From contig MOEB01000018.1 in assembly GCA_001939945.1 (NCBI GenBank), forward strand, positions 1 through 64,000: DNA of 64,000 nucleotides, in the 5' to 3' direction. Position 1 is the stretch's first letter, and each line of letters opens with the position of its first letter. This document shows, in pieces, positions 1 to 64,000 of this stretch. Source of the stretch: Aerophototrophica crusticola. GTDB lineage: Bacteria > Pseudomonadota > Alphaproteobacteria > Azospirillales > Azospirillaceae. The position numbers and the translations under genes are program-made. The notes beneath the pieces were generated by a model. That model worked only from the letters and a program-made list of their open reading frames with translations, was not told where the DNA came from and did no database searches.

Positions 1-216
1 GGGCAGCGCCCCGGCCCCCGGCAGCAGGGCCGACGCCGCCAACCCGGGGACGGCGCCCACCAGCCCCCGCGCCGCGGCATTGGCCACGGCGACCTGCAAG
101 GCGCCCTCCGGGCCGGACGGCACCAGGGCCGCCAGGGCATCCCCGCTCGCGTCCGCCAGGGCCTGCAACAGGCCTTCCGCGGCGTCTCGGGCTGGGGCGG
201 CGGGGCTGGTGTTCAT
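1..216 (-). CDS. Partial PAS-like sensory protein (N-terminal 72 residues)
   Basis: The reading frame opens at an ATG at 216 on the minus strand and runs without a stop off the left edge of the window, so only the N-terminus is present. The 72 visible residues are rich in Ala, Gly and Leu and read like the start of a PAS fold ('LLQALADASGDALAAL', then 'VANAAARGL'). The gene is the third of a minus-strand series after the LuxR-type regulator and the HisKA-like protein, with a 104-nt gap from the latter. A PAS sensor kinase is therefore plausible. No catalytic domain is visible here, so the PAS call is an inference from a short, low-complexity stretch. Confidence 0.5.
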   Translation of the reverse strand, partial: MNTSPAAPARDAAEGLLQALADASGDALAALVPSGPEGALQVAVANAAARGLVGAVPGLAASALLPGAGALP

Positions 217-320
217 CGGGCTGGGTTGCGGCTCTGGTTGGTCCCTTCCTGGATACACCAGATCGGGTCCGAAAGGGGTGGGCAGTTGGTCAGGGCCGTC
301 CCCACCCGCGGGCGGGCCGT

Positions 321-815
321 TCAGTGCCGGGTCGCCAGGATGCGGGCCGCCAGCCCATGGACCGGCTCCCCCGCCAGCAGGGCCAGCAGCACGGGGCCGG
401 ACGTGCCGCAGGCCGCCCCCAGCGCGTCGCTGTGCCGCTCCGCCACCACCACGTCCCAGGCGTCCGGCGCCTCGGCCAGGGCGTCGGTCGCCTCCGCCAC
501 GGTGCCGGCCGGGGTCGGGACCAGGCCCAGCGTCTCCAAGGCGGCCGCGTGCGCCTCCGCCGCCGGGCCGACCAGCAGCACCCGCACGCCCCGGGGGGCG
601 GTGGCGGGCAGCCGCTCCGCCAGCCGCTGCGCCTCCAGCCCCGCTTCCAGCACGCGGCGGGCGAACTCCTTCGGCTGGCCCTCGGGCAGGTCCTCCACCA
701 GCAGCCCGGCGAAGCCCACCACGGCGTTCAACGCGTTCAGCAGGTCATGCCGGAACCGGGGCGGCAGGCCACCGGCCCCGTCGGCGGGCGCCGTCCCGTC
801 CGCCTCACTTCGCAA
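321..815 (-). CDS. HisKA-type phosphotransfer protein with a degenerate receiver-like C-terminus
   Basis: This 164-residue protein has an H-box near its N-terminus ('FRHDLLNALNAVVGF', His23), as in HisKA dimerisation/phosphoacceptor domains. No N, G1 or G2 box of a HATPase follows. Residues 76-160 begin 'RVLLVGPAAEAHAAAL' and look like a receiver fold without the acidic pocket. It probably works as a phosphotransfer or scaffolding partner of the response regulator. It starts with TTG at 815, eight bases inside the regulator's stop region (11-nt overlap), which implies translational coupling. The true start could be a little further downstream. The biochemical role is inferred. Confidence 0.6.
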   Translation of the reverse strand: MRSEADGTAPADGAGGLPPRFRHDLLNALNAVVGFAGLLVEDLPEGQPKEFARRVLEAGLEAQRLAERLPATAPRGVRVLLVGPAAEAHAAALETLGLVPTPAGTVAEATDALAEAPDAWDVVVAERHSDALGAACGTSGPVLLALLAGEPVHGLAARILATRH

Positions 816-1425
816 GGCCCAGCTCCACGGCCCGCATGGCGGCCTGGGTTCGGTTCTTGGCCCCCAGCTTGCGGCAGAGGCCCCGGATGTGGAGCTTCAC
901 CGTCACCTCCTCCAGGTCCAGGGCGCGGGCGATCTCCTTGTTGGACTGGCCCTTCAGCAGGAAGTCCAGCACCTCCCGCTCCCGCCGGGTGAAGCCGGCG
1001 GCCTGGGCGCCCTCCGGCACGTCGGTCGTGTCCGCCGCCATCTCTGCGGGAACGAAGCTCTCCCCCGCCGCCATGCGGCGCACGGCGTGCACCAGCGCGT
1101 CGCCGGACAGGGTCTTGGGCAGGAAGCCGATGGCCCCATGGGCCAGGGCCAGGCGGATGTCCTCGGGCCGTGCCTCCCCCGACATCAGGGCCAGCTTCAC
1201 GGCCGGGAACCGTTCCCGCAGCCGGATCAGCCCGTTCAGGCCGTTCATCCCCGGCATGCGCAGGTCAAGCAGCACCAGGTCAGCCCCGGGCGCCGTCTCC
1301 AGCACCTTGGTGGCCTCCGCGACCGAGCCGGCCCCCACCACCTGGGTGTCGGGGGAAAACCGCTCGATGTGCGAACGCAGGGCGTCGCGGACAAGGTCGT
1401 GATCGTCGGCGATGAGGAGTCGCAT
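805..1425 (-). CDS. NarL/LuxR-family two-component response regulator
   Basis: This is a 206-residue response regulator. The receiver domain (about 1-118) has the acidic pair Asp7/Asp8, phosphoacceptor Asp54 in 'LLDLRMPG', Ser82 in 'LMSG' and Lys104 in 'FLPK'. The C-terminal LuxR helix-turn-helix (about 138-204) contains 'FTRREREVLDFLLKG' and 'SNKEIARALDLEEVTVK'. ATG at 1425 was chosen over an upstream in-frame codon at 1479 because it starts exactly at the conserved first strand and lies about 28 nt downstream of a predicted transcription start. It heads a minus-strand operon with the HisKA-like and PAS-like genes. Target genes cannot be read from the sequence. Confidence 0.9.
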   Translation of the reverse strand: MRLLIADDHDLVRDALRSHIERFSPDTQVVGAGSVAEATKVLETAPGADLVLLDLRMPGMNGLNGLIRLRERFPAVKLALMSGEARPEDIRLALAHGAIGFLPKTLSGDALVHAVRRMAAGESFVPAEMAADTTDVPEGAQAAGFTRREREVLDFLLKGQSNKEIARALDLEEVTVKLHIRGLCRKLGAKNRTQAAMRAVELGLAK

Positions 1426-1459
1426 GGCCCCGAATCGTGCGCAGTACCGAATACGCACG

Positions 1460-1492
1460 ATTATATCGCACAGCCTCACCCGATGGGATAGG
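1460..1492 (-). promoter_or_regulatory. Predicted promoter of the response-regulator operon
   Basis: On the minus strand a perfect TATAAT (1460-1465) lies about 35 nt upstream of the ATG at 1425. The hexamer 17 nt upstream of it, TCCCAT, is a poor -35 match but overlaps the octamer CCTATCCC (1485-1492), which recurs before other genes in this window. An activator-dependent promoter is a reasonable reading. Confidence 0.5.
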
Positions 1493-1590
1493 CCGAATGT
1501 TAATGGGAAGCGCCCGGCCGTTCATTTGCACGGCCGGGTATTCCATTTTTGTCTTCCCTGCAACCGGTCGATCCAAGTAACGGCCGCCGG

Positions 1591-2427
1591 TCAGCGGCTG
1601 GCGGCCACCCCACGGATGCCGCCCGGGTCGCCGATCACGACCTCGATCCGGCGGTTCTGCAGGCGGCCGGCCTGGGTGTCGTTGCTGGCGACGGGCACCG
1701 CCTCGCCCCGGCCCGTGGCGCGGACGCGGCCCGGCTCGATCCCCTGGGCCACCAGGAAGTCCTCCACCGCCTCGGCCCGGCGCTGGGAAAGCTGCTGGTT
1801 GTAGCTGTCGGCGCCGCTGCTGTCCGTGTGGCCCTCGATGGTCACCATCCGGTCCGGATGGTTGCGCAGGAAGTCGGCCAGGGGCCGCAGCCGTTCCTGG
1901 TCACCGGGCGACAGGCTGGCGCTGTCCAGGTCGAAGGTGATGTCCCGCAGGGTCAGCACCAGACCGCGCTCCGTCTGGCGTGATTCGTACTCCGCCAGTT
2001 GCGATTCCAGGGCCTGCACCCGCAGCCTTTCCTGCTCCGCCGTCAGCCGGGCCTGGGCGAGCTGCTGCTCCCGGGCGGACAGCAGGATCTGCTCCCGCTG
2101 GCCGACCATGGCCTGGCGCTCCTCCCGGGCCTTGGCGGCGGCCGCGTCGGCACGGGCCACCTCCAGCTGGCGGTCGGCCACGGTGGTCAGGTGGGCGATC
2201 TCCGCCTCGCTGGCGTCGCCCAGGGCGGCCTTGGCGGTCTGCAGCGACCGCTCGGCATCCTGGAAGGCCACGGGCGCCAAGGCGGGCACCTGCTCCTGCC
2301 GGGCCACGGTGAAGCGTTCCTCCACCTGGGCCAGGGGGGCGTACTCGTCCGGGCCGGAGGCACAGGCGGACAGGCCCAGCAGCAGGGCGGCGGCGAACAG
2401 GGGCTTGTGGGGGGCGGACCGGGTCAT
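1591..2427 (-). CDS. OmpA-family outer-membrane lipoprotein with DUF4398 region
   Basis: This 278-residue precursor has a lipoprotein signal (residues 1-21, lipobox LSAC with Cys22). A helical DUF4398-type region (about 40-160) rich in Ala/Glu/Gln follows, then a C-terminal OmpA domain (about 170-270) with 'TIEGHTDSSGA' and 'NRRIEVVI', the peptidoglycan-binding signature. It should tether the outer membrane to the cell wall. The start at 2427 gives a standard signal peptide, whereas the frame extends upstream to 2475 with a proline-rich stretch unlike a signal. It follows a second DUF4398 lipoprotein 37 nt upstream in the same direction, so the two are probably co-transcribed and act together. 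Confidence 0.88.
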   Translation of the reverse strand: MTRSAPHKPLFAAALLLGLSACASGPDEYAPLAQVEERFTVARQEQVPALAPVAFQDAERSLQTAKAALGDASEAEIAHLTTVADRQLEVARADAAAAKAREERQAMVGQREQILLSAREQQLAQARLTAEQERLRVQALESQLAEYESRQTERGLVLTLRDITFDLDSASLSPGDQERLRPLADFLRNHPDRMVTIEGHTDSSGADSYNQQLSQRRAEAVEDFLVAQGIEPGRVRATGRGEAVPVASNDTQAGRLQNRRIEVVIGDPGGIRGVAASR

Positions 2428-2464
2428 GGCGCGGCTCCTGGGAACGGGCGGGGGCGGGGCGGCG

Positions 2465-3031
2465 TCAATAACCACGGCCGGCCGGTGGCAGGGTGGCGGC
2501 GCCGCTGCCCGACAGGGTCGGGTCCGTGGTGGCGGTGGGCGGCGGCAAGGGCGCGCCCGCGGGTGCCGTCGCCGTGCCCGGGACGATGGTGGTGGGCGCC
2601 TGTGTGGCCGGGACCGACGTGCCAGGCTGCGCCAGGGTGCCGGGGGCCGGGCCCTGGCGCCGGGGGGAAGACAGGCCCACCTCGGATTCCAGGGTCTGGA
2701 GCGTACGGGCCACGTCGGTACGCGCCTCCTCCGCCTGGGCCGCCTGGGTGCGGGCCTGGGTCAGGCGCGTGGTGGTCAGCGACTGTTCGGACAGCCGGCG
2801 GGCCCGGTCATACTCCTCGTCCCGCCAAGCGGCCTCCGCCTGGTCCAGCAGGGTCGTGGCTTCCCGGTACTCCGCCGGGGCGTAGCGGTTCGCCAGGCTT
2901 GGATCCACCCCCTGCAGGGCGGCGCGGGCCGCCGGCAGGCTGGCGGGGGGCGCGTCGGGGGTGGAGGAACAGGCGGCCAGGCCCAGCGGGATCGCCAGGG
3001 CCAGGGGCAACAGCAGGGACATGCGCGGCAT
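2465..3031 (-). CDS. DUF4398-type lipoprotein
   Basis: This is a 188-residue lipoprotein precursor: hydrophobic signal, lipobox LAAC with Cys21, then 'SSTPDAPPASLPAARAALQG'. A helical region (about 30-120, repeated Ala/Arg/Glu) matches the DUF4398 style seen in the neighbour. The last 65 residues are a Pro/Thr/Ala-rich low-complexity tail that could span periplasm or cell wall. It lacks an OmpA domain, so it may partner with the downstream OmpA-type lipoprotein. An ATG three codons in (3022) is an alternative start. No enzymatic motif is visible and the function is unknown. Confidence 0.8.
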   Translation of the reverse strand: MPRMSLLLPLALAIPLGLAACSSTPDAPPASLPAARAALQGVDPSLANRYAPAEYREATTLLDQAEAAWRDEEYDRARRLSEQSLTTTRLTQARTQAAQAEEARTDVARTLQTLESEVGLSSPRRQGPAPGTLAQPGTSVPATQAPTTIVPGTATAPAGAPLPPPTATTDPTLSGSGAATLPPAGRGY

Positions 3032-3181
3032 GGGCGTGGGGCCTTCTCAGCCACCGGCCCCGGTTGCGCCGGGGACGGTCGGGTACGGTCTCGCTCGCGC
3101 CTAGAACCCGCCCCACACGCGAAAGTTCCCTTGTACGTCCGGAAGGGTTGTCCATTCCCCGGCTCTTCCCCTGGACGGGAG

Positions 3182-4036
3182 TCACAGGCCGATCACCATC
3201 CCCTCCGCCGCCACGATGGTGCCCTTACGGCGGGCCAGGGCCGCGTGGCCGATCACGTCCAGGGCGTCGTCGGCCCTGCCGGGGTCATGGTGGAACAGCA
3301 CCAGCCGCCCCACCCCGGCGGCGTCCGCCACGCGCACCGCCTCCTCCCAGCTGGAATGGCCCCAGCCCTTGTGGGTGGCGTATTCCGCGTCTGTGAACAT
3401 GGCGTCATGCACCAGCAGGTCCGCCCCCTTGGCGATGGCGACCACGCCCGGGTCGGGCTCCGCACCCCGCGGCTCCGTGTCGAAGGCCAGACACAGAGCC
3501 TTGCCGCCATACTCCACGCGATAGGCCGTGGCCTCGTTGGGGTGGTGCAGGGGGGCGGTGTGGATGGTGACCCCGGGCCGCGGCTCCAGCCTGTCGCCGG
3601 CGGCGAACTTTCGAAATCGCAAGTTGCTCTCGATGATGTTCAGCGGCACGGGGAACAGGGGTGCCGCCATCAACTGGCGCAGCACGTCCTCCAGCGGCTT
3701 GCCCGCGCCCAGGTGCCCCTCCCACAGGGTGAAGCGGTTGCAGCCCTTGTAGGCCGGGCCGAAGAAGGGCAGGCCGGAGATATGGTCATAATGGGTGTGG
3801 GTCAGGAACAGGTCCGCGTCCAGCGGCTCCTCCGCCCGGATCTTCTCACCCAGGGCGCGGATGCCGGTGCCGGCGTCGAAGATCAGCAGGTGCGGGCCAC
3901 AGCGCACCTCGATGCAGGGTGTGTTGCCGCCATAGCGCGCCGTTGCCGGACCGGGGGCGGCGATACTGCCCCGCACCCCCCAGAAGCGCACCCTGAACCC
4001 GCTGTCCGCCACCCGCCCCTCCCCCACGCGATACAT
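3182..4036 (-). CDS. Metallo-beta-lactamase-fold hydrolase
   Basis: The 284-residue protein begins with 'VRFWGVRGSIAAPGP', the N-terminus typical of PhnP/RNase Z-like MBL-fold phosphodiesterases. It has the metal-binding motif THTHYDH (about 83-89), later ligands in 'HHPNE' and 'FDTEP', and a final 'LFHHDPGR'. Such proteins hydrolyse phosphodiester or cyclic phosphate bonds, and the substrate here cannot be told. ATG at 4036 is the best-placed start; an upstream TTG at 4042 and internal GTG codons are alternatives. The gene is divergent from the RlmI-like methyltransferase at 4170 and shares a 133-nt intergenic region with it. Confidence 0.85.
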   Translation of the reverse strand: MYRVGEGRVADSGFRVRFWGVRGSIAAPGPATARYGGNTPCIEVRCGPHLLIFDAGTGIRALGEKIRAEEPLDADLFLTHTHYDHISGLPFFGPAYKGCNRFTLWEGHLGAGKPLEDVLRQLMAAPLFPVPLNIIESNLRFRKFAAGDRLEPRPGVTIHTAPLHHPNEATAYRVEYGGKALCLAFDTEPRGAEPDPGVVAIAKGADLLVHDAMFTDAEYATHKGWGHSSWEEAVRVADAAGVGRLVLFHHDPGRADDALDVIGHAALARRKGTIVAAEGMVIGL

Positions 4037-4169
4037 GTACAAAGGTCGCCCGCGGCCCCGGTGCTGTCGAGGGGAAGTTCAGGGAGGGATTGTGCTTCCT
4101 CCCCTCCTGCATCCCAGCCTTCCCGCGGTTCCCATTGAACAACCGCGGGATCACGCTAATGTGCGGGCC

Positions 4170-5417
4170 ATGACCGACACGCCCGACCTGCCCGCCACGC
4201 CCGCCGCCCCGGCGCCCGTGGCCGCCGCCCCTTCTGCCATCCCCACCGTCCGCATCCAGGCGGGCCGCCACAAGCGGGCCCTGCACGGGCACCCCTGGGT
4301 CTATTCCAACGAGGTGGACATGGACAAGGCGGCCAAGGCGCTGCCCGCCGGGTCCGTCGTCCGGGTGGTGGACGCGGGCGGTTCGCCCCTGGGCCTCGCC
4401 ACCTTCAACCCGCACACCCTGATCGCCGCCCGCTTCCTGACCCGGAACGTGGGCGAGGCGGTGGACACCGGCTTTTTCGTGAAGCGCCTGCGCCGGGCCC
4501 TGGACGTGCGGGAGCGGCTGTTCGACCGGCCCTTCTACCGGCTGGTCCACGCGGAGAGCGACGGCCTGCCGGCCCTGATCGTGGACCGCTATGGCGACGT
4601 GGTGGTGGTGCAGGCCAACACCGTGGCCATGGACCGGCGCCTGCCCATGATCCTGGAGGCGCTGGACGAGGTGCTCAACCCCAGCGCCATCGTGCTGCGC
4701 AACGACAGCGCCGCCCGGTCCTATGAGGGGCTGGCGGAAGAGGTCCGCGTGGCGAAGGGGGAGATCACCGGCCTGGTCCCGGTGGAGGAGAACGGCGCCA
4801 CCTTCTTCGCCGACCTGTCCGGCGGGCAGAAGACCGGCTGGTTCTTCGACCAGCGCGACAACCGTGCCTTCATCGCCAACCTGGCGAAGGGCAGGACCAC
4901 CATCGACTTCTATACCTACAGCGGCGGCTTCGGCGTGCTCGCGGCCAGCCGCGGCGCCAAGCACGTGACCCTGGTCGACCGCTCCGCCGCCTCGCTGGAG
5001 GTGGCGATGAAGGCGGCGGAGGCGAACAACGTCACCGACCGGGTCGAGGCGGTGAAGGGCGACGCCTTCAACCTGCTCGACCGTTACGTGGAGGAAGGCC
5101 GGACCTGGGAGGTGGTGATCTGCGACCCGCCGGCCTTCGTGAAGTCCCGCAAGGACCTGGCCGTGGGCAGCCGCGCCTACCGCAAGATGACCAAGGCCGC
5201 CGCCAAGCTGGTGGCCCCCGGCGGCATGCTGCTGGTGGCCAGCTGCTCCCACAACATGGAGCCGCCCCTGTTCCACCAGGAGGTGGCGCGCGGCCTGGGG
5301 GAGGCCGGGCGCCAGGGCCGAATCCTGCGCTTCGCCGGCGCCGGGCCGGACCACCCGGTCCACCCGCTGCTGCCGGAGACGCAGTACCTGAAGGCCATGG
5401 TCTTCGCGGTGGATTGA
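4170..5417 (+). CDS. RlmI-family 23S rRNA (cytosine-5) methyltransferase
   Basis: This is a 415-residue class I SAM-dependent methyltransferase of the RlmI/YccW type. An Ala/Pro-rich N-terminal extension (1-25) precedes a PUA domain (about 27-110, 'GRHKRALHGHPWVYSNEV'). The Rossmann methyltransferase domain has 'FYTYSGGFGVLAA' as SAM motif and 'CDPPAF' (about 318) as motif IV. In E. coli RlmI makes m5C1962 in 23S rRNA, and the same site is inferred here. The ATG at 4170 is chosen because upstream in-frame sequence from 4035 is not protein-like. Four bases separate it from rsmC, so both rRNA methyltransferases are probably co-transcribed. Confidence 0.85.
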   Translation: MTDTPDLPATPAAPAPVAAAPSAIPTVRIQAGRHKRALHGHPWVYSNEVDMDKAAKALPAGSVVRVVDAGGSPLGLATFNPHTLIAARFLTRNVGEAVDTGFFVKRLRRALDVRERLFDRPFYRLVHAESDGLPALIVDRYGDVVVVQANTVAMDRRLPMILEALDEVLNPSAIVLRNDSAARSYEGLAEEVRVAKGEITGLVPVEENGATFFADLSGGQKTGWFFDQRDNRAFIANLAKGRTTIDFYTYSGGFGVLAASRGAKHVTLVDRSAASLEVAMKAAEANNVTDRVEAVKGDAFNLLDRYVEEGRTWEVVICDPPAFVKSRKDLAVGSRAYRKMTKAAAKLVAPGGMLLVASCSHNMEPPLFHQEVARGLGEAGRQGRILRFAGAGPDHPVHPLLPETQYLKAMVFAVD

Positions 5418-5421
5418 CGCC

Positions 5422-6450
5422 ATGGCCACCGACGATCCCGCGCTGGAAACCCTGCTGCTTCCCCTGCTGAACGGCCCCCTGGCCTGGCCCGCCGACGGCC
5501 AGGTGCCGTTCCTGCGCGCCCGACCCCACCCGACCTTGCGCCGCCTGGGCCCGGGGGCGAAGCTGCTGTGCCAGCAGAGCTTCAAACCCCATGCCGACGC
5601 CTTGACGGCGGCCGGCTTCCCCCCGGTGGCGGAGGTGCCGGCCGGCCCCTACCCGCTGGTCCTGGCCCTGTTGCCACGGCAGCGGGCGGAGGCGCGGGCC
5701 CTGCTGGCCCAGGGCGTATCCCTGGCCGGGGCGGAGGGGCGGGTGGTCGCATCCCTGCCCAACACCGAAGGCGCCAAGAGCGGGGAAGCCGACCTGGCCG
5801 CCCTGGCCGGCGGTGTGGACAGCCTGTCCAAGAACAAGTCCCGGGTGTTCTGGACCACCCCTGGCCGCCCGGTGGACCAGGCCTTGCTGGAAAGCTGGGC
5901 CGCCCTGGACGCGCCGCGGCCCATCGCCGGCGGGCGCTTCACCTCCCGCCCCGGGCTGTTCGCCTGGGACCGGCTGGACCCTGCCTCCACCTTGCTGGCG
6001 CAGCACCTGCCGGCGGGACTGAAGGGGCGGGCCGCGGACCTGGGCGCCGGCTTCGGCTACCTGTCGGCGGAGCTGCTGGCCCGCTGCCCCGGCATCACGG
6101 CCCTGGACCTGTATGAGGCGGAGGCGCGTGCCCTGGACCTCGCCCGGCAGAACCTGGCGGGCGCCGCGGTGCCCTTGGCCTTCCACTGGCAAGACGTGAC
6201 CACGGGGTTGGGCAAGCAGTACGACGTCATCGTCAGCAACCCGCCCTTCCATGTGGGCCGCGCCGACGACCCCGGCCTGGGCCAGGCCTTCGTCACCGCC
6301 GCCGCGGCCGCGCTGAAGCCCGGCGGCCGCTTCTGGCTGGTCGCCAACCGCCACCTGCCCTACGAGGCCACCCTGGCCAAGGCCTTCGCCAGCTTCCGTA
6401 CGGTGGTGGAGGACGGCGGGTACAAGGTGCTGGAGGCGGTGAAGGGTTAG
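5422..6450 (+). CDS. rsmC: RsmC-family 16S rRNA guanine-N2 methyltransferase
   Basis: The 342-residue protein has the two-domain layout of RsmC/RlmG: a degenerate N-terminal methyltransferase-like half and a catalytic C-terminal half. The C-terminal half carries 'ADLGAGFGYLSAELL' (SAM motif I, about 198-212) and the N2-guanine motif 'SNPPFHVG' (about 271-278). RsmC methylates G1207 of 16S rRNA. It directly follows the RlmI-like gene with a 4-nt gap, making a small rRNA-methylation operon. RlmG, a paralogue with the same motifs, cannot be excluded from sequence alone. Confidence 0.82.
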   Translation: MATDDPALETLLLPLLNGPLAWPADGQVPFLRARPHPTLRRLGPGAKLLCQQSFKPHADALTAAGFPPVAEVPAGPYPLVLALLPRQRAEARALLAQGVSLAGAEGRVVASLPNTEGAKSGEADLAALAGGVDSLSKNKSRVFWTTPGRPVDQALLESWAALDAPRPIAGGRFTSRPGLFAWDRLDPASTLLAQHLPAGLKGRAADLGAGFGYLSAELLARCPGITALDLYEAEARALDLARQNLAGAAVPLAFHWQDVTTGLGKQYDVIVSNPPFHVGRADDPGLGQAFVTAAAAALKPGGRFWLVANRHLPYEATLAKAFASFRTVVEDGGYKVLEAVKG

Positions 6451-6479
6451 TTCTTCGTGTCCCTCAAACGCCGGCGCCG

Positions 6480-6578
6480 CATCCGCGGCTTGGCTTACGC
6501 GCCCCCTCCAACATAAATGGTGGGGCGCGCGGCGGCGGTCGCCGCCGGAGCGTGTTCACGCTTTGCGCGAACACGCTC
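6480..6578. repeat. Cluster of intergenic hairpins between convergent genes
   Basis: Between rsmC (+) and the DUF2442 gene (-) lie three GC-rich inverted repeats: a GCGCCCC/GGGGCGC pair around 6499-6530, GGCGGCGGTCGCCGCC around 6531-6546, and a perfect pair GAGCGTGTTC / GAACACGCTC (6548-6578) abutting the DUF2442 stop codon. No T-run follows on either strand. They may act as a bidirectional barrier or be a dispersed repeat. Confidence 0.5.
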
Positions 6579-6988
6579 TAACCAGCGGCTTTCCTTGGCC
6601 GCCCGCCCTTGCGCCCGTTGGCCTGGGCGGCGGCGGTCTTGGCGGGGGAGCGGGCCTTGCCGCCGGCGGCCCCCAGCCGGGCCGCCATCCAGCGCTGGGA
6701 GCCGAAGACGCCCTGCATCAGGGCCGGCACATACAGGTCCGCATCCAGCCGCGGCCAATGCAGGCCCAGGCCGGACGGGCTGACCTCGATCTCCGCCAAG
6801 TCCTCCGGGGCCGCACCGGCCAGCCCCTCGGCAAGGTCGGTGGGGAAGGCAAGCTCGACCCCGGTGCTGAGCTTCAGCACGACGCGGGAGCCGCGGCGCA
6901 CATAGCGGGCGGCCACCACATGCCCACCCTGCCGCGCCTCCCCCATCCGCTGTTCAGCGGCGCGCTGTTCCTGGTCAGTAGGGTCCAT
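6578..6988 (-). CDS. DUF2442 domain protein, possible antitoxin
   Basis: This is a 136-residue protein. The DUF2442-like core (about 22-80) has 'VAARYVRRGSRVVLKLSTGVE' followed by 'LHWPRLDADLYVPALMQG'. A basic Ala/Lys/Arg-rich tail (about 100-136, ending 'NGRKGGRPRKAAG') looks suited to DNA binding. DUF2442 proteins are often found beside DUF4160 proteins, an arrangement proposed as a toxin-antitoxin module, and that is the case here: the upstream DUF4160 gene overlaps it by 14 nt. The antitoxin role is an inference from the pairing. Confidence 0.75.
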   Translation of the reverse strand: MDPTDQEQRAAEQRMGEARQGGHVVAARYVRRGSRVVLKLSTGVELAFPTDLAEGLAGAAPEDLAEIEVSPSGLGLHWPRLDADLYVPALMQGVFGSQRWMAARLGAAGGKARSPAKTAAAQANGRKGGRPRKAAG

Positions 6989-7223
6989 GGATCACCTTCC
7001 ATTCCGCGCAGATCCGGGGCAGGGCGTCGGCCAGGGTGGCGCGGATGCGCGCCACCTCCGCCCGCCCGAACCCGAACAGCTCCCGCAGCTCGGGCGGGCC
7101 GTCGGGGCAGTTCAGCACGAACACCGCCTCGCCACCCTGCCCCAGCACATGGACATGGGCAGGGCGGTGGTCGTTGGGGTAGATGACGACCCGCAGGCCG
7201 TCGAACCGGTACACCGTGGGCAT
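6975..7223 (-). CDS. DUF4160 domain protein, possible toxin
   Basis: The 82-residue protein starts 'MPTVYRFDGLRVVIYPND' and has 'HRPAHVHVLGQG', the conserved core of DUF4160. The ATG at 7223 matches the usual family N-terminus; the frame continues upstream to 7274 without family similarity. It overlaps the downstream DUF2442 gene by 14 nt, so they are translated as a unit. Small size, tight coupling and family pairing suggest a toxin-antitoxin-like cassette. No catalytic residues are established for this family that I can point to. Confidence 0.75.
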   Translation of the reverse strand: MPTVYRFDGLRVVIYPNDHRPAHVHVLGQGGEAVFVLNCPDGPPELRELFGFGRAEVARIRATLADALPRICAEWKVIHGPY

Positions 7224-7288
7224 GCGCCACGTTAGCAGAACCCAACCGGTTGGGATAGGTTCCGCCGTCATCAAGAGGAGTGAAGGGG

Positions 7289-7990
7289 ATGAGGCTCGTC
7301 CGGCTGGTCGCCAACCTGGGCTATGGCAGCCAACGGGAGGTGAAGGGCATGGTGCGGGCCGGGCGCCTGACCCTGGCCGACGGCACGGTGCTGGGGGAGG
7401 ACGCCAAGGTCGAACACGCCGAGGTCCGGCTGGACGGGGAACCGCTGGACCCGCCGCAGGGCTTGGTGGCGATGCTGCACAAGCCGGCGGGCTATACCTG
7501 CTCCACCAACGATCCTGGCCGGATCGTCTATGGCCTGCTGCCGGACCGGTTCCAGCACCGCAACCCCATCGTGGCGCCGGTGGGGCGGCTGGACCGGGAC
7601 ACCACGGGGCTGCTTCTGCTGACCGATGACGGGGCCCTGCTCCACCGCATCATCTCGCCTAAGTCCAGCATCCCCAAGACCTATGAGGTCACCCTGGACC
7701 GGCCCCTGACGGGGGAGGAAGGGGCCGTGTTCGCCAGCGGCACCCTGCTGCTGAAGTCGGAGAACACGCCCCTGCTGCCAGCCATGCTGGAGCCCACAGG
7801 GGAAAAGACGGCCCGCCTGACCCTGACGGAGGGCCGCTACCACCAGGTCCGGCGCATGTTCGCCGCCGTGGGCAACCATGTGGTGGCCCTTCACCGCGCC
7901 CGGGTGGGCGGTCTGGGGCTGGGCGACCTGGCCGAGGGGCAGTGGCGCTTGCTGGACCCGGCGGAGGTGGCGTTGGTCACGGGCGGGTGA
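7289..7990 (+). CDS. rsuA: 16S rRNA pseudouridine synthase, RsuA family
   Basis: The 233-residue protein has an N-terminal S4 RNA-binding domain ('MRLVRLVANLGYGSQREV', about 1-50) and a pseudouridine synthase domain. The latter has the catalytic motif 'GRLDRDTTGLLLLTDDG' (Asp at about 103) and the C-terminal 'EGRYHQVRRMFAAVG' typical of RsuA/RluB/RluE. RsuA makes pseudouridine 516 in 16S rRNA, and length and motifs fit it best. The ATG at 7289 is favoured over a GTG at 7280 because AGGAG at 7276-7280 is correctly spaced. It is divergent from the DUF4160/DUF2442 pair. Confidence 0.85.
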   Translation: MRLVRLVANLGYGSQREVKGMVRAGRLTLADGTVLGEDAKVEHAEVRLDGEPLDPPQGLVAMLHKPAGYTCSTNDPGRIVYGLLPDRFQHRNPIVAPVGRLDRDTTGLLLLTDDGALLHRIISPKSSIPKTYEVTLDRPLTGEEGAVFASGTLLLKSENTPLLPAMLEPTGEKTARLTLTEGRYHQVRRMFAAVGNHVVALHRARVGGLGLGDLAEGQWRLLDPAEVALVTGG

Positions 7991-8000
7991 GCCAACCCCG

Positions 8001-8753
8001 TCACGCGCCCTTCAGGAAGAAATAGGCGGTGATCGCCACGGCAACGGTCAGCACGAAGCGCCGCAGCCAGATTTGCGGGATGCGGCGGGCGATGGCCGCC
8101 CCGCCATAGCCGCCCAGCACGGCGGCGGGCAGCATGATGGCCACGGGGTGCCAGTCCACCGCCCCGGCGATGATGAAGGTGACGGTGGCCACGGCGTTCA
8201 GGGCACCGGCCACCAGGGTCTTCAGCCCGTTCATCACGTTCAGGTCGGTCAGCCCGAACAGCCCCAGGCTGGCCAGGATCAGGATGCCGATGCCGCCGCC
8301 GAAATAGCCGCCATAGATGGCGATGAAGAACTGCACCACCAGCAGCACCCCCATGCCCAGGGTATAACGGGCGCTGATCCAGGCGCTGATGGGCTTGCCG
8401 AAGGCGAACAGGACGGTGGCGAACAGCAGCAGCCAGGGCACCAGCGCCTCGAACAGCCGCTCCGGCGTCCACAGCAGCAGCAACGCCCCCAGCAGCCCGC
8501 CCACCAAGCTGATGCCGAAGAAAGCCGGGATGTTGACGGTGGTGAGCTGCTTAAGCTCCCGCCGGTAGGCATAGACGCTGGCGAAGCTGCCGGGGAACAG
8601 GGCCACGGTGCTGCTGGCATTGGCCACCAGCGGCGGGATGCCGGCGAAGATCAGGGTGGGGAAGGTCAGGAAGCTTCCGCCCCCGGCCACGGCGTTCAGG
8701 GCCCCCGCCAGGAAGGCGGCGACGAACAGGGCGGCGCTGGTGACCAGATCCAT
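8001..8753 (-). CDS. TauE/SafE-family membrane exporter
   Basis: This 250-residue integral membrane protein has about eight hydrophobic segments in two similar halves. Each half carries a glycine-rich signature: 'FLAGALNAVAGGGSFLTFP' in the first and 'FFIAIYGGYFGGGIGILIL' in the second. The family includes exporters of sulfite, sulfoacetate and other small organic anions. The substrate here is unknown, and the sulfate transporter in this window lies 9 kb away, so there is no direct genetic link. It converges with rsuA with a 10-nt gap. Confidence 0.85.
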   Translation of the reverse strand: MDLVTSAALFVAAFLAGALNAVAGGGSFLTFPTLIFAGIPPLVANASSTVALFPGSFASVYAYRRELKQLTTVNIPAFFGISLVGGLLGALLLLWTPERLFEALVPWLLLFATVLFAFGKPISAWISARYTLGMGVLLVVQFFIAIYGGYFGGGIGILILASLGLFGLTDLNVMNGLKTLVAGALNAVATVTFIIAGAVDWHPVAIMLPAAVLGGYGGAAIARRIPQIWLRRFVLTVAVAITAYFFLKGA

Positions 8754-8877
8754 GGGGGTAGCCTCGGCGGGACGGAGACGGGACTTTGCCCGCCCCGCCG
8801 GGGGAACGCCCTTGCCAAGGCCGCAAGGGGGGCATGCCGGCCGACGCGTATTGCCGGGCGGCTATCCTGCCCAGGCC

Positions 8878-9207
8878 TTACGGGTTGCCCTTGTCCTTGA
8901 AGGACTCCAGCACGGTGAGCAGGCCGGTCAGGTTGTCGGCGACGCCGGTTTCGGCGACCTTCACCTGTGTCGCGGCATCGGCCGCCGTGTCCATGGCGTA
9001 AATCTGCATGACGCCCTGGTTGGTGGATGCCTCGGCCAGCGCGCCCTGCTGTTGGGTGCCGGTGGCGTTCTGGAAGAGGATGCCGGTGGACTTGGCCGCG
9101 GCCTGGTAGAGGTTGCCCATCGCGATGGCGGGTGCGTCGCCCACCACCTTCACGTTGGCCTGGGTGACCGCGTCGGTGATCTGCGGGTTGACGTTTGTGT
9201 CGGACAT
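8878..9207 (-). CDS. rebB: RebB-family R-body protein
   Basis: The 109-residue protein matches RebB-like R-body subunits over its whole length: 'NPQITDAVTQANVKVVG' at the start, then 'APAIAMGNLYQAAAKS', 'GILFQNATGTQQQ' and 'QGVMQIYAMDTAADA'. R-bodies are proteinaceous ribbons that roll up in the cytoplasm and can extend abruptly; they were first described in Paramecium endosymbionts. Known systems usually have several reb paralogues, whereas only one is present here. A CCTATCCC octamer lies at 9263-9270, about 60 nt upstream of the start. The divergent neighbour is a GerW-like gene. Assembly function is inferred from family. Confidence 0.85.
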   Translation of the reverse strand: MSDTNVNPQITDAVTQANVKVVGDAPAIAMGNLYQAAAKSTGILFQNATGTQQQGALAEASTNQGVMQIYAMDTAADAATQVKVAETGVADNLTGLLTVLESFKDKGNP

Positions 9208-9431
9208 GGTGGGACCTGCCTGGTGTGGGATGCTAGCCAGACACCTTCATAATCGGATTTCCCCTATCCCGAATACGCCTTTCTCGATGGCTGGGTCATT
9301 GCCGCCGCCCCCAGGACGCGTCAAGCCCCCGCTGCGTGCGCGCCTAGGCCTGGCGACCCATGTTGGCTGTACTCTTCCACTGCCTTGCCACTGATGGTAT
9401 TTTGCTGCATCGCAGCGCGCGGGAGGCGCCC

Positions 9432-9833
9432 ATGTTCCCCAACCCCTTCACCAGCCCCAGCGACCCGGTCGAGACGATCATGACCACGACCCTGCGGGAG
9501 TTCGAGGCGATCCTGGGCAAGGGCGTCACCGGTACCCCGATCACCGTGGGCGACGTGACCCTGATCCCGCTGTTCTCCACCACCTTCGGTGTCGGCGTGG
9601 GCGGAGGGTCCGTGCTGGGGGAACCGGTGGGCGGTGGCGGCGGTGGCGGGGTGGTGCCCTGCGGCGTCATCGTCGTGGGGCCGGACGGCGTCTCCCTCCA
9701 GACCGTCAATTCCGGCGCCGTGGCGGCCACGGCCCAGGCCCATGCCCAACTGGCCGCCACCATGGCCGAGCAGGGCCGCACCGGGAAGGTGAAGGCCGCC
9801 GCGCCGGCCCTGGCCCTGCCGGTGACGGGCTGA
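9432..9833 (+). CDS. GerW/YtfJ-like family protein
   Basis: The 133-residue protein has the core of the GerW (sporulation protein YtfJ) family: 'TPITVGDVTLIPLFSTTFG', a glycine-rich run 'VGVGGGSVLGEPVGGGGG' and 'VVPCGVIVVGPDGVSLQ'. Outside Firmicutes such proteins have no settled function, and this organism shows no sign of sporulation. The start at 9432 has GGGAGG six bases upstream; an internal ATG at 9480 is an alternative. It is divergent from rebB across 224 nt. A link to R-body formation is only suggested by position. Confidence 0.75.
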   Translation: MFPNPFTSPSDPVETIMTTTLREFEAILGKGVTGTPITVGDVTLIPLFSTTFGVGVGGGSVLGEPVGGGGGGGVVPCGVIVVGPDGVSLQTVNSGAVAATAQAHAQLAATMAEQGRTGKVKAAAPALALPVTG

Positions 9834-9884
9834 CGGCGCCCGTGTTAAGCTGGCCGCCCCTGGACATGCACGGCGGCCACCCCC

Positions 9885-10157
9885 ATGGACGGCATCCTGA
9901 TCCTGCGCAACATCCCCGACGACCTGCTCCGCGCCCTGGGCCGCGACGCCGCCGCCCATGGCCGCACGGTGGAGGAGGAGGCGCTGGCGCGGCTGAAGGC
10001 TGAGGTCGGCAAGTCCGGCCCGGAACCGGAACGGAGCTGGGAGGCCTATTACAGGCTGATGGAAAAGCATAAGGACCTGCTGTCTGGCGGCCCCTACGGG
10101 AACAGCGTCGAGGAATTGGCTGAACTCCGCGAGATGCGGGAGCAGCGGGAACCGTGA
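9885..10157 (+). CDS. FitA/VapB-type ribbon-helix-helix antitoxin
   Basis: The 90-residue protein begins 'MDGILILRNIPDDLLRALG', the N-terminal strand and helix of FitA-like ribbon-helix-helix antitoxins. 'AHGRTVEEEALARLKAEV' forms the second helix. The C-terminal half is charged and probably binds the toxin. Its TGA overlaps the ATG of the downstream PIN-domain gene (TGATG at 10155-10159), the usual coupling of a vapBC operon. It should repress the operon and neutralise the toxin. Confidence 0.88.
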   Translation: MDGILILRNIPDDLLRALGRDAAAHGRTVEEEALARLKAEVGKSGPEPERSWEAYYRLMEKHKDLLSGGPYGNSVEELAELREMREQREP

Positions 10158-10615
10158 TGGAAAAGGTCGCCGTCGACGCCTCCGTGGCCGTGAAGTGGCT
10201 GGTGGCCGAAGACCCGGCAGAAGAGACCGCCGCAGCGCTGGCACTCCGGGGCCGCCTCCAGTTCGTCGTCCCGGCGATGTTCAGCGTCGAGGTGATGAAC
10301 GTCCTCTGGCTGAAATGGCGCAAGGGGCTGCTGACGGAGGCGCAATGCGACACGGCGGTGCAGGCGTTGCGCCTGATCCCCCGTGAGGTCGTGGACGCGG
10401 CTGACGTGGCGGAGCAAGCCTTGGCCATCGCCCGCCAAGCCAACCACCCCGTCTATGATTGCGCCTACGTCGCCGCCGCCCTGGCCGCCGACGCGGATGC
10501 CGTGATCACCGCCGACCGCCGCTTCGCCCGCGCCTTCACGGCCTGGCAGCCGGAGGGGCGCCGTCCCCTGCCGGTCCTTGCCCTGGACGATGCCCGGCTG
10601 GCCACCCTCTCCTGA
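10157..10615 (+). CDS. VapC-type PIN-domain ribonuclease toxin
   Basis: The 152-residue PIN-domain protein starts 'KVAVDASVAVKWLVAED' (first acidic residue Asp6). It has a mid-domain acidic residue in 'FSVEVMNVLW', then 'HPVYDCAYVAAALA' and 'DADAVITADRRFARAF', which supply the remaining acidic pocket residues. VapC toxins cut tRNA or rRNA; the target here is unknown. The ATG at 10157 overlaps the antitoxin stop codon. No frameshift or missing acidic residue is seen, so the module looks intact. Confidence 0.9.
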   Translation: MEKVAVDASVAVKWLVAEDPAEETAAALALRGRLQFVVPAMFSVEVMNVLWLKWRKGLLTEAQCDTAVQALRLIPREVVDAADVAEQALAIARQANHPVYDCAYVAAALAADADAVITADRRFARAFTAWQPEGRRPLPVLALDDARLATLS

Positions 10616-10702
10616 CCCCCGCCTTGCATCCGCCGCACTGGTCAAGGCGGCGCGCCGGTCCTATGGTCGCGCCGCCATCGTTCCCAGCCAGAGGCGACGC
10701 CC

Positions 10703-11998
10703 ATGATCCCCCGCTACTCCCGCCCCGAGATGACCCGCATCTGGGACCCGGAGAACCGGTTCCGCATCTGGTTCGAGATCGAGGCCCACGCCATGGACGC
10801 CATGGTCGGGCTGGGCGTGGTCCCGGCGGACGCGGCGAAGGCGGTGTGGGAGCGCGGCAAGTGGGAGATCGCCCGCATCGACGAGATCGAGCGGGAGACC
10901 AAGCATGACGTCATCGCCTTCCTGACCAACCTGGCGGAGCATGTGGGGCCGGAGGCGCGCTTCGTGCACCAGGGCATGACCAGTTCCGACGTGCTGGACA
11001 CCTGCCTGGCCGTGCAGCTGAAGCAGGCGGCGGACCTGTTGCTGGAAGATTTGGACAAGCTGCTGGCCGCCCTGAAGCGGCGGGCGCTGGAGCACAAGTA
11101 CACCCCCACCATCGGCCGCAGCCACGGCATCCATGCGGAGCCGACCACCTTTGGCGTCAAGCTGGCCGGCCACTACGCCGCCTTCGCCCGTAACCGCAAG
11201 CGGCTGGAACTGGCGCTGGAGGAGATCGCCACCTGCGCCATCTCCGGGGCCGTGGGCACCTTTGCCAACATCGACCCGCGCGTGGAGGAGCATGTGGCGG
11301 CCAAGCTGGGCCTGTCGGTGGAGCCGCACAGCACCCAGGTGATCCCCCGCGACCGCCATGCCATGTTCTTCAGCGTCCTGGGCGTCATCGCCGCTTCCGT
11401 TGAGAACCTGGCCACCGAGATCCGGCATTTGCAGCGGTCCGAGGTGCGGGAGGCGGAGGAGTATTTCAGCCCCGGCCAGAAGGGCAGCAGCGCCATGCCC
11501 CACAAGCGCAACCCGGTGCTGACGGAGAACCTGACCGGCCTGTCCCGCATGGTCCGCGCCTATGTCACCCCGGCGCTGGAGAACGTGACCCTCTGGCATG
11601 AGCGGGACATCAGCCATTCCAGCGTGGAGCGGATGATCGGCCCCGACGCCACCGTGACCCTGGACTTCGCCCTCGCCCGCCTGACCGGCGTGATCGAGAA
11701 GCTGGTGGTCTACCCGGAGAACATGCAGTCCAACCTGGACAAGCTGGGCGGCCTGCACAACTCCCAGCGGGTGCTGCTGGCCCTGACCCAGGCGGGGATG
11801 AGCCGGGAGGACGCCTACCGCGCCGTGCAGCGCAACGCCATGCCGGTCTGGCTGGAAGGCAAGGACTTCCGCACCCTGCTGAAGGCCGACGCGGAGGTGA
11901 TGAAGCACCTGACCGAACAGCAGATCGACGAGGCCTTTGACCTCGGCTACCACACCAAGCATGTGGACACGATTTTCGCGCGGGTGTTCGGGGCCTGA
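10703..11998 (+). CDS. purB: Adenylosuccinate lyase
   Basis: This 431-residue enzyme catalyses two steps of purine synthesis: SAICAR to AICAR and adenylosuccinate to AMP, releasing fumarate. The fumarase/aspartase superfamily signature 'GSSAMPHKRNP' is at about 262-272. 'TSSDVLDTCLAVQL' and 'HGIHAEPTTFGVK' supply other active-site segments. Length is normal for the family. An 87-nt gap separates it from vapC, and it is followed after 3 nt by the arylamine acetyltransferase gene, so those two may share a transcript. Confidence 0.95.
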   Translation: MIPRYSRPEMTRIWDPENRFRIWFEIEAHAMDAMVGLGVVPADAAKAVWERGKWEIARIDEIERETKHDVIAFLTNLAEHVGPEARFVHQGMTSSDVLDTCLAVQLKQAADLLLEDLDKLLAALKRRALEHKYTPTIGRSHGIHAEPTTFGVKLAGHYAAFARNRKRLELALEEIATCAISGAVGTFANIDPRVEEHVAAKLGLSVEPHSTQVIPRDRHAMFFSVLGVIAASVENLATEIRHLQRSEVREAEEYFSPGQKGSSAMPHKRNPVLTENLTGLSRMVRAYVTPALENVTLWHERDISHSSVERMIGPDATVTLDFALARLTGVIEKLVVYPENMQSNLDKLGGLHNSQRVLLALTQAGMSREDAYRAVQRNAMPVWLEGKDFRTLLKADAEVMKHLTEQQIDEAFDLGYHTKHVDTIFARVFGA

Positions 11999-12001
11999 GG
12001 G

Positions 12002-12811
12002 ATGATGGGCATCGGCCTGGACCCTTACCTGGAGCGCATCAACCACGCCGGGCCGGTGCGCGCGGACGATGCCACGCTGCAATCGCTGCACGTGGCCCAT
12101 GCCGGGGCGGTGCCGTTCGAGAATCTGGACATCCATCTGGGTCGGCCCATCCGCACGGACCTGGATGGCATCTTCGCCAAGCTGGTGGGACAGCGGCGGG
12201 GCGGCTACTGCTTCGAGCAGAACGGCCTGTTCCGGGCCATGCTGGACTTGGCGGGTTTCACGACGGAGCGGCGGCTGGCGCGGGTGCGCATGGGCGGGCC
12301 CCATGGCGGGCGCACCCACCTGATGACCCTGGTCCACATCGGCGCCCACAGCTGGGTGGCCGACGTGGGCTTCGGCGGCAACAGCTTGGTGCAGCCACTG
12401 CTGCTGGAGCCGGGGCGGGAGCAGGACAGCGGCGGCGACCGGTTCCGCCTGCTGCCCTCGACCTTTCAGCCCGGCTGGGAGCTGGAGGTGCTGCGGCCGG
12501 AGGGCTGGTTCCCCCTCTACTGGTTCGGGGAGGAAGCGGTGGCGGACGTGGACCTGGCCATCGCCAACCACTTCACCAGCACCCATCCGGAGTCGCGCTT
12601 CACCCTGAACCGCGTCCTGGCCCGTGCCACACCCACCGCGCGCCATACCCTGCTGAACGGCGACTACAAATGCCGCTTCGGCACCACGGTGCTGGAGGAA
12701 CGGCGGGTGCGGGGGGAGGCCGAGTTCCGCGCCCTGCTGGCGGACCGGTTCAACCTGGCCCTCCCGGACGGGGCCGTGCTGCGGCCCCACCCGGAGATCA
12801 CGGATTCGTAG
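12002..12811 (+). CDS. nat: Arylamine N-acetyltransferase
   Basis: The 269-residue protein carries the full NAT catalytic triad: Cys70 in 'RRGGYCFEQN', His106 in 'GRTHLMTLV' and Asp121 in 'WVADVGFGG'. NATs transfer acetyl from acetyl-CoA to arylamines and hydrazines, and some bacterial ones act in secondary metabolism. The gene starts 3 nt after purB with two possible ATGs (12002 and 12005). Its TAG stop codon is part of the left arm of an intergenic palindrome. Confidence 0.9.
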   Translation: MMGIGLDPYLERINHAGPVRADDATLQSLHVAHAGAVPFENLDIHLGRPIRTDLDGIFAKLVGQRRGGYCFEQNGLFRAMLDLAGFTTERRLARVRMGGPHGGRTHLMTLVHIGAHSWVADVGFGGNSLVQPLLLEPGREQDSGGDRFRLLPSTFQPGWELEVLRPEGWFPLYWFGEEAVADVDLAIANHFTSTHPESRFTLNRVLARATPTARHTLLNGDYKCRFGTTVLEERRVRGEAEFRALLADRFNLALPDGAVLRPHPEITDS

Positions 12812-12901
12812 GTCGAATTAGAGGCGAAGCCTCGTAATCCGACGGCACCCCGATGCCCATGCCCGTCGGATTGCGGCGCTGCCGCGCCTAATCCGACCTA
12901 C
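12808..12901. repeat. REP/BIME-like palindromic element
   Basis: A 94-bp imperfect palindrome fills the gap between two convergent genes. Outer arms GTAGGTCGAATTAG (12808-12821) and CTAATCCGACCTAC (12888-12901) differ by one base. Inner arms AATCCGACGG (12836-12845) and CCGTCGGATT (12863-12872) are perfect. Each half holds a small hairpin: GAGGC-GAA-GCCTC (12821-12833) and GCGGC-GCT-GCCGC (12873-12885). Both flanking genes take their TAG stop codon from its ends. Confidence 0.85.
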
Positions 12902-13998
12902 CTGCCCTTCTTCAGCGAGGCCAGCAGTGCCTGGCTGGCGCGACCGTCCTGGGGCAAGCCGCGGGATTTCTGGAAGGCGCGGATGGCGGCGGCGGTGCGC
13001 TTGTCCAGCTTGCCGTCGGGGGTGCCGGCCTTGAAGCCCAGGGCGTTCAGGCGGGTCTGGATCTCCTTCACGCCGGCCTGGCTGACGGGCAGGGGCTTGT
13101 CCTTAGCCGGAGCCTTGGCGGTGCGGGTGGGCTTGGGCTTCTGCGGCGGGGCGGGCGGCTCGGCGCCCATGGGGGGCAGGGCCCCGGCGGGGGCGGCGGC
13201 CAGGCGGACGTTGCTGCCGCCGGCATCCAGGGTGGACAGGGCCGCGGCGGCGGTGCGGTCGCCTGACGCGGCGGCCAACTCGTACCAGCCGCGGGCAGAG
13301 GCCGGGTCGGGCGCGCCGTCCACCCCCTGCTCATACAGGGCGCCCAGCATGAACAGGGCGCGGGCGATGCCGGCGTCGGCCGCCTGCTCGAACCAGGCCG
13401 CGGCCTGGGCCGGGTCGCGGTCCACGCCGCCGCCTTCCATGTGCAGCAGGCCCAGATCGTACATGGCTTCCGCATGCCCCAGCTCGGCCGCCCGGCGGGT
13501 CCAGTCGGCCACCTTGCCGATGTCGGGGCTCAAGCCGAAGTCGCCACGGTACAGGTCGGCCAGGGCCCAGCAGGCGTCGGCGTCGCCGGCCGCGGCGGCC
13601 TGCTCATACCAGAACACGGCCCGCTTCAGGTCCGACGGGGCCGGCGGCGTGCCGGAAGACAGGGCGGCGGCCAGTTCCATCTGCGCCTCCGTGTCCCCGG
13701 CCCGGGCACGGGCGTCCAGCGCCCTCATCTCGGGCGAGGCCTTGGCGGGAAGGGCGGGGGCGTTGCCCACCGTCGGCACCCGCAGGGTGGCGGCCACCAT
13801 CGGCGCCTCGGGGGCCATGGCGGCGGGCGCGGCGGGCGCCTGCACGGCCGGGGCCTGCACCGTGGGCGGCGTGGGCGAGGCGGCCGGGCCCGATCCCTGC
13901 GCCAGGGCCGGCGCGGACAGGAACGTGGCCGCCAGCAGCAGGGCCGGCAGACGGGACGGGGCGGCGGCGGGGTGGGGGCGGGGGATGGTCCGGCGCAT
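12898..13998 (-). CDS. Secreted Sel1-repeat protein with peptidoglycan-binding domain
   Basis: This is a 366-residue precursor. A signal peptide (about 1-38, ending near 'LAQG') precedes an Ala/Pro-rich linker (39-90). Sel1-like tetratricopeptide repeats follow (about 95-250), with units such as 'AGDTEAQMELAAAL' and 'LGHAEAMYDLGLLHMEGGG'. A PG_binding_1 domain is at the C-terminus (about 305-365, 'VKEIQTRLNALGFKAGTPDG'). It probably acts as a periplasmic adaptor at the cell wall. The frame extends upstream to 14295, but that part overlaps the tRNA-Gln gene and is not protein-like, so ATG at 13998 was chosen. Confidence 0.85.
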   Translation of the reverse strand: MRRTIPRPHPAAAPSRLPALLLAATFLSAPALAQGSGPAASPTPPTVQAPAVQAPAAPAAMAPEAPMVAATLRVPTVGNAPALPAKASPEMRALDARARAGDTEAQMELAAALSSGTPPAPSDLKRAVFWYEQAAAAGDADACWALADLYRGDFGLSPDIGKVADWTRRAAELGHAEAMYDLGLLHMEGGGVDRDPAQAAAWFEQAADAGIARALFMLGALYEQGVDGAPDPASARGWYELAAASGDRTAAAALSTLDAGGSNVRLAAAPAGALPPMGAEPPAPPQKPKPTRTAKAPAKDKPLPVSQAGVKEIQTRLNALGFKAGTPDGKLDKRTAAAIRAFQKSRGLPQDGRASQALLASLKKGR

Positions 13999-14147
13999 GG
14001 CCGGCGGTCTCCGGGGCAAGCGGGCTGATGCGGTGCAGACTAGCACCCCAGCCGTTAACGACCAGTCTCCAGAACGGCATTTTCCCCAAATACAACCCGT
14101 TGCACCGCCGGGCCAGTTTGGGTATGGTCCGCCCCCGCCGACACGGA

Positions 14148-14222
14148 TGGGGCGTCGCCAAGCGGTAAGGCAGCGGTTTTTGGTACCGCCATACCTAGGT
14201 TCGAATCCTAGCGCCCCAGCCA
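14148..14222 (+). tRNA. tRNA-Gln (TTG anticodon)
   Basis: A cloverleaf can be drawn: acceptor TGGGGCG pairs with CGCCCCA, the anticodon stem GCGGT/ACCGC encloses the loop TTTTGGT with anticodon TTG, and the T arm CTAGG-TTCGAAT-CCTAG is standard. The 3' CCA is encoded. It reads CAA/CAG glutamine codons. Confidence 0.97.
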
Positions 14223-14438
14223 TCCTTTCCCGTGATCCGCGTGCGGCGTTGCCGCCATGCCACCGATTTGGCGCTCCTGTTAAGAAGCCGTTCAAATCCA
14301 GGTGCTATCATTACCTAAAATTCGGTATAGTCATCCGAGGTAGGGCAGCGTCGGGGGCGGTGGGTCGCCTTCGTCCGGGCCCGGGCAGGCCATGCGGGAC
14401 CCGGATCGGGTCTGGCCATCAGGGGTCACGGGACGGAG

Positions 14439-15719
14439 ATGAATCGGCAGCCGAACGCACCGAAGCGGGACTGGGTCCGGGTGAAGCCCGGGGAGCGTAC
14501 GGCGGCCGTTCCCGAAAAGCCGGACTATGACGACCAGAAACTGCTGACCCTGTTGCAGTCCGCCAAGCGCGAGGTGCAGGGCCTGCGCCTTATCCACCTG
14601 CACATGTCGCTGCTGAAGGACAAGTCCCACCTGGACATCATGTCCATCAAGCGGGCGATGCAGGAAACGGCGGACCAGTCGGCGTATTTGCAGGTGTTCA
14701 ACCTGTCCAACGACGATGCCATCGTCCTGTACAAGGGCATCAAGTTCTCCCTCATCTCCGACGTCTGCTCGAAGATCGAGAAGCTGCTGCTGTCGCGCAC
14801 CATGATGGTGAAGCGCAATCCCTATGGGGAGGACAGCCTCTACTCGATCATGGAGTTGTCGCTGAACTTCGTGAACGTCATCCGCTTCATCGAGGGGCTG
14901 ACGAAGGACGGCGGCGCCGATGGCGCGAAGCAGGAAACCAAGCCCCCCATCACGCTGGAGGAGCTGGGCAAGATCGAACGTGCCGTGCAGATGTTCGACC
15001 TGTCGCCCTTCATGCTGAACCAGCCGGTGGTGAACATCCGGGCCACCGAGAACGAGTTCGAGTATTTCGAGCTGTACATCGCCGTGAAGGCGCTGGAGGA
15101 GCGGCTGTCGCCCCAGTACGACATCACCGCCAACAAGTGGCTGTTTAGCTACTTCACCGCCAACCTGGACAACTCGGTCCTGAAGGCCCTGAACTATGGC
15201 GTGGACTTCCTGCGCGGGCGACGGCTGGGGCTGAACCTGAACCTGTCCACCATCCTGTCCGCCGCCTTCGTGAAGTTCGACGAGCGGCTGACCACCGACC
15301 TCCGCGGCAACGTGGTGCTGGAGATCAACAAGGCCGACCTGGTCGAGAACATCGGCATGTACAAGGAGGTGGTCGATTTCGCGGCCGCCAAGGGCTACAA
15401 GATCTGCATCGACGGGCTGAACGACTTCTGGGTTACGCACATGGACCTGGAATACATGGCCTGCGACTATGCCAAGATCTTCTGGACCGATGAGATGGAC
15501 ATGATGTCGGAGGGGGAGTACGAGGCCTTCTGCGACAAGATCCGGGCCCAGAGCAACTGCCGCTTCGTCCTGGCCCGCTGCGGCACCGTCTCCGGCCTGA
15601 TGTTCGCCGAAAAGGCGGGCATCAACCTGGTCCAGGGCCGCATCGTGGACAACATCCTGCGCAAGGGCGTCGCCATCCGCGACGCCATCAAGACCGCCAA
15701 GGTGATGAGCGACGATTGA
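14439..15719 (+). CDS. EAL-domain-like protein, probably catalytically inactive
   Basis: The 426-residue protein has an N-terminal alpha/beta region (about 30-190) and a C-terminal half shaped like an EAL phosphodiesterase domain. In that half 'LRGNVVLEINKADLVENIG' corresponds to the ExLxE strand, 'YKICIDGLNDF' to the DDFG loop and 'YAKIFWTDEMD' to the lKID strand. The final 'INLVQGRIVDNIL' stands for the YLQGY region. The EAL signature and the paired aspartates are missing, so it is more likely a c-di-GMP sensor or scaffold than an enzyme. It lies alone between tRNA-Gln and the convergent tspO gene. Confidence 0.65.
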   Translation: MNRQPNAPKRDWVRVKPGERTAAVPEKPDYDDQKLLTLLQSAKREVQGLRLIHLHMSLLKDKSHLDIMSIKRAMQETADQSAYLQVFNLSNDDAIVLYKGIKFSLISDVCSKIEKLLLSRTMMVKRNPYGEDSLYSIMELSLNFVNVIRFIEGLTKDGGADGAKQETKPPITLEELGKIERAVQMFDLSPFMLNQPVVNIRATENEFEYFELYIAVKALEERLSPQYDITANKWLFSYFTANLDNSVLKALNYGVDFLRGRRLGLNLNLSTILSAAFVKFDERLTTDLRGNVVLEINKADLVENIGMYKEVVDFAAAKGYKICIDGLNDFWVTHMDLEYMACDYAKIFWTDEMDMMSEGEYEAFCDKIRAQSNCRFVLARCGTVSGLMFAEKAGINLVQGRIVDNILRKGVAIRDAIKTAKVMSDD

Positions 15720-15805
15720 GGCGGCCAAGTCGCTTGGACTTGGACCGGGGTCGGCAGTGAGGAAAACGAAAGCCTAAACCCGTTTCCAGTCTGCGGGAAA
15801 CGGGG

Positions 15806-16309
15806 CTAATTGATCCACCAGATCCAGCCGTTCAGCACGGCGGCGAAGGCGACCCAGGCCAGGGTGGGGACCATCAGCCATGCCGCCAGCCGGTCATGCC
15901 GGGCAAAGGCCAGGGTGGCGGCCAGCATGGTGGCCCAGAAGCCGAACACCTCCACGAAGGCGGCGCCTGGGCTGTGCAGGGCGAAGAACAGTACCGACCA
16001 CAGCACGTTCAGCACCAACTGCGCCAGGAAAAGGCCCAGCGCCAACCTTGCCCCGCCGAACCCGGCGATACGCCAGACCCGCCAGGCGGCCACGCCCATC
16101 ATGATGAACAAGGTCGTCCAGACCGGGCCGAACACCCAGTTGGGCGGGTTGATGGGCGGCTTCTCCAGCGTGGCGTACCAGCCCTGGATCTCCGGCCCCG
16201 TCGCCATGCCACCCAGGCCGGCGGCCAGGAAGCACAAGCCCAGCCAGAAGACGAGGCCGAGGAAGGAGGACAGGGCAGGGCGGGTGTTGTCTGCGGTCGT
16301 CGTGCTCAT
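15806..16309 (-). CDS. tspO: TspO/MBR-family protein
   Basis: This 167-residue tryptophan-rich membrane protein has five predicted helices. It has the family landmarks 'WYATLEKPPINPPNWVFGP', 'VWTTLFIMMGVAAW' and 'LNVLWSVLFFALHSPG'. TspO binds porphyrins and cholesterol-like ligands; in Rhodobacter it modulates photosynthesis gene expression. About 15 polar residues precede the first helix. It converges with the EAL-like gene and is divergent from the unknown gene at 16470. Confidence 0.92.
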   Translation of the reverse strand: MSTTTADNTRPALSSFLGLVFWLGLCFLAAGLGGMATGPEIQGWYATLEKPPINPPNWVFGPVWTTLFIMMGVAAWRVWRIAGFGGARLALGLFLAQLVLNVLWSVLFFALHSPGAAFVEVFGFWATMLAATLAFARHDRLAAWLMVPTLAWVAFAAVLNGWIWWIN

Positions 16310-16469
16310 GCCAGGGAGATGGATCGGCCCGGCCCGGGATCAAGCCGTGCCCCCGGTCGGGCCAAGGTCGCGGAAATCGCTCACCGGGCACATCATATCG
16401 GCCTGCGCATTTCCCGATCCGTCGGCTATACTCCCATCGGTTTCGTGTCAACAGAGGCGGGGCGTCCGG

Positions 16470-17465
16470 ATGACGTCATCAACAGACCCTAAGGCAACGG
16501 GGGAACAGACTTCCCCCGAGGGCACCGCCGACGCGAGCCCCAGCACCCATTTCATCTTTACCAGCAAGGTCTTCCAACTGCCCGGCGGCCATTTCAGCAT
16601 CGCCCAGGATAGCGGCGATGCCGTGTTCAACGTCAACCTGGGTGACGTCTGGGGCAAGATCCCTTTCCGGACACTTCGCGAATCCTTCGACATCGACGAC
16701 AAGAGCCAGGACGGCCGCCTGCTGTCCATCGTCGAGAAGGGCTTGAAATATGTGAAGGAGATCCGGCCCGGCGACAGCATCCCGCGGGAGCTGCTGGACG
16801 GCAGCGCGTCCTGGCGGGTGGAGGACCGGCACCTGCAGATCGCCCGCGGGCGCATCTCGCTCCAGCTCGTCTCCTGGATCACCGGCAAGGACGAGGCGGT
16901 GCCCGACCGCTTCAAGCTGGAACAGCTGGTGGACGACCCGAACATCAAGTCCAAGGCGCAAGAGGCCTTCTCCCGCCTCGCCAAGCAGTTCGGCCTGCCG
17001 GAGGAACGCAAGCAGGAGGTGGTGGACAAGGTGGAGAACCTGGCCCGCGAGCTGTCCTACATCGAGGCGCTGCGGGACCGCTTCCAGCTGATCCAGAAGA
17101 TGATGGGCAAGCTGGTCCAGGCCAAGCGCGCCTTCAAGGGCGACAACCAGGTGCAGAGCGACGTCGCCCGCATGCAGGCCCTGGCCAAGCCGCCCGTCGC
17201 CAACTTCGAGGACATCTTCAACCAGGTGGATGGCCAGACCGCGGAGGTCATGGCCATGCTGCGCACCTATGACGCCCAGGTGTCCTTCATCCGCCGCATG
17301 CGGGACGAGCTGCACACCAACCTGATGATCTGGGACGAGCTGATCACCGCCTGGGACAGCCAGGACGTGGACAAGGACAGCGAGACAGAGGCGCTGCTGA
17401 AGAAGACCTACCAGTTCCTGGCCAAGCACTTCCTGATCAGCAAGGTCTGGCAGCGGGGCGGGTGA
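16470..17465 (+). CDS. Conserved-looking protein of unknown function
   Basis: I do not recognise this 331-residue protein. It has a Ser/Thr/Glu-rich N-terminus (1-28), then a mixed alpha/beta segment (about 29-125) with 'FQLPGGHFSIAQDSGDAVF'. A long, highly charged helical region (about 150-320) has heptad character, for example 'RKQEVVDKVENLARELSYIEAL'. No signal peptide or membrane segment is seen. Codon use matches the neighbours and a TATACT -10-like box lies at 16427-16432. The low-alanine, balanced composition argues that it is a real gene. A cytoplasmic structural or signalling role is possible. Confidence 0.75.
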   Translation: MTSSTDPKATGEQTSPEGTADASPSTHFIFTSKVFQLPGGHFSIAQDSGDAVFNVNLGDVWGKIPFRTLRESFDIDDKSQDGRLLSIVEKGLKYVKEIRPGDSIPRELLDGSASWRVEDRHLQIARGRISLQLVSWITGKDEAVPDRFKLEQLVDDPNIKSKAQEAFSRLAKQFGLPEERKQEVVDKVENLARELSYIEALRDRFQLIQKMMGKLVQAKRAFKGDNQVQSDVARMQALAKPPVANFEDIFNQVDGQTAEVMAMLRTYDAQVSFIRRMRDELHTNLMIWDELITAWDSQDVDKDSETEALLKKTYQFLAKHFLISKVWQRGG

Positions 17466-17881
17466 GCATTTTTGCCGTGGGTGGCACCGGTCGGCACGGG
17501 CCGGACCCGGTCGCCGTTCCCGCAAGCCGTTGATTCCACATTGCCCCCATTCCGAGGGGATGCCGATCGGCCCGCCGCCGGGTCGCGCCCGGTTTCTGGT
17601 TGCCCATATTTTCCAAATCTAATAGGTAAAACTGATCTATTGACAATCCTCGTTGTGGAATACAGCCTCCGCCAACGCTTGTGAAATCCACAAGGGTGAT
17701 GGTGAACAGGGCTGGCGCCTTGACTCACCACCGGCATGGTCCCAGCGTGCGGAGGGAAATTCGTGGTGCCCAGGTCCAGGACGACAGCTTTGGACGCGAC
17801 AAGGCCCCGCATTTTTGGAAGCATGCGCGTGGCCCGGCCCGGCAGCCCTAGGCTTCGCCGCGCCTATCCCTGGCCGGGCGC
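17466..17881. other. 416-nt intergenic region upstream of cysTWA
   Basis: No gene is visible. It contains an AT-richer block (17601-17660) with a TTGACA (17640-17645) followed 15 nt later by TACAGC, a weak promoter candidate for the sulfate transporter operon. I compared it mentally with the SAM-II riboswitch but found no convincing match. The long distance leaves room for a leader or regulator sites. Confidence 0.4.
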
Positions 17882-18772
17882 TTGAGCGGGGGGTGGCTGG
17901 TGGCCGGATTTCGTCTGCATGGCGCCGCGGCGTCCTTGGCGGTGCCCTTCCGGGCCGAACGGTCGGTGATCCCCGGCTTCGGCCTGACCTTGGGAATCAC
18001 CGTCACCTACCTGACGCTGATCGTGCTGCTGCCCCTGGCGGCGCTGGTCATGCGCCCCTATGAGCTGGGTTTCTCCGGCTTCGTGGCGGAGGTGACGGAG
18101 CCGCGGGTCCTGGCGGCCCTGAAGCTCAGCTTCGGCATGGCCTTCCTGGGCGCCTGCATCAACGCCCTGTTCGGGCTGGCCGTGGCCTGGATGCTGGTGC
18201 GCTATGATTTCTGGGGCAAGAAGGTGGTGGACGCCATCGTCGATTTGCCCTTCGCCCTGCCCACGGCGGTGGCGGGCATCGCCCTGACGGCGCTCTATGC
18301 CCCCAACGGCTGGATCGGCCAGTGGCTGGAGCCGCTGGGCATCAAGGTGGCCTTCACCCCCCTGGGCGTGCTGGTGGCCCTGACCTTCATCGGCCTGCCC
18401 TTCGTCGTCCGCACGGTGCAGCCGGTCATGGAAGACCTGGACAAGGAGCTGGAGGAGGCGGCGGCCAGCCTGGGCGCCACCCGGCTGGAGACCTTCGCCC
18501 GCGTCATCTTCCCCACCATCCTGCCGGCCCTGCTGACCGGCTTCGCCCTGGCCTTCGCCCGGGCGGTGGGGGAATACGGGTCCGTCATCTTCATCGCCGG
18601 CAACATGCCCATGGTCAGCGAGATCGCGCCCCTGTTGATCATCATCAAGCTGGAACAGTTCGACTATGCCGGGGCCGCCGCCATCGGCACCACCATGCTG
18701 GGGGCCAGCTTCGTACTGCTGCTGGTCATCAACCTGTTGCAGCGCTGGACCCGGCGTTGGGCCGGCATCTGA
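17882..18772 (+). CDS. cysT: Sulfate/thiosulfate ABC transporter permease CysT
   Basis: This 296-residue inner-membrane permease has six transmembrane helices. '[13 protein letters not shown]' follows the EAA loop segment '[22 protein letters not shown]', which contacts the ATPase. It pairs with CysW to import sulfate or thiosulfate. No in-frame ATG exists near the N-terminus: TTG at 17882 opens the frame, and GTG codons at 17900 and 17942 are alternatives. The conserved region starts at '[11 protein letters not shown]', so the true start may be 17942. CysW follows after 17 nt. Confidence 0.92.
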
Positions 18773-18789
18773 GGGGGGAACCGACCGCC

Positions 18790-19701
18790 ATGGCCGCAGA
18801 GACCCTCTCCACCACGACCGACCGGCGCAAGGCCCCGGTGCTGGACGTCACCCCGCCGCGCCCCCGCGGCGCGCTGGAGGACCCGGTCTGGGTCAAGGCG
18901 CTGGTCATGGCGGCGGGGCTGGGGTTCCTGGCCCTGTTCATCCTGCTGCCCCTGTTGGCCGTGTTCGCGGAGGCGCTGCGCCGCGGCGTCGGCGCCTATT
19001 GGGAGGCGCTGGTGGAGCCGGACGCCTGGTCGGCCATCGTGCTGACCCTGACCGTGGCCGCCATCGCCGTGCCGGCCAACCTGGTGTTCGGCGTCTGCGC
19101 CGCCTGGGCCATCGCCAAGCACCGCTTCCCCGGCAAGGCCCTGCTGCTGACCCTGATCGACCTGCCCTTCAGCGTCAGCCCCGTCATCTCCGGCCTGGTC
19201 TATGTGCTGCTGTTCGGGGCGCACGGGCTGCTGGGGCCGGTGCTGCGGGAATACGACATCCAGATCATCTTCGCCGTGCCCGGCCTGGTGCTGGCCACCG
19301 TGTTCATCACCTTCCCCTTCGTGGCGCGGGAGCTGATCCCCCTGATGCAGGCCCAAGGCAACGATGAGGAGGAGGCGGCCATAACCCTGGGTGCCTCAGG
19401 CTGGCAGACCTTCAGCCGGGTGACCCTGCCCAACATCAAATGGGGCCTGCTGTACGGCGTGCTGCTGTGCAACGCCCGGGCGATGGGGGAGTTCGGGGCC
19501 GTGTCCGTCGTCTCCGGCCACATCAGGGGGGAGACGAACACCATGCCCCTGCATGTTGAGATCCTGTACAACGAGTACAACTTCGTCGCGGCCTTCGCCG
19601 TGGCGTCGCTGCTCGCCCTGCTCGCCATCGTGACGCTGGTGGCCAAGTCGCTGCTGGAGCTGCGCTACGGCGCGGAGCTGGCGGCCACCCGCCGCCATTG
19701 A
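18790..19701 (+). CDS. cysW: Sulfate/thiosulfate ABC transporter permease CysW
   Basis: The 303-residue partner permease of CysT has a polar N-terminal tail (1-35) and then six transmembrane helices. The EAA loop is '[21 protein letters not shown]' followed by '[20 protein letters not shown]', the CysW hallmark. The ATG at 18790 lies 17 nt after cysT. Gene order cysT-cysW-cysA is the standard one, with a 16-nt gap before cysA. No sulfate-binding protein gene is next to it. Confidence 0.94.
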
Positions 19702-19717
19702 GGACCGGAGACCGGCC

Positions 19718-20770
19718 ATGAGCATCCAACTCACCGGAATCACCAAGCGCTTCGGGGCCTTCACGGCGGTGGACGCCGTGGACCTGTCCATCGAGACGGG
19801 GGAGCTGATGGCCCTGCTGGGCCCCTCAGGCTCGGGCAAGACCACCCTGCTGCGCATGATCGGCGGGCTGGAGTTCGCCGACGGCGGCAGCCTGGCCATC
19901 GACGGGGTGGACGCCACGGTGGAGGAGCCGCACGCCCGCGGCGTGGGCTTCGTCTTCCAGCACTACGCCCTGTTCCGGCACATGACCGTGTTCGAGAACG
20001 TGGCCTTCGGCCTGCGGGTGGGCAAGCGCAAGCCCAAGCTGCCGGAGCAGGTCATCGCCGACCGGGTGCACCATCTGTTGGAGCTGGTCCAGCTCCGCCC
20101 CCTGGCGCAGCGCTACCCCAACCAGCTTTCCGGCGGGCAGCGGCAGCGGGTGGCCCTGGCACGGGCGCTGGCCACGGAACCGCGGGTGCTGCTGCTGGAC
20201 GAGCCGTTCGGCGCCCTGGACGCCAAGGTGCGCAAGGAGCTGCGGCGCTGGCTGCGCGACATCCACAAGGGCATGGGCGTGACCACGGTCTTCGTCACCC
20301 ACGACCAGGAAGAGGCGCTGGAGCTGGCCGACCGGGTCTGCATCCTGCACCAGGGCCGGATCGAGCAGGTGGGCACCCCGGCAGAGGTCTATGACATGCC
20401 GGCCAGCGCCTTCGTCTGCGACTTCCTCGGCGGCGGGGCCAAGCTGCCCTGCACCGTGCTGAACGGGTTCGCCGACATCGCCGGGTTGAGGGTGCCCATC
20501 TCCAACCGGCCGCCGGCCCCGGGGCCGGGCATCGCCTATGTCCGCCCCCACGACATCGAGCTGCTGCCGGGCTCGGAAGCCGACGCGGCCGCCGCCCGGG
20601 TCACTGCGGTCCAGCCCGTGGGGCCGGAGCTGCGCCTGGACCTGGACATGGGCGGGCAGGTGGTGGAGGCGGTGCTGGACCGCCGCACCCACGGCCATGT
20701 GGACCTGTCCCCCGGCACGGCGGTGGGGGTGCGGCTGAAGCGGGCCAACGTCTACGGCCTGGGGGCCTGA
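19718..20770 (+). CDS. cysA: Sulfate/thiosulfate ABC transporter ATPase CysA
   Basis: This is a 350-residue ABC ATPase: Walker A 'GPSGSGKTT' (35-43), signature '[15 protein letters not shown]', Walker B '[12 protein letters not shown]', H-loop 'VTHDQEEAL'. A C-terminal TOBE-type regulatory domain spans about 235-350. It powers sulfate/thiosulfate import through CysT/CysW. The substrate assignment follows from the operon and from CysA-like features such as '[16 protein letters not shown]'-type spacing after the D-loop (here '[18 protein letters not shown]'). It is the last gene of the operon, and 206 nt of non-coding DNA follow. Confidence 0.93.
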
Positions 20771-20976
20771 GGGACCCACACCCAAGGCGCGATACGATGT
20801 CCACGGACCACACGGCCCGCGATTCATGCCTTGCCCCCTGGGGGGCGTTCCCCTAAGGTCTACCCCAAAATTGCCACAGGCAATCGCGCGGGAACGGAAC
20901 ACACCAGGGCGCCAGCACCGGCCCGGCCGGTCGCAGGACAGATGGCGCCTTGTGTCCGGGCCCCCGGCCGACGGTG

Positions 20977-22428
20977 ATGACGGGGGGACCCTTGTTCGAC
21001 GCCTTCACCCGCAGCGAGCGTGTCATCATCGTGGAGGATGACCGCGTCCGGTCCGTGGTCATCGGTCCCCGCCAGCGCCTGCGCCCCGCTTTGTACATCG
21101 CCGCCGCCCTGTGCGGCCTGGTCTTCTGCCTGGCCGGCTGGCTCGGCACCGCCCTGTCCCTGTCCGACGCCCGCCGCACCATCGGCTTCCTGGAGGGTGG
21201 GGCGGAGTCCCTGGCTGCCCAGTTGGCGGAAGCCCGCGGCCAGCTCGCCGGCATGGCGGGGGAGATGGAGGACGCCAAGACCGCCCTCGCCGCCGCCCTG
21301 GCGGAGGAACGGGCCGTGCGGGAGCGGGTGGTCGAGGCCCTGGCGACCCTGGAGGCGGGGGAGGAAAAGGCGGCCGGCAAGGACGGCGCCCGGGCCTTAC
21401 GCCTTGCCCTGGCCGACGCGCGGGAGACGCTGTCGCCGCTCCGGCTCGGCCCGGCGGAGGGCGGCAGCCACCTGCAGGCGGCGGAACGCTCGCTGGAGGC
21501 GGTGGGGCAGGCGGCCCAGGCCTTTGCCGCCCGCCGGGCCCAGGCTGCCCTGGCCGCGGCCGGCATGGCAGCCGACCAGCCGCTGGACACCGCGCAGGCC
21601 CCTGACGAACAGGCCCCCGCCCTCGCCCGCGCCCTGGCGGAAGCGCGGGGGGAGGCGGCCCGGCTGCGGGCGGAGATGGCCGCCGCGCAAGGGGAGCGGG
21701 ACCAGATGGCCGCCCAGGTGGTGGCCGCCGACCAGCGCATCGCCAAGGCGGCGGAGGGGCAGGTGGCCCTGCTGTCCCGCCTGACCGAACATGCCGACCT
21801 GCGTATTGGCGCGGTGGAGGGGGCGCTGCGCGACACGGGCATCAACATCGACTCGGTGCTGCGGGAGCTGGAGCGTGAGCGCTTCGGCATGGGCGGCCCC
21901 CTGGTCACCTTGCCGGAAATGCCGCCCAGCCTGTTGCCGCCCCAGGCCACGGCCGCCCTGGCCGCGCTGGAGACGCGGCTCGCCCGGCAGGAACGGCTGA
22001 AGGCCCTGACCACCCTGCTGCCCCTGTCCACCCCGGTGGACGATTTCTACGTCACCAGCGGCTTCGGCAACCGGCGCGACCCCTTCACCCGCGCCTGGGC
22101 CATGCACACCGGCATCGACCTGGTGGCGCCCGTCGGCACCCCGGTCAGCGTCACCGCCGCCGGCAAGGTGCTGGAGGTGGGCTGGGAGGACGGCTACGGC
22201 CGGCAGGTCCTGGTGGACCACGGCTTCGGCATCCGCACCCGCTACGGCCACCTGGAAAAGGCGATGGTGCGGGAAGGGGATGCGGTTGCCCTGGGCCAGC
22301 AGATCGGCACCCTGGGGAACAGCGGCCGCAGCTCCGGCCCGCACGTGCATTACGAGGTCATCGTGGACGGCCGGCCGGTCGATCCGCTGCGCTTCATGGA
22401 GAAGGGCCGCTATGTTTGCCAGGGTTAA
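20977..22428 (+). CDS. M23-family peptidoglycan endopeptidase with TM and coiled coil
   Basis: This is a 483-residue protein. A short cytoplasmic N-terminus (1-32) precedes one transmembrane helix (about 33-55). A long Ala/Glu/Arg-rich coiled coil follows (about 60-330), then a C-terminal LytM/M23 domain (about 360-480). Zinc ligands are visible in 'HTGIDLVAP' (His and Asp) and 'GPHVHYEV', with 'YGHLEKAMVREGDAV' between them. It should cut peptide cross-links in the periplasm. The bactofilin gene overlaps its 3' end by 17 nt, a pairing known from morphogenesis systems. An in-frame GTG at 20974 adjoins the ATG at 20977. Confidence 0.85.
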   Translation: MTGGPLFDAFTRSERVIIVEDDRVRSVVIGPRQRLRPALYIAAALCGLVFCLAGWLGTALSLSDARRTIGFLEGGAESLAAQLAEARGQLAGMAGEMEDAKTALAAALAEERAVRERVVEALATLEAGEEKAAGKDGARALRLALADARETLSPLRLGPAEGGSHLQAAERSLEAVGQAAQAFAARRAQAALAAAGMAADQPLDTAQAPDEQAPALARALAEARGEAARLRAEMAAAQGERDQMAAQVVAADQRIAKAAEGQVALLSRLTEHADLRIGAVEGALRDTGINIDSVLRELERERFGMGGPLVTLPEMPPSLLPPQATAALAALETRLARQERLKALTTLLPLSTPVDDFYVTSGFGNRRDPFTRAWAMHTGIDLVAPVGTPVSVTAAGKVLEVGWEDGYGRQVLVDHGFGIRTRYGHLEKAMVREGDAVALGQQIGTLGNSGRSSGPHVHYEVIVDGRPVDPLRFMEKGRYVCQG

Positions 22429-23029
22429 GGACCGGCTGGAGACCATCTCCTCCGCTGCCGCCGCTGCCACCGCCATCCCCCGCCCCGCCGCGGGCCCCGG
22501 AGACAAGCCCATGCCCTCCATCATCGGTCCCGACATGGCCGTCACCGGCAACCTGGACACCCCCGGGGAGGTGCATGTGGAAGGCCGGATCGACGGCGAC
22601 GTGCGCTGCGCCAAGCTGAACATCGGCCCCGGCGGGCTGGTGCGCGGCCGCATCCAGGCGGTGGCCGTGCGGGTCCACGGCAAGGTGGAAGGGGCCATCG
22701 ACGCGGACGAGGTCTATCTGCTGGGCGGTTCCGCCGTGGCGGGCGACATCTACCAGGCCAGCCTGGAGATCGCCCCGGGTAGCCAGTTCGAGGGCGCGGT
22801 GCGCCGCCGCAAGGCGGGGGAGCCGCTGCCCCTGGCCGCCCTGCCCAACCCCAACGCCCCGCCGCCCCAGCCGGTCCCCACCGTGGTGGGGGTGGAAACC
22901 ATCACCGAGCCCAAGCCCGCCGACGTGGCAGAGGCGGAGGTGGAGGAGGTGGCCGTGGAGGACGTGACCGAGCCGGCGGAGAAGCCTGGGCCCGCGAAGG
23001 GAAACGGCAAGCTGAAGGCCGCCGAGTAA
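22412..23029 (+). CDS. Bactofilin-family cytoskeletal protein
   Basis: The 205-residue protein has the bactofilin beta-helix core (about 38-135): 'GPDMAVTGNLDTPGEVHVEG', 'IDGDVRCAKLNIGPGGLVRG' and 'VAGDIYQASLEIAPGSQFEG'. Flexible ends flank it, a Pro/Ala-rich N-terminus and an acidic Val/Glu-rich tail. Bactofilins polymerise without nucleotide and often recruit M23 peptidases to shape the cell. Overlap with the upstream M23 gene supports a shared function. The ATG at 22412 is the natural start inside the M23 reading frame. Confidence 0.9.
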   Translation: MFARVKDRLETISSAAAAATAIPRPAAGPGDKPMPSIIGPDMAVTGNLDTPGEVHVEGRIDGDVRCAKLNIGPGGLVRGRIQAVAVRVHGKVEGAIDADEVYLLGGSAVAGDIYQASLEIAPGSQFEGAVRRRKAGEPLPLAALPNPNAPPPQPVPTVVGVETITEPKPADVAEAEVEEVAVEDVTEPAEKPGPAKGNGKLKAAE

Positions 23030-23098
23030 TCCCGCAAGAACCGGGTGGGGCGGGGCTTCCGTCTTGGGCATGGTCAGGGCCTGACAACGGAGGCTACC

Positions 23099-24025
23099 AT
23101 GCTTGCCCACGACATGATGCGCCCGGCCATGACCATCGCCCCCGACCTGCCGCCCGAGGCTGAGCTTCCCGACGACGATCCCCTGGCCGCCCGCAAGGTG
23201 GGCGCGGCCATCGAGCGGCTGGCGCGGGATTGGCAGCAGCAGCCCCGGCTGGAGGATCTGGCCGCGGAGGCGGGGATGAGCCCCTGGCACTTCCAGCGGG
23301 TGTTCAAGCGCTGGGCCGGCATCAGTCCCAAGCGCTTCGCCCAGTTCGTCACCCTCGGCCATGCCCGTCGCATGCTGCGGGAGGAGGGGTCGGACCTGCT
23401 GGGCACCTCCCTCGACCTGGGCCTGTCCGGCCCGTCCCGCCTGCACGACCTGTTCGTGGTGGCAGAGGCGGCGACACCGGGGGAATACAAGGCCGCCGGG
23501 CAGGGCATGGAAATCCGCTGGGGCGTGCACCAGACCGGCATCGGCCGTGCGTTGCTGGCCGCCACGCCCCGCGGCGTCTGCTGGCTGAGCTTCCTGGCGG
23601 AGGAAGGCGACACCCCCGCCCGCCACCTGGCCGAACTGGCCCTGGACTGGCCCAGGGCCACGCTGGTGGAGGACCCCGGTGCCACCGCCAAGGCGGCGGC
23701 CCAGGCCTTCAGCCCCTTGGCGCAGCCCGCCGACGGGCCGGTGACCCTGCACCTGAAGGGCACGAACTTCCAGATGAAGGTGTGGCAGGCCCTGCTGACC
23801 ATCCCCTTCGGCACGGTCACCACCTATGCCGGCATCGCCCAGCGGATCGGCCACCCCACCAGCGCCCGGGCCGTGGGCAACGCCGTCGGCGCCAACCCCA
23901 TCAGCTTCCTGGTGCCCTGCCACCGGGTGATCCGGGGCACGGGCGTGTTGGACAACTATCGCTGGGGGCCGGCCCGCAAGCGCGTGCTGCTGGCCTGGGA
24001 AGCGGCGAAGCTGGCGGCGGAGTGA
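23099..24025 (+). CDS. AraC-type HTH fused to O6-alkylguanine-DNA alkyltransferase
   Basis: This 308-residue fusion has an AraC helix-turn-helix (about 30-115, 'QPRLEDLAAEAGMSPWHFQRV'), an Ogt-type N-terminal domain (about 140-215) and a catalytic alkyltransferase domain. That last domain carries the acceptor motif 'PCHRVI' (Cys at about 274) and 'GNAVGANPISFLV'. It resembles E. coli Ada without the N-terminal zinc/phosphotriester domain, so it can repair O6-methylguanine but lacks the usual methyl-sensing Cys. Whether it still activates genes is unclear. GGAGG at 23089-23093 supports the ATG at 23099. Confidence 0.88.
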   Translation: MLAHDMMRPAMTIAPDLPPEAELPDDDPLAARKVGAAIERLARDWQQQPRLEDLAAEAGMSPWHFQRVFKRWAGISPKRFAQFVTLGHARRMLREEGSDLLGTSLDLGLSGPSRLHDLFVVAEAATPGEYKAAGQGMEIRWGVHQTGIGRALLAATPRGVCWLSFLAEEGDTPARHLAELALDWPRATLVEDPGATAKAAAQAFSPLAQPADGPVTLHLKGTNFQMKVWQALLTIPFGTVTTYAGIAQRIGHPTSARAVGNAVGANPISFLVPCHRVIRGTGVLDNYRWGPARKRVLLAWEAAKLAAE

Positions 24026-24036
24026 GCTTGCCGCCG

Positions 24037-24232
24037 GCGTCGGTGCAGGGAACACGGACGGCACGGATGCCGGCTGTGCCGGCAACACGGACAGGCACGG
24101 ACAAGGTCAAGCCAGGCGGGGCTCTGTGCCCGTCAGATGTCCTGCGCCTTCGGCGCGATAGCTGAGTCACCGAAGCAGGCAAACTCTCGTAATTGGGAAA
24201 GTCCGTGTCGTCCGTATTGACGGCACCGACGC
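24037..24232. repeat. Large imperfect palindrome, CACGGA type (copy C)
   Basis: Arms at 24037-24067 and 24202-24232 are inverted copies about 31 bp long with roughly five mismatches, built of words such as GTCGGTGC, ACGGAC and CACGGA. Inside are the perfect hairpins TGCCGGC-TGT-GCCGGCA (24068-24084) and GCGCC-TTCG-GGCGC-like (24143-24157). It separates two convergent genes. Its arm vocabulary resembles the larger elements at 33.5 and 43.5 kb. Confidence 0.7.
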
Positions 24233-24242
24233 ACGGAAGAAC

Positions 24243-25163
24243 TCACACCTTCGCCGGCTCCCCCACCGGGACCGCGGCCGTAACGGGGGCGTCCTCGACG
24301 CCGAAGCGGAACCGCTCCCCCTTGGCGGGGATGTACAGGGTGCCGAACATCCAGTCCCACAGGGAAAAGACGGTGGCGAAGTTCTTGTCGTAATGCTCCA
24401 CCGCGACGGAATGGTGGGCCTGGTGCATGTGCGGGCTGACGAAGACATAGGACAGCCAGCGCGGGAAGGGCAGGGGCACGTGGCTGTGCCGCAGGTGGCT
24501 GAAGGCCACGTTCCACACCAAGGTGAAGACGTTCACCCCCAGCACCGTGTAGGGCGACGCCTTCAGCCCCAGGGTGCCCACCATCAGGCCCAGGGCGATG
24601 CCCTGGGCGAAGACGTTGGCGGTCATGTGCACCACCTGCTCCTGCGGCCAGAAGCGGAACCCGGTCAAGGGGGTCAGCACCGTAGGCCGGTGGTGCAGGG
24701 CATGGGCCCGCCACAGGATGGGGTAGCGGTGGAACAGCCGGTGGGTCCAGTACAGGGCGAAGTCGCCGAAGGTGAAGGCCAGCACCGCGGACAGCAGCAA
24801 GACCCAGGTCCCGGGGGCCGGCGCGTCCTGTGGCGGCATGCCCATGGCATAGACACCCACCATGGTGCCGCCCAGGCTGACCAGGTACATCAGCGGCCCC
24901 AGCAGGAACGGCAGGCTGGACCCGGCCAGCCAGCAGGCCAAGTCAACCGGCAATTCCTTCAGATAGGCCCGGTCGCGGGGGAACAGGTAGCCCAGCAGAC
25001 CGCCAGACCGGTGCCCGGCGAACCAGGCCAGCACGGCCCCGGCCAGCAGGGCCGACAACAGGCTGGGCCACCAGAAGGGCGACGCGGCGCCGCTCAGCAA
25101 CAGCTTCAGCGATGCCAGCCACTGCCAGAACGCGCCGACCAGATCCACCTCGGGCCACTGCAT
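24243..25163 (-). CDS. Fatty acid hydroxylase / sterol desaturase family protein
   Basis: This 306-residue membrane protein has the di-iron histidine boxes of the fatty acid hydroxylase superfamily: 'THRLFHR', 'HALHHRP' and 'HMHQAHHS', plus hydrophobic segments before and between them. Members hydroxylate or desaturate lipids, including sterols, carotenoids and alkyl chains, using oxygen. The substrate here cannot be set. ATG at 25163 is preferred over an upstream in-frame codon at 25190. It is isolated between the palindrome at 24.0 kb and the DUF924 gene. Confidence 0.88.
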   Translation of the reverse strand: MQWPEVDLVGAFWQWLASLKLLLSGAASPFWWPSLLSALLAGAVLAWFAGHRSGGLLGYLFPRDRAYLKELPVDLACWLAGSSLPFLLGPLMYLVSLGGTMVGVYAMGMPPQDAPAPGTWVLLLSAVLAFTFGDFALYWTHRLFHRYPILWRAHALHHRPTVLTPLTGFRFWPQEQVVHMTANVFAQGIALGLMVGTLGLKASPYTVLGVNVFTLVWNVAFSHLRHSHVPLPFPRWLSYVFVSPHMHQAHHSVAVEHYDKNFATVFSLWDWMFGTLYIPAKGERFRFGVEDAPVTAAVPVGEPAKV

Positions 25164-25313
25164 GCCTTGTCCCCTTGATCTCCCCCACATCTTGGCAGAC
25201 CCGGCCGGGCCAGGAAAGCCGCGCCTGACGGCGACAACAATGGTCCCGGCCCCGGTTCCCGTCAGGGCGCGTTTGCGGAAGCCTTGGATACGGGTCCGGG
25301 CGTGCCGGGGGCC

Positions 25314-25871
25314 CTAGAAGCCGGAACCCGGCTGGGCCAGGAAGGCCTGCTCTTCCGCCGTCGTCTTCCGCCCCAGCACGGCATTGCGGTGGGGGAAGCG
25401 GCCGAACCGGCTGATGATGGCCAGGTGCAGGCAGGCATAGTCCAGATAGTCCGGCTTCGCCGTGCGGGCGGCGAACAGGCGCACCGAGCGGCGCTGGCTG
25501 TCCATGTCCTCCGCATGCTCGAACGGCAGGTAGACGAACAGCCGCTGGTCCTCCGCCATGCCCAGGTCGAAGCCCTTGTCCACTGCGTGCCGGGCCACGG
25601 CCAGGGCCTGGGCATCACTGGCGAAGGCACGGGGGCTGCCCCGGAACATGTTGCGCGGCGCCTGGTCCAGCAGGATGCACAGGGCAAGGCACCCCTCCGG
25701 CGCCTCCTGCCAGGCGGTGAAGGCGCCGGCGGCGGCTTGCGCGTGCAACTCGCCCAGGGCGGCTGTGGTCCGCTGGTCGAAGCCGGGGTCCGCGGCGAAC
25801 CAGTCCTTCGGCCCCGCCTCCTGGAACCAGAAGCGCAACACCCGGGTCAGGGCGGCATAGTTTCCGGACAT
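25314..25871 (-). CDS. DUF924 family protein
   Basis: The 185-residue soluble protein has the DUF924 landmarks: 'VLRFWFQEAGPKDWFAADPGFD' as N-terminal motif, 'LALCILLDQAPRNMFRG' in the middle, and 'YLPFEHAEDMDSQRRSVRLF' and 'RFGRFPHRNAVLGR' near the end. The family is widespread, all-helical and of unknown function. It lies upstream of the fatty acid hydroxylase on the same strand with a 150-nt gap, so they may or may not be co-transcribed. Confidence 0.9.
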   Translation of the reverse strand: MSGNYAALTRVLRFWFQEAGPKDWFAADPGFDQRTTAALGELHAQAAAGAFTAWQEAPEGCLALCILLDQAPRNMFRGSPRAFASDAQALAVARHAVDKGFDLGMAEDQRLFVYLPFEHAEDMDSQRRSVRLFAARTAKPDYLDYACLHLAIISRFGRFPHRNAVLGRKTTAEEQAFLAQPGSGF

Positions 25872-25949
25872 GGCGGGCCTCCGATCCTTGGGCGGTGGTC
25901 ATGGCGCTGGTCTGGATAACAGCCGCGCGGGGTGGGCGGCGTCAACCAC

Positions 25950-25992
25950 ATGGCCCAAAAGCGAAGGGCGCCCCTGTGAGGGGGCGCCCTTG
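25950..25992 (-). terminator. Rho-independent terminator of petABC
   Basis: The perfect stem AAGGGCGCCCC (25964-25974) pairs with GGGGCGCCCTT (25981-25991). On the minus strand it is followed by a short T-rich run (TTCGCTTTTGG). It lies 30 nt past the petC stop codon. Confidence 0.8.
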
Positions 25993-26020
25993 CCGAAGGT
26001 CACGCGGGACCGGGTGACGC

Positions 26021-26806
26021 TCAGTGCGCGTCGGCCCAGACGCGGCGCTTGGCGGCGTACATCAGCCCGGCGAACACCACCAGGAACAGCATCACCATGA
26101 TGCCGGTCTGGCGGCGGCTCTCCAGGTGGGGCTCGGCGGCCCAGGCCAGGAACGTGGTCACGTCCTTGGCCTGCTGCTCCACCGTGGCCTTGGTGCCGTC
26201 GCCATAGGTGATCCCGTCCGGATAGATGGGCGGGGCCATGGCGATGGCGTGGCCGGGGAAGTACTTGTTGTAGTACGTCCCCTCCGGCACCGGGTGGTCG
26301 GCGGGGGCCTCCGCGTAGCCGGTCAGCAGCGCGTAGATGTAGTCCTCATGGTGGGACCGGGCCTTCACGATCAGGGACAGGTCCGGCGGGGCCTTGCCGT
26401 TGTTGGCGGCGGCAGCGGCCTGCTTGTTCGGGAAGGGGTTCTTGAAGTGGTCGGCCGGGATGCCCGGACGGGTCACCAGCTCGCCCTGGTCGTTGGGCGT
26501 CTTGTCCTGGATCTCGTACTGGGCGGCGATGGCCTTCACCTCCTCCTCGGTGAACCCGATCTCCTCCAGGTTACGGTAGGCGAGCAGGTCCATCGAGTGG
26601 CAGGCGGAGCAGACCTCCTTGTAGACCTGGAAGCCGCGCTGCAGCGACGCCCGGTCGAAGGTCTTGAACATGGAGAAGGGGCTGTTCACCCCGCCATGGC
26701 TCCACTCCTGCGCGGGCGGCACCGGGGCGTCGCCTGCGGCCAGGGCGCCGGCGGCACCGGTCAGGCCCAGGACGCCGGCAAGGATGAGGGTACGCAGGCG
26801 ACGCAT
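26021..26806 (-). CDS. petC: Cytochrome c1 of the bc1 complex
   Basis: This 261-residue precursor has a signal peptide (1-24) and the heme c motif CSACH (Cys66, Cys69, His70). A distal Met ligand is probably in 'HAIAMAPPIYPDG', and a C-terminal membrane anchor (about 235-253) ends in 'AAKRRVWADAH'. It passes electrons from the Rieske centre to soluble cytochrome c on the periplasmic side. Its start codon overlaps the end of petB by one base. It is the last gene of petABC and a terminator follows. Confidence 0.96.
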   Translation of the reverse strand: MRRLRTLILAGVLGLTGAAGALAAGDAPVPPAQEWSHGGVNSPFSMFKTFDRASLQRGFQVYKEVCSACHSMDLLAYRNLEEIGFTEEEVKAIAAQYEIQDKTPNDQGELVTRPGIPADHFKNPFPNKQAAAAANNGKAPPDLSLIVKARSHHEDYIYALLTGYAEAPADHPVPEGTYYNKYFPGHAIAMAPPIYPDGITYGDGTKATVEQQAKDVTTFLAWAAEPHLESRRQTGIMVMLFLVVFAGLMYAAKRRVWADAH

Positions 26807-28110
26807 CAGGCCTTCTCCATCGGCTTGGCAGCGGCGACGGCGCCGACGCGGCCACCGCCCAGGACAGGCTGCGCGATGCTGGCAGGCAGCGGAAGCGGAC
26901 GCTCAAAGCTGCTGATCACGGGCAGGCCCAGGAAGAACAGGAAGTACAGGAAGGTGCCGACCTGGCCGACCAGCACGTAGGGCTGCTCGGCCGGCTTGCC
27001 GCCGGCATACATCAGCATGGCGAAGGACACCACCAGCATCAGCACCCACCACTTGTAGATGGGGCGGAAGCGGTAGCTCTTCACCGGCGACCGATCCAGC
27101 CAGGGCATCAGGACCCAGATCAGGATGGAGGCGAACATGGCGATCACGCCGCCCAGCTTGGCGTCGATCAGCACCACGTCGCTGAAGGGCAGGCCGATGT
27201 TGAAGGTGATGGAGCGCAGGATGCCGTAGAAGGGCAGGAAGTACCATTCCGGCACGATGTGCGCGGGCGTCACCAGCGGGTCAGCCGGGATGTAGTTGTC
27301 TGGGTGGCCCAGGTAGTTCGGGGCGAAGAACACGAAGAAGGCGAAGAAGATCAGGAACAGCGACAGGCCGAACAGATCCTTCGTCGTGTAGTAGGGGTGG
27401 AACGGCAGGGTGTCCTGCGGGCCCTTCGGCTCGATGCCCAGCGGGTTGTTGGACCCGGTGATGTGCAGGGCGGCCACGTGCAGGAACACGACCGCGAAGA
27501 TCACGAAGGGCAGCAGGAAGTGCAGGGCGAAGAAGCGGTTCAGGGTCGGGTTGTCGACGGAGAAGCCGCCCCACAGCAGGGTCACGATGCTCTCGCCCAC
27601 CACCGGGACGGCCGAGAACAGGTTGGTGATCACGGTGGCGCCCCAGAAGGACATCTGGCCCCAGGGCAGCACGTAGCCCATGAAGGCGGTGGCCATCATG
27701 AGCAGGAAGATCACGACACCCAGGATCCACAGCAGCTCACGCGGCTTCTTGTAAGAGCCGTAGAGGAAGCCGCGCAGGATGTGGATGTAGACGACGATGA
27801 AGAACATGGACGCGCCGTTGGCGTGGATGTAGCGGAGCATCCAGCCCCAGTTCACGTCGCGCATGATGCGCTCGACCGACGTGAACGCCAGCGAGGTGTG
27901 CGCGGTGTACTGCATCGCCAGCACGACGCCGGAGACGATCATCGTCGCCAGCACGAACATGGCGAGGGCGCCGAAATTCCAGAAATAGTTGAAGTTGCGC
28001 GGAGTCGGGAACGTCCCGTACTCCTTCTGCATCATGGTGAACACCGGCAGTCGCTGGTCGATCCAGTTCACGACCGGGTTCTTGAAGCTGCTCGTGGGGG
28101 CGTGGGCCAT
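26806..28110 (-). CDS. petB: Cytochrome b of the bc1 complex
   Basis: This 434-residue membrane protein has eight helices. It has the quinol-oxidation PEWY segment ('[11 protein letters not shown]') and heme-ligand histidines in helices two and four ('[19 protein letters not shown]', '[20 protein letters not shown]'). It houses hemes bL and bH and both quinone sites. The length and the undivided gene fit alphaproteobacterial bc1 rather than split b6f. It lies between petA (26-nt gap) and petC (1-nt overlap). Confidence 0.96.
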
Positions 28111-28136
28111 TGGGCACTCCCTGTCCTGGATCGACC

Positions 28137-28682
28137 TCAGCCGATCTTGACTCGCGTGTCGGTGAGGAAAGCGTACTCGGGAACCTGCAGGTTCTTCGGC
28201 GCCGGGCCCTTGCGGATGCGGCCGGACCCGTCATAGTGCGACCCGTGGCAGGGGCAGAACCACCCGCCGAAATCGCCCTTGGCCTCGCCGCTGTTGGTGC
28301 CCAGCGGGATGCAGCCCAGGTGGGTGCAGACGCCGACCAGCACCAGCCAGTTCTCCTTGCCCGCCTTGACGCGGTCTGCGTCCGTCTGCGGGTCGATCAG
28401 CTCGGCCAAGCCCACGGCCTGGGCCTGCTTGACCTCATCCTCGGTGCGGTTGCGGATGAAGACCGGCTTGCCGCGCCACATGACCTTGATCGCCTGGCCC
28501 GGCTGGATCGGGGCCAGGTCAACCTCGACGCTGGCCAGCGCCAGCGTGTCCGCGGCCGGGTTCATGCTCGACACGAACGGCCACAGGGCGACGGCGGCAC
28601 CCACGCCACCGGTCGCGGCGGCGGCCAGATATAGGAAGTCGCGGCGGGTATGTTCCTCGCCGCCATGCATGGTGTCCGCCAT
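28137..28682 (-). CDS. petA: Rieske iron-sulfur subunit of the bc1 complex
   Basis: The 181-residue protein has a Tat signal anchor ('[17 protein letters not shown]', 12-36) and the Rieske cluster motifs CTHLGC (Cys119, His121, Cys124) and CPCHGSH (Cys143, Cys145, His146). It binds the 2Fe-2S centre that takes electrons from ubiquinol. The ATG at 28682 gives a standard twin-arginine start, and the open frame upstream to 28820 is not protein-like. It is the first gene of petABC and is divergent from trmL. Confidence 0.96.
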
Positions 28683-29093
28683 CCCTCTCGTCTCCCTCAA
28701 CTCCTGCCGGGCCGCCCGGCAGAAGGCCGGCACCCGCCTGAAATCATCCCCGGTCCCGCCTGTTGCCCCTCCGGTCCCGTCCGCGCAGGTGCTGCGCGGC
28801 CAGCCCATGGGCAAAGGCAAAGCGCGCGGCCGGACTCCCCGCCCGGTCGCGCCGGACGGGTATACATCCGGGCATCCGGGTTGGGAAGCGCGTCGGCGAC
28901 GCAGCCCCCGGACAATCTGTCGCGTCGGTCACCGAACCGTCAGGGGCTCGGGCCCAAGCATTCCAGGGCCTTGCGACACCCGGCTTGACCCCGCGGGGCC
29001 TCCCGACGCATCAGATGGACCGGTATCGGGCCGAAGGACATGCGACGGCTTGTCCCTGCGCGGCCCGATTGTTGCGTGCCCAGGAAAGCACCC
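28683..29093. other. 411-nt divergent intergenic region between petA and trmL
   Basis: No gene or strong repeat is visible. It must hold the petABC promoter on the minus strand and the trmL promoter on the plus strand. I could not pick clear -35/-10 pairs by eye in this GC-rich DNA. Confidence 0.5.
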
Positions 29094-29546
29094 GTGCGCC
29101 TAGCCCTCTACCAGCCGGACATCCCGCAGAACACCGGCACCCTGATCCGACTTGGCGCCTGCCTGGGCGTGCCGGTGGACATCATCGAGCCCTGCGGCTT
29201 CATCCTGGACGACCGCCGCCTGCGCCGCAGCGCCATGGACTATGCCGAGCTGGCGGAGGTGACGCGGCATGTGAACTGGCCCGCCTTCCAGGCCACGCGG
29301 CCGGGGCGGGTGGTGCTGGTGGAGACGGAGCAGGGCGTGCCCTACACGTCCTTCGCGTTCAGGGCGGACGACACGCTGCTGCTGGGGCGGGAGACGGCAG
29401 GCACCCCGCCCGACGTGATGGCCGCCTGCGACGCCCGGGTGTACATCCCCATGCGGCCGGGGGTGCGGTCCCTGAACCAGGCGGTCGCCGCCTCCATGGT
29501 GTTGGGGGAGGCGCTGCGCCAGACGGGCGGTTTCCGGCCCGGCTGA
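29094..29546 (+). CDS. trmL: tRNA (cytidine/uridine-34 2'-O) methyltransferase TrmL
   Basis: This is a 150-residue SPOUT-class (knotted) methyltransferase: '[19 protein letters not shown]' at the N-terminus, '[15 protein letters not shown]' and '[18 protein letters not shown]', the TrmL/YibK signature that forms the SAM knot. It 2'-O-methylates the wobble base of tRNA-Leu isoacceptors. The GTG at 29094, with AGGAAAG just upstream, puts the first strand at the family start; the longer frame from 29040 adds non-conserved residues. Confidence 0.93.
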
Positions 29547-29647
29547 CAGGGCTTGGCCGCCTGCCGGGCCGGTCGTGGCAAACTCCCCATGGCCCCGGTC
29601 GCCCGTCCGCGCTACACCTTGGGGAAAGACCCAAGAGGTTGTGCGCC

Positions 29648-30547
29648 ATGCCCACCCCGCTTCCGTCCCCCGACATCGTCGCCGACCGCCAAGCCCGCGC
29701 CCGCGCCTGGTTCGAGAGCCTGCGGGACCGCATCTGCGCCGCCTTCGAGGCCATCGAGGACGATTTGGCGGAGGGGCCGCACCAGGGCCTGTCCCCCGGC
29801 CGGTTCGAGCGCAAGGCCTGGGACCGGGCCAACCATGACGGGGCGCCCGGCGGCGGCGGGGTCATGTCGGTGATGCGCGGCCGGGTGTTTGAGAAGGTGG
29901 GCGTCAACGTCTCCACCGTCCATGGCAGCTTCAGCCCGGAGTTCCGCGCCAGCATGCCCGGCGCGGGGGACACGGGAGCCTTCTGGGCCAGCGGCATCAG
30001 CCTGGTGGCCCACATGCGCAACCCGCTGGTGCCGGCGGTGCACATGAACACCCGCCACCTGACCACCCAGATCGCCTGGTGCGGCGGCGGGGCTGACCTG
30101 ACGCCCATGTTCCTGGACAGCCCCGAGACGGAGGAGGACAAGGCGGAGTTCCACGCGGAACTGAAGGCCGCCTGTGACGCCCACGGCGCCGACTATTATG
30201 AGCGGTTCAAGGAGTGGTGCGACCGCTACTTCTTCCTGCCGCACCGGAACGAGCCGCGCGGCGTGGGCGGCATCTTCTATGACAACCTCGACACCGGCGA
30301 CTGGGAGGCGGACTTCGCCTTCACCAAGGCGGTGGGACAGGCGTTCCTGGACGTGTACCCCCGCATCGTCCGCCGCCGCATGCACACCCCCTGGACCCCG
30401 GCCCAGCGGGAGCACCAGCTTGTCCGCCGCGGCCGCTATGTGGAGTTCAACCTGATCCACGACCGCGGCACCCTGTTCGGCCTGAAGACCGGCGGCAACA
30501 TCGAGGCGATCCTGATGAGCCTGCCGCCCGAGGTGAAGTGGCCCTGA
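29648..30547 (+). CDS. hemF: Oxygen-dependent coproporphyrinogen III oxidase
   Basis: The 299-residue enzyme decarboxylates coproporphyrinogen III to protoporphyrinogen IX in heme synthesis, using O2. Family landmarks are '[20 protein letters not shown]', '[19 protein letters not shown]', '[13 protein letters not shown]', '[15 protein letters not shown]' and '[13 protein letters not shown]'. Length is normal. It ends overlapping the next gene (TGATG at 30545-30549), so the histidine phosphatase is translationally coupled. Presence of HemF indicates an aerobic or microaerobic lifestyle. Confidence 0.96.
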
Positions 30548-31155
30548 TGTTCGACGGACAGATGCCCAGGGCGACGAGCCCGCACCCGGTCTGGCTGGTG
30601 CGGCACGGGGAAACCGCTTGGAACATCGAGGGCCGCAGCCAGGGCCACCGCGACAGCCCCCTGACGGACCGGGGACGTGCCCAGGCGGACCAGGTGGGCG
30701 CCCTGTTGGCGCGCCTCACGGCTAACACCCCCGGCGTGCGGCTGGTTGCCAGCCATCTGGGCCGGGCCCAGGCCACCGCCGCCGCCATCGCCCGGCACAC
30801 GGGCCTCGCCGTGGAAACGGACCCGCGTCTGGCAGAGGTCTCCTTCGGCGCCTGGGAAGGCATGACCAAGCCGGAGATCATCGCCGCCTGTCCCCAGATC
30901 ATGGGCACCGCCCCCGCCCTGGGCTGGCAGTTCCTGGCCCCGGGTGGGGAGAGTCTGGCCGGCGTGCAGGCCCGGCTGGCGGACTGGCTGCGCACCGTCA
31001 CCGGCCCGACCATCGCCGTCAGCCACGGCATGGCCAGCCGCATCCTGCGCGGCCTCGTCACCGGCCTGCCCCTGGACGACTGCCTGGCCCTCGCCATCCC
31101 GCAGGACCGGGTGTTCCGGGTGGAAGGGGAGGCGGTGGAGGAGATCGCGCCCTGA
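30547..31155 (+). CDS. Histidine phosphatase (phosphoglycerate mutase) superfamily protein
   Basis: The 202-residue protein carries the RHG motif 'LVRHGETAWN' with the catalytic His about 20 residues in. Acidic partners are in 'EVSFGAWEG', and the second histidine is in 'TIAVSHGMASR'. Family members dephosphorylate small phospho-metabolites; the CobC and GpmB branches are both possible. The start at 30547 overlaps the hemF stop codon, so a role connected to heme or cofactor metabolism is conceivable but unproven. It converges with the GGDEF gene at a 3-nt gap. Confidence 0.87.
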   Translation: MFDGQMPRATSPHPVWLVRHGETAWNIEGRSQGHRDSPLTDRGRAQADQVGALLARLTANTPGVRLVASHLGRAQATAAAIARHTGLAVETDPRLAEVSFGAWEGMTKPEIIAACPQIMGTAPALGWQFLAPGGESLAGVQARLADWLRTVTGPTIAVSHGMASRILRGLVTGLPLDDCLALAIPQDRVFRVEGEAVEEIAP

Positions 31156-31158
31156 CGG

Positions 31159-32043
31159 TTACGCCGCCAGCACCGTCACCCGGTTCCGCCCCTCATGCTT
31201 GCTGCGGTAGAGCGCGCTGTCGGCCCGTTTCAGGGCGGCCTCAATGGCGTCCTCGTCCGGCAGGACGGGGCTGACGCCGAAGCTGGCGGTGACGGGGCAC
31301 AACCGCCCCTCCGACCGCAGGGCCAGCTCAGCGATGCGCTTGCGCAGGCGTTCGGCCAGCAGGCTGACCACGTCGATGCCGGTGTTGCTGAACAGGATGG
31401 CGAATTCCTCCCCGCCCAGGCGGCCGATGCAGTCGGTCTGGCGCACGGCCCCTTGCAGGGTCTTGGCCACCTGGCGGATCACCTCGTCCCCCATGTCGTG
31501 GCCGAAGCCGTCATTCACCCGCTTGAAGTGGTCGATGTCCACCATGACCACGGCCAGCGACTCTACCGTGCGCTGGCGGCGGCGCAGCGCGTCCTCCGCC
31601 TGCTCGAAGAAGCTGCGCCGGTTCAGCACCCCGGACAGGGGGTCGGTCATGGCCAGCCGGTGCATGTCCTTGTGCGCCCGCACCAGCCGCTCCCCCAGCC
31701 GCAGCCGGGCGCGCAGCAGGCCGATGTCGATGGGCTTGGGCATGAAATCGTCGGCCCCGCCGTCCAGCGCCTCGATATGGGTGGCGATCTGGGTCATGGT
31801 CGTCATGATGACCAGGTACTGCAAGCCCGGCGGGTGCTTCACCCGTAGGTCCCAGCACAGCTCGATCCCCGACTTGCCGGGCAGGTTCAGGTCCACCAGG
31901 ACGATGTCGAACCAGTCGCCGGAGGCAAGCAGCTCCGCTTCCTCCGCCGTCTCGCACACGGCGACCTCATAGCCCAGGTCCAGCAGGACGGCTTGGAGCA
32001 TCTCCCGCACGAATCGGCTGTCATCTACGACCAGAACGCGCAT
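31159..32043 (-). CDS. Response regulator with GGDEF diguanylate cyclase domain
   Basis: This is a 294-residue REC-GGDEF protein. The receiver (1-118) has Asp7/Asp8, phosphoacceptor Asp51 in 'VLVDLNLPG', and Lys in 'DFMPKPIDIG'. The cyclase domain (about 130-290) has an intact active site GGEEF ('RLGGEEFAIL') and an upstream I-site RxxD ('RQTD') at the canonical five-residue spacing. It should make c-di-GMP when phosphorylated and be product-inhibited. No cognate kinase lies beside it. Inverted CCTATCCC/GGGATAGG octamers sit 57-87 nt upstream of the start. Confidence 0.93.
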   Translation of the reverse strand: MRVLVVDDSRFVREMLQAVLLDLGYEVAVCETAEEAELLASGDWFDIVLVDLNLPGKSGIELCWDLRVKHPPGLQYLVIMTTMTQIATHIEALDGGADDFMPKPIDIGLLRARLRLGERLVRAHKDMHRLAMTDPLSGVLNRRSFFEQAEDALRRRQRTVESLAVVMVDIDHFKRVNDGFGHDMGDEVIRQVAKTLQGAVRQTDCIGRLGGEEFAILFSNTGIDVVSLLAERLRKRIAELALRSEGRLCPVTASFGVSPVLPDEDAIEAALKRADSALYRSKHEGRNRVTVLAA

Positions 32044-32099
32044 CCCACCCTCCCTGCGCGCCTGATTGAAGCGCCGCTTAGGGCGAAAGGCAAGCTAGA

Positions 32100-32130
32100 C
32101 CTATCCCGAAAGTCAGTGCAAAGGGATAGG
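32100..32130. promoter_or_regulatory. Inverted octamer pair upstream of the diguanylate cyclase gene
   Basis: CCTATCCC (32100-32107) and GGGATAGG (32123-32130) are perfect inverted copies 15 bp apart, about 57 nt before the GGDEF gene start. The same octamer lies 56-67 nt upstream of the LuxR-type regulator and rebB starts. A dimeric regulator site is plausible. Confidence 0.45.
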
Positions 32131-32156
32131 CCTACTGCCCGCGTCGGGTATTGGCA

Positions 32157-33389
32157 TCAGCGCCCGGCCAGCCGCCGCTCCAGCTCCGCCAGGCAGTCCT
32201 CTCGGCTGGGGCGGTAGTCGCGGGCGGCCCACCAGCCTTCCACCGCGGCCAGCAGCTCCCCCACCGCCGGCCCGGGGGCGATGCCGCGGTCCAGCAGGTC
32301 CTGTCCCTTCAGGGGGAACGGGATCTCCTTCCAGGCGGCTGCCTCCGCCAGGGGCTCCAGCAGCTCGAACGCCGGGGTGCCGCGGTCGGCGGCGGCGATC
32401 AGCAGCAGGTCGCGGTACAGCTCCGTGCCCAGCTTCTGCAAGGCGTGGCGGCGTTGCTGCACCGTCAGGTCCGGGTGGACCTCCGCCGCCGGGTCCACCA
32501 GGGCCGCCAGCTGGTCGCGCTGGGCGTTGGACAGGCGCAGCCGCTCCGCCGCAGCCAGGGCGACCCCCCGGTCCCGCGGCAGCAGCACGGCCAAGTGGGC
32601 CATGGGGTCCGCTTCCCCCACCATCCATTCCAGCCGGTCCAGGGCCTGCAACCGCTCCACCCTTGTGGCGTGGGGCAGCAGGTGGGCGATGATCCCGCGC
32701 CCCAGCATCAGCCGCCAGACCTCCACCGCCCGGTCCAGGGCCAGCAGCTTCAGCAGCTCGTCCCGCACCCGCTCCCCCGACAGGGTGGGCAGCAGGGGCG
32801 CGAACTCGGCACAGGCGTCCAGGCTGGCCGCGTCCACCCCACCCCGGCCGAAGCGGGCATGGAAGCGGAAATAGCGCAGGATGCGCAGCACGTCCTCCTG
32901 GATGCGCTCCCGCGGGTCGCCAACGAAGCGCACCCGACCGGCCTCCAGGTCCGCCAGCCCGTCGAACGGGTCGTACAGGTCGCCATCCAGGCTCAGCGAC
33001 AGGGCGTTGAAGGTGAAGTCGCGGCGCTTCGCGTCCTCCAGCCAGTCGTCGGTGAACTCCACCTTGGCATGGCGGCCATAGGTCTCCACGTCCTTGCGCA
33101 GGGTGGTGACCTCGAAGGAACTGCCCTCCACGATGGCGGTGACGGTGCCGTGCTTGATTCCGGTGGGCACGGCGCGCAGGCCGTCCTGCTTCAGCCGGCG
33201 CATCACCTCGTCCGGGGGCAGCGGCGTGGCGATGTCCACGTCCTCCCCCTCCAGCCCCAGCACCGCGTCGCGCACGCAGCCGCCCACGAACCGGGCCTCC
33301 TGCCCCGTCCGCATCAGGCACTGCATCACCCGCCGCGCGGCGGTGCCGGCCATCAGGCCGATGGGCTCCAGGGTGCGGGCTGGGGTCAT
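32157..33389 (-). CDS. cca: CCA tRNA nucleotidyltransferase / poly(A) polymerase family protein
   Basis: This 410-residue class II nucleotidyltransferase has 'RFVGGCVRDAVLGLEGEDVD' with the catalytic DxD in 'EDVDIAT', and 'DFTFNALSLSLDGDLYDPF' and 'DVLRILRYFRFHARFG' as the RNA-binding and base-selection segments. A Cys- and Ala-rich helical tail follows. It most likely adds or repairs the 3' CCA of tRNAs; poly(A) polymerase is the alternative within the family. The start at 33389 is followed upstream by a 479-nt region holding a large palindrome. Confidence 0.9.
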   Translation of the reverse strand: MTPARTLEPIGLMAGTAARRVMQCLMRTGQEARFVGGCVRDAVLGLEGEDVDIATPLPPDEVMRRLKQDGLRAVPTGIKHGTVTAIVEGSSFEVTTLRKDVETYGRHAKVEFTDDWLEDAKRRDFTFNALSLSLDGDLYDPFDGLADLEAGRVRFVGDPRERIQEDVLRILRYFRFHARFGRGGVDAASLDACAEFAPLLPTLSGERVRDELLKLLALDRAVEVWRLMLGRGIIAHLLPHATRVERLQALDRLEWMVGEADPMAHLAVLLPRDRGVALAAAERLRLSNAQRDQLAALVDPAAEVHPDLTVQQRRHALQKLGTELYRDLLLIAAADRGTPAFELLEPLAEAAAWKEIPFPLKGQDLLDRGIAPGPAVGELLAAVEGWWAARDYRPSREDCLAELERRLAGR

Positions 33390-33868
33390 GCGGGGGTCCG
33401 GTTGAACGACCCCGCCTTGTTACAAGGCCATGGCGGCGGGTTCAACGGGGGAGGAAGCTTTTGCGGAGGAGGGCGGGGCGGAAGGATTTGGACACGGATG
33501 AAAGGGATGATTGCCGGATGGGCACGGATGGGGTTGGGGATGGGGATTGTGCCTAGATGGGTGTGGTGAGGCATTTGGACATTCACGGACACGCACCAAG
33601 CATTCACGAACACGCACAAAACAAGATAGCCTGCGGCGCTGTTTGCGCGGCGAAGCCGCAGTCATTTTTCGTGTATGTTCGTGCGTGGATGGTGCTTGTT
33701 CGTGAATGTTTCCGGCTCACCCGCCCAGTAAACCAAGAGCGCCAGAACCGGCCGCCCCATCAGGCCATTATCCCTGTACATCCGGCCTTGATCCGGGTTC
33801 ATCCGTGCCCGAGTCCTTCCGCAACGCCGCCGTCTGTCAGAGCCACACCGCCACGCCGAAAGGCTGCG
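33390..33868. repeat. Large nested palindromic element, copy A, in a 479-nt intergenic region
   Basis: No gene is present. Outer inverted arms (about 33480-33526 and 33774-33820) are built of CACGGATG/CCGGATG words and match at roughly three of four positions. Inner arms (about 33577-33626 and 33666-33712) are built of CATTCACGAACACGCAC words. The apex has a perfect CTGCGGC (33631-33637) / GCCGCAG (33655-33661) stem. The same architecture recurs at 43.5 kb. It lies between the end of the DUF58 operon and the start of cca, both on the minus strand. Confidence 0.75.
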
Positions 33869-35956
33869 TCACCGCCCCTCTCGCCGCCATGCCGCCAGCA
33901 GCAGGCCCACCGCCAGCAACAGGACCAGCACGCCCGGCAGCAGCGGGACCTGGTTGACGCCGGTGACCACATAGTCGCCGTTGGCCCGCAGGCCAAGCCA
34001 GCCGCGGCCGGCGCTGTCGCGGTCGGGGCGGGTGCGGCGGATGTCGGGGATGGGGTCGCTCGTGCTGTAATCCGCCAGCCAGTAGGCGCCGCCGCCGGTG
34101 GCCTTGGACACGGGGGCCAGCGGGTCGGGGCTGGTGCGCACGTCGGCCAGCTCCGGCGGGTTCACGGCACCCACCACGGCCAGGGCCGTGCGTTCCCCGT
34201 CGCCGATGCGCCAGATGCCGGGCTCGGTGGCCAGCACCGTGCCGGTGGCCGTGCCGTCCTTGTGGTCCTCCAGGGTGACGGTGGAGCGGGCGTCGCTGGG
34301 GGAGGTGACCTCCACCGGCCGCGTGTCCGGCTCCAGGCTGCGGCGGGTGACGGTGATGCGGTTGCCGTCCACGGTCGCCCGCAGGTCATTTTCCTCCAGC
34401 TCGGGCTCCTTCATCAGCCAGTGGGCAAGGCGGCGCAGCAGCTCCGCCTGGGGCCCGCCGGCCTCGAAGCCACGGGACCAGAGCCAGATGTGGTCGGAGG
34501 CGAGCTGGGCCACCCGCCCCTCCCCCACCCGGTCCAGCACCAGCAGGGGCCGGCCGTCTGCGCCGTTCATCACCACGCTGCCGCGGGTGGGGGCGATGTC
34601 GATCTGGCGGAACCAGCGGCCCCAGTCGCCGGTGCCGTCCTCCCGGCTGGTGAGGCCGGCGGTGACCGGGTGGCGCCGTCCCAGCTCGCTGACCGCGGGG
34701 GTGAAGGGCCGCTCCACCACGTCGCCCGTGGGCTCCGCCGGCAACACGGTGCCCAGGGGCGTGCGGAACAGGGACAGGGGTGTCGCGAAGGTCGGGCCGC
34801 TCGCCTCCAGGAAGGCGCCGCCCCGCTCCACATAATCGGCGATGTTGGCCAGGTAGGTGTTGCTGATCACGCCACGCCGCTTGTAGCGGTCGAAGATGAT
34901 CAGGTCGAACTCCTCCAGCTTCTGCTCGAATAGCTCCCGGATGGGGAAGGCGATCAGCGACAGCTCCCGGATCGGGGTGCCGTCCTGCTTCTCCGGCGGG
35001 CGCAGGATGGTGAAGTGGACCAAATCCACGCTGGGGTCGGCCTTCAGCAGGTTGCGCCAGGTGCGCTCCCCCGCATGGGGCTCGCCCGACACCAGCAGCA
35101 CCCGCAGCCGGTCGCGCACGCCGTTGACGACCACGGCGGCCTTGTTGTTGGCAAGCGTCAGCTCCTGCGGGCCGGCATCCACCGCCAGCTCGAACACGTT
35201 CAGCCCGCCATGGTTCAGGGTCATGGTCAGGGGCACGTCCTGGCCCACCGGCACGCGGAAGGGCTCCGGCGCGCCGCCGTCCTGGCGCAGGGTGACGATG
35301 GCGTTGCCGCCCTCCCGCCCCGGCAGGTCGTCCACCCGCACGGTGAAGGTCACCGGCTTGTCCACCAGGCCGAAGCTGGGGGCCTGGACCACGGCCAACC
35401 GCCGGTCCCCCTCCTGCTTCTCCCCGCTCAACAGGGCGTGGACGGGGCCGAAGCCTTCCAGGGTGGGCAGCACGTCCTTCACGTCATGCACCTGCCCGTC
35501 GGTGACCAGCACCGCACCGGCGATGCGGCGGCGGGGCACGTCGGCCAGGGCGCGGGTCATGGCTTCCAGCAGCCGCGTCTCCTCCACCGCCGCCCCTTCC
35601 GGGCCGGCGGCATCGGCGGTGCGGACGATGCGGACCTCCAAATCCTCCTCCCGCGCCAGCCGCTCCTGCAGGGCGGCCACGGCGCGTTCGGTCCTGGCCC
35701 GCCGCTCCCCGATGTTCTGGCTGGGGGACTGGTCCACCACGATGACCGCCACGTCCTTGATGGCGGAACGCTGCTCCTCCACCAACGAGGGGTTCAGCAG
35801 GGCCAGCACCAGCACGGCCAGGCCTGCCAAGCGCAGCCACGCCCCCCGCGCCCGGCGGAACAGGGCATAGCCCACCAGCAGCAGCCCCAGTGCCCCAAGC
35901 AGGGCGACGAGCCAGAGGGGGACGAGGGGCGCCCAGGCGATGGAGGTGCCGGTCAT
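33869..35956 (-). CDS. Membrane protein with glutamine amidotransferase-like domain (moxR operon)
   Basis: This 695-residue protein has two N-terminal transmembrane helices (about 12-55) and a von Willebrand A-like region ('VAVIVVDQSPSQNIGERRA', about 65-180). A DUF1355/GATase1-like domain follows (about 285-440, 'LRVLLVSGEPHAGERTWRN', 'LIIFDRYKRRG'), with beta-rich segments and a C-terminal helix (about 670-690). The Asp-Ser start of a MIDAS motif is partly kept ('DQSPS'). It overlaps the upstream DUF4159 gene by 4 nt (ATGA). With MoxR, DUF58 and BatA-like partners it probably forms an envelope-associated complex whose biochemical role is unknown. Confidence 0.82.
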   Translation of the reverse strand: MTGTSIAWAPLVPLWLVALLGALGLLLVGYALFRRARGAWLRLAGLAVLVLALLNPSLVEEQRSAIKDVAVIVVDQSPSQNIGERRARTERAVAALQERLAREEDLEVRIVRTADAAGPEGAAVEETRLLEAMTRALADVPRRRIAGAVLVTDGQVHDVKDVLPTLEGFGPVHALLSGEKQEGDRRLAVVQAPSFGLVDKPVTFTVRVDDLPGREGGNAIVTLRQDGGAPEPFRVPVGQDVPLTMTLNHGGLNVFELAVDAGPQELTLANNKAAVVVNGVRDRLRVLLVSGEPHAGERTWRNLLKADPSVDLVHFTILRPPEKQDGTPIRELSLIAFPIRELFEQKLEEFDLIIFDRYKRRGVISNTYLANIADYVERGGAFLEASGPTFATPLSLFRTPLGTVLPAEPTGDVVERPFTPAVSELGRRHPVTAGLTSREDGTGDWGRWFRQIDIAPTRGSVVMNGADGRPLLVLDRVGEGRVAQLASDHIWLWSRGFEAGGPQAELLRRLAHWLMKEPELEENDLRATVDGNRITVTRRSLEPDTRPVEVTSPSDARSTVTLEDHKDGTATGTVLATEPGIWRIGDGERTALAVVGAVNPPELADVRTSPDPLAPVSKATGGGAYWLADYSTSDPIPDIRRTRPDRDSAGRGWLGLRANGDYVVTGVNQVPLLPGVLVLLLAVGLLLAAWRREGR

Positions 35957-38706
35957 TGCCCCAGCCTTTCCAGGATGGCCGGCACGTGCACCTGGTCGGC
36001 CTTATAGTTGCCGGTCAGGGCGTACATGACCAGGTTGATGCCGAAGCGGTAAGCCATCTCCCGCTGCCGCTCACTGGCCACGGCGAACATGGGGCGGCCC
36101 TGGCCGTCCACGGCCCAGGCGGCCGCCCAGTCGTTGGCGCCCAGCACCACGCCTGACACGCCGTCATTGGTCCGGCCTTCCTGCGCCTCCACCCAGACGT
36201 TGCCGCCGCTGTAGCGGCCGGGGAAGTCCTGCAACAGGTAGAAGCTCTTGGTCAGCACATGCTCCGGCGGGACGGGGGCGAGCGGCGGGATGTCCAGGCC
36301 GCGCAGCAACTGCTCCAACTGCGGCCCGCCGGGGCCGGACCCGCCGAAGCCTTGGTCGCGGGTGTCCACCAGCAGCATGCCGCCATGGCGCAGGTAATCG
36401 TTCAGCTTCTGCCGCCCCTGGTCGGTCAGGGGGCCTTGCGTCTGGGTCACCGGCCAATAGACCAGGGGGAAGAAGGACAGCTCGTCCGCCTCCACGTCCA
36501 CCGGCATGGCGCCGGCGATCTCCACCGCCGTGCGCATGGCAAGCTGCTGCGCCAGCCCCTCCAGCCCGGCCTTGGCGGCGGCGTCCACCTGCGGGTCGCC
36601 GGTGACCACATAGGCCAGCCAGGTCTCATTGGTGGACAGGATGATGCGCTCATCCCCCGTCACGCCCGTGGGGTCCGGGCGGTTCTGGGCGACGGCGGGG
36701 TCGCCCACCGCCAGCATGGTGCCGAGGGCCAGCAGGGCAACGGCCGCCGCCACCCCGCGGGACCCCATCCGGGGCAACCGCAGCAGGCCGCGCAGGGCCA
36801 GCCCCACCAGCAGGTCGATCAGGCCGAGGATCAGCGCCAGGGTCAGCAGCAAGGGCTTCAACTCCGTCTCCCCCCGCCCACCATACAGGTCCTGGGCCAC
36901 GCCGGACAGGGACGGGGCCAGGGGGCGCAGCTCCGGCACGGCCGGGGCCAGGTTCAGGGCGCGCCGCGCCTCCGCCGTGCCGTAGAAGCCGGGCGGGTGC
37001 CGGGGCCCGAGGATCTCCGCCACCGGGGCCCGCGCCAACTGGGCCGCTGACACAGGAAACGCGGTGGCCGGCGGCTGGGTCAGGCGGCCCTGGCCGTCCA
37101 GCAGCTCCAGCGGCGGCAGGGTGCCCGTCTCCTCCACCCCCGCCACGCCCGCGGACAGGGCCACGGTCCGCCGCAGCATCTCCACGAACAGGCCGGACAG
37201 GGGCAGGTTGGACCAGTCGGGGTTGGCTGTCGTGTGGACCAGCACCACCTGCCCCGCCTCCCGCTTCTCCGCCGTCACCAATGGGGTGCCGTCCTCCAGC
37301 CGCGCCCAGGTGCGGCTCGCTAGGTCCACCGACGGCTCCGCCAACACCTGCCGGGTCACGGTCACGTCACCAGGGATGGGCAGGCCGTGGAAGGGGCTCG
37401 TCTCCGGGAAGGGGGCCAGCCGGGCCGGGGTGGACCAGCTCAACGCCCCGCCCAGGGCCCGGTCGCCGGCCCGCAGGCGCACCGGCACCAGCGTGTCCGC
37501 GTTCTGCGACAGGCGCGGGCCGGCGAAGCGCACCAGCACGCCGCCCTTCTTCACCCACTCCTCCAGCCGCCGGGCCTCATCCTCGCCCAGGCTGCCCACG
37601 TCGGCCAGGATCAGGACGGAAAGTTGCCGCCCCATCAGGTCCGCCACCGTGCCGCGCCGCACCTCCGCGAAGGGGGACAGGGCGCGCTCCAAATAATACA
37701 GGTCGGACAGCAGCGGCTGCTCCCCCTCCGGCCGGCCGGAGACGAGGCCGACGGGCCGCCGCCGCCAGCGCTCATCCAGCAGGATGGTGGCCCCGGCGGT
37801 GCTCTGCCCGTCCAGGCGCAGGGCGGTGACCTCGTTCCGCAGTTCCGTGGGCAGGTTCAGGCGCACCTCCGCCCGGGCCGATCCCGGCTCGAACCGTGCC
37901 TCCGCACTGCCCAGCAGGCGGCCGTCATTGCCGTTGGCGCGGACGGAGACGGGCATCTCAAGGCCAGAATCGGACCGCTCCACCGGCACCACCAGCTCGA
38001 TCCCATCCACGGCGGGCGGGCGCAGCAGCAGGGCCGGGCGTTCCGCCCCGTCGCCCACAACCTCCAGCCCGCCCATGCGGCGCAGGCGGGTCACCAGCTC
38101 CTCCGACGCCGCGTCCGCCAGACCGTCGGACAGCCAGACGGTATAGGGCGTGCCCTCCGGCGCGAAGCCTTCCAGCGCCCGCATGGCCCCGGCCCGGTCG
38201 CTGGGCCAGGGTTGGGGCGCCAGGGCCTGCACCGCGCGCTTCGCCTCCCCCGCCACCATGGGACCTTGCAGCCGGGGGGCCTCCGCGGCGGCGGATGGGG
38301 CGGTGGCCAGGACCACCACGGGGCGGTTCTGCCGGTCGGCCTGGTCCACCAGCCGGTCCATCAGCTCCGTCCGGGCAGCCCAGTCGCGGCCCGACGCCCA
38401 GCCATTGTCCACCAGCAGCAGCATGGGCCCGCTGCCCGGCAGGGCGGCGTCCGGGTTCAGCAGCGGCCGGGACAGGGCCAGGATCACCAGGGCGGCCAGG
38501 ATGATGCGCAGGATCAGCAGCCAGGGCGGCGTGCGGGCCGGCGTCTCCTCCCGCGCCACCAGGTCGCGCAGCAGGCGGATGGCCGGGAAGTTCTGGATGC
38601 GCGGGGCCGGCGGGGTGACCTTCAGCAACCACCACAGCACCGGCAGCACCGCCAGGGCGGCCAACAGCCAGGGCGCCGCGAAGGCCAGGGGGCCGAGGCT
38701 CAGCAT
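35953..38706 (-). CDS. BatA N-terminal and DUF4159 domain membrane protein
   Basis: This 917-residue protein has a BatA-type N-terminus ('LGPLAFAAPWLLAALAVLPVL', helices around 8-28 and 58-78) and a vWA-like stretch with 'MLLLVDNGWASGRDWAART'. A middle transmembrane segment lies near 640-660, and a C-terminal DUF4159 domain (about 680-910) has 'LSTNETWLAYVVTGDP' and 'YLRHGGMLLVDTRDQG'. The ATG at 38706 has GGAGG seven bases upstream, while the frame's first codon, TTG at 38712, has none. DUF4159 proteins regularly follow moxR-DUF58 pairs. They are proposed to act in stress or envelope maintenance. Confidence 0.85.
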   Translation of the reverse strand: MLSLGPLAFAAPWLLAALAVLPVLWWLLKVTPPAPRIQNFPAIRLLRDLVAREETPARTPPWLLILRIILAALVILALSRPLLNPDAALPGSGPMLLLVDNGWASGRDWAARTELMDRLVDQADRQNRPVVVLATAPSAAAEAPRLQGPMVAGEAKRAVQALAPQPWPSDRAGAMRALEGFAPEGTPYTVWLSDGLADAASEELVTRLRRMGGLEVVGDGAERPALLLRPPAVDGIELVVPVERSDSGLEMPVSVRANGNDGRLLGSAEARFEPGSARAEVRLNLPTELRNEVTALRLDGQSTAGATILLDERWRRRPVGLVSGRPEGEQPLLSDLYYLERALSPFAEVRRGTVADLMGRQLSVLILADVGSLGEDEARRLEEWVKKGGVLVRFAGPRLSQNADTLVPVRLRAGDRALGGALSWSTPARLAPFPETSPFHGLPIPGDVTVTRQVLAEPSVDLASRTWARLEDGTPLVTAEKREAGQVVLVHTTANPDWSNLPLSGLFVEMLRRTVALSAGVAGVEETGTLPPLELLDGQGRLTQPPATAFPVSAAQLARAPVAEILGPRHPPGFYGTAEARRALNLAPAVPELRPLAPSLSGVAQDLYGGRGETELKPLLLTLALILGLIDLLVGLALRGLLRLPRMGSRGVAAAVALLALGTMLAVGDPAVAQNRPDPTGVTGDERIILSTNETWLAYVVTGDPQVDAAAKAGLEGLAQQLAMRTAVEIAGAMPVDVEADELSFFPLVYWPVTQTQGPLTDQGRQKLNDYLRHGGMLLVDTRDQGFGGSGPGGPQLEQLLRGLDIPPLAPVPPEHVLTKSFYLLQDFPGRYSGGNVWVEAQEGRTNDGVSGVVLGANDWAAAWAVDGQGRPMFAVASERQREMAYRFGINLVMYALTGNYKADQVHVPAILERLGQ

Positions 38707-38728
38707 GGGCAACCTCCAGCGGCCTTCA

Positions 38729-39622
38729 TCACACCGCCTCCCGCGCCAAGGCGCCCCAAAGGGCCAGCAGCGCCGTCTGCGGCGGCTTGTCGGTGCGGTG
38801 GGGGATCAGGGTCCAGCCGGCGGCGCGGGCGATGGCGGCAAGCCCGGCGCGCTGGGCGGCCAGCCGCTCCAGGTAAGCCTCGCGGATGCCCTCCACCCGG
38901 GGGATCAGCAGCGACGACTCGCCCTCCAAGCCCCGGAACTCCACCCGCCCGTCGAAGGGCAGCATCTCCTCCGCCGGGTCCAGAAGCTGGACCAGGTGGC
39001 CACGCAGGCCCCGGCCGGTGAAGCCGGACACCACCTTCTGGATCTCGTCCAGGGGCGACAGCAGGTCGCCGATGATGACCAGTTGGGCATGGCGGGGCAG
39101 CGGTTCCACGGCCGGCAGCCCCTCCCCCTCCGGCCGCCCCGCCCGCTCCGCCAGGTGCAGGGCCAGGCGCGGCAGGATGGACCGGGCGGCGCTGGGCGCC
39201 ACGCCGCTGGACAGGAAGGCCGTGCGCTCACCGCCGCGGACCAGCAGCACGGCCAGGGCCAGGCTCAGCAGGTCGGCCCGCTCCCGCTTGGTGGGCAGGG
39301 CCTTGTCGGACCGCCAATCCATGGACGGGCTGGCGTCGCGCCACAGCCAGACGGTCTGCGCCGCCTCCCACTCGTTCTCGCGGACGAAGACGTGGCGGTT
39401 CTTGGCCGACTGGCGCCAGTCGATGGCCTGGGCGGCGTCGCCGGGCTGGTAGCGCCGGAACTGCCAGAACGTCTCGCCGGTGCCCACCCGGCGGCGTCCA
39501 TGGACGCCCTGCGCCACCGTGGACGCCACCCGCTCCGCCGCCACCAGCAGCGGCGGCAGGCGAAGGGCCAGGTCCTCGGCCCGGTGTTGGGCGCGCAGCG
39601 CCGCGGCGGCGGTGGTCACCAT
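38729..39622 (-). CDS. DUF58 domain protein
   Basis: The 297-residue protein shows the DUF58 core 'FRRYQPGDAAQAIDWRQSAK' followed by 'VFVRENEWEAAQTVWLW' (about 50-95). A vWA-like half follows with 'DASPSMDWRSDKALP', where a MIDAS-like Asp-x-Ser-x-Ser survives. DUF58 proteins partner with MoxR AAA+ ATPases. It lies 13 nt after moxR and 22 nt before the DUF4159 gene, so it is the second gene of a four-gene operon. Confidence 0.9.
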   Translation of the reverse strand: MVTTAAAALRAQHRAEDLALRLPPLLVAAERVASTVAQGVHGRRRVGTGETFWQFRRYQPGDAAQAIDWRQSAKNRHVFVRENEWEAAQTVWLWRDASPSMDWRSDKALPTKRERADLLSLALAVLLVRGGERTAFLSSGVAPSAARSILPRLALHLAERAGRPEGEGLPAVEPLPRHAQLVIIGDLLSPLDEIQKVVSGFTGRGLRGHLVQLLDPAEEMLPFDGRVEFRGLEGESSLLIPRVEGIREAYLERLAAQRAGLAAIARAAGWTLIPHRTDKPPQTALLALWGALAREAV

Positions 39623-39635
39623 GCGGTCAGGGTCC

Positions 39636-40655
39636 TCACGCCAGCGGGGCGCACAGCCGGTTGATGACGTCGTCCAGCGTCACCCCGTCGGCGCGGGCGG
39701 CGAAGTTCAGGGCCATGCGGTGCCGCAGCACCGGCTTGGCCAGGGCCAGCACATCGTCCAGCGACGGGGCCAGCCGCCCGTCCAGCAGCGCCCGGGCGCG
39801 GGCGGCCAGCATCAGGGCCTGGCTGGCGCGGGGGCCGGGGCCCCAGGCCACGTGGCGACGCACCTCCTCGAAGCCCGTCTCCTCCGGCCGGGCGCCGCGG
39901 ACCAGGTCCAGGATGCCCTCCACCACGCTGTCGCCCACGGGGATGCGGCGTACCAGCGCCTGGGCGGCGATCAGGTCCTGGGGCGACAGGGCGGCGGTGA
40001 TGCGCGCGGCCTCGGCGCCCGTGGTGGCGATCATCATCCGTCGCTCCGCCTCCCGGTCCGGGTAGCTCACGTCCACCTGCATCAGGAAGCGGTCCAACTG
40101 CGCCTCCGGCAGGGGATAGGTGCCCTCCTGCTCCAGCGGGTTCTGGGTGGCCAGCACGTGGAAGGGGCGGGGCAGGGGGTGGTAATGGCCGGCCACGGAC
40201 ACCCGCCCCTCCTGCATGGCTTGCAGCAGGGCGGACTGGGTGCGCGGGCTGGCGCGGTTGATCTCATCCGCCATCAGCAGCTGGCTGAACACCGGGCCGG
40301 GGATGAAGCGGAAGCCGCGGCGGCCCCCCTCATCCTCCTCCAGCACCTCCGAGCCCAGGATGTCCGCCGGCATCAGGTCGGGCGTGCACTGGATGCGACG
40401 CTCCTCCAGCCCCAGCACGGTGCCCAGCGTCTCCACCAGCCGCGTCTTGGCCAGGCCCGGCACGCCGATCAGCAGCAGGTGGCCGCCGGCCAGCAGGGTG
40501 ACCAGGGACAGGTCGATGACCTCCTGCTGGCCATAGATGACCCGGCCGATCATCTCCCGCACGTTCGCCAGGCGGTTGCCCAGCACCTCCACCTCGCGGA
40601 TCAGGGCCTGGGGGTTGGCGGGGTCCAGCGGGCGGTTCGCGTCAAGGGTGCTCAC
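39636..40655 (-). CDS. MoxR-family AAA+ ATPase
   Basis: This 339-residue AAA+ protein has Walker A 'GVPGLAKT', Walker B 'LMADEINRA', sensor 1 'VLATQNPLEQEGTY' and sensor 2 in the 'GPGPRASQALML' region. MoxR proteins are chaperone-like ATPases that mature enzymes or envelope complexes together with vWA-domain partners, which the next three genes provide. GTG at 40655 is the likely start, with GGAG five bases upstream. The longer frame to 40718 lacks a binding site. It is divergent from the DUF1285 gene. Confidence 0.93.
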   Translation of the reverse strand: MSTLDANRPLDPANPQALIREVEVLGNRLANVREMIGRVIYGQQEVIDLSLVTLLAGGHLLLIGVPGLAKTRLVETLGTVLGLEERRIQCTPDLMPADILGSEVLEEDEGGRRGFRFIPGPVFSQLLMADEINRASPRTQSALLQAMQEGRVSVAGHYHPLPRPFHVLATQNPLEQEGTYPLPEAQLDRFLMQVDVSYPDREAERRMMIATTGAEAARITAALSPQDLIAAQALVRRIPVGDSVVEGILDLVRGARPEETGFEEVRRHVAWGPGPRASQALMLAARARALLDGRLAPSLDDVLALAKPVLRHRMALNFAARADGVTLDDVINRLCAPLA

Positions 40656-40811
40656 GTGTCTCCATCCTTCCCCGGGGCGACCGGCTTGCCTGATGGCCGG
40701 CGGTCCGTTGCGGTTCACGAACCAAGCGTGGCCGATTATGTTAACTTCATGGCCGGGGCGCCCTTGTCCAGGGGGCTAGCCCGTCCTTGCACAAACATCC
40801 TCCGACAACAG

Positions 40812-41420
40812 ATGGTCCGATCCACCATGCCGGAAAGCAAGAGCGTTGCAGGGGCCACTCCTTCTTCGGGAGAGGGGGCCAGTCCCGGCCGGCTGCCTGA
40901 CCTCTCCGCCGCCCGCCGCCCGCCGCAACCGGGAGGTGCCCCGACCGCGGAGGATGAGGCGTATGAGATCCGCATCGGCCGCGACGGCACTTGGTACTAT
41001 CATGGCAGCCCCATCGGCCGGATCGCCTTGGTGAAACTGTTCTCCACCGTCCTGCGCCGGGACGAGGCGGGCGACTATTGGCTGGTCACCCCGGCGGAGC
41101 GGGGCCGCATCACCGTGGAGGACGCGCCCTTCGTGGCGGTGGAGGTGACGGTGGCGGGCTCGGGGCCGGACCAGGCCCTGACCTTCCGGACGAACCTGGA
41201 CGAACAGGTGACCGCCGGCCCCGACCACCCCATCCGGGTAGTCACGGACCCTTCGACCGGGGAGCCGCATCCCTATATCCTGGTGCGGGGCGCCCTGGAG
41301 GCGCGGATCAACCGCCCGGTCTTCTACCAGCTCGTGGAGTTGGCGGAGGCCTCGGGCGACGGGGACGAGATCGGCGTATGGAGCACGGGGACCTTCTTCC
41401 CCCTGGGGAAGACGACGTGA
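40812..41420 (+). CDS. DUF1285 family protein
   Basis: This is a 202-residue protein. A low-complexity N-terminus (1-45) precedes the DUF1285 core: 'YEIRIGRDGTWYYHGSPIGR', 'LVKLFSTVLRRDEAGDYWLV', 'GRITVEDAPFVAVEV' and 'HPYILVRGALEARINRPVF'. The fold is beta-rich and its function is unknown. Starts at 40812 or 40827 are both possible. Its stop codon overlaps the GTG start of the Nudix gene. This pair often lies divergent from moxR operons in alphaproteobacteria (general knowledge). Confidence 0.85.
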   Translation: MVRSTMPESKSVAGATPSSGEGASPGRLPDLSAARRPPQPGGAPTAEDEAYEIRIGRDGTWYYHGSPIGRIALVKLFSTVLRRDEAGDYWLVTPAERGRITVEDAPFVAVEVTVAGSGPDQALTFRTNLDEQVTAGPDHPIRVVTDPSTGEPHPYILVRGALEARINRPVFYQLVELAEASGDGDEIGVWSTGTFFPLGKTT

Positions 41421-42091
41421 AGGATGAGGCGGAGACCGCGGCGGCCCCCGCCCCGGACCCCGTCACGCCTGCTCATCCCACCCCCACGGCCGCCGACATC
41501 CGTGCCGTGTTCCGCAGCCGCCGGGGCAAGCCCACCAAGGTGATCGGCAGCCGCGGCGACCATGACGGCAACCCCGGCCTGGTGCCCCCGGCGGACCTGC
41601 GGGATGCCGCCGTGCTGGTGCCGCTGGTGGAGCGGCCGGGCGGCCTGACCGTGCTGCTGACCCAGCGCACCGCCCATCTGGCCGCCCATGCCGGGCAAAT
41701 CAGCTTCCCCGGCGGCGGGGTGGAGCCCGACGACACCGGGCCCGAGGACACCGCCCTGCGCGAAACGGAGGAGGAGGTGGGCCTGCCGCGGGAGCGGGTG
41801 GAGGTGGTGGGGCGGCTTGACACCTATGTCACCCGAACCGGCTTCCGCGTCACGCCCGTGGTCGCCCTGGTCCGCCCGCCCTTCACCCTGGCGCCCGACC
41901 CTTACGAGGTGGCGGAGGTGTTCGAGGTGCCCCTGTCCTTCATCCTGTCGCCCCAGGGGCGCCGGCGGGAAAGCCGGGAATGGAAGGGTGCCCTGCGCCA
42001 CTTCTGGGTCTTCCCTTACCAGGACCGCTACATCTGGGGCGCCACGGCGGGGATGCTGGTGAACCTCTGCGACGTGCTCGCGGAGGGGTGA
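41417..42091 (+). CDS. Nudix hydrolase, CoA pyrophosphatase-like
   Basis: This 224-residue protein has the Nudix box 'ALRETEEEVGL' and the preceding 'ISFPGGGVEPDD', the UPF0035 extension that marks the coenzyme A pyrophosphatase branch. It probably cleaves CoA or oxidised CoA to 4'-phosphopantetheine and ADP. The GTG at 41417 overlaps the TGA of the DUF1285 gene, implying coupled translation. It ends 2 nt from the convergent ccmB stop codon. Confidence 0.88.
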   Translation: MKDEAETAAAPAPDPVTPAHPTPTAADIRAVFRSRRGKPTKVIGSRGDHDGNPGLVPPADLRDAAVLVPLVERPGGLTVLLTQRTAHLAAHAGQISFPGGGVEPDDTGPEDTALRETEEEVGLPRERVEVVGRLDTYVTRTGFRVTPVVALVRPPFTLAPDPYEVAEVFEVPLSFILSPQGRRRESREWKGALRHFWVFPYQDRYIWGATAGMLVNLCDVLAEG

Positions 42092-42093
42092 CC

Positions 42094-42759
42094 CTACTCC
42101 ACCGCAGCCCGCAACGCCGCCCCGCTCGCCAGGGGCGCCAAGGTGGCGGCGGCGGCCAGCAAGCCCCCCAGCAGCAGCAGGTGCGGCTTGGCGGCCAGCC
42201 CGGCCAGGGCGGCGTCGATGGCCGCGGCGGCGAAGATCAGGGCGGGGATATAGAGCGGCAGCACCAGCAGCGGCAGCAGCACCCCGCCGCGCCGGGCGCC
42301 CAGGGTCAGGGCGGCGCCCACCCCGCCCACCAGGCTCAGCAGCGGGGTGGTCAGCAGCAGGGTCAGCAACAGGATGCCGAACCCGTCCGCCGGCAGGTTC
42401 AGCAGCATGGCCAGCAGCGGGGCGGCCAGGATCAACGGCACGCCCGTGACCAGCCAATGGGCCAGCACCTTCACCAACGCCACCCCGCCCAGGGGCAGGG
42501 GCGACAGGGCCAGCAGGTCTAGGCTGCCATCCTCATGGTCCGCCTGGAACAGCCGTTCCAGCGACAAGAGCGACGCCAGCAGGGCTGCCACCAGGATCAC
42601 GCCGGGGGCGATGCGGGCCAGGATGTTGGGCTCCGGCCCGATGCCGAAGGGGAACAGCACCACGCACAGCACGAAGAACAGCACGGCGGTGGCGGCATCC
42701 GCCCCCTGGCGCAGGGCAAGGCGCAGGTCCCGCGCCAGCAGCCTGAAGAAAGCGTTCAT
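42094..42759 (-). CDS. ccmB: Heme exporter permease CcmB
   Basis: The 221-residue protein has six hydrophobic helices. CcmB signatures are 'RLFQADHEDGSLDLLALSP', 'PLPLGGVALVKVLAHWL' and 'GAALTLGARRGGVLLPLLVL'. It forms the membrane part of the CcmABCD complex that drives release of holo-CcmE during cytochrome c maturation. It overlaps ccmA by 4 nt (ATGA). The remaining ccm genes are not next to it in this window. Confidence 0.94.
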   Translation of the reverse strand: MNAFFRLLARDLRLALRQGADAATAVLFFVLCVVLFPFGIGPEPNILARIAPGVILVAALLASLLSLERLFQADHEDGSLDLLALSPLPLGGVALVKVLAHWLVTGVPLILAAPLLAMLLNLPADGFGILLLTLLLTTPLLSLVGGVGAALTLGARRGGVLLPLLVLPLYIPALIFAAAAIDAALAGLAAKPHLLLLGGLLAAAATLAPLASGAALRAAVE

Positions 42760-43418
42760 GCCGGGTCCCCCGCCAAATCCTCGTCCGCCATGGTGGCGCT
42801 GAAGTCCGACAGGTCCAGCACCTGCGGGTTGGCCAGGTCCAGGTCGGTATGGGTGGAGACGACGACCATCCCCCCGGCCCGCCGGTGGGCCGCGATCTCC
42901 GTGGCCAGCTTGGCCACGCTCTGCCGATCCAGCGCCGTCGTCGGCTCATCCAGCAGCCAGAGCGGCACCTCCGCCAGGCACAGCCGCGCCAGGTTCACCC
43001 GCCGCTTCTGCCCGGCCGACAGGTAGCGCCCCGGCAGGTCCGCCACATGGGACAGGCCCATGCGCTTCAGCGCCAGCCGGGCCCGGCCCGTGGGATCGGG
43101 CCTGCCATCCAGCCCGGCCCAGGATGCCAGGATCTCCACCGCCGTCAGGGCGGGCTTGATGGCATCCAGATGGCCGACATAGCGCAGGGACGCGCGGAAC
43201 CGCTCCGGCTCCTCCGCCACCGGCTGCCCGTCCCACAGCAGGCTGCCCGTGAAGGGCCGGGTCAGCCCCGCCATCAGCCGCAGCAGGCTGGACTTGCCGC
43301 TGCCGTTCGGCCCCACCAGCACCAGCGCACCCCCCGGCTCCAGCCGGAAGGACAGCCCGGTGAAGACGACGCGCGCACTGCGCAGGCAGGTCAGGTCGCG
43401 TCCTTCGAATCGGGGCAT
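42756..43418 (-). CDS. ccmA: Heme exporter ATPase CcmA
   Basis: This 220-residue ABC ATPase has Walker A 'GPNGSGKSSLLRL', signature 'LSAGQKRRVNLARL' and Walker B 'LWLLDEPTTALD'. The H-loop histidine is in 'VVVSTHTDLDL'. With CcmB it uses ATP to release heme-loaded CcmE for cytochrome c maturation, needed here by the c1 subunit of the bc1 complex. ATG at 43418 fits the family start; a GTG at 43451 would add 11 residues. Neither has a good ribosome binding site. Confidence 0.93.
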   Translation of the reverse strand: MPRFEGRDLTCLRSARVVFTGLSFRLEPGGALVLVGPNGSGKSSLLRLMAGLTRPFTGSLLWDGQPVAEEPERFRASLRYVGHLDAIKPALTAVEILASWAGLDGRPDPTGRARLALKRMGLSHVADLPGRYLSAGQKRRVNLARLCLAEVPLWLLDEPTTALDRQSVAKLATEIAAHRRAGGMVVVSTHTDLDLANPQVLDLSDFSATMADEDLAGDPA

Positions 43419-43534
43419 GGCTTGGGAAGGCAACGGGTCGGGGAGCGGCACCTTGCCAGGGTGGCACGCGAAAGGGAAGACGGGTGGGGGAACCTGCGGC
43501 GAAGTCGCGTGGTCGGCGGGGGGCTCTGGCGTGG

Positions 43535-43863
43535 TGGAAGTTTTAGGACACGGATGTACGCGGATGCCTCAATGGCCCTGGGGATCGGGTGCCGCGGACA
43601 TGCACAACAGTTCTTGGATATGGGTGCCGGAAACATTCACGGACACGCACTTTGCACACACGAACATTCACAAGAGAATAAATGCGGCCTCGCCGCAACT
43701 CGGTAGCGCCGCAGGCATTGTCCTTCTTGTTTTTGTGTGTGTTCGTGCGTGTGTGGTGTGTGTTCGTGAATGTTTACTGTATCTCGGCGAGACACGCAGG
43801 CCCGGACACTCCATCCGCGCAAATCCGGACATGATCCGTGTCCATCCGTGTCCTGGTCCTTCC
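43535..43863. repeat. Large nested palindromic element, copy B
   Basis: Outer arms (about 43537-43576 and 43812-43863) carry GGAAG-n-AGGACACGGATG words in inverted orientation. Inner arms (about 43629-43675 and 43725-43778) carry AAACATTCACG, CACACACGAACA and TCTTGT words that pair over roughly 45 bp. The apex has TGCGGC-CTC-GCCGCA. Architecture and arm words match copy A at 33.5 kb, although the sequences are not identical. It lies just upstream of ccmA (minus strand). Confidence 0.75.
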
Positions 43864-43921
43864 GTCCGGCCGCCAGCGCTGCTGGTCCTTCCGCGCGGCC
43901 AGAACCCAAAACCAAAACCGC

Positions 43922-43966
43922 CGAAAAAAGAAACGGCCACCGCGGGGGGCAAGGTGCGGTGGCCGT
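43922..43966 (-). terminator. Strong Rho-independent terminator without an assigned gene
   Basis: The perfect 11-bp stem ACGGCCACCGC (43933-43943) pairs with GCGGTGGCCGT (43956-43966). Read on the minus strand it is followed by TTTCTTTTTTC, a strong T-run. No protein gene on the minus strand lies between it and the ornithine decarboxylase start at 44673, so it must end a transcript that is not a protein gene, or serve as a barrier. Confidence 0.8.
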
Positions 43967-44300
43967 GATCGTACCGGCCGGGGCGTGGCCGGCGAAGGGG
44001 TCTCCCCTCCCTGAAAATGGGAAGGTGCGCGAGACGGGGGGTCTCGAAACGCTGGGGCCCAGCGTTCCCCTCGCCCCCATATGGCCTGGGCCATGTGACC
44101 AAACTTGCCCCGGAAAATGGCGAAATTGTGATTTTCGGCCACAAGCGGCGGTTTCTGTCCCCCCTGTCCGCCTTTGTGACGGCCATGCCAAACCGCCCGG
44201 GACCGGCCTGTTGCATCATCGTCCCAGGCTTGCGCATTTCGCGGGCAATGCTTGAATTTATCCCTTTCGCGCCCGAACCATCCGACATATATAGCCGCTC
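43967..44300 (-). ncRNA. Candidate structured RNA upstream of the orphan terminator
   Basis: No coding frame is convincing here. The stretch nearest the terminator is rich in perfect inverted repeats: AACGCTGGG/CCCAGCGTT (44048-44066), CGAGAC/GTCTCG (44030-44046), ATGGCC/GGCCAT (44081-44094) and CTCCC/GGGAAG near 44007-44022. Together with the minus-strand terminator this suggests a small RNA. The 5' end is not known; a TATATA-like box at 44288-44293 is the only promoter hint. I found no match to tmRNA, RNase P RNA or SRP RNA motifs. Confidence 0.35.
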
Positions 44301-44389
44301 AGTCGCAGCGCACGTGCCTATGGCCCCCACACCCGCCCCCGCCAATTCCCGGCCGGGGCGGAGCCGACAACCCGGTGGGGTTATGCAAC

Positions 44390-44672
44390 GACGCAACGCG
44401 TACCCCCCGACCGTCCCTTAAACAAGGCGGCGTATTGGAGGCTACGATGGTTGATGTTGTTGTCGGTGGGCCCGCCGCGCCCGCCCGATTCCGATCCATC
44501 CGGCGGGACCTGACGGGGCGCATGTCCCCTCCTGGGAAATCCAGTATCTGACCCGCTTAGGCTTGCCGCATCCCTGGCTCCCCTGAGCGGACCCGGACCC
44601 CTTTTGGGTCCGGTTGCTGGTGCTTTCCCCCATCGCCCCTGTTTCCACCGACTTGCCGCCTCGGAGTCCCCG
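44390..44672 (+). promoter_or_regulatory. 5' leader of the ornithine decarboxylase gene (speF-motif position)
   Basis: An unusually long leader precedes the decarboxylase start. It holds a possible leader peptide (44447-44551) with GGAGG 5 nt upstream, and then a hairpin CCGGACCC (44594-44601) / GGGTCCGG (44607-44614). The 'speF' RNA motif is known upstream of ornithine decarboxylase genes in alphaproteobacteria, so position and layout fit. I cannot align it to the Rfam model from memory, so the assignment is an inference. Confidence 0.5.
44447..44551 (+). CDS. Possible 34-residue leader peptide upstream of ornithine decarboxylase
   Basis: The small ORF starts with ATG at 44447 with GGAGG at 44437-44441, which is better than the site of many large genes in the window. 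Its product (MVDVVVGG, then 'RFRSIRRDLTGRM') is short and basic in the middle. In E. coli a 34-residue leader peptide, SpeFL, controls speF by ornithine-dependent ribosome stalling. Whether this alphaproteobacterial ORF is translated or related is unknown. Confidence 0.4.
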   Translation: MVDVVVGGPAAPARFRSIRRDLTGRMSPPGKSSI

Positions 44673-45803
44673 ATGACCGAGAAGATCGCCCGTTTCTTCC
44701 GCGATAACGCCCCCGCCACGCCCTGCCTGGTGGTCGACCTGGACGTGGTCGCCGAGAATTATGCCAAGCTGAACGGCGCCCTGCCGGACTCCAAGATCTA
44801 CTACGCGGTGAAGGCCAACCCCGCGCCGGAGATCCTCAGCCTGCTGGTCTCCATGGGCTCCAGCTTCGACACCGCCTCGGTGCAGGAGATCCAGTATTGC
44901 CTGGAGGCCGGCGCCACGCCGGACCGCATCAGCTTCGGCAACACGATCAAGAAGGCGTCGGACATCCGCACCGCCCACGGGCTGGGCGTGGACCTGTTCG
45001 CCTTCGACAGCATCGAGGAGCTGGAGAAGATCGCCGCCAACGCCCCGGGCGCCCGGGTGTTCTGCCGCATCCTGACCTCTGGTGAGGGCGCGGACTGGCC
45101 CCTGTCCCGCAAGTTCGGCTGCGAGCCCGCCATGGCGCGGGAGCTGCTGCTGAAGGCGGCGGCCATGGACGTGGTGCCCTATGGCCTGTCCTTCCATGTG
45201 GGCAGCCAGCAGCGCGACGTGGGCCAGTGGGACCTGGCGCTGGCCACCTGCGCCGCCCTGTTCAGGGACCTGGAGGAGCAGGGCGTGGTGCTGCGCATGG
45301 TCAATTTGGGCGGCGGCTTCCCCACCCGCTACCTGAAGGACGTGCCCACCAGCCAGCAGTATGGCGAGGCGATCAACGAGAGCCTGCGCCAGCATTTCGG
45401 CAACCGCATCCCGGAGACGATCATCGAGCCGGGCCGCGGCATGGTGGGCAACGCCGGCGTCATCCAGTCCGAGGTGGTGCTGATCTCCCGCAAGTCGGCC
45501 AACGACGACCGCCGCTGGGTCTACCTGGACATCGGCAAGTTCGGCGGCCTGGCGGAGACCATGGATGAGGCGATCAAGTACCCCATCGTCACCGACCGTG
45601 ACGGGGATTCGGCCGAGCCGGTGATCATCGCCGGCCCGACCTGCGACAGCGCCGACGTGCTGTATGAGAAGGCGGACTACCGGCTGCCCAGCAGCCTGGC
45701 CATCGGCGACCGGGTTTCCATCCTGGCCACCGGTGCCTACACCACCACCTACTCGGCGGTGAACTTCAACGGCTTCGCCCCGCTGAAGGCTTATTACATC
45801 TGA
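44673..45803 (+). CDS. Ornithine decarboxylase, group IV PLP-dependent
   Basis: This is a 376-residue fold-III PLP decarboxylase: PLP lysine Lys47 in 'YYAVKANP', 'FHVGSQQ' and 'NLGGGFPT' for phosphate binding, 'EPGRGMVGNAG', and the catalytic Cys324 in 'GPTCDSADV' supplied in trans to the partner active site. The substrate-specificity helix and length fit ornithine (or ornithine/lysine) decarboxylases that make putrescine, rather than diaminopimelate decarboxylases. CGGAG lies 7 nt before the ATG. A long structured leader precedes it, and a hairpin-string element plus terminator follow. Confidence 0.92.
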   Translation: MTEKIARFFRDNAPATPCLVVDLDVVAENYAKLNGALPDSKIYYAVKANPAPEILSLLVSMGSSFDTASVQEIQYCLEAGATPDRISFGNTIKKASDIRTAHGLGVDLFAFDSIEELEKIAANAPGARVFCRILTSGEGADWPLSRKFGCEPAMARELLLKAAAMDVVPYGLSFHVGSQQRDVGQWDLALATCAALFRDLEEQGVVLRMVNLGGGFPTRYLKDVPTSQQYGEAINESLRQHFGNRIPETIIEPGRGMVGNAGVIQSEVVLISRKSANDDRRWVYLDIGKFGGLAETMDEAIKYPIVTDRDGDSAEPVIIAGPTCDSADVLYEKADYRLPSSLAIGDRVSILATGAYTTTYSAVNFNGFAPLKAYYI

Positions 45804-45810
45804 CGCGTTG
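45804..45810. other. Junction between decarboxylase stop codon and hairpin-string element
   Basis: Only seven bases separate the TGA from the first hairpin, so the element would be the 3' untranslated region of the decarboxylase mRNA. Confidence 0.5.
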
Positions 45811-45944
45811 GCCGTTGATCGTGACCGATTAACGGCCCCCTCAGGCGCCGGGCGGGCGCATCCGCGCCCTTGGCTCACGCGACCACGAGGTCGCGGGCCG
45901 GCAGTCGCCGGCCTCCAGCGGCATGAGATGTCTCATGCCGCTGG
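45811..45944 (+). repeat. Five-hairpin element, copy 1
   Basis: It is a string of five stem-loops: H1 GCCGTTGATCG with CGATTAACGGC (45811-45835), H2 GGGCGC-ATCC-GCGCCC (45854-45869), H3 CGCGACC-ACGA-GGTCGCG (45878-45895), H4 GGCCGGC-AGTC-GCCGGCC (45896-45913) and H5 CCAGCGGCATGAGA with TCTCATGCCGCTGG (45915-45944). About 105 bp (45811-45915) is nearly identical to the inverted copy after cysK. H3 and H5 differ by paired, compensatory changes. Coding potential is absent. Confidence 0.85.
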
Positions 45945-45966
45945 TATGGCACCCGCCGACGGCCAT

Positions 45967-46002
45967 CAGGCCCGCCCCCACGACCGGGGGCGGGCCTTTT
46001 TG
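45967..46002 (+). terminator. Rho-independent terminator after the ornithine decarboxylase
   Basis: The stem AGGCCCGCCCCC (45968-45979) pairs with GGGGGCGGGCCT (45986-45997), with TTTTTG at the 3' end on the plus strand. It is the strongest canonical plus-strand terminator in the window. Confidence 0.92.
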
Positions 46003-46238
46003 TTGCGCCTGCAAAGTGTCACAGATGCTGCCGAATTGGCGGGCAGTTGCGTATTTTTTCTGCAACACAGTTGGTCAAAGGACACGCATTGGCCTTCGGG
46101 TGCCCTTGCCAGGGCCACTGAAATCCTTCTTAGTTCGCGTCGGAGAAGCGCCCCCACCGCAGGTGGCATCCCTTTTGCTGCACTGCGCCAGGATAAGAAC
46201 ATCACGCACCCAAGCCTCATAATAAGGAGCGGTCCAAA
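46003..46238. other. Upstream region of the TorF porin gene
   Basis: These 236 nt are AT-richer than average (for example around 46041-46080) and probably hold the porin promoter. AAGGAG at 46224-46229 is a good ribosome binding site for the ATG at 46239. I see no gene. Confidence 0.45.
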
Positions 46239-46943
46239 ATGACCCTGTCCCGGTTGCTCGCTTCCGCCGCCGCTGGCGCGATCCTGTTCGCCGGCGCCGC
46301 CCAGGCCGAACCCATCACCTTCTCCGGCACCGTCGCCGGCACCACGGACTACGTGTTCCGCGGCATCAGCCAGACGGACGAAGATCCCGCCATCCAGGCC
46401 GGCATCACCGTGAGCCATGAGAGCGGCTTCTTCGTGGGCGCCTGGGGCTCCAACGTGGATGATGACTTCATCCCCGGCTCCAACGTGGAACTCGACCTGC
46501 TGGCCGGCTACAGCAACGAGGTCGGCGACCTCGCCTACAGCTTCATCGGCACCTGGTACACCTACCCGGGCCAGGACGACGGCATCGAGGCCAACTACTT
46601 CGAGCTGGGCTTCACCCCGTCCTATACCATCGACAAGGTCAAGCTGACCGGCCAGGTCTGGTGGAGCCCGGAGTACGCCGGCACCGCGGGCGGCAACAGC
46701 TGGTACTTCAACGGCGGCGCCGCCCTGGCCGCCACCGACGACATCAGCCTGTACGCCAACGTCGGCTACTCCACCTTCGAGGAACTGCCGGACTACTGGG
46801 ACTGGCAGGTCGGCGTCGCCTACACCTGGGAGAGCCTGACCTTCGACGTGAAGTACACCGACACGAACGAGAAGTTTGTTGGTCCCAGCGGGAGAGTCAT
46901 CTCGGATGAGCGCGTCGTCGGCACGGTGACCTTCGCGTTCTGA
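46239..46943 (+). CDS. TorF-family putative outer-membrane porin
   Basis: This 234-residue precursor has a signal peptide (1-23, cut after 'AAQA'). The mature part is all beta, beginning 'ITFSGTVAGTTDYVFRGISQ', the family hallmark (TIGR02001). Alternating aromatic strands and a C-terminal 'VVGTVTFAF' ending in Phe are typical of barrel proteins. It should form an outer-membrane channel of unknown specificity. It is flanked by terminators on both sides and so is monocistronic. Confidence 0.92.
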   Translation: MTLSRLLASAAAGAILFAGAAQAEPITFSGTVAGTTDYVFRGISQTDEDPAIQAGITVSHESGFFVGAWGSNVDDDFIPGSNVELDLLAGYSNEVGDLAYSFIGTWYTYPGQDDGIEANYFELGFTPSYTIDKVKLTGQVWWSPEYAGTAGGNSWYFNGGAALAATDDISLYANVGYSTFEELPDYWDWQVGVAYTWESLTFDVKYTDTNEKFVGPSGRVISDERVVGTVTFAF

Positions 46944-46952
46944 TCCGGGTGC

Positions 46953-47005
46953 CAGCGTCAGGTCCATGGCGGCCGGTCCCTTCGCGGGGCCGGCCGCTGA
47001 CGCTT
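46953..47005. terminator. Bidirectional terminator hairpin between TorF and patatin genes
   Basis: A two-step perfect stem: outer AGCGTCAG (46954-46961) with CTGACGCT (46997-47004), inner GCGGCCGG (46969-46976) with CCGGCCGC (46990-46997). It lies between two convergent stop codons. T-runs are short, so efficiency is uncertain. Confidence 0.7.
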
Positions 47006-48058
47006 TCAGAAATAGTCGTTCACGATGTCGATGCTGGTGCGCTGGCCAACGTCGTCGAAATGCCTGGCCAGCCAATCCTGCCCGGCGCGGCGGCCGAGGG
47101 TGAACAGGTGCTCCAGGAAATCCGGCTCCGCGTTCAGCTTGCTGGAGGCGTGCAGGTCCGCCAGCTCCTTGTCGCCGGACACGCGGTGCATCAGCACGTG
47201 CTTGTACTCGCGGGCGTCCAGCCGCCCCGTCTCGATCAGGCGGGTGACGAACTGCACGGCCCGCATCTCCCGCATCAGGCTGGAGTTGAAGGTGATCTCG
47301 TTGACCCGGTCCATGATCTCGAACGGGGTCATGGGCACGCCCGGCCGGTTCAGCGGGTTGATGGCCACCAGCACCACGTCCCGGCTTCCGCTCTCATAGA
47401 ACAGGGGCCACAGGGCCGGGTTGCCCATATAGCCGCCGTCCCAGTAATGCCGCCCCTGGTACTTCACCGCCTGGAAAAGCTGGGGCAGGCAGGCCGACGC
47501 CAGCACCGCCTCCACGCAGACCTCCGGCGTGCGGAACAGCCGGTTCTTGCCCGTCTCCACGTCGGTGGCCGACAGGAACAGCCGGATGCCGCCGTCCCGG
47601 CGCACGGCATCGAAATCCACCACGTCCTTCAGCAGCCCGCGCAGGGGGTTCAGGCCATAGGGGTTGGTCTGGTAGGGGGACAGGAACAGGTTGCCGATGC
47701 TGGCCAGGGCATAGCTCGGCGTATCGTCGATGCGCCACTTGCCCGTCAGCCGGGACCACCAGCTCCGCCGGAAGGGGGAGGTACGGCCCAGGGCGCCCAG
47801 CCGGCGCCAGAACTCCGCCAGGTCGGCGCGGGCCCCCTCCGCCCCACCCCGGGCATAGCCGGAAGCCAGGACCACCGCGTTCATCGCCCCGGCGCTGGTG
47901 CCGCTGATCGCCTCCGGCTCGATCCGGCCGTCCTCCAGCAGGGCATCCAGCACACCCCAACTGAACGCCCCGTGGGAGCCGCCGCCCTGCAGGGCCAGGT
48001 TGACGCGCTTGCGCGGATGGTCCTCGGGACGGGGGTCGTGGGGCAGGGGCTGGGTCAT
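47006..48058 (-). CDS. Patatin-like phospholipase family protein
   Basis: The 350-residue protein has all patatin catalytic elements: oxyanion 'LQGGGSHGAFSWG' (23-35), nucleophile Ser55 in 'GTSAGAMNA' and the DGG motif 'YWDGGYMGNP' (about 214). It hydrolyses acyl esters of lipids. No signal peptide is evident, so it is probably cytoplasmic or membrane-associated. It is divergent from the flagellar-rod-like gene at 48181 with 122 nt between them, which contain the CCTATCCC octamer (48147-48154). Confidence 0.93.
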   Translation of the reverse strand: MTQPLPHDPRPEDHPRKRVNLALQGGGSHGAFSWGVLDALLEDGRIEPEAISGTSAGAMNAVVLASGYARGGAEGARADLAEFWRRLGALGRTSPFRRSWWSRLTGKWRIDDTPSYALASIGNLFLSPYQTNPYGLNPLRGLLKDVVDFDAVRRDGGIRLFLSATDVETGKNRLFRTPEVCVEAVLASACLPQLFQAVKYQGRHYWDGGYMGNPALWPLFYESGSRDVVLVAINPLNRPGVPMTPFEIMDRVNEITFNSSLMREMRAVQFVTRLIETGRLDAREYKHVLMHRVSGDKELADLHASSKLNAEPDFLEHLFTLGRRAGQDWLARHFDDVGQRTSIDIVNDYF

Positions 48059-48180
48059 GTCGCCATGGGGGTGGTGGGCGGGCGTGCCATCCTAGCATCC
48101 CCCGGCACCGCACGGTTGCATATCACGGGCTTGCCCTGGGATGGGACCTATCCCATAGTTCGGGGCAAGGGAGATCGTCC

Positions 48181-48588
48181 ATGGGACCTGCCGCCTCCAT
48201 ATCCCTCTCCGGCGCTTTCGCGGCCGGCAACCGCCTGGGCATCTCGGCCCAGAACGTCGCCAATGCGCGCAGTATCGGCGCGCGGCCGGGGGTGGAGGGG
48301 CAGCTCCCCTACCAGCCGCAGGCCCCGGCCCAGCAGGCCGTCGCCGGGCCGGACGGGCAGGGGCTGGGCACCCGGGTGGTGGCCCGGCCGGTGACGCCGC
48401 CCTTCCTGGCGGAATTCCAGCCGGACTCCCCCTCCGCCGATGCCGAAGGGCTGGTCGCCGCCCCCAACGTGGACCTGGCCGGGGAGCGGGTGGAACAGCT
48501 CGGCTCCCTGCGTTCCTACCAGGCCAACCTGGCGGTGCTGCGCGCCCAGGGGAAGATGGAGCGTGAGGCCATGGACATCCTGGCCTGA
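48181..48588 (+). CDS. Small flagellar rod/hook-like (FlgC-type) protein
   Basis: The 135-residue protein looks like a flagellar rod protein. The N-terminus 'GAFAAGNRLGISAQNVANA' matches the 'LxAxxxRLxVxANNxANA' helix. The C-terminus 'VEQLGSLRSYQANLAVLRAQ' followed by 'KMEREAMDILA' matches the second coiled-coil helix. A Pro/Gln/Ala-rich middle separates them. No other flagellar gene lies within the window, so it is an orphan rod-like protein. It may serve the flagellum, or be a domesticated relative. Confidence 0.75.
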   Translation: MGPAASISLSGAFAAGNRLGISAQNVANARSIGARPGVEGQLPYQPQAPAQQAVAGPDGQGLGTRVVARPVTPPFLAEFQPDSPSADAEGLVAAPNVDLAGERVEQLGSLRSYQANLAVLRAQGKMEREAMDILA

Positions 48589-48626
48589 CACGCTCCCCGT
48601 AAGCCTTTCCGACAGATGGTGAAGGA

Positions 48627-48706
48627 CCCCGGCCCGGGCGCGGTCGCCGGGCCGGGGACAAGTGCGGGCCAGCTCCGGCGGCATGGGCCACTGTCCATGC
48701 CGCCGG
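48627..48706. terminator. Two hairpins between convergent genes
   Basis: CCCCGGCCC (48627-48635) pairs with GGGCCGGGG (48649-48657), and CCGGCGGCATGG (48675-48686) pairs with CCATGCCGCCGG (48695-48706). One probably serves the rod-like gene and the other the PEP-CTERM gene. T-runs are lacking. Confidence 0.55.
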
Positions 48707-48715
48707 CCACAGGCA

Positions 48716-49465
48716 TCAGGCAGCCTTGCGGCGGCGGCGCAGGGCGCCGGCGGCCAGCAGGCCCGCGCCCAGCAGGCCGAGGGTGGCCGGCTCGGGCACC
48801 TGGGCCAGGACGACGCCGTCGATGCCGAAGCCGTCGTTCCCGGCGGTCTGGGTGAAGGTGATGCTCAGCAGCTCATAGGTGGCGCCCAGGCCGAAACCGA
48901 CGAAGAAGTTGGTGCCGCTGTCCAGCGACCCGCCCTTGCCGGACACGCCCAGCGGCATGTCGATGGTCTGGCCCGTGGCCTTGACCTTCAGCTTGGCCGA
49001 CACGTCGTTCACGTCGGTCAGGTAGAAGCCCACATGGGTGAAGCCCTTGCCGCCGGCCGCGGCGTCCCAGGTCACGGTCTTGTAGTCGTTGCTGTCCAGC
49101 CAGTTGGCGCCGCCGACCATGTCGTAGCGGCCGCCGAAGTTCTTCGGGCGGGTGGCGGCGTTCAGCACGCGCAGGCCGGACACGCCGGTGTTCTGCCCGG
49201 CGGTGGTGCCGGTGAAGGTGCCGACCTTGGTGTTGATGCTGTTGGCGTTGCTGCCGGGGGTGTAGGTCTCGAAATCCTCCATGGAGATGGTCTGGAGGCC
49301 CAGCAGCTTCAGGTAATCGGCGCCCTTGGCAAGGGTGGAAGCCTTATTCGCCTCGGTGGTCGGGGGGCTGACATAGATGTCCACCAGCCCGATGGCGGCG
49401 GCGGGGGCGGACAGGGCCGTGCTGAAGGCCAGCGCGCCGGCCAGGGTGAGCAGGGTCTTCTTCAT
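48716..49465 (-). CDS. Secreted PEP-CTERM sorting-domain protein
   Basis: This 249-residue precursor has a signal peptide (1-26, 'MKKTLLTLAGALAFSTALS') and a beta-rich extracellular body with many Asn/Thr/Gly. Its C-terminal sorting signal is 'VPEPATLGLLGAGLLAAGAL' followed by an Arg/Lys cluster. Such signals are processed by an exosortase, and the proteins often go to the exopolysaccharide matrix. No exosortase gene is in this window. GGAGG before the ATG at 49465 supports that start. Confidence 0.9.
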   Translation of the reverse strand: MKKTLLTLAGALAFSTALSAPAAAIGLVDIYVSPPTTEANKASTLAKGADYLKLLGLQTISMEDFETYTPGSNANSINTKVGTFTGTTAGQNTGVSGLRVLNAATRPKNFGGRYDMVGGANWLDSNDYKTVTWDAAAGGKGFTHVGFYLTDVNDVSAKLKVKATGQTIDMPLGVSGKGGSLDSGTNFFVGFGLGATYELLSITFTQTAGNDGFGIDGVVLAQVPEPATLGLLGAGLLAAGALRRRRKAA

Positions 49466-49689
49466 TGTTTCCTCCAACGGGACGGGGTGTCCGGACCCCT
49501 TGTTTCCAAGAAGCGTGCCAAGTCATCTGAGTCCTGCAAGATCAATGGCTTGGTTGCATGCCGCCGCCGCCATGGCCGGGGCTTGTAAGAAATCCCGACA
49601 CGTCCCTACGCCATCCGCGGCTTGCGCTTCCGCCGCGATGGGTTTATCCAGGGTTTCACAAGCCAGAACCGTTTTTTGGGGCCTCTCCC

Positions 49690-50943
49690 ATGGCCGAATC
49701 CCCTGTCCCCACCGCGCTTGCGGGCAAGCGGGTCCTGCTGGTCGTGTCCGGCGGGATCGCCGCCTACAAGACGCCGGAGCTGGTCCGCCGCCTGCGGGAG
49801 CGGGGCGTGGCCGTGCGCTGCGTGCTGACCAAGGGCGGGGCCCAGTTCGTCACCCCCCTGGCCCTCCAGGCGGTCAGCGAGGAGAAGGTCTATACGGAGC
49901 TGTGGTCCCTGACCGACGAGTCGGAGATGGGCCACATCCAGCTTTCCCGCCAGGCGGACGTGCTGCTGGTGGCCCCGGCCAGCGCCAACATCCTGGCCCG
50001 CATGGCCCATGGGATGGCCGACGATCTGGCCAGCACGGTGCTGCTGGCCACGGACAAGCCGGTGCTGGTCGCCCCTGCCATGAACGTGCGCATGTGGGAC
50101 CACCCGGCCACCCGGGCGAACCTGGACCTGCTGAAGGCCCGCGGCGTGGGCGTGATCGGCCCCAACGAGGGGGCCATGGCCTGCGGGGAATACGGCTTCG
50201 GCCGGATGAGCGAGCCGCTGGAGATCGTCGCCGCCCTGGCCGACTTCTTCGCCAGCCGGGACGGGCCGAAGCCCCTGGCCGGCCGCCACGCCCTGGTCAC
50301 GTCCGGCCCGACGCATGAACCCATCGACCCCGTGCGCTACATCGCCAACCGGTCCAGCGGCAAGCAGGGCCACGCCGTGGCGGCGGCCCTGGCCGATTTG
50401 GGCGCCCGCGTCACACTCGTCTCCGGCCCCGTCACCCTGCCCGACCCGGCTGGTGTCAGGGTGGTGAAGGTGGAAACGGCGCGGCAGATGCTGGACGCCT
50501 GCGCCGCGGCGCTCCCCGCCGACATCTTCGTCGCCGCCGCCGCGGTGGCCGACTGGCGCGTGGCGGCAGAGGCCGGTCAGAAGCTGAAGAAGGACGGCTC
50601 CGGCCCGCCCACCCTGGTGATGGCGGAGAACCCGGACATCCTGGCCAGCCTCAGCATTCCGGGACCGCAACGACCTGGGCTGGTGGTCGGTTTCGCTGCC
50701 GAAACAAACGACGTGCTGGCGTATGCGAGGGCCAAGCTGGCCCGCAAGGGTTGTGACTGGATCGTCGCCAACGACGTGTCGCCGGCCACCGGCACCTTCG
50801 GCGGTGACCGCAACAGCGTCCACCTGATCCGCTTACACGGGGACCCCCAATCCTGGCCCGACCTGCCGAAGGCGGAGGTGGGCCGCCGCCTTGCCGCCGC
50901 CATCGCCGACCATTTCGCTTCTGGAAAGAGTGCCGATGCCTGA
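49690..50943 (+). CDS. coaBC: Bifunctional CoaBC (4'-phosphopantothenoylcysteine synthase/decarboxylase)
   Basis: The 417-residue bifunctional enzyme makes 4'-phosphopantetheine for coenzyme A. The N-terminal CoaC flavoprotein (about 1-195) has '[17 protein letters not shown]', '[21 protein letters not shown]', 'PAMNVRMW' and the catalytic Cys in '[10 protein letters not shown]'. The C-terminal CoaB synthetase (about 200-410) has '[20 protein letters not shown]' and 'GFAAET'. Its last 8 nt overlap dut, an arrangement common across proteobacteria. Confidence 0.96.
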
Positions 50944-51394
50944 CGTGACCATCGCCGTCCGCCGTCTGCCCCATGCCGACGGCCTGCCCCTGCCGGCCTA
51001 TGCCACCGACCACGCCGCGGGGATGGACCTGCTGGCCGCGGTGGCCGAGCCGCTGGAGATCGCGCCGGGTGCCCGCGCCCTGGTGCCCACCGGCCTGGCC
51101 ATCGCCCTGCCAGTGGGCTACGAGGCCCAGGTGCGGCCCCGCTCCGGCCTGGCCCTGAAGCATGGCGTCACCGTCCTGAACAGCCCCGGCACGGTGGATG
51201 CCGACTATCGGGGGGAGGTGGGCGTGATCCTGGCGAACCTGGGCGCCGAACCCTTCCGCATCGAGCGCGGCATGCGCATCGCCCAGATGGTCATCGCCCG
51301 GCATGAGCGGGCGGTGTGGGCCGAGACGGACAGCTTGACGGAGACCGCCCGCGGCAGCGGCGGCTTCGGCTCCACCGGCACGGGGGCCCGCTGA
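50936..51394 (+). CDS. dut: dUTP diphosphatase
   Basis: The 152-residue trimeric dUTPase has all five motifs: 'DHAAGMDL', '[12 protein letters not shown]', '[13 protein letters not shown]', 'MRIAQMV' and the C-terminal 'GSGGFGSTG'. It hydrolyses dUTP to dUMP, keeping uracil out of DNA and feeding thymidylate synthesis. It overlaps coaBC by 8 nt. One base separates it from the Rrf2-type regulator, so the regulator is probably read from the same transcript. Confidence 0.97.
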
Positions 51395-51395
51395 C

Positions 51396-51851
51396 ATGCT
51401 GCGCATCTCCAAGAAGCTGATGTTCGCCATCGAGACGGTGCTGGACATCGCCTACAACGCCGGCTCGGCACCCGTGCAGTCGGCGGAGATCACCGCCCGC
51501 CAGGGCATCCCCAAGCGCTACCTGGAACAGGTGCTGCAGGCCCTGGTGCGGGCCGGGGTGCTGGCGGGGGTGCGGGGTCCGAAGGGCGGCTACCGCTTGG
51601 CCAAGGAACGCCGCCGCATCACGCTGGGGGAGATCGTTCGGGTGGTGCGTGCCCTGGAACAGGCCACCGACCCCATCGAGGAGGAGGTCGGCGCCGAGCT
51701 GGGCCGCCGCGTCGTCCGCCCCCTCTGGGCCGAATTGCAGGAAGACGTGATGGCAAGGCTTGACCGCACCACCATCGAGGAGCTGTGCGTCCGCGCCAAC
51801 CAGGCCGGCATCGCCAGCGAGGCGGCGAGCAAGCTGGATTTCAGTATTTAG
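51396..51851 (+). CDS. Rrf2-family transcriptional regulator
   Basis: The 151-residue protein has the Rrf2 winged helix: 'LMFAIETVLDIAYNAG' and 'ARQGIPKRYLEQVLQALVRAGVL', then 'GPKGGYRLAKERRRITL' as wing. The three cysteines that bind Fe-S in IscR are absent; a single Cys lies near the C-terminus ('EELCVRA'). It is therefore more like CymR-type sensors. Since cysK follows, sensing of sulfur or cysteine status is a reasonable guess. It is one base after dut. Confidence 0.88.
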   Translation: MLRISKKLMFAIETVLDIAYNAGSAPVQSAEITARQGIPKRYLEQVLQALVRAGVLAGVRGPKGGYRLAKERRRITLGEIVRVVRALEQATDPIEEEVGAELGRRVVRPLWAELQEDVMARLDRTTIEELCVRANQAGIASEAASKLDFSI

Positions 51852-51888
51852 TGTTCCTGGATGCATGCTCCGGCTTTGTTTTTTTCTG

Positions 51889-51980
51889 TCTCCCCTGCGA
51901 AAGCAGGGGCCCACAGTTCTTTACTGACGGAGATTGTGGGACCGGGATCAAAAACCGTGGGCTCCTGCTTTCGCAGGAGA
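51889..51980. repeat. Inverted repeat of CTGCGAAAGCAGG type
   Basis: Each arm is itself a hairpin (CCCTGC-GAAA-GCAGGG at 51893-51909 and CCTGC-TTTC-GCAGG at 51964-51977), and the two arms (51889-51914 and 51957-51980) pair over about 24 bp. CCCACA/TGTGGG (51911-51916 and 51935-51940) nests inside. Similar repeats are common in alphaproteobacterial intergenic DNA. It lies between the Rrf2 gene and the cysK promoter. Confidence 0.8.
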
Positions 51981-52062
51981 AGCGATAGGGACTCGCAAGC
52001 CGGGCAACCTGCCGCTCCTAGGAAACCATCCCCGATCCCATTCGCCGCCCCCGGATTCCCCC

Positions 52063-52138
52063 TGGCACGGCACGTCCGGCGGGAGTATATACAGAACGAT
52101 ACGGGGCTTTCCCCGAAATACCAATTCGGAGACGTACA
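52063..52138 (+). promoter_or_regulatory. Predicted cysK promoter and operator region
   Basis: TGGCAC (52063-52068) and TATATA (52086-52091), 17 bp apart, form a plausible promoter. Downstream are two short inverted repeats, CGGGG-CTTT-CCCCG and CCGAA/TTCGG, which could bind the neighbouring Rrf2 regulator. CGGAG precedes the ATG at 52139. Confidence 0.5.
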
Positions 52139-53101
52139 ATGTCTGCCACGCCCGAGTTCCGCGGTCGCATCTATGACAGCATCCTGGACACGGTCGGCGC
52201 CACGCCGCTGGTGCGGATGAAGCGGCTGGCCGAGCGCCACGGGGTGGTGGCCGACGTGGTCGGCAAGTGCGAGTTCTTCAATCCGCTGTCCAGCGTGAAG
52301 GACCGCATCGGCAAGGCCATGGTGGAGGCCGCCGAGGCCGAGGGCAAGATCAGCCCGGAGACCACCACCCTGGTGGAGCCCACGTCCGGCAACACCGGCA
52401 TCGCGCTGGCCTTCGTGGCCGCGGCCAAGGGCTACAAGCTGATCCTGACCATGCCGGAGAGCATGAGCCTGGAGCGGCGCAAGATGCTGAAGCTACTGGG
52501 GGCGGAGCTGGTGCTGACCCCCGCCCCGAACGGCATGAAGGGCGCCATCGCCAAGGCGGAGGAGATCGTCGCCAACACGCCGGGCGCCTATATGCTCCAG
52601 CAGTTCAAGAACGCCGCCAACCCTGCCGTGCACCGCGCCAGCACGGCGGAGGAGATCTGGAACGACACGGACGGCAAGGTGGATGCCCTCGTCTCCGGCG
52701 TCGGCACCGGCGGCACCCTGACCGGCGTGGCCCAGGTGATCAAGCAGCGCAAGCCCAGCTTCCGCGTGGTGGCGGTGGAGCCGGAGGACAGCCCCGTCCT
52801 GTCCGGCGGCCTGCCGGGCCCCCACAAGATTCAGGGCATCGGCGCCGGCTTCGTGCCGGACATCCTGGCCCGCGACCAGATCGATGAGGTGCTGCGCATC
52901 TCCAACCACCGCGCCTTCGAGCTGGCGCGGGAAGCCGCGCGGTTGGAGGGCCTCGCCATCGGCATCTCCGGCGGCGCCGCCCTGGCCGCCGCCTTCGAGC
53001 TGGGCGCCCGGCCCGACATGGCCGGCAAGCTGATCGTCACCATCCTGCCCAGCTTCGCCGAGCGCTACCTGTCCACCGCCCTGTTCGAGGGGTTGGAGTA
53101 A
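52139..53101 (+). CDS. cysK: Cysteine synthase A
   Basis: This is a 320-residue PLP-dependent O-acetylserine sulfhydrylase: Lys54 in '[11 protein letters not shown]' binds PLP, '[10 protein letters not shown]' binds the substrate, and '[11 protein letters not shown]' binds the PLP phosphate. It makes cysteine from O-acetylserine and sulfide, the endpoint of the sulfate assimilation fed by cysTWA elsewhere in the window. Length and motifs fit CysK rather than cystathionine beta-synthase. The five-hairpin element begins 3 nt after its stop codon. Confidence 0.96.
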
Positions 53102-53103
53102 TT

Positions 53104-53240
53104 CCAAGCGCATGAGTTGTTGACTCATGCGCTTGGAGGCCGGCGACTGCCGGCCCGCCCGCCCATGCGGGCGTAAGCCAAGGGCGCGGATGCGCCCGCC
53201 CGGCGCCTGAGGGAGCCGTTGATCGGTCACGATCAACGGC
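53104..53240 (-). repeat. Five-hairpin element, copy 2 (inverted orientation)
   Basis: On the plus strand the order is H5 first: CCAAGCGCATGAG with CTCATGCGCTTGG (53104-53136), then H4 GGCCGGC-GACT-GCCGGCC, H3 CGCCCGC-CCAT-GCGGGCG (53156-53173), H2 GGGCGC-GGAT-GCGCCC, and H1 ending at 53240. It is the reverse complement of copy 1 at 45.8 kb. H1 is perfectly paired here, where copy 1 has a G-T pair. Confidence 0.85.
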
Positions 53241-53344
53241 GGCCAGTATAAGCATCATGGCGGCGGCGGGCCGGGGCCTTGTGTGCCCTGGCCCGCCGCC
53301 CCACCCGGCCCCGTGCGCGTTGCCGGTACCAATGCCTGGGCCGG

Positions 53345-54196
53345 TCAGCCCTGCTCGAAATCCAACCCGATGTCGAAGTTCTTCACGCTGTGGGTCAGCC
53401 AGCCCAGGGAGATCAGGTCCACGCCCGTCTCGGCGATGGCGCGGATCGTCTCCGGCGTCACGCCGCCGCTGGCCTCCGTCACCATGCGGCCGGCCACCAT
53501 CTCCACCGCCTTCCTCAGGGTGGGCGGGTCCATGTTGTCCAGCAGCACGGCATCCACCTTCAGGGCCAGCAGCTCCGCCAGCTGGTCCAGCGTGTCCACC
53601 TCCACCTCCACCTTCACCATGTGGCCGGCGCGGGTGCGGGCGTTGGTGACCGCGGCACGCACACCCCCGGCGGCGACCAGGTGGTTGTCCTTGATCAGCA
53701 CCGCGTCATCCAGCCCATAGCGGTGGTTGCCGCCGCCGCCGACCCGCACCGCGTACTTCTCCAGCGCGCGCAGGCCGGGCGTGGTCTTGCGGGTGCAGAC
53801 GATGGTGGCGCGGGTGCCCTCGATCCGGTCCACCAGGGAACGGGTCTCCGTCGCGATGCCGCACAGCCGCCCCAGCAGGTTCAGCGCCACCCGCTCCCCC
53901 GACAGGATGGGCCGTGCCGCACCCTGCACCACGGCGATGGTGTCGCCGGGGTTGACGCGGCTGCCGTCCGGCGCCTTCACGGTGATGGACAGGGACGGGT
54001 CCAGCAGGCGGAAGGCGCTGAGCGCCGGCTCGATCCCCGCCACCACCCCCGCCTTGCGCGCCCGGAACAGGGCCGTGGCCCTGGCATCCGCCGGGACGCA
54101 CGCCTCCGTCGTCAGGTCCCCGGCAAGGCCGAGGTCCTCCTTCAACGCGGCACGGACCAGGTCTTCGTAAAGCAGGGGGTAGAGGGAGGCGGTCAT
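53345..54196 (-). CDS. nadC: Nicotinate-nucleotide pyrophosphorylase (carboxylating)
   Basis: The 283-residue quinolinate phosphoribosyltransferase makes nicotinate mononucleotide from quinolinate and PRPP. Landmarks are '[18 protein letters not shown]', '[17 protein letters not shown]', '[17 protein letters not shown]' and '[20 protein letters not shown]'. It is the third gene of nadABC, 186 nt after nadB; that gap contains a palindromic repeat. Length is normal and the active-site Arg/Lys/His residues are present. Confidence 0.96.
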
Positions 54197-54220
54197 CGTG
54201 GGTCCTGCAAATCTCTGATG

Positions 54221-54358
54221 TCACCCCGGCCTTGAGCCGGGGCCCTTGGGAAAGCGGAAATGCCGATGGCGCGGCAGCGGGCCTGTGGAAAGGGAACCGG
54301 GCTTTCGGTGAGCTGCATCGACCGATCCCGAGGGCCCCGGGTCAAGCCCGGGGTGACC
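54221..54358. repeat. Palindromic repeat inside the nadBC transcript
   Basis: Arms at 54221-54252 and 54327-54358 are inverted copies of about 32 bp with three mismatches. Each begins GTCACCCCGG and contains a CCCGG-n-CCGGG hairpin. The family 'GTCACCCCGG...' is widespread in alphaproteobacterial intergenic DNA. Its location between nadB and nadC would put a long hairpin in the mRNA. Confidence 0.85.
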
Positions 54359-54382
54359 TCCGGTGCCCTGCACGTTCCATCC

Positions 54383-56005
54383 TTACTCCGCCGCCACGGC
54401 GGCCGGTAGCAGGCTGCGGGCGGTCAGCACTTGGCGACGCAGCCAAGTTTCCCGCGGCTCCGGCCAATCGGTACGCGTATGGGCGCCGCGGCTTTCGGTG
54501 CGGGTGAGGGCGGCCTGGACGATTAGGCGGGAGACGAGCAGCCGGTTGCGCAGCTCCCCGGCCGTCCGGACGGTCTCCGCGCAAGGCGTGGCCGCCAGGG
54601 GCAGCCGGTCGGCCCGGCGGTGCAGGTTGGACAGGGCCGCCTGGGCCTGGGACAGGCCGGTGCCGCTGCGCACCAGCCCGGCCTGGGTGGCCAGCACGGC
54701 CCGCGCCTCATCCCCCAGCCCGCGGTCGTCGCGCAGGATGGCGGGGACCACGGGCGTTTCCACGTCGGGCGCCCGCAGCGGCCCCTCGGCCAGGATGGCG
54801 TCCGCCGCCCGCTCCGCGAAGACCAGGGCCTCCAGCAGGCTGTTGCTGGCCAGCCGGTTGGCGCCGTGCACGCCGGTGCAGGCCACCTCCCCCGCCGCGA
54901 ACAGGCCCGGCACCGCCGTGCGCCCGTCCATGTCCGTCACCACCCCGCCCATGTGGTAATGGGCCGCCGGCGCCACCGGCACCGGCTCCGCCGCCGGGTC
55001 GATGCCGGCATCGCGGCAGATGCCCGCCACCGTGGGGAACTTGGCCGCCCCGCCGCCGGCCCAGATGGCCCGCAGGTCAAGGAACACCCTCTCCCCGGCC
55101 GCCACCCGGCGGCCGATGGCTCGGGCCACCACGTCCCGGGGGGCCAGCTCCGCCAGCTCATGCTCGTCCGGCATGAAGCGGTGGCCGCGCGCGTCCAGCA
55201 GCTGGGCGCCGGCACCGCGCAGCGCCTCCGTCAACAGGGGCACCTGGCCGGGAGTAGCGGTGGCGAGGGCGGTTGGGTGGAACTGGACGAATTCCAGGTC
55301 GGCGAGGGTCGCCCCCGCCAGGGCCGCGAGGGCCAGCCCGTCGGCCGTGGCTTCGCCCGGGTTGGTGGTGTGGCGCCAGAGCTGGCCGATGCCGCCGGTG
55401 GCCAGCAACACCGTGGCGGCGCGGATGAACACCCAGCCGCTTCCGTCCTCATGCGCCAGCAGCCCGGCCACCCGGCCGCCGGCCTTCACGATCTCCCAGG
55501 CGAAGGCCCGGGTGCGCACGTCCACGTGCCCCGCTGCCCGCACCTGGGCGGACAGGTGGGCCATCAGGGTCTTGCCGGTGGCGTCCCCGCCCGCATGCAG
55601 GATGCGGAAGGCGCTGTGTGCCGCCTCCCGCCCCAGCAGCACGTTGCCGTCGGCGCCCCGGTCGGCGGGCAGCCCGTCCGCCAGCCAGCGGGACAGGCGC
55701 GCCGCCCCCTCCCGCGCCAGCAAATCGGCCACGGCGGGGTCGGTCAGCCCGGCCCCCGCCGCCACCGTGTCGGCGGCATGGCTCTCCGCGCTGTCCTCGG
55801 CGCCTAAGGCCGCGGCGATGCCGCCCTGGGCCCAGTGGCTGGACCCACCGGGCAGGTCGGCGGTCTTGGTCAGCAGGGTGACCCGGCGGGGGGCGAGGCG
55901 CAGGGCCGCCACCAGCCCGGCCATGCCGGACCCGACCACCACCACGTCCGCATCCTCGACCCTGACCGGCCCGCCGAAGGGCCGGAACGCGACGCCACCG
56001 TCCAT
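54383..56005 (-). CDS. nadB: L-aspartate oxidase
   Basis: This 540-residue FAD enzyme oxidises aspartate to iminoaspartate, which NadA converts to quinolinate. The FAD-binding motif is 'DVVVVGSGMAGLVAALRL' (about 19-36). 'GGSSHWAQGGIAAAL' and 'HPTALA' form the substrate site, and 'GLFAAGEVACTGVHGANRL' is the second FAD segment. ATG at 56005 has GGAGGG upstream; the open frame further upstream runs into nadA. It follows nadA by 29 nt. Confidence 0.96.
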   Translation of the reverse strand: MDGGVAFRPFGGPVRVEDADVVVVGSGMAGLVAALRLAPRRVTLLTKTADLPGGSSHWAQGGIAAALGAEDSAESHAADTVAAGAGLTDPAVADLLAREGAARLSRWLADGLPADRGADGNVLLGREAAHSAFRILHAGGDATGKTLMAHLSAQVRAAGHVDVRTRAFAWEIVKAGGRVAGLLAHEDGSGWVFIRAATVLLATGGIGQLWRHTTNPGEATADGLALAALAGATLADLEFVQFHPTALATATPGQVPLLTEALRGAGAQLLDARGHRFMPDEHELAELAPRDVVARAIGRRVAAGERVFLDLRAIWAGGGAAKFPTVAGICRDAGIDPAAEPVPVAPAAHYHMGGVVTDMDGRTAVPGLFAAGEVACTGVHGANRLASNSLLEALVFAERAADAILAEGPLRAPDVETPVVPAILRDDRGLGDEARAVLATQAGLVRSGTGLSQAQAALSNLHRRADRLPLAATPCAETVRTAGELRNRLLVSRLIVQAALTRTESRGAHTRTDWPEPRETWLRRQVLTARSLLPAAVAAE

Positions 56006-56034
56006 GGACGGTCCCTCCGCTCTGGAGAAAGGGC

Positions 56035-57060
56035 TTACTTCTTGCCGACGGCCAGCATCCGCTCCACCGCGCGGCGGGCGCCGTCGATGACGGACGGGTC
56101 CACCTCCACCCGCGGCTCCAGCGTCGTCAGGCTGGACAGGATGTTGGACAGGGTGATCTTCCGCATGTGCGGGCACAAATTGCAGGGCCGCACGAACTCC
56201 ACGCCCGGGTTGTTGACCGCGAGGTTGTCCGCCATGGAGCACTCGGTGATCAGCAGCACGCGGCGGGGCTGCTTGCCTTCCACATAGTCCTGCATCTTGG
56301 CGGTGGAGCCGACGAAGTCCGCCTCCGCCAGCACGTCCGGCGGGCATTCCGGGTGGGCGATGATGGTGATGTCGCCCTTGAACTGCTGCCGATAGGCGGC
56401 AAGCTGCGGGCCGCTGAACCGCTCATGCACCTCACAGGATCCGTTCCAGGTATAGACCTTCTTCTTGGTCTGGCTGGCGACCCACTTGGCCAGGTACTGG
56501 TCGGGGATGCACAGCACCTCGTCGCCGGGCAGGCTCTCGATCACTTCCACCGCGTTGCCGGACGTGATGCAGACATCGCTCTCCGCCTTCACCTCGGCCG
56601 AGGTGTTGACATAGGTGGCGATGGGCACGCCCGGATAGCGCTGGCGCAGCAGCCGCACGTCGGCCGCCGTAATGCTGTCGGCCAGGGAGCAGCCGGCCCC
56701 CATGTCGGGCATCAGCACCACCTTGGACGGGTTCAGGACCTTCGCCGTCTCCGCCATGAAGTGCACGCCGGCCAGCACGATCACGTCGGCGTCCGTCTCT
56801 GCCGCCTTCCGGGCCAGCAGCAGGCTGTCGCCCACGATGTCAGCCACCGTGTGGAATATCTCCGGCGCCTGGTAGTTGTGCGCCAGGATGACGGCGTTGC
56901 GCTCCCGCTTCAGCCGGTTGATGGCGTGCACCAGCGGGGCGTGGAACGGCCACTCCACCTCGGGGATGAAGGCCTTGATCTTCTCATAGAGCGGCCGGGT
57001 CGCCTCGGCGACGGCGGGGGTATAAGCCAGCTCCGCCGTGTCGGTCGGGAAGGCAGCCAT
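56035..57060 (-). CDS. nadA: Quinolinate synthase A
   Basis: The 341-residue 4Fe-4S enzyme condenses iminoaspartate with dihydroxyacetone phosphate to quinolinate. Conserved cysteines are in '[10 protein letters not shown]', '[11 protein letters not shown]' and '[11 protein letters not shown]', the three-Cys cluster set. '[18 protein letters not shown]' is the N-terminal substrate segment. ATG at 57060 has GGAGGAA eight bases upstream. It is the first gene of nadABC, downstream of two palindromic operators. Confidence 0.96.
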
Positions 57061-57138
57061 GGAAGCGATTCCTCCGGTAAACCAACTCATGGACCCACGC
57101 GTCAAGCCAGAGCGCCGCCGGCCTCGGCCGGAACGGAC

Positions 57139-57186
57139 TTATGCTCTAGATGAGCATTAGTGCGCTTATGCTCGCCCAGAGTATAA
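57139..57186 (-). promoter_or_regulatory. Two tandem palindromic operators upstream of nadABC
   Basis: Site 1 is TTATGCTC (57139-57146), five bases, GAGCATTA (57152-57159). Site 2 is TTATGCTC (57166-57173), five bases, GAGTATAA (57179-57186). They share the form TTATGCTC-N5-GAGyATwA with centres 27 bp apart, 79-126 bp before the nadA start. In alphaproteobacteria nadABC is reported to be controlled by the repressor NadQ, and these are good candidates for its sites. Confidence 0.75.
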
Positions 57187-57351
57187 GGGGAGTCAAGCCG
57201 GAGATTGGGAGAAGGGTATCCCGCCGTCACATTTCTTCCATGGGGCGGGCGCATGGCCCGGACGGGGTTGGATCATGGTGCGTTGCGGGATCAACAGGCA
57301 GCGCCGGGGTGGCAAATACCTTATGCTGCCCGAAAAATGCGGAGGTCCGGC

Positions 57352-58011
57352 ATGGGCTTGTCGATCCTGGTGGCGGGCGGCACGGGGCTGGTGGGGCAGG
57401 CGCTGCTGCGGCGGCTGGTGGCGGCGGATGACGTGGACCGGGTGGTCAGCCTGTCGCGACGGCCCGGCGGCGCCACCTCCCTGAAGGCCACGGAGATCCC
57501 GGCGGACTTCGTCAACCCCGCCCTGCCGCCGGGGTTCGTACCGGACGCGGCCCTGTGCGCCCTGGGCACCACCATCCGCAAGGCGGGCTCACAGCAAGCC
57601 TTCCGCGCCGTGGACCATGGCGCCGTGCTGGCCTTCGCCCGGGCGGCCCGCGCGGCGGGGGCGCGGACCTTCGCCCTCGTCTCCTCCGTCGATGCCGCCC
57701 CGGGCGCCCGGAACTTCTACCTGCGCACCAAGGGGGAGGTGGAGCGGGACTTGGCCATGCTTGGCTTCCCCGCCCTGCACATCCTCCGCCCCAGCCTGCT
57801 GCTGGGGGCGCGGCAGGAATCCCGCCCGGCGGAGCGGCTGGCCATGCTGGCCGCCCCGGCCCTGTCACCCCTGATGCTCGGACCCCTGGCCCGCTACCGC
57901 CCCATTCCCGCCGACACCGTCGCCGCCGCGCTCCTGGGCGCCGCGCGGCAGGGGCCGCCGGGCGGGGTGCACCATGACCGGGGGATCAGGCGGTTGGCGG
58001 GGGTGGGGTGA
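57352..58011 (+). CDS. NAD(P)-binding Rossmann-fold protein, NmrA/HTATIP2-like
   Basis: The 219-residue protein starts 'LSILVAGGTGLVGQALLRRL', an atypical SDR nucleotide-binding motif. It continues with 'LCALGTTIRKAGSQQAFRAV' and 'FALVSSVDAAPGARNFYLRT', where Tyr and Lys of the active-site pair are displaced ('YLRTKGEVE'). Related proteins include TIP30-like oxidoreductases. The substrate is unknown. GGAGG at 57341-57345 supports ATG 57352 over upstream in-frame codons. It is divergent from nadA. Confidence 0.85.
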   Translation: MGLSILVAGGTGLVGQALLRRLVAADDVDRVVSLSRRPGGATSLKATEIPADFVNPALPPGFVPDAALCALGTTIRKAGSQQAFRAVDHGAVLAFARAARAAGARTFALVSSVDAAPGARNFYLRTKGEVERDLAMLGFPALHILRPSLLLGARQESRPAERLAMLAAPALSPLMLGPLARYRPIPADTVAAALLGAARQGPPGGVHHDRGIRRLAGVG

Positions 58012-58046
58012 GGGGGGCACACCGCCCATTCCGCCGAGAGTGGTTC

Positions 58047-58226
58047 AAGACGAACCGCCCCACCGCGTCCCCTCCCCCTGAGGGGGAGGGACAGGGAGAG
58101 GGGTTAGGGCCTCTCCGGCAAGGGGAACCTGCGGACAGGGCCCTGCTGTCCTGGTCGTACAACCCCTCACCCTGTCCCTCTCCCCCTGGGAGAGGGGACG
58201 GGACTGCGCCGTTCGACCTGCCTGGA
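58047..58226. repeat. Large GGGGAG-type palindromic repeat
   Basis: Arms of roughly 45 bp (58067-58109 and 58160-58203) are inverted copies built of GGGAGAGGGG, GGGACAGGG and CCCCTCACCC words; a further outer pair (ACGAACCG / CCGTTCGA) extends them. It fills the gap between two convergent genes. No coding or T-run is seen. Confidence 0.75.
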
Positions 58227-58293
58227 GACAGTCGGCGCATCCTTCCTGGCGACTTGGTGCCCAAACCGAAACGAGGCGTCAGGGACAGCCCCC

Positions 58294-59121
58294 TCAATCC
58301 AGGAAGAAGTCCGGCATCAGCGGCTCGCCCGGGACCAGGGCGTACTTGTCCAGGTCGGTGACGCCGTTGGCGGCCAGGACCTCGTCGTCGATGAAGAAGT
58401 TGCCGGTGGTCTGGCGGGCGTCGCTGGTCAGGATGTACCAGGCGGCGTCGCTCATGATCTCCACGGTGCGGCAGCCCTTGGGGATCTCGCCCCCGCCCAG
58501 CATCTTCATGGCGGCGGTGGCGATGGCGGTGCGGGGCCACAGGGCGTTGACGCCCACGCCCTTCTTGCGGAACTCCTCCGCCATGCCCAGCACGCACATG
58601 CTCATGCCGTACTTGGCCATGGTATAGGCCACGTGGTTCTTGAACCAGTGGGGCGCCATGTTCAGGGGCGGCGACAGGTTCAGGATGTGGGGGTTCCGGG
58701 CGTTCAGCAGGTGCGGCAGGCAGGCCTGGGAGCAGGCATAGGTGCCGCGGGCGTTGACCTGGTGCATCAGGTCATAGCGCTTCATGGCCGTCTCCAGCGT
58801 GCCGGTCAGCTGGATGGCGCTGGCGTTGTTCACCAGGATGTCGATGCCGCCGAAGGTCTCCACCGTCTTGGCGACGGCGTCGGCGATCTGCTCCTCTTCC
58901 CGGATATCCACCTGGAGGGGCAGGGCCCGACCACCCGCAGCCTCGATCTCCGCCGCGGCGCTGTAGATGGTGCCTTCCAGCTTGGGGTGCGGGTCGCTGG
59001 TCTTGGCGGCGATGGCCACGTTGGCCCCGTCCTGCGCCGCCCGCAGCGCGATGGCCTTGCCGATGCCCCGGCTGGCCCCGGTGATGAACAGCGTCTTGCC
59101 CGCCAAGCTGCGCGCGGTCAT
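58294..59121 (-). CDS. Short-chain dehydrogenase/reductase, HSDL2-like
   Basis: This 275-residue SDR has 'LFITGASRGIGKAIALRAAQ' as cofactor motif and 'NNASAIQLTGT'. The catalytic pair is 'YTMAKYGMSM' (Tyr-x3-Lys), but the usual Ser is in 'LNLSPPLNMAPHWF', as in the hydroxysteroid dehydrogenase-like 2 group. The C-terminus ends 'PGEPLMPDFFLD'. Related bacterial proteins act on fatty acyl or alcohol substrates, and the specific role is unknown. Confidence 0.92.
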   Translation of the reverse strand: MTARSLAGKTLFITGASRGIGKAIALRAAQDGANVAIAAKTSDPHPKLEGTIYSAAAEIEAAGGRALPLQVDIREEEQIADAVAKTVETFGGIDILVNNASAIQLTGTLETAMKRYDLMHQVNARGTYACSQACLPHLLNARNPHILNLSPPLNMAPHWFKNHVAYTMAKYGMSMCVLGMAEEFRKKGVGVNALWPRTAIATAAMKMLGGGEIPKGCRTVEIMSDAAWYILTSDARQTTGNFFIDDEVLAANGVTDLDKYALVPGEPLMPDFFLD

Positions 59122-59237
59122 GGCTTTTCCCTCCCTGGTGTCCGGGCGTTGTGCCCGCTTTTGTGCCGCGGACCCTAGCGCAAGCGGTGCTGGCGCTCAA
59201 CGGCACAGGGCACCCCGTCCGCGGCGGACATCAAGGG

Positions 59238-59266
59238 CTGTGCAAGGCCGCGGACCGTGCTATAAG
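59238..59266 (+). promoter_or_regulatory. Probable promoter of tRNA-Arg
   Basis: TATAAG (59261-59266) lies 11 nt before the tRNA and a weak -35-like CTGTGC (59238-59243) is 17 bp upstream of it. Confidence 0.4.
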
Positions 59267-59277
59267 GCGGACCACGC

Positions 59278-59354
59278 GTCCCGGTAGCTCAGCAGGATAG
59301 AGCAGCGGTTTCCTAAACCGCAGGTCAGGGGTTCGAATCCCTTCCGGGACGCCA
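59278..59354 (+). tRNA. tRNA-Arg (CCT anticodon)
   Basis: Acceptor GTCCCGG pairs with CCGGGAC, the anticodon stem GCGGT/ACCGC encloses TTCCTAA with anticodon CCT, and the T arm is GGGGTTCGAATCCC. The 3' CCA is encoded. It reads AGG codons. Confidence 0.97.
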
Positions 59355-59392
59355 TCTCATTCTACCTCTTCCGCGCGCGCGATTTCGGGATC

Positions 59393-59902
59393 ATGCTCGG
59401 GTACCGTCCAAAGGGACGGGACCGTGGATGGGTGCAGATCGTGTTGCCCGAGCAGACACTCCAGGAAGACAGGCCCGCGGCCGCCCTGGCCGATTATCCG
59501 ACCCTCGACGCCAAGCTGGTGGCCTGCTGGCAGGCGGCGCTCAATACCGACGACCCGGATGAAAGCCACCGCTGGGTCGCCATGGCGGAATGGCTGTCCA
59601 ATCGGGACGACCCCCTCCGCCCCAACCCCAAGGGCCCCCACCCGGGGGAACGGCGGCGCTTCCCCCGCGTGCCCGTGCGCAGCCCGGCTCTGCTGACCGT
59701 GGGCAGCCTGCTGCTGCGGGGGGAGACGGTGAACCTGTCCCGCACCGGCGCCTGTATCGCCGTCACCGGGCCGGAGGGGCTGGCCGTGGGCGACCAGGGG
59801 ATCGTCAGCGTCCAGGGCTGGGTGGAGGACCGCGCGGCGGAGGTGGTGGACATCAGCCCCGGCCAGGTCCGCCTCGCTTTCTTCGGCAGCCGCAAGCGGT
59901 AG
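59393..59902 (+). CDS. PilZ-domain protein
   Basis: The 169-residue protein has a C-terminal PilZ domain (about 85-165) with the two c-di-GMP binding motifs: 'RRRFPRVPVR' (RxxxR) and 'VNLSRTGACI' (N/DxSxxG). The N-terminal 80 residues are not recognised. It probably senses c-di-GMP made by enzymes such as the GGDEF regulator in this window. It begins 38 nt after tRNA-Arg; internal GTG codons around 59429 are alternative starts. Confidence 0.88.
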   Translation: MLGYRPKGRDRGWVQIVLPEQTLQEDRPAAALADYPTLDAKLVACWQAALNTDDPDESHRWVAMAEWLSNRDDPLRPNPKGPHPGERRRFPRVPVRSPALLTVGSLLLRGETVNLSRTGACIAVTGPEGLAVGDQGIVSVQGWVEDRAAEVVDISPGQVRLAFFGSRKR

Positions 59903-59959
59903 GGCGTGTTTCCGGGGACCGGAGGCCAAGCTACGGCACCCGACCCTTGAAGGTACGCG

Positions 59960-60676
59960 TCAAGCGTTCTCCGCCGCCCAGTGCCGGCGGAAGGCGTTGG
60001 CCGCCTCATGCGCCGCCCTTGTCGGCTCGGGCAGGCGGTACTTCGTGCAGCAGCGCAAGACGAGGTCGGGTGCCGCGGCCGGGCCGACCTTGTGCCCGAT
60101 CGAGACATAGAGCGGAGCCACCCTGTCCTTGCTGCGCAGGACGGTGCCGATCTCCCGCCCGTTCCAGGACAGCGGCACCGTGGCGCCCTTTGCCGGCGGA
60201 AGCTCCCCCGCCGGGTGCCCCACCAGGATGCTCTTGGCCACGCCGATGGTGGGCAGGCCCAGCAGCACGCCCAGGTGGGCGGCGATGCCCAGCCCGCGCG
60301 GGTGGCTGACCCCGTGCCCGTCCACCAGCACCAGGTCCGGCCGTTCCGGCAGCCCGGCAAAGGCCGCCACCAGGGCCGGAACCTCCCGGAATCCCAGGAA
60401 ACCCGGCACATAGGGGATGGGGGCCACCCGCATGGCCGTGGCGGTGGCCCTGGGCTTCAGGCTCCCCGCGTCCAGCAGCACCACGGCGGCGAACACCCGG
60501 CCCGTGGGGTCGCGGGGGAAGTTGCTTACATCCACCCCAGCCACGGTGCGCACGGGGCCCGGCGGCCCCTCCGCCACCACCCGCCGCGCCAGTTCCCGCT
60601 GCACCGCCGCCGCCTGCTTCAGGTCGGTGGGCGCCAGCCAGTCGGCGGGGATGTCGGGGGCGAGGGGGAACTCCAT
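59960..60676 (-). CDS. nfi: Endonuclease V
   Basis: This is a 238-residue deoxyinosine-specific endonuclease: catalytic Asp49 in 'VAGVDVSNF', the wedge 'PYVPGFLGFREVPAL', and 'LVDGHGVSHPRGLG' with the second acidic residue. 'LPTIGVAKSILVG' and 'VGHKVG'-like ends complete the fold. It cuts DNA one base 3' of hypoxanthine (deaminated adenine). It stands alone between the PilZ gene and an unknown gene. Confidence 0.95.
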   Translation of the reverse strand: MEFPLAPDIPADWLAPTDLKQAAAVQRELARRVVAEGPPGPVRTVAGVDVSNFPRDPTGRVFAAVVLLDAGSLKPRATATAMRVAPIPYVPGFLGFREVPALVAAFAGLPERPDLVLVDGHGVSHPRGLGIAAHLGVLLGLPTIGVAKSILVGHPAGELPPAKGATVPLSWNGREIGTVLRSKDRVAPLYVSIGHKVGPAAAPDLVLRCCTKYRLPEPTRAAHEAANAFRRHWAAENA

Positions 60677-60740
60677 GGGGGCCTCAGGGGTGACGGGGCC
60701 CCGGTGGAATAGCGCCGAGGGGCGCCGGGTTCCACCCCGG

Positions 60741-61739
60741 TCACTGCGGGGCCTTCCTGGCCTTGGCCTGGGCCTCGTACTTGTCCATGGCCATCATCAT
60801 CATGTCGGCGATCAGCTCCTTCGGCAGGGCCGCGGACCCGCCGGGGGGCCAGGCCTGTGGCTGTGTCGCCGGAGCCTCCGCCGCCGCGTCCGTCGCCGCC
60901 GTCTGCGGGGGCGCCTGGGGGGCGGGATTAGGGGCCATTGGCCGGGGCGTGACGCTGGCCCGCTCCAACGTCGCCGCCTGGGCGGGGCCGCTGGGCAGCA
61001 GGGGCTTCGGGCGGACGCTGCCGTCCACCGGGGCCTGCCGGTACTGGGCCAGGCCCTTGCCCTGGTTCGGGCCGCTTTCCCGCGCCGCCGGGGTGCCCAT
61101 GGCGGCCAGCACGTTGGCCTCCGCCCCGTCGCCCGGGCTTGGCAGGGTGGCTGCCGCGGCGCCGGGCAGGCCGGCGGCGGCCATGGCGGCGGCGCTGGCG
61201 CCGGGGGTCTTGCGCAACTCCTCCACCTGCCGGGCCTGGATCGGCTGGGCAAGTCCTGCCGGGTCCGCCTGCGCCACCTGGGTGGGGCGGGGGGCGGTGA
61301 CGGTGAAGGGGTCGTCCTCCGCCGGGTCCGGGGCCGCCCGCCCGCCCGGCCGCGTGTCGATGCCGACGACGCTGGCCAGGTGCCCGACCGCGTCATTGCC
61401 CGTGTGGTGGGCCAGGGCCTGGTCCGCCGCCGCCACGGCCAGCCCGATGGGCCCGAAGAACAGGGCGCTGCCCGCCATCTGGGCCGCCGGCTTGATGGTG
61501 TCGCCGGTGATCGCCTGATAGGCCTTGTTGACCAGGGGGATGTGCTGCAACGGGTTCACCACGTCCAGCAGGTCCCAGAAGGACATGCCCTCGTCCTTGC
61601 CCGATTTGGTCGGCTTGGCCTCGGCCACCCCGGTCTCCATGCCCACGGGCGCCGCCCCCGCCGCCTCACGCCACTGCGCCTCCGGCAGGGCAGTGCGGCC
61701 CTGGGGACGGTTGAGCTGGTGCTGGATACCCATGGACAT
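60741..61739 (-). CDS. Unknown protein with a hydrophobic NPLQHIP-type domain
   Basis: I do not recognise the function of this 332-residue protein. A polar N-terminus (1-50) precedes 'FWDLLDVVNPLQHIPLVNKA' and 'SALFFGPIGLAVAAAD' (about 52-105), a conserved-looking amphipathic segment. A long Pro/Ala/Gln-rich disordered region (about 120-310) follows, then a short C-terminal helix rich in Met ('ADMMMMAMDKYEAQAKARK'). No signal peptide is seen. GGAGG seven bases before ATG 61739 supports the start. Membrane association is possible. Confidence 0.8.
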   Translation of the reverse strand: MSMGIQHQLNRPQGRTALPEAQWREAAGAAPVGMETGVAEAKPTKSGKDEGMSFWDLLDVVNPLQHIPLVNKAYQAITGDTIKPAAQMAGSALFFGPIGLAVAAADQALAHHTGNDAVGHLASVVGIDTRPGGRAAPDPAEDDPFTVTAPRPTQVAQADPAGLAQPIQARQVEELRKTPGASAAAMAAAGLPGAAAATLPSPGDGAEANVLAAMGTPAARESGPNQGKGLAQYRQAPVDGSVRPKPLLPSGPAQAATLERASVTPRPMAPNPAPQAPPQTAATDAAAEAPATQPQAWPPGGSAALPKELIADMMMMAMDKYEAQAKARKAPQ

Positions 61740-62051
61740 GGCGGACCTCCTGGCTGGGCGGAGGTTCTGCAACCCGCGTGCCAGGACGGGAGAGATGCGG
61801 CGTCAGGCACTTGCACGCCGGATGTCACAGGGCGCAAGCCGGGCTGGGCGGAATCTGCCGGGCATTCCCGTTCCCTCTCCTTGGGGAGAGGGTGGACCGG
61901 CCGTCAGGCCGGGCCGGGTGAGGGAGGTGGGCGTAAAGACCAACGCAAACCCACCCGTGTCGAGGAACCCGTCCCCCTCATCCGGCGCTGGCGCACCACC
62001 CCCGGGTCAAGTCCGGGGCAGGCTTTCTCCCCAGGGAGAAGGAAACGGGGC
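61740..62051. repeat. 312-nt intergenic region with a large palindrome
   Basis: Arms at 61867-61892 and 62023-62049 are inverted copies built of CCCGTTCCCTCTCC and GGAGAAGGAAACGGG words. Each arm contains a GGGGAGA/TCTCCCC hairpin, and further GC-rich repeats lie between. No gene is visible. The element is related in vocabulary to the one at 58.1 kb. Confidence 0.7.
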
Positions 62052-63191
62052 TCAAAACAAATGCCCCGACCGCTCCGCCTTCGCCCGCAGGTAGGCCTCG
62101 TTGTGGCCGTTCGACGGGAAGACATGGGGCACGCGTTCCACCACCTCCACGCCCCAGCGGGCCAGCTGGGCCATCTTATCCGGGTTGTTGGTCAGCAGGC
62201 GGACCCTGGCGAAGCCCAGCCCCTTCAGCATGCTGGCCGCGGGCAGGTAGACCCGCTCGTCCGCGTCGAAGCCCAGGGCGGTGTTGGCGTCCACCGTGTC
62301 CAGCCCGCCATCCTGCAGCCTGTAGGCGCGCAGCTTGTTCAGCAGGCCGATGCCGCGCCCTTCCTGGGCCAGGTACAGCAGCACGCCGCTGCCGGCGGTG
62401 GCGATCTCCTGGATGGCGCCGCGCAGCTGGGGGCCGCAGTCGCAGCGCAAGGACCCCAGCAGGTCGCCGGTGAAGCACTCGGAATGCAGCCGGGCCAGCA
62501 CCGGCTCCCCCGGCGCAGGCTCACCGATGACGATGGCCAGGTGCTCCGGCCCGCCGTCGCTGGGGCGAAAGGCGACGATGCGGGTCTGTTCAGCGTCCAG
62601 CAGCGGCACGCTGGCCTCCACCACGCGGTAAAGCGTGCTGGCCGACTGGCGGCGATAGTCGCAGACCTGGGCGGCCGTCACGGCCATCAGGTCGTGGCGC
62701 TTGGCGAAGGCCTGGGCGTCCTGGCCCTTTGGCAGGGGGGCCACCACGGTGGCGGGCAGCAGCCGGGCCAGCTTGGCCAGCAGGGTGGCCGCCGCCTCCG
62801 CCGCGTTCTCCGACAGGGCGCTGGCCACGGCGCGGGGGCGGTCGGTGCCGGTGCCCTGGGTGGGGTCCGCCAGTTCCCGCGCCAGCTCCGCCGTCAGCCC
62901 GCCGGGGGCGGACAGCAGCACCGGCTGGCCGGCGGGCAGGTCGAATCCCAGGGCCCGGGCGCGGTTGCCGCTCACCGCCAGGGACGGGGTGCCGGCGCCA
63001 AGGGATGACAGCTGGTTCAGCCCCTGGTTCGTCGCGCTCTCCGCCGCCAGCACGATCAGGGCACGGCCATCCTCGCCCGCCAGCACCACCGGCTCCCCGC
63101 GCCGCAGCTCGGACAGGGCCCTGTCCACGGCGCGCTGGGACACCCGGTCCAGGGGGCGGGCAAGGTCGGTGGGGGCGAATTCCAGTGGCAT
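62052..63191 (-). CDS. ribA: GTP cyclohydrolase II with degenerate RibB-like N-terminal half
   Basis: This 379-residue protein is a RibA with an extra N-terminal half. The C-terminal GTP cyclohydrolase II (about 190-375) has the zinc cysteines in 'HSECFTGDLLGSLRCDCG', 'LYLAQEGRGIGLLNKLRAY' and 'LLTNNPDKMAQL'. The first 180 residues fold-match DHBP synthase ('ALSELRRGEPVVLAGEDGR') but lack its acidic active-site signature. It starts riboflavin synthesis from GTP. The start may be 63191 or 63200; the latter overlaps the upstream gene's stop codon. Confidence 0.85.
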   Translation of the reverse strand: MPLEFAPTDLARPLDRVSQRAVDRALSELRRGEPVVLAGEDGRALIVLAAESATNQGLNQLSSLGAGTPSLAVSGNRARALGFDLPAGQPVLLSAPGGLTAELARELADPTQGTGTDRPRAVASALSENAAEAAATLLAKLARLLPATVVAPLPKGQDAQAFAKRHDLMAVTAAQVCDYRRQSASTLYRVVEASVPLLDAEQTRIVAFRPSDGGPEHLAIVIGEPAPGEPVLARLHSECFTGDLLGSLRCDCGPQLRGAIQEIATAGSGVLLYLAQEGRGIGLLNKLRAYRLQDGGLDTVDANTALGFDADERVYLPAASMLKGLGFARVRLLTNNPDKMAQLARWGVEVVERVPHVFPSNGHNEAYLRAKAERSGHLF

Positions 63192-63192
63192 G

Positions 63193-63948
63193 CTACCCAT
63201 GGTCCGGTCCGTCTGCGGCGGGACTGCCGTGCCGGACCAGCCAGACGGTATCCACCGCGAAAGAGAAAAGCAAAAGCGCAAGCGCTGCACCCGCCGCAAG
63301 CCCGGTCAGCGGCGGTTCCACCACCGGGGCCAGGCCGGCGGCCAGCACGGCCACCTGCACCACGCAGATCACCCGCCGCCGCTGGCTGAAGGGCAAGGGC
63401 GCCGCCAGCCTGGGCCATACCCGGCCCGCCAGCACGAACAGGTGCCGCAACAGGCCCAGCAGCAGCACCCAGGGCCCCGCCTCCCCCCAGCGCCACAGCA
63501 GCAGCGCCAGCACCAGGGTCAGCAGCGTGTCCAGCTCCATGTCGAAGCGGGCGCCATAGGGGCTGGCCACGTCCCGCCGCCGGGCCAGCCATCCATCCAC
63601 CCCATCCAGGGCCAGGGCGATGACGGCCGTCACACACAAGCCCCAGGCGACGGCAGGCGCCACCGGCCCCACCGCCAGGAACCCGGCCAGCAGGCTGGCC
63701 ATGCCGCCGCGCAGCAGCGTCACCCGGTTCGCCGGCCCCCAGGGCCGCCGGTGGGCCTCCAGCCCCGACAGGGCATAGGCGGCGACGAAGGCGAAGGCCG
63801 CCAGGCTGGCCAGCGGCAGGGTGGGCGGCAGGCCCAGCCCCAGGCTCAAGCCCGCGCCCACGGCCGCCAACAGCACCCCGGCGACGGCCAGGGACCTTGT
63901 GACCTCACGGCGAAGGTGGGGCAGGGGGACGGGCAGGGCGAAATCCAT
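63193..63948 (-). CDS. CDP-alcohol phosphatidyltransferase family protein
   Basis: This 251-residue membrane protein has about six helices and the CDP-alcohol signature 'ALDGVDGWLARRRD' with 'GARFDMELD' completing the D-x2-DG-x2-AR-x8-G-x3-D-x3-D pattern. It couples a CDP-activated lipid or alcohol to an acceptor in phospholipid or glycolipid synthesis; the acceptor is unknown. It ends just before, or overlapping, the RibA start. ATG at 63948 is used; the frame upstream begins with TTG. Confidence 0.87.
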   Translation of the reverse strand: MDFALPVPLPHLRREVTRSLAVAGVLLAAVGAGLSLGLGLPPTLPLASLAAFAFVAAYALSGLEAHRRPWGPANRVTLLRGGMASLLAGFLAVGPVAPAVAWGLCVTAVIALALDGVDGWLARRRDVASPYGARFDMELDTLLTLVLALLLWRWGEAGPWVLLLGLLRHLFVLAGRVWPRLAAPLPFSQRRRVICVVQVAVLAAGLAPVVEPPLTGLAAGAALALLLFSFAVDTVWLVRHGSPAADGPDHG

Positions 63949-64000
63949 GCACCCCAAGGTGATATCGGCCCCGCCGCCGACAACCCCGGCCTTTCGGGAT

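Follow-up and report, generated by a model that had tools for sequence, protein, structure and literature searches.

Two strings of hairpins, inverted relative to each other, lie directly behind the stop codons of two genes in a 64,000-nucleotide stretch of the Aerophototrophica crusticola genome (assembly GCA_001939945.1, contig MOEB01000018.1, positions 1 to 64,000; the window). Their stems differ at paired positions, which an earlier note on this DNA took as a sign of selection on a folded nucleic acid, naming a 3'-UTR stabiliser, a family of small RNAs and a mobile hairpin element as candidates. Which of these describes the repeat, and how do the arms of a stem change in sequence and stay complementary? 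The element is very probably a non-autonomous, MITE-like transposon of about 146 bp, mobilised in trans into TNA triplets and stop codons, with stem changes that arise at the DNA level.

Anatomy of the repeats in the window

The full unit, called type A, has TACCA...TGGTA ends which enclose five hairpins (H1 to H5), and is flanked by a 3-bp TNA duplication. Copy 1 (45804–45946, forward strand, 143 nt) is complete, with a 5' end degenerated by replacement of TACC by CGCG and a 3' end reading ...CTGGTA. It abuts the TGA stop codon (45801–45803, forward strand) of a lysA-like decarboxylase gene (44604–45803; best family match lysA TIGR01048, 175.9 bits, under the cut-off of 297.9), and this codon is its 5' target triplet. 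The TGG at 45947–45949 of the same strand probably is a decayed 3' duplicate of the triplet, as judged from the sequence. All five hairpins of copy 1 are given on the forward strand. H1 (45810–45837) is GGCCGTTGATCG-TGAC-CGATTAACGGCC, in both the sequence and the consensus fold. H2 (45847–45874) is made of an outer and an inner part (GCCGG + GGGCGC-ATCC-GCGCCC + TTGGC), and the G.T pairs of the outer part are almost invariant. H3 (45878–45895) is CGCGACC-ACGA-GGTCGCG, and differs among copies, 99.6% of the aligned cells being paired. H4 (45896–45913) is GGCCGGC-AGTC-GCCGGCC, and H5 (45915–45944), as read from the sequence, CCAGCGGCATGAG-ATGT-CTCATGCCGCTGG.

Copy 2 (53102–53248, reverse strand, 147 nt) is also complete, and inverted with respect to copy 1. 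It abuts, with no gap, the TAA stop codon (53099–53101, forward strand) of cysK (52139–53101; TIGR01139, 429.7 bits, above cut-off), which is its target triplet; a second TAA follows at 53249–53251, so that the triplets read TTA/TTA on the strand of the unit. The five stems reported for each copy are present in both, by sequence reading and consensus fold. The differences described between them also hold: the H3 arms read CGCGACC/GGTCGCG in copy 1, as against CGCCCGC/GCGGGCG in copy 2; the changes in H5 fall at compensated positions; and the G.T pair of H1 at 45817/45830 in copy 1 is G-C in copy 2. Other statements needed adjustment. About 105 bp had been called nearly identical between the twins; an inverted pair (45811–45927 and 53124–53240) was found mechanically, yet it measures 117 nt at 88% complementarity, and the wording is slightly strong. 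Each copy does terminate with its own H5, but copy 1 extends two nucleotides (TA) past this hairpin and starts directly behind the stop codon. Similarly, both copies had been placed near the stop codons of amino-acid metabolism genes; the stop codons adjoin the units, but what matters is the codon, and the metabolic role of the genes is incidental.

A third copy of the H2-H4 core is found at 6458–6547 (forward strand), 7 nt past a TAG stop codon. It has a long H3 and the H4 of a second type of unit, type B (CGGCGGC-GGTC-GCCGCCG); its H5 (6548–6580, forward strand) ends with the type-B terminus ...GCTCTA. The window hosts other repeats as well. A second repeat consists of two stretches, at 33579–33716 and 43626–43775, with inverted repeats in which ACATTCACGRACACGCAC...GTTCGTGAATGTTT is abundant. 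Both form long, imperfect palindromes whose centres are GC-rich. An inverted repeat with 31 nt arms, 87% complementary and 28 nt apart, is located at 51891–51980.

Copies, types and the H2-H4 core

The search for further genomic copies, proposed in the earlier note, was carried out with a covariance model of the core (R1) built from 29 copies. At least 149 core matches, not two, were found in the genome at E <= 0.01, and the number is a floor because 150 of 22,329 candidates were scored. BLAST of the unit against the whole genome gave at least 50 matches (40 of 243 first-look candidates scored). Units like those in the window number about 31 to 39: 31 H1 ends with up to 3 mismatches, 39 units by a looser rule among the loci examined. 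Identical units occur at unrelated loci, for example L020 and L021. The 64 cores on the large contig of genome G005 are distributed on both strands (29 plus, 35 minus), with no clear switch of strand bias between replichores (24 runs, 32.7 expected, z = -2.2).

All 10 genomes searched within the genus have at least 14 core matches each, and a core match is present in 20 of 40 genomes searched. A wider search, covering own genome, genus and family with stricter filters, gave matches in 47 of 82 genomes, belonging to 6 of 13 genera. At least 96 stretches were found by pattern scan of named genomes, and the matches listed include Niveispirillum, Azospirillum, Oleisolibacter, Novispirillum, Telmatospirillum, Magnetospirillum, Rhodovarius, Terasakiella and metagenome-assembled genomes of Acetobacteraceae. 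Matches in Opitutia (L138) and Planctomycetia (L155) do not feature CCTCA before the core, and look like chance.

Three contexts were recognised among the 110 copies from the same genome printed with their flanks. Type A, to which copies 1 and 2 belong, features a 5' TACCA, an H1 with GTTGATCG-TGAC-CGATCAAC, the core, H5 and TGGTA. Type B is distinguished by a CGGCGGC-type H4 and by the ends TAGA(C/G)C...GCTCTA; by eye, it is a unit flanked by TA. Type C, made of the H2-H4 core with no recognisable ends, accounts for 45 of the 91 intergenic copies by a simple motif rule. A H5-like hairpin lies 3' of the core in 77 of the 110 copies, compared to 6 of 550 shuffled sequences, and varies widely, 52 different ten-mers marking the start of these 77 hairpins over all types. 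The core linkers vary little: in 54 type-C copies, the 8 columns of CGCCGGGC and the 7 of CTTGGCT each show one base in at least 95% of sequences, a conservation which is partly ascertainment because the copies were found with the core model.

Copies in Azospirillum sp. RU38E have the same type-A ends and TNA triplets, but H1 and H5 arms of other sequence. Tandem core arrays have a 108-bp period in RU38E and a 110-bp period in Telmatospirillum. The arrays are head to tail (L089 in RU38E, L199 in Telmatospirillum siberiense), and spacers are almost constant within the former. A further high-copy repeat family (AGAGCCG...CGGCTCTAAGTCC...CTCTAAAG) is found in many places in RU38E and Niveispirillum sp. 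SYP-B3756 (genomes G002 and G009), including L148 (about 1700–2000) and L337; at L148, it hosts a nested unit. Type-A units with altered interiors were also noted (L302, L303, L306, L307, L308); L302 is an 86-bp deletion form, and other forms carry an extra GC-rich hairpin (GGCTCGGGGGCCGGGGC) 5' of H2. A MITE by itself does not account for a core that occurs with two kinds of termini, on its own, as arrays, and in further genera with no visible ends.

Insertion into TNA triplets and stop codons

The triplets that flank type-A units were compared in 34 scanned copies. They are identical in 18; when the pairing of triplets was shuffled, the mean was 4.6 and the maximum 12, and none of 2000 shuffles reached 18. 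TNA is found on both sides in 21 of the 34. The 16 copies with non-identical triplets, 10 of which differ at one base, include a false match (L262, one of the 10) and a mis-bounded outer unit (L234). Nesting was seen for two units: one sits within H3 of another copy (L108), one interrupts its host copy at CCCTCA|GGCGCC, flanked by the triplets TCA/TCG (L234).

Empty sites were sought by searching the joined flanks of nine RU38E copies in six genomes (RU38E and five relatives). SYP-B3756 aligns across the join of two of them, over 182 nt at 90% (L146) and, at a TGA, over 154 nt at 83% (L225). The copy L148 lies in another repeat, and the vacant repeat copy L337 is uninterrupted, reading CTCTAAG, hence TAA, at the position of the unit. 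The TGA stop codon occupied by L141 in RU38E carries, in SYP-B3756, another core-bearing insert that is oriented the other way, as read by eye. This insert (L335, contig C7 of G009) may have hit the shared target independently. The remaining five of the nine showed no clean empty site. The sites of the window copies were inspected in relatives in which the printed sequence covers the gap, a count that leaves aside loci printed from the other strand, where the gap is not displayed. The site of copy 1 is vacant in 5 of 5 (L111, L112, L113, L117, L118), that of copy 2 in 6 of 6 (L124, L126, L127, L128, L130, L133).

Terminal inverted repeats (TACCA.../...TGGTA, with decay), a target duplication of fixed length, supported by triplet test and empty sites, short size and high copy number are hallmarks of MITEs, and all are found in this family. 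A unit of this length is too short to hold a transposase. Because of the empty sites in a close relative, the nested units and the vacant orthologous sites, the unit is regarded as mobile, and the third proposal of the earlier note, a mobile hairpin element, is borne out by these data together with the terminal repeats and TNA duplications. A transposase acting in trans would insert the unit into TNA, duplicating the triplet as observed.

Read on one strand or the other, any TNA is a stop codon (TAA or TGA, or their complements TTA and TCA). The ends of 39 scanned units have 27 predicted gene ends within 25 nt; at 16 of these, stop codon and target triplet coincide exactly. Copy 1 is not among the 39 because of its degenerate 5' end. 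Duplication of TNA at a stop codon restores the codon; hence, an insertion exactly at this place would leave the protein whole. Surviving copies would thus gather at gene 3' ends, where they are indeed located.

Of 110 copies, 14 were counted within called ORFs, where errors of the caller are possible, and 5 had no called neighbour. The remaining 91, intergenic and with both neighbours called, lie between convergent (37), tandem (49) or divergent (5) genes; the 57 gene pairs of the window are 11 convergent, 35 tandem and 11 divergent. Convergent genes flank 28 of 46 copies of types A and B, against 9 of 45 of type C. Enrichment in the former and its absence in the latter are expected, because of the targeting of stop codons and of purging at promoters. 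Gene contexts come from a simple codon-usage gene caller, compared with RefSeq annotation at one place: a core in NZ_CP025614 lies between two annotated coding sequences, the model match starting at 84171, the first coding sequence ending at 84168. Copies in tandem pairs do not favour the sense orientation (19 sense, 30 antisense, p = 0.15). Type-C copies in tandem pairs are antisense in 22 cases and sense in 11, and several are found just 5' of a called gene start.

TNA is the target of IS1031-type elements of the IS5 family. The genus was scanned for transposases with PF13586 only, a search that covers the IS5-type domain. None of the 26 IS5-type DDE loci scanned, corresponding to 25 distinct places, features exact TACCA/TGGTA ends with equal triplets. 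A TACCA/TGGTA pair with one mismatch (L361) lies outside the better terminal repeats of its own locus, and looks like chance. The one PF01609 gene in the A. crusticola genome has, by eye, different ends, GG(T/C)CTGTGGACATTC.

Bacterial MITEs include elements of the Correia/NEMIS, RUP and Nezha types. They are short, folded, mostly intergenic sequences of high copy number, with terminal inverted repeats and a target duplication of fixed length, as the repeats described here. The latter differ in the TNA target coinciding with stop codons, in having five separate hairpins, in the interior core being found also in units with other ends and in end-less copies, and in that no parent IS was found among the IS5-type loci scanned. 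The bcr1 repeats of the Bacillus cereus group, which according to a title cited in PMC2267715 exhibit "mobile element characteristics", are similar in being dispersed sequences of about 150 bp, folded, mobile-looking and restricted to one bacterial group. Their host group is different, the end-less core described here crosses genera, and the likeness is one of description. No description of this family was found among the open-access papers listed for Azospirillum/Niveispirillum repeats and MITEs.

Stem pairing and alternative readings

Pairing was analysed in 98 distinct aligned copies from the A. crusticola genome, in which 98.8% of the cells hold a standard pair. Both residues are changed in 260 cells; 500 shuffles gave 71.9 +/- 5.8, and sliding the partners by 1 to 3 columns gave 50 at most. 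One-sided changes are found in 10 cells, unpaired residues in 28. The compensatory changes seen in the two window copies are thus real, and far above the shuffled and slid controls. Their reading as a mark of selection is nevertheless unsafe, because template switching from arm to arm, or block conversion between copies, yields the same pattern.

Stem rewriting was followed at orthologous occupied sites, where both flanks were matched, then aligned. In L156, L165 and L283, whose flanks are 91–95% identical, two H3 pairs are swapped at both sides, while in H2 one pair is compensated and another mismatched. A single compensated H4 pair distinguishes L219 from L285, and likewise L228 from L065; H5 changes are partly compensated in L127/L132. 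Three changes found in L221/L296 hit one arm only, and are unrepaired. The core persists at such orthologous positions; the flanks of one such pair, L158/L282, are only about 74% identical. According to PMC8794818, template switching produces multibase compensatory mutations, and can fix stem pairing. Hairpins maintained in this way resemble the present ones, where changes are multibase and compensatory and one-sided intermediates few, but that paper treats RNA genes, and here the mechanism would act on a DNA repeat. Each arm may be kept the exact complement of the other by template switching within the palindrome during replication; alternatively, whole hairpins could be converted from other copies. 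Either process would give the observed pattern.

Base composition of the pairs bears on the nature of the folded molecule. In 256 distinct copies (own and relatives), excluding the outer H2, 6356 pairs, or 97%, are Watson-Crick, 45 G.T, 97 A.C and 74 other; the pair detector treats G.T and A.C alike. A folded RNA made from the displayed strand would be expected to hold far more G.U than A.C. Read on the other strand, G.T and A.C are 97 and 45, a weak excess that lies mostly in H5 and involves only 1.5% of pairs. As G.T is rarer than A.C and Watson-Crick pairing near perfect, perfect DNA palindromes fit the data better than selection on RNA. The exception is the outer H2, where copies from the A. 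crusticola genome have 192 G.T and 2 A.C pairs. These would suit an RNA made from the displayed strand, and are the single feature to do so; the GG/TT sites involved are almost invariant, and may reflect conserved sequence more than conserved pairs.

The features that count against a simple MITE are the lack of a matching transposase among the IS5-type loci, the unequal triplets of 16 of 34 copies, the degenerate 5' end of copy 1, the outer-H2 G.T pairs, and the finding of the core without these ends and in other genera. The H2-H4 core is a module wider than the type-A unit, associated also with other ends, found alone and arrayed in tandem. A stronger proposal is that the core is an end-less element in its own right in several Rhodospirillales, taken up by at least two transposon families (TACCA/TNA and TAGA/TA), with linkers kept and stems repeatedly rewritten as exact complements, even at one site between species, and that it serves as a DNA-folding site maintained by the host or moves as a separate unit. 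This is a tentative view, with the odds against it.

Less likely still is that the repeats are a cluster of palindromes like BIMEs, spread by transposition, with linkers under host selection, where the core would bind a nucleoid protein or gyrase, or stop convergent transcription. The near-uniform type-C linkers, next to a diverse H5, are consistent with such a site, as is the persistence of the core at orthologous loci with diverged flanks (L158/L282). The linkers were however partly ascertained by the core model itself, and conversion between copies could likewise keep them alike. The rarity of divergent pairs (5 of 91, against 11 of 57) and abundance of convergent ones (37 of 91, against 11 of 57) also fit such a site, but the convergent excess comes from types A and B, and not from the end-less type C. 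We know of no protein that binds the core.

A structured RNA, either a 3'-UTR stabiliser or a dispersed family of small RNAs with stems under selection in the transcript, is improbable. It would account for the strong covariation, the position next to gene 3' ends, the outer-H2 G.T pairs and the conserved linkers of type C. Type-C copies in tandem pairs lean to antisense, the strand on which the H5 excess of A.C would read as G.U. G.U pairs, which are normally tolerated as intermediates, hardly occur outside the outer H2 on the displayed strand (45 of 6572, fewer than A.C), and copies are not biased to sense; moreover, presence or absence accompanied by target duplication is the mark of transposition. 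Rfam models gave nothing above the gathering score at 45700–53400 and, at 13 further loci, one tRNA only. The two RNA proposals of the earlier note hence find little support. At E up to 1, five sub-threshold Rfam matches were seen. The nearest to threshold, isrA at 46929–47054 (31.4 bits, gathering score 51) and the Betaproteobacteria toxic small RNA at 45929–46003 (23.2 bits, gathering score 50), were taken as chance.

REPs are 20–40 bp palindromes, most of which are tagged by GTAG or CGTC at one end (PMC3733652), and the family shares with BIMEs, REPs and REPINs the mosaic of palindromes in high copy number close to gene 3' ends and the variable modules, yet mobilisation by a RAYT (Y1 HUH) transposase can practically be discarded, as Y1 domains (PF01797) gave no match in the genome, in a search positive in 5 of 14 control genomes, and the unit, unlike REPs as described there, carries inverted repeats at its ends and is flanked by a duplicated target.

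The repeats are a genuine MITE-like family with a target compatible with stop codons, and the wider distribution of the core is the point of interest. A transposon that targets a triplet reading as a stop codon on one strand can enter gene ends at no cost, which offers a simple reason for dispersed repeats that abut stop codons. The family supplies a repeat library for the annotation of Azospirillaceae genomes. Its hundreds of hairpins, with near-perfect but changing stems and conserved linkers, are also a dataset on whether compensatory change is due to selection, template switching or conversion, and the origin of such change bears on the use of covariation as evidence of RNA structure.
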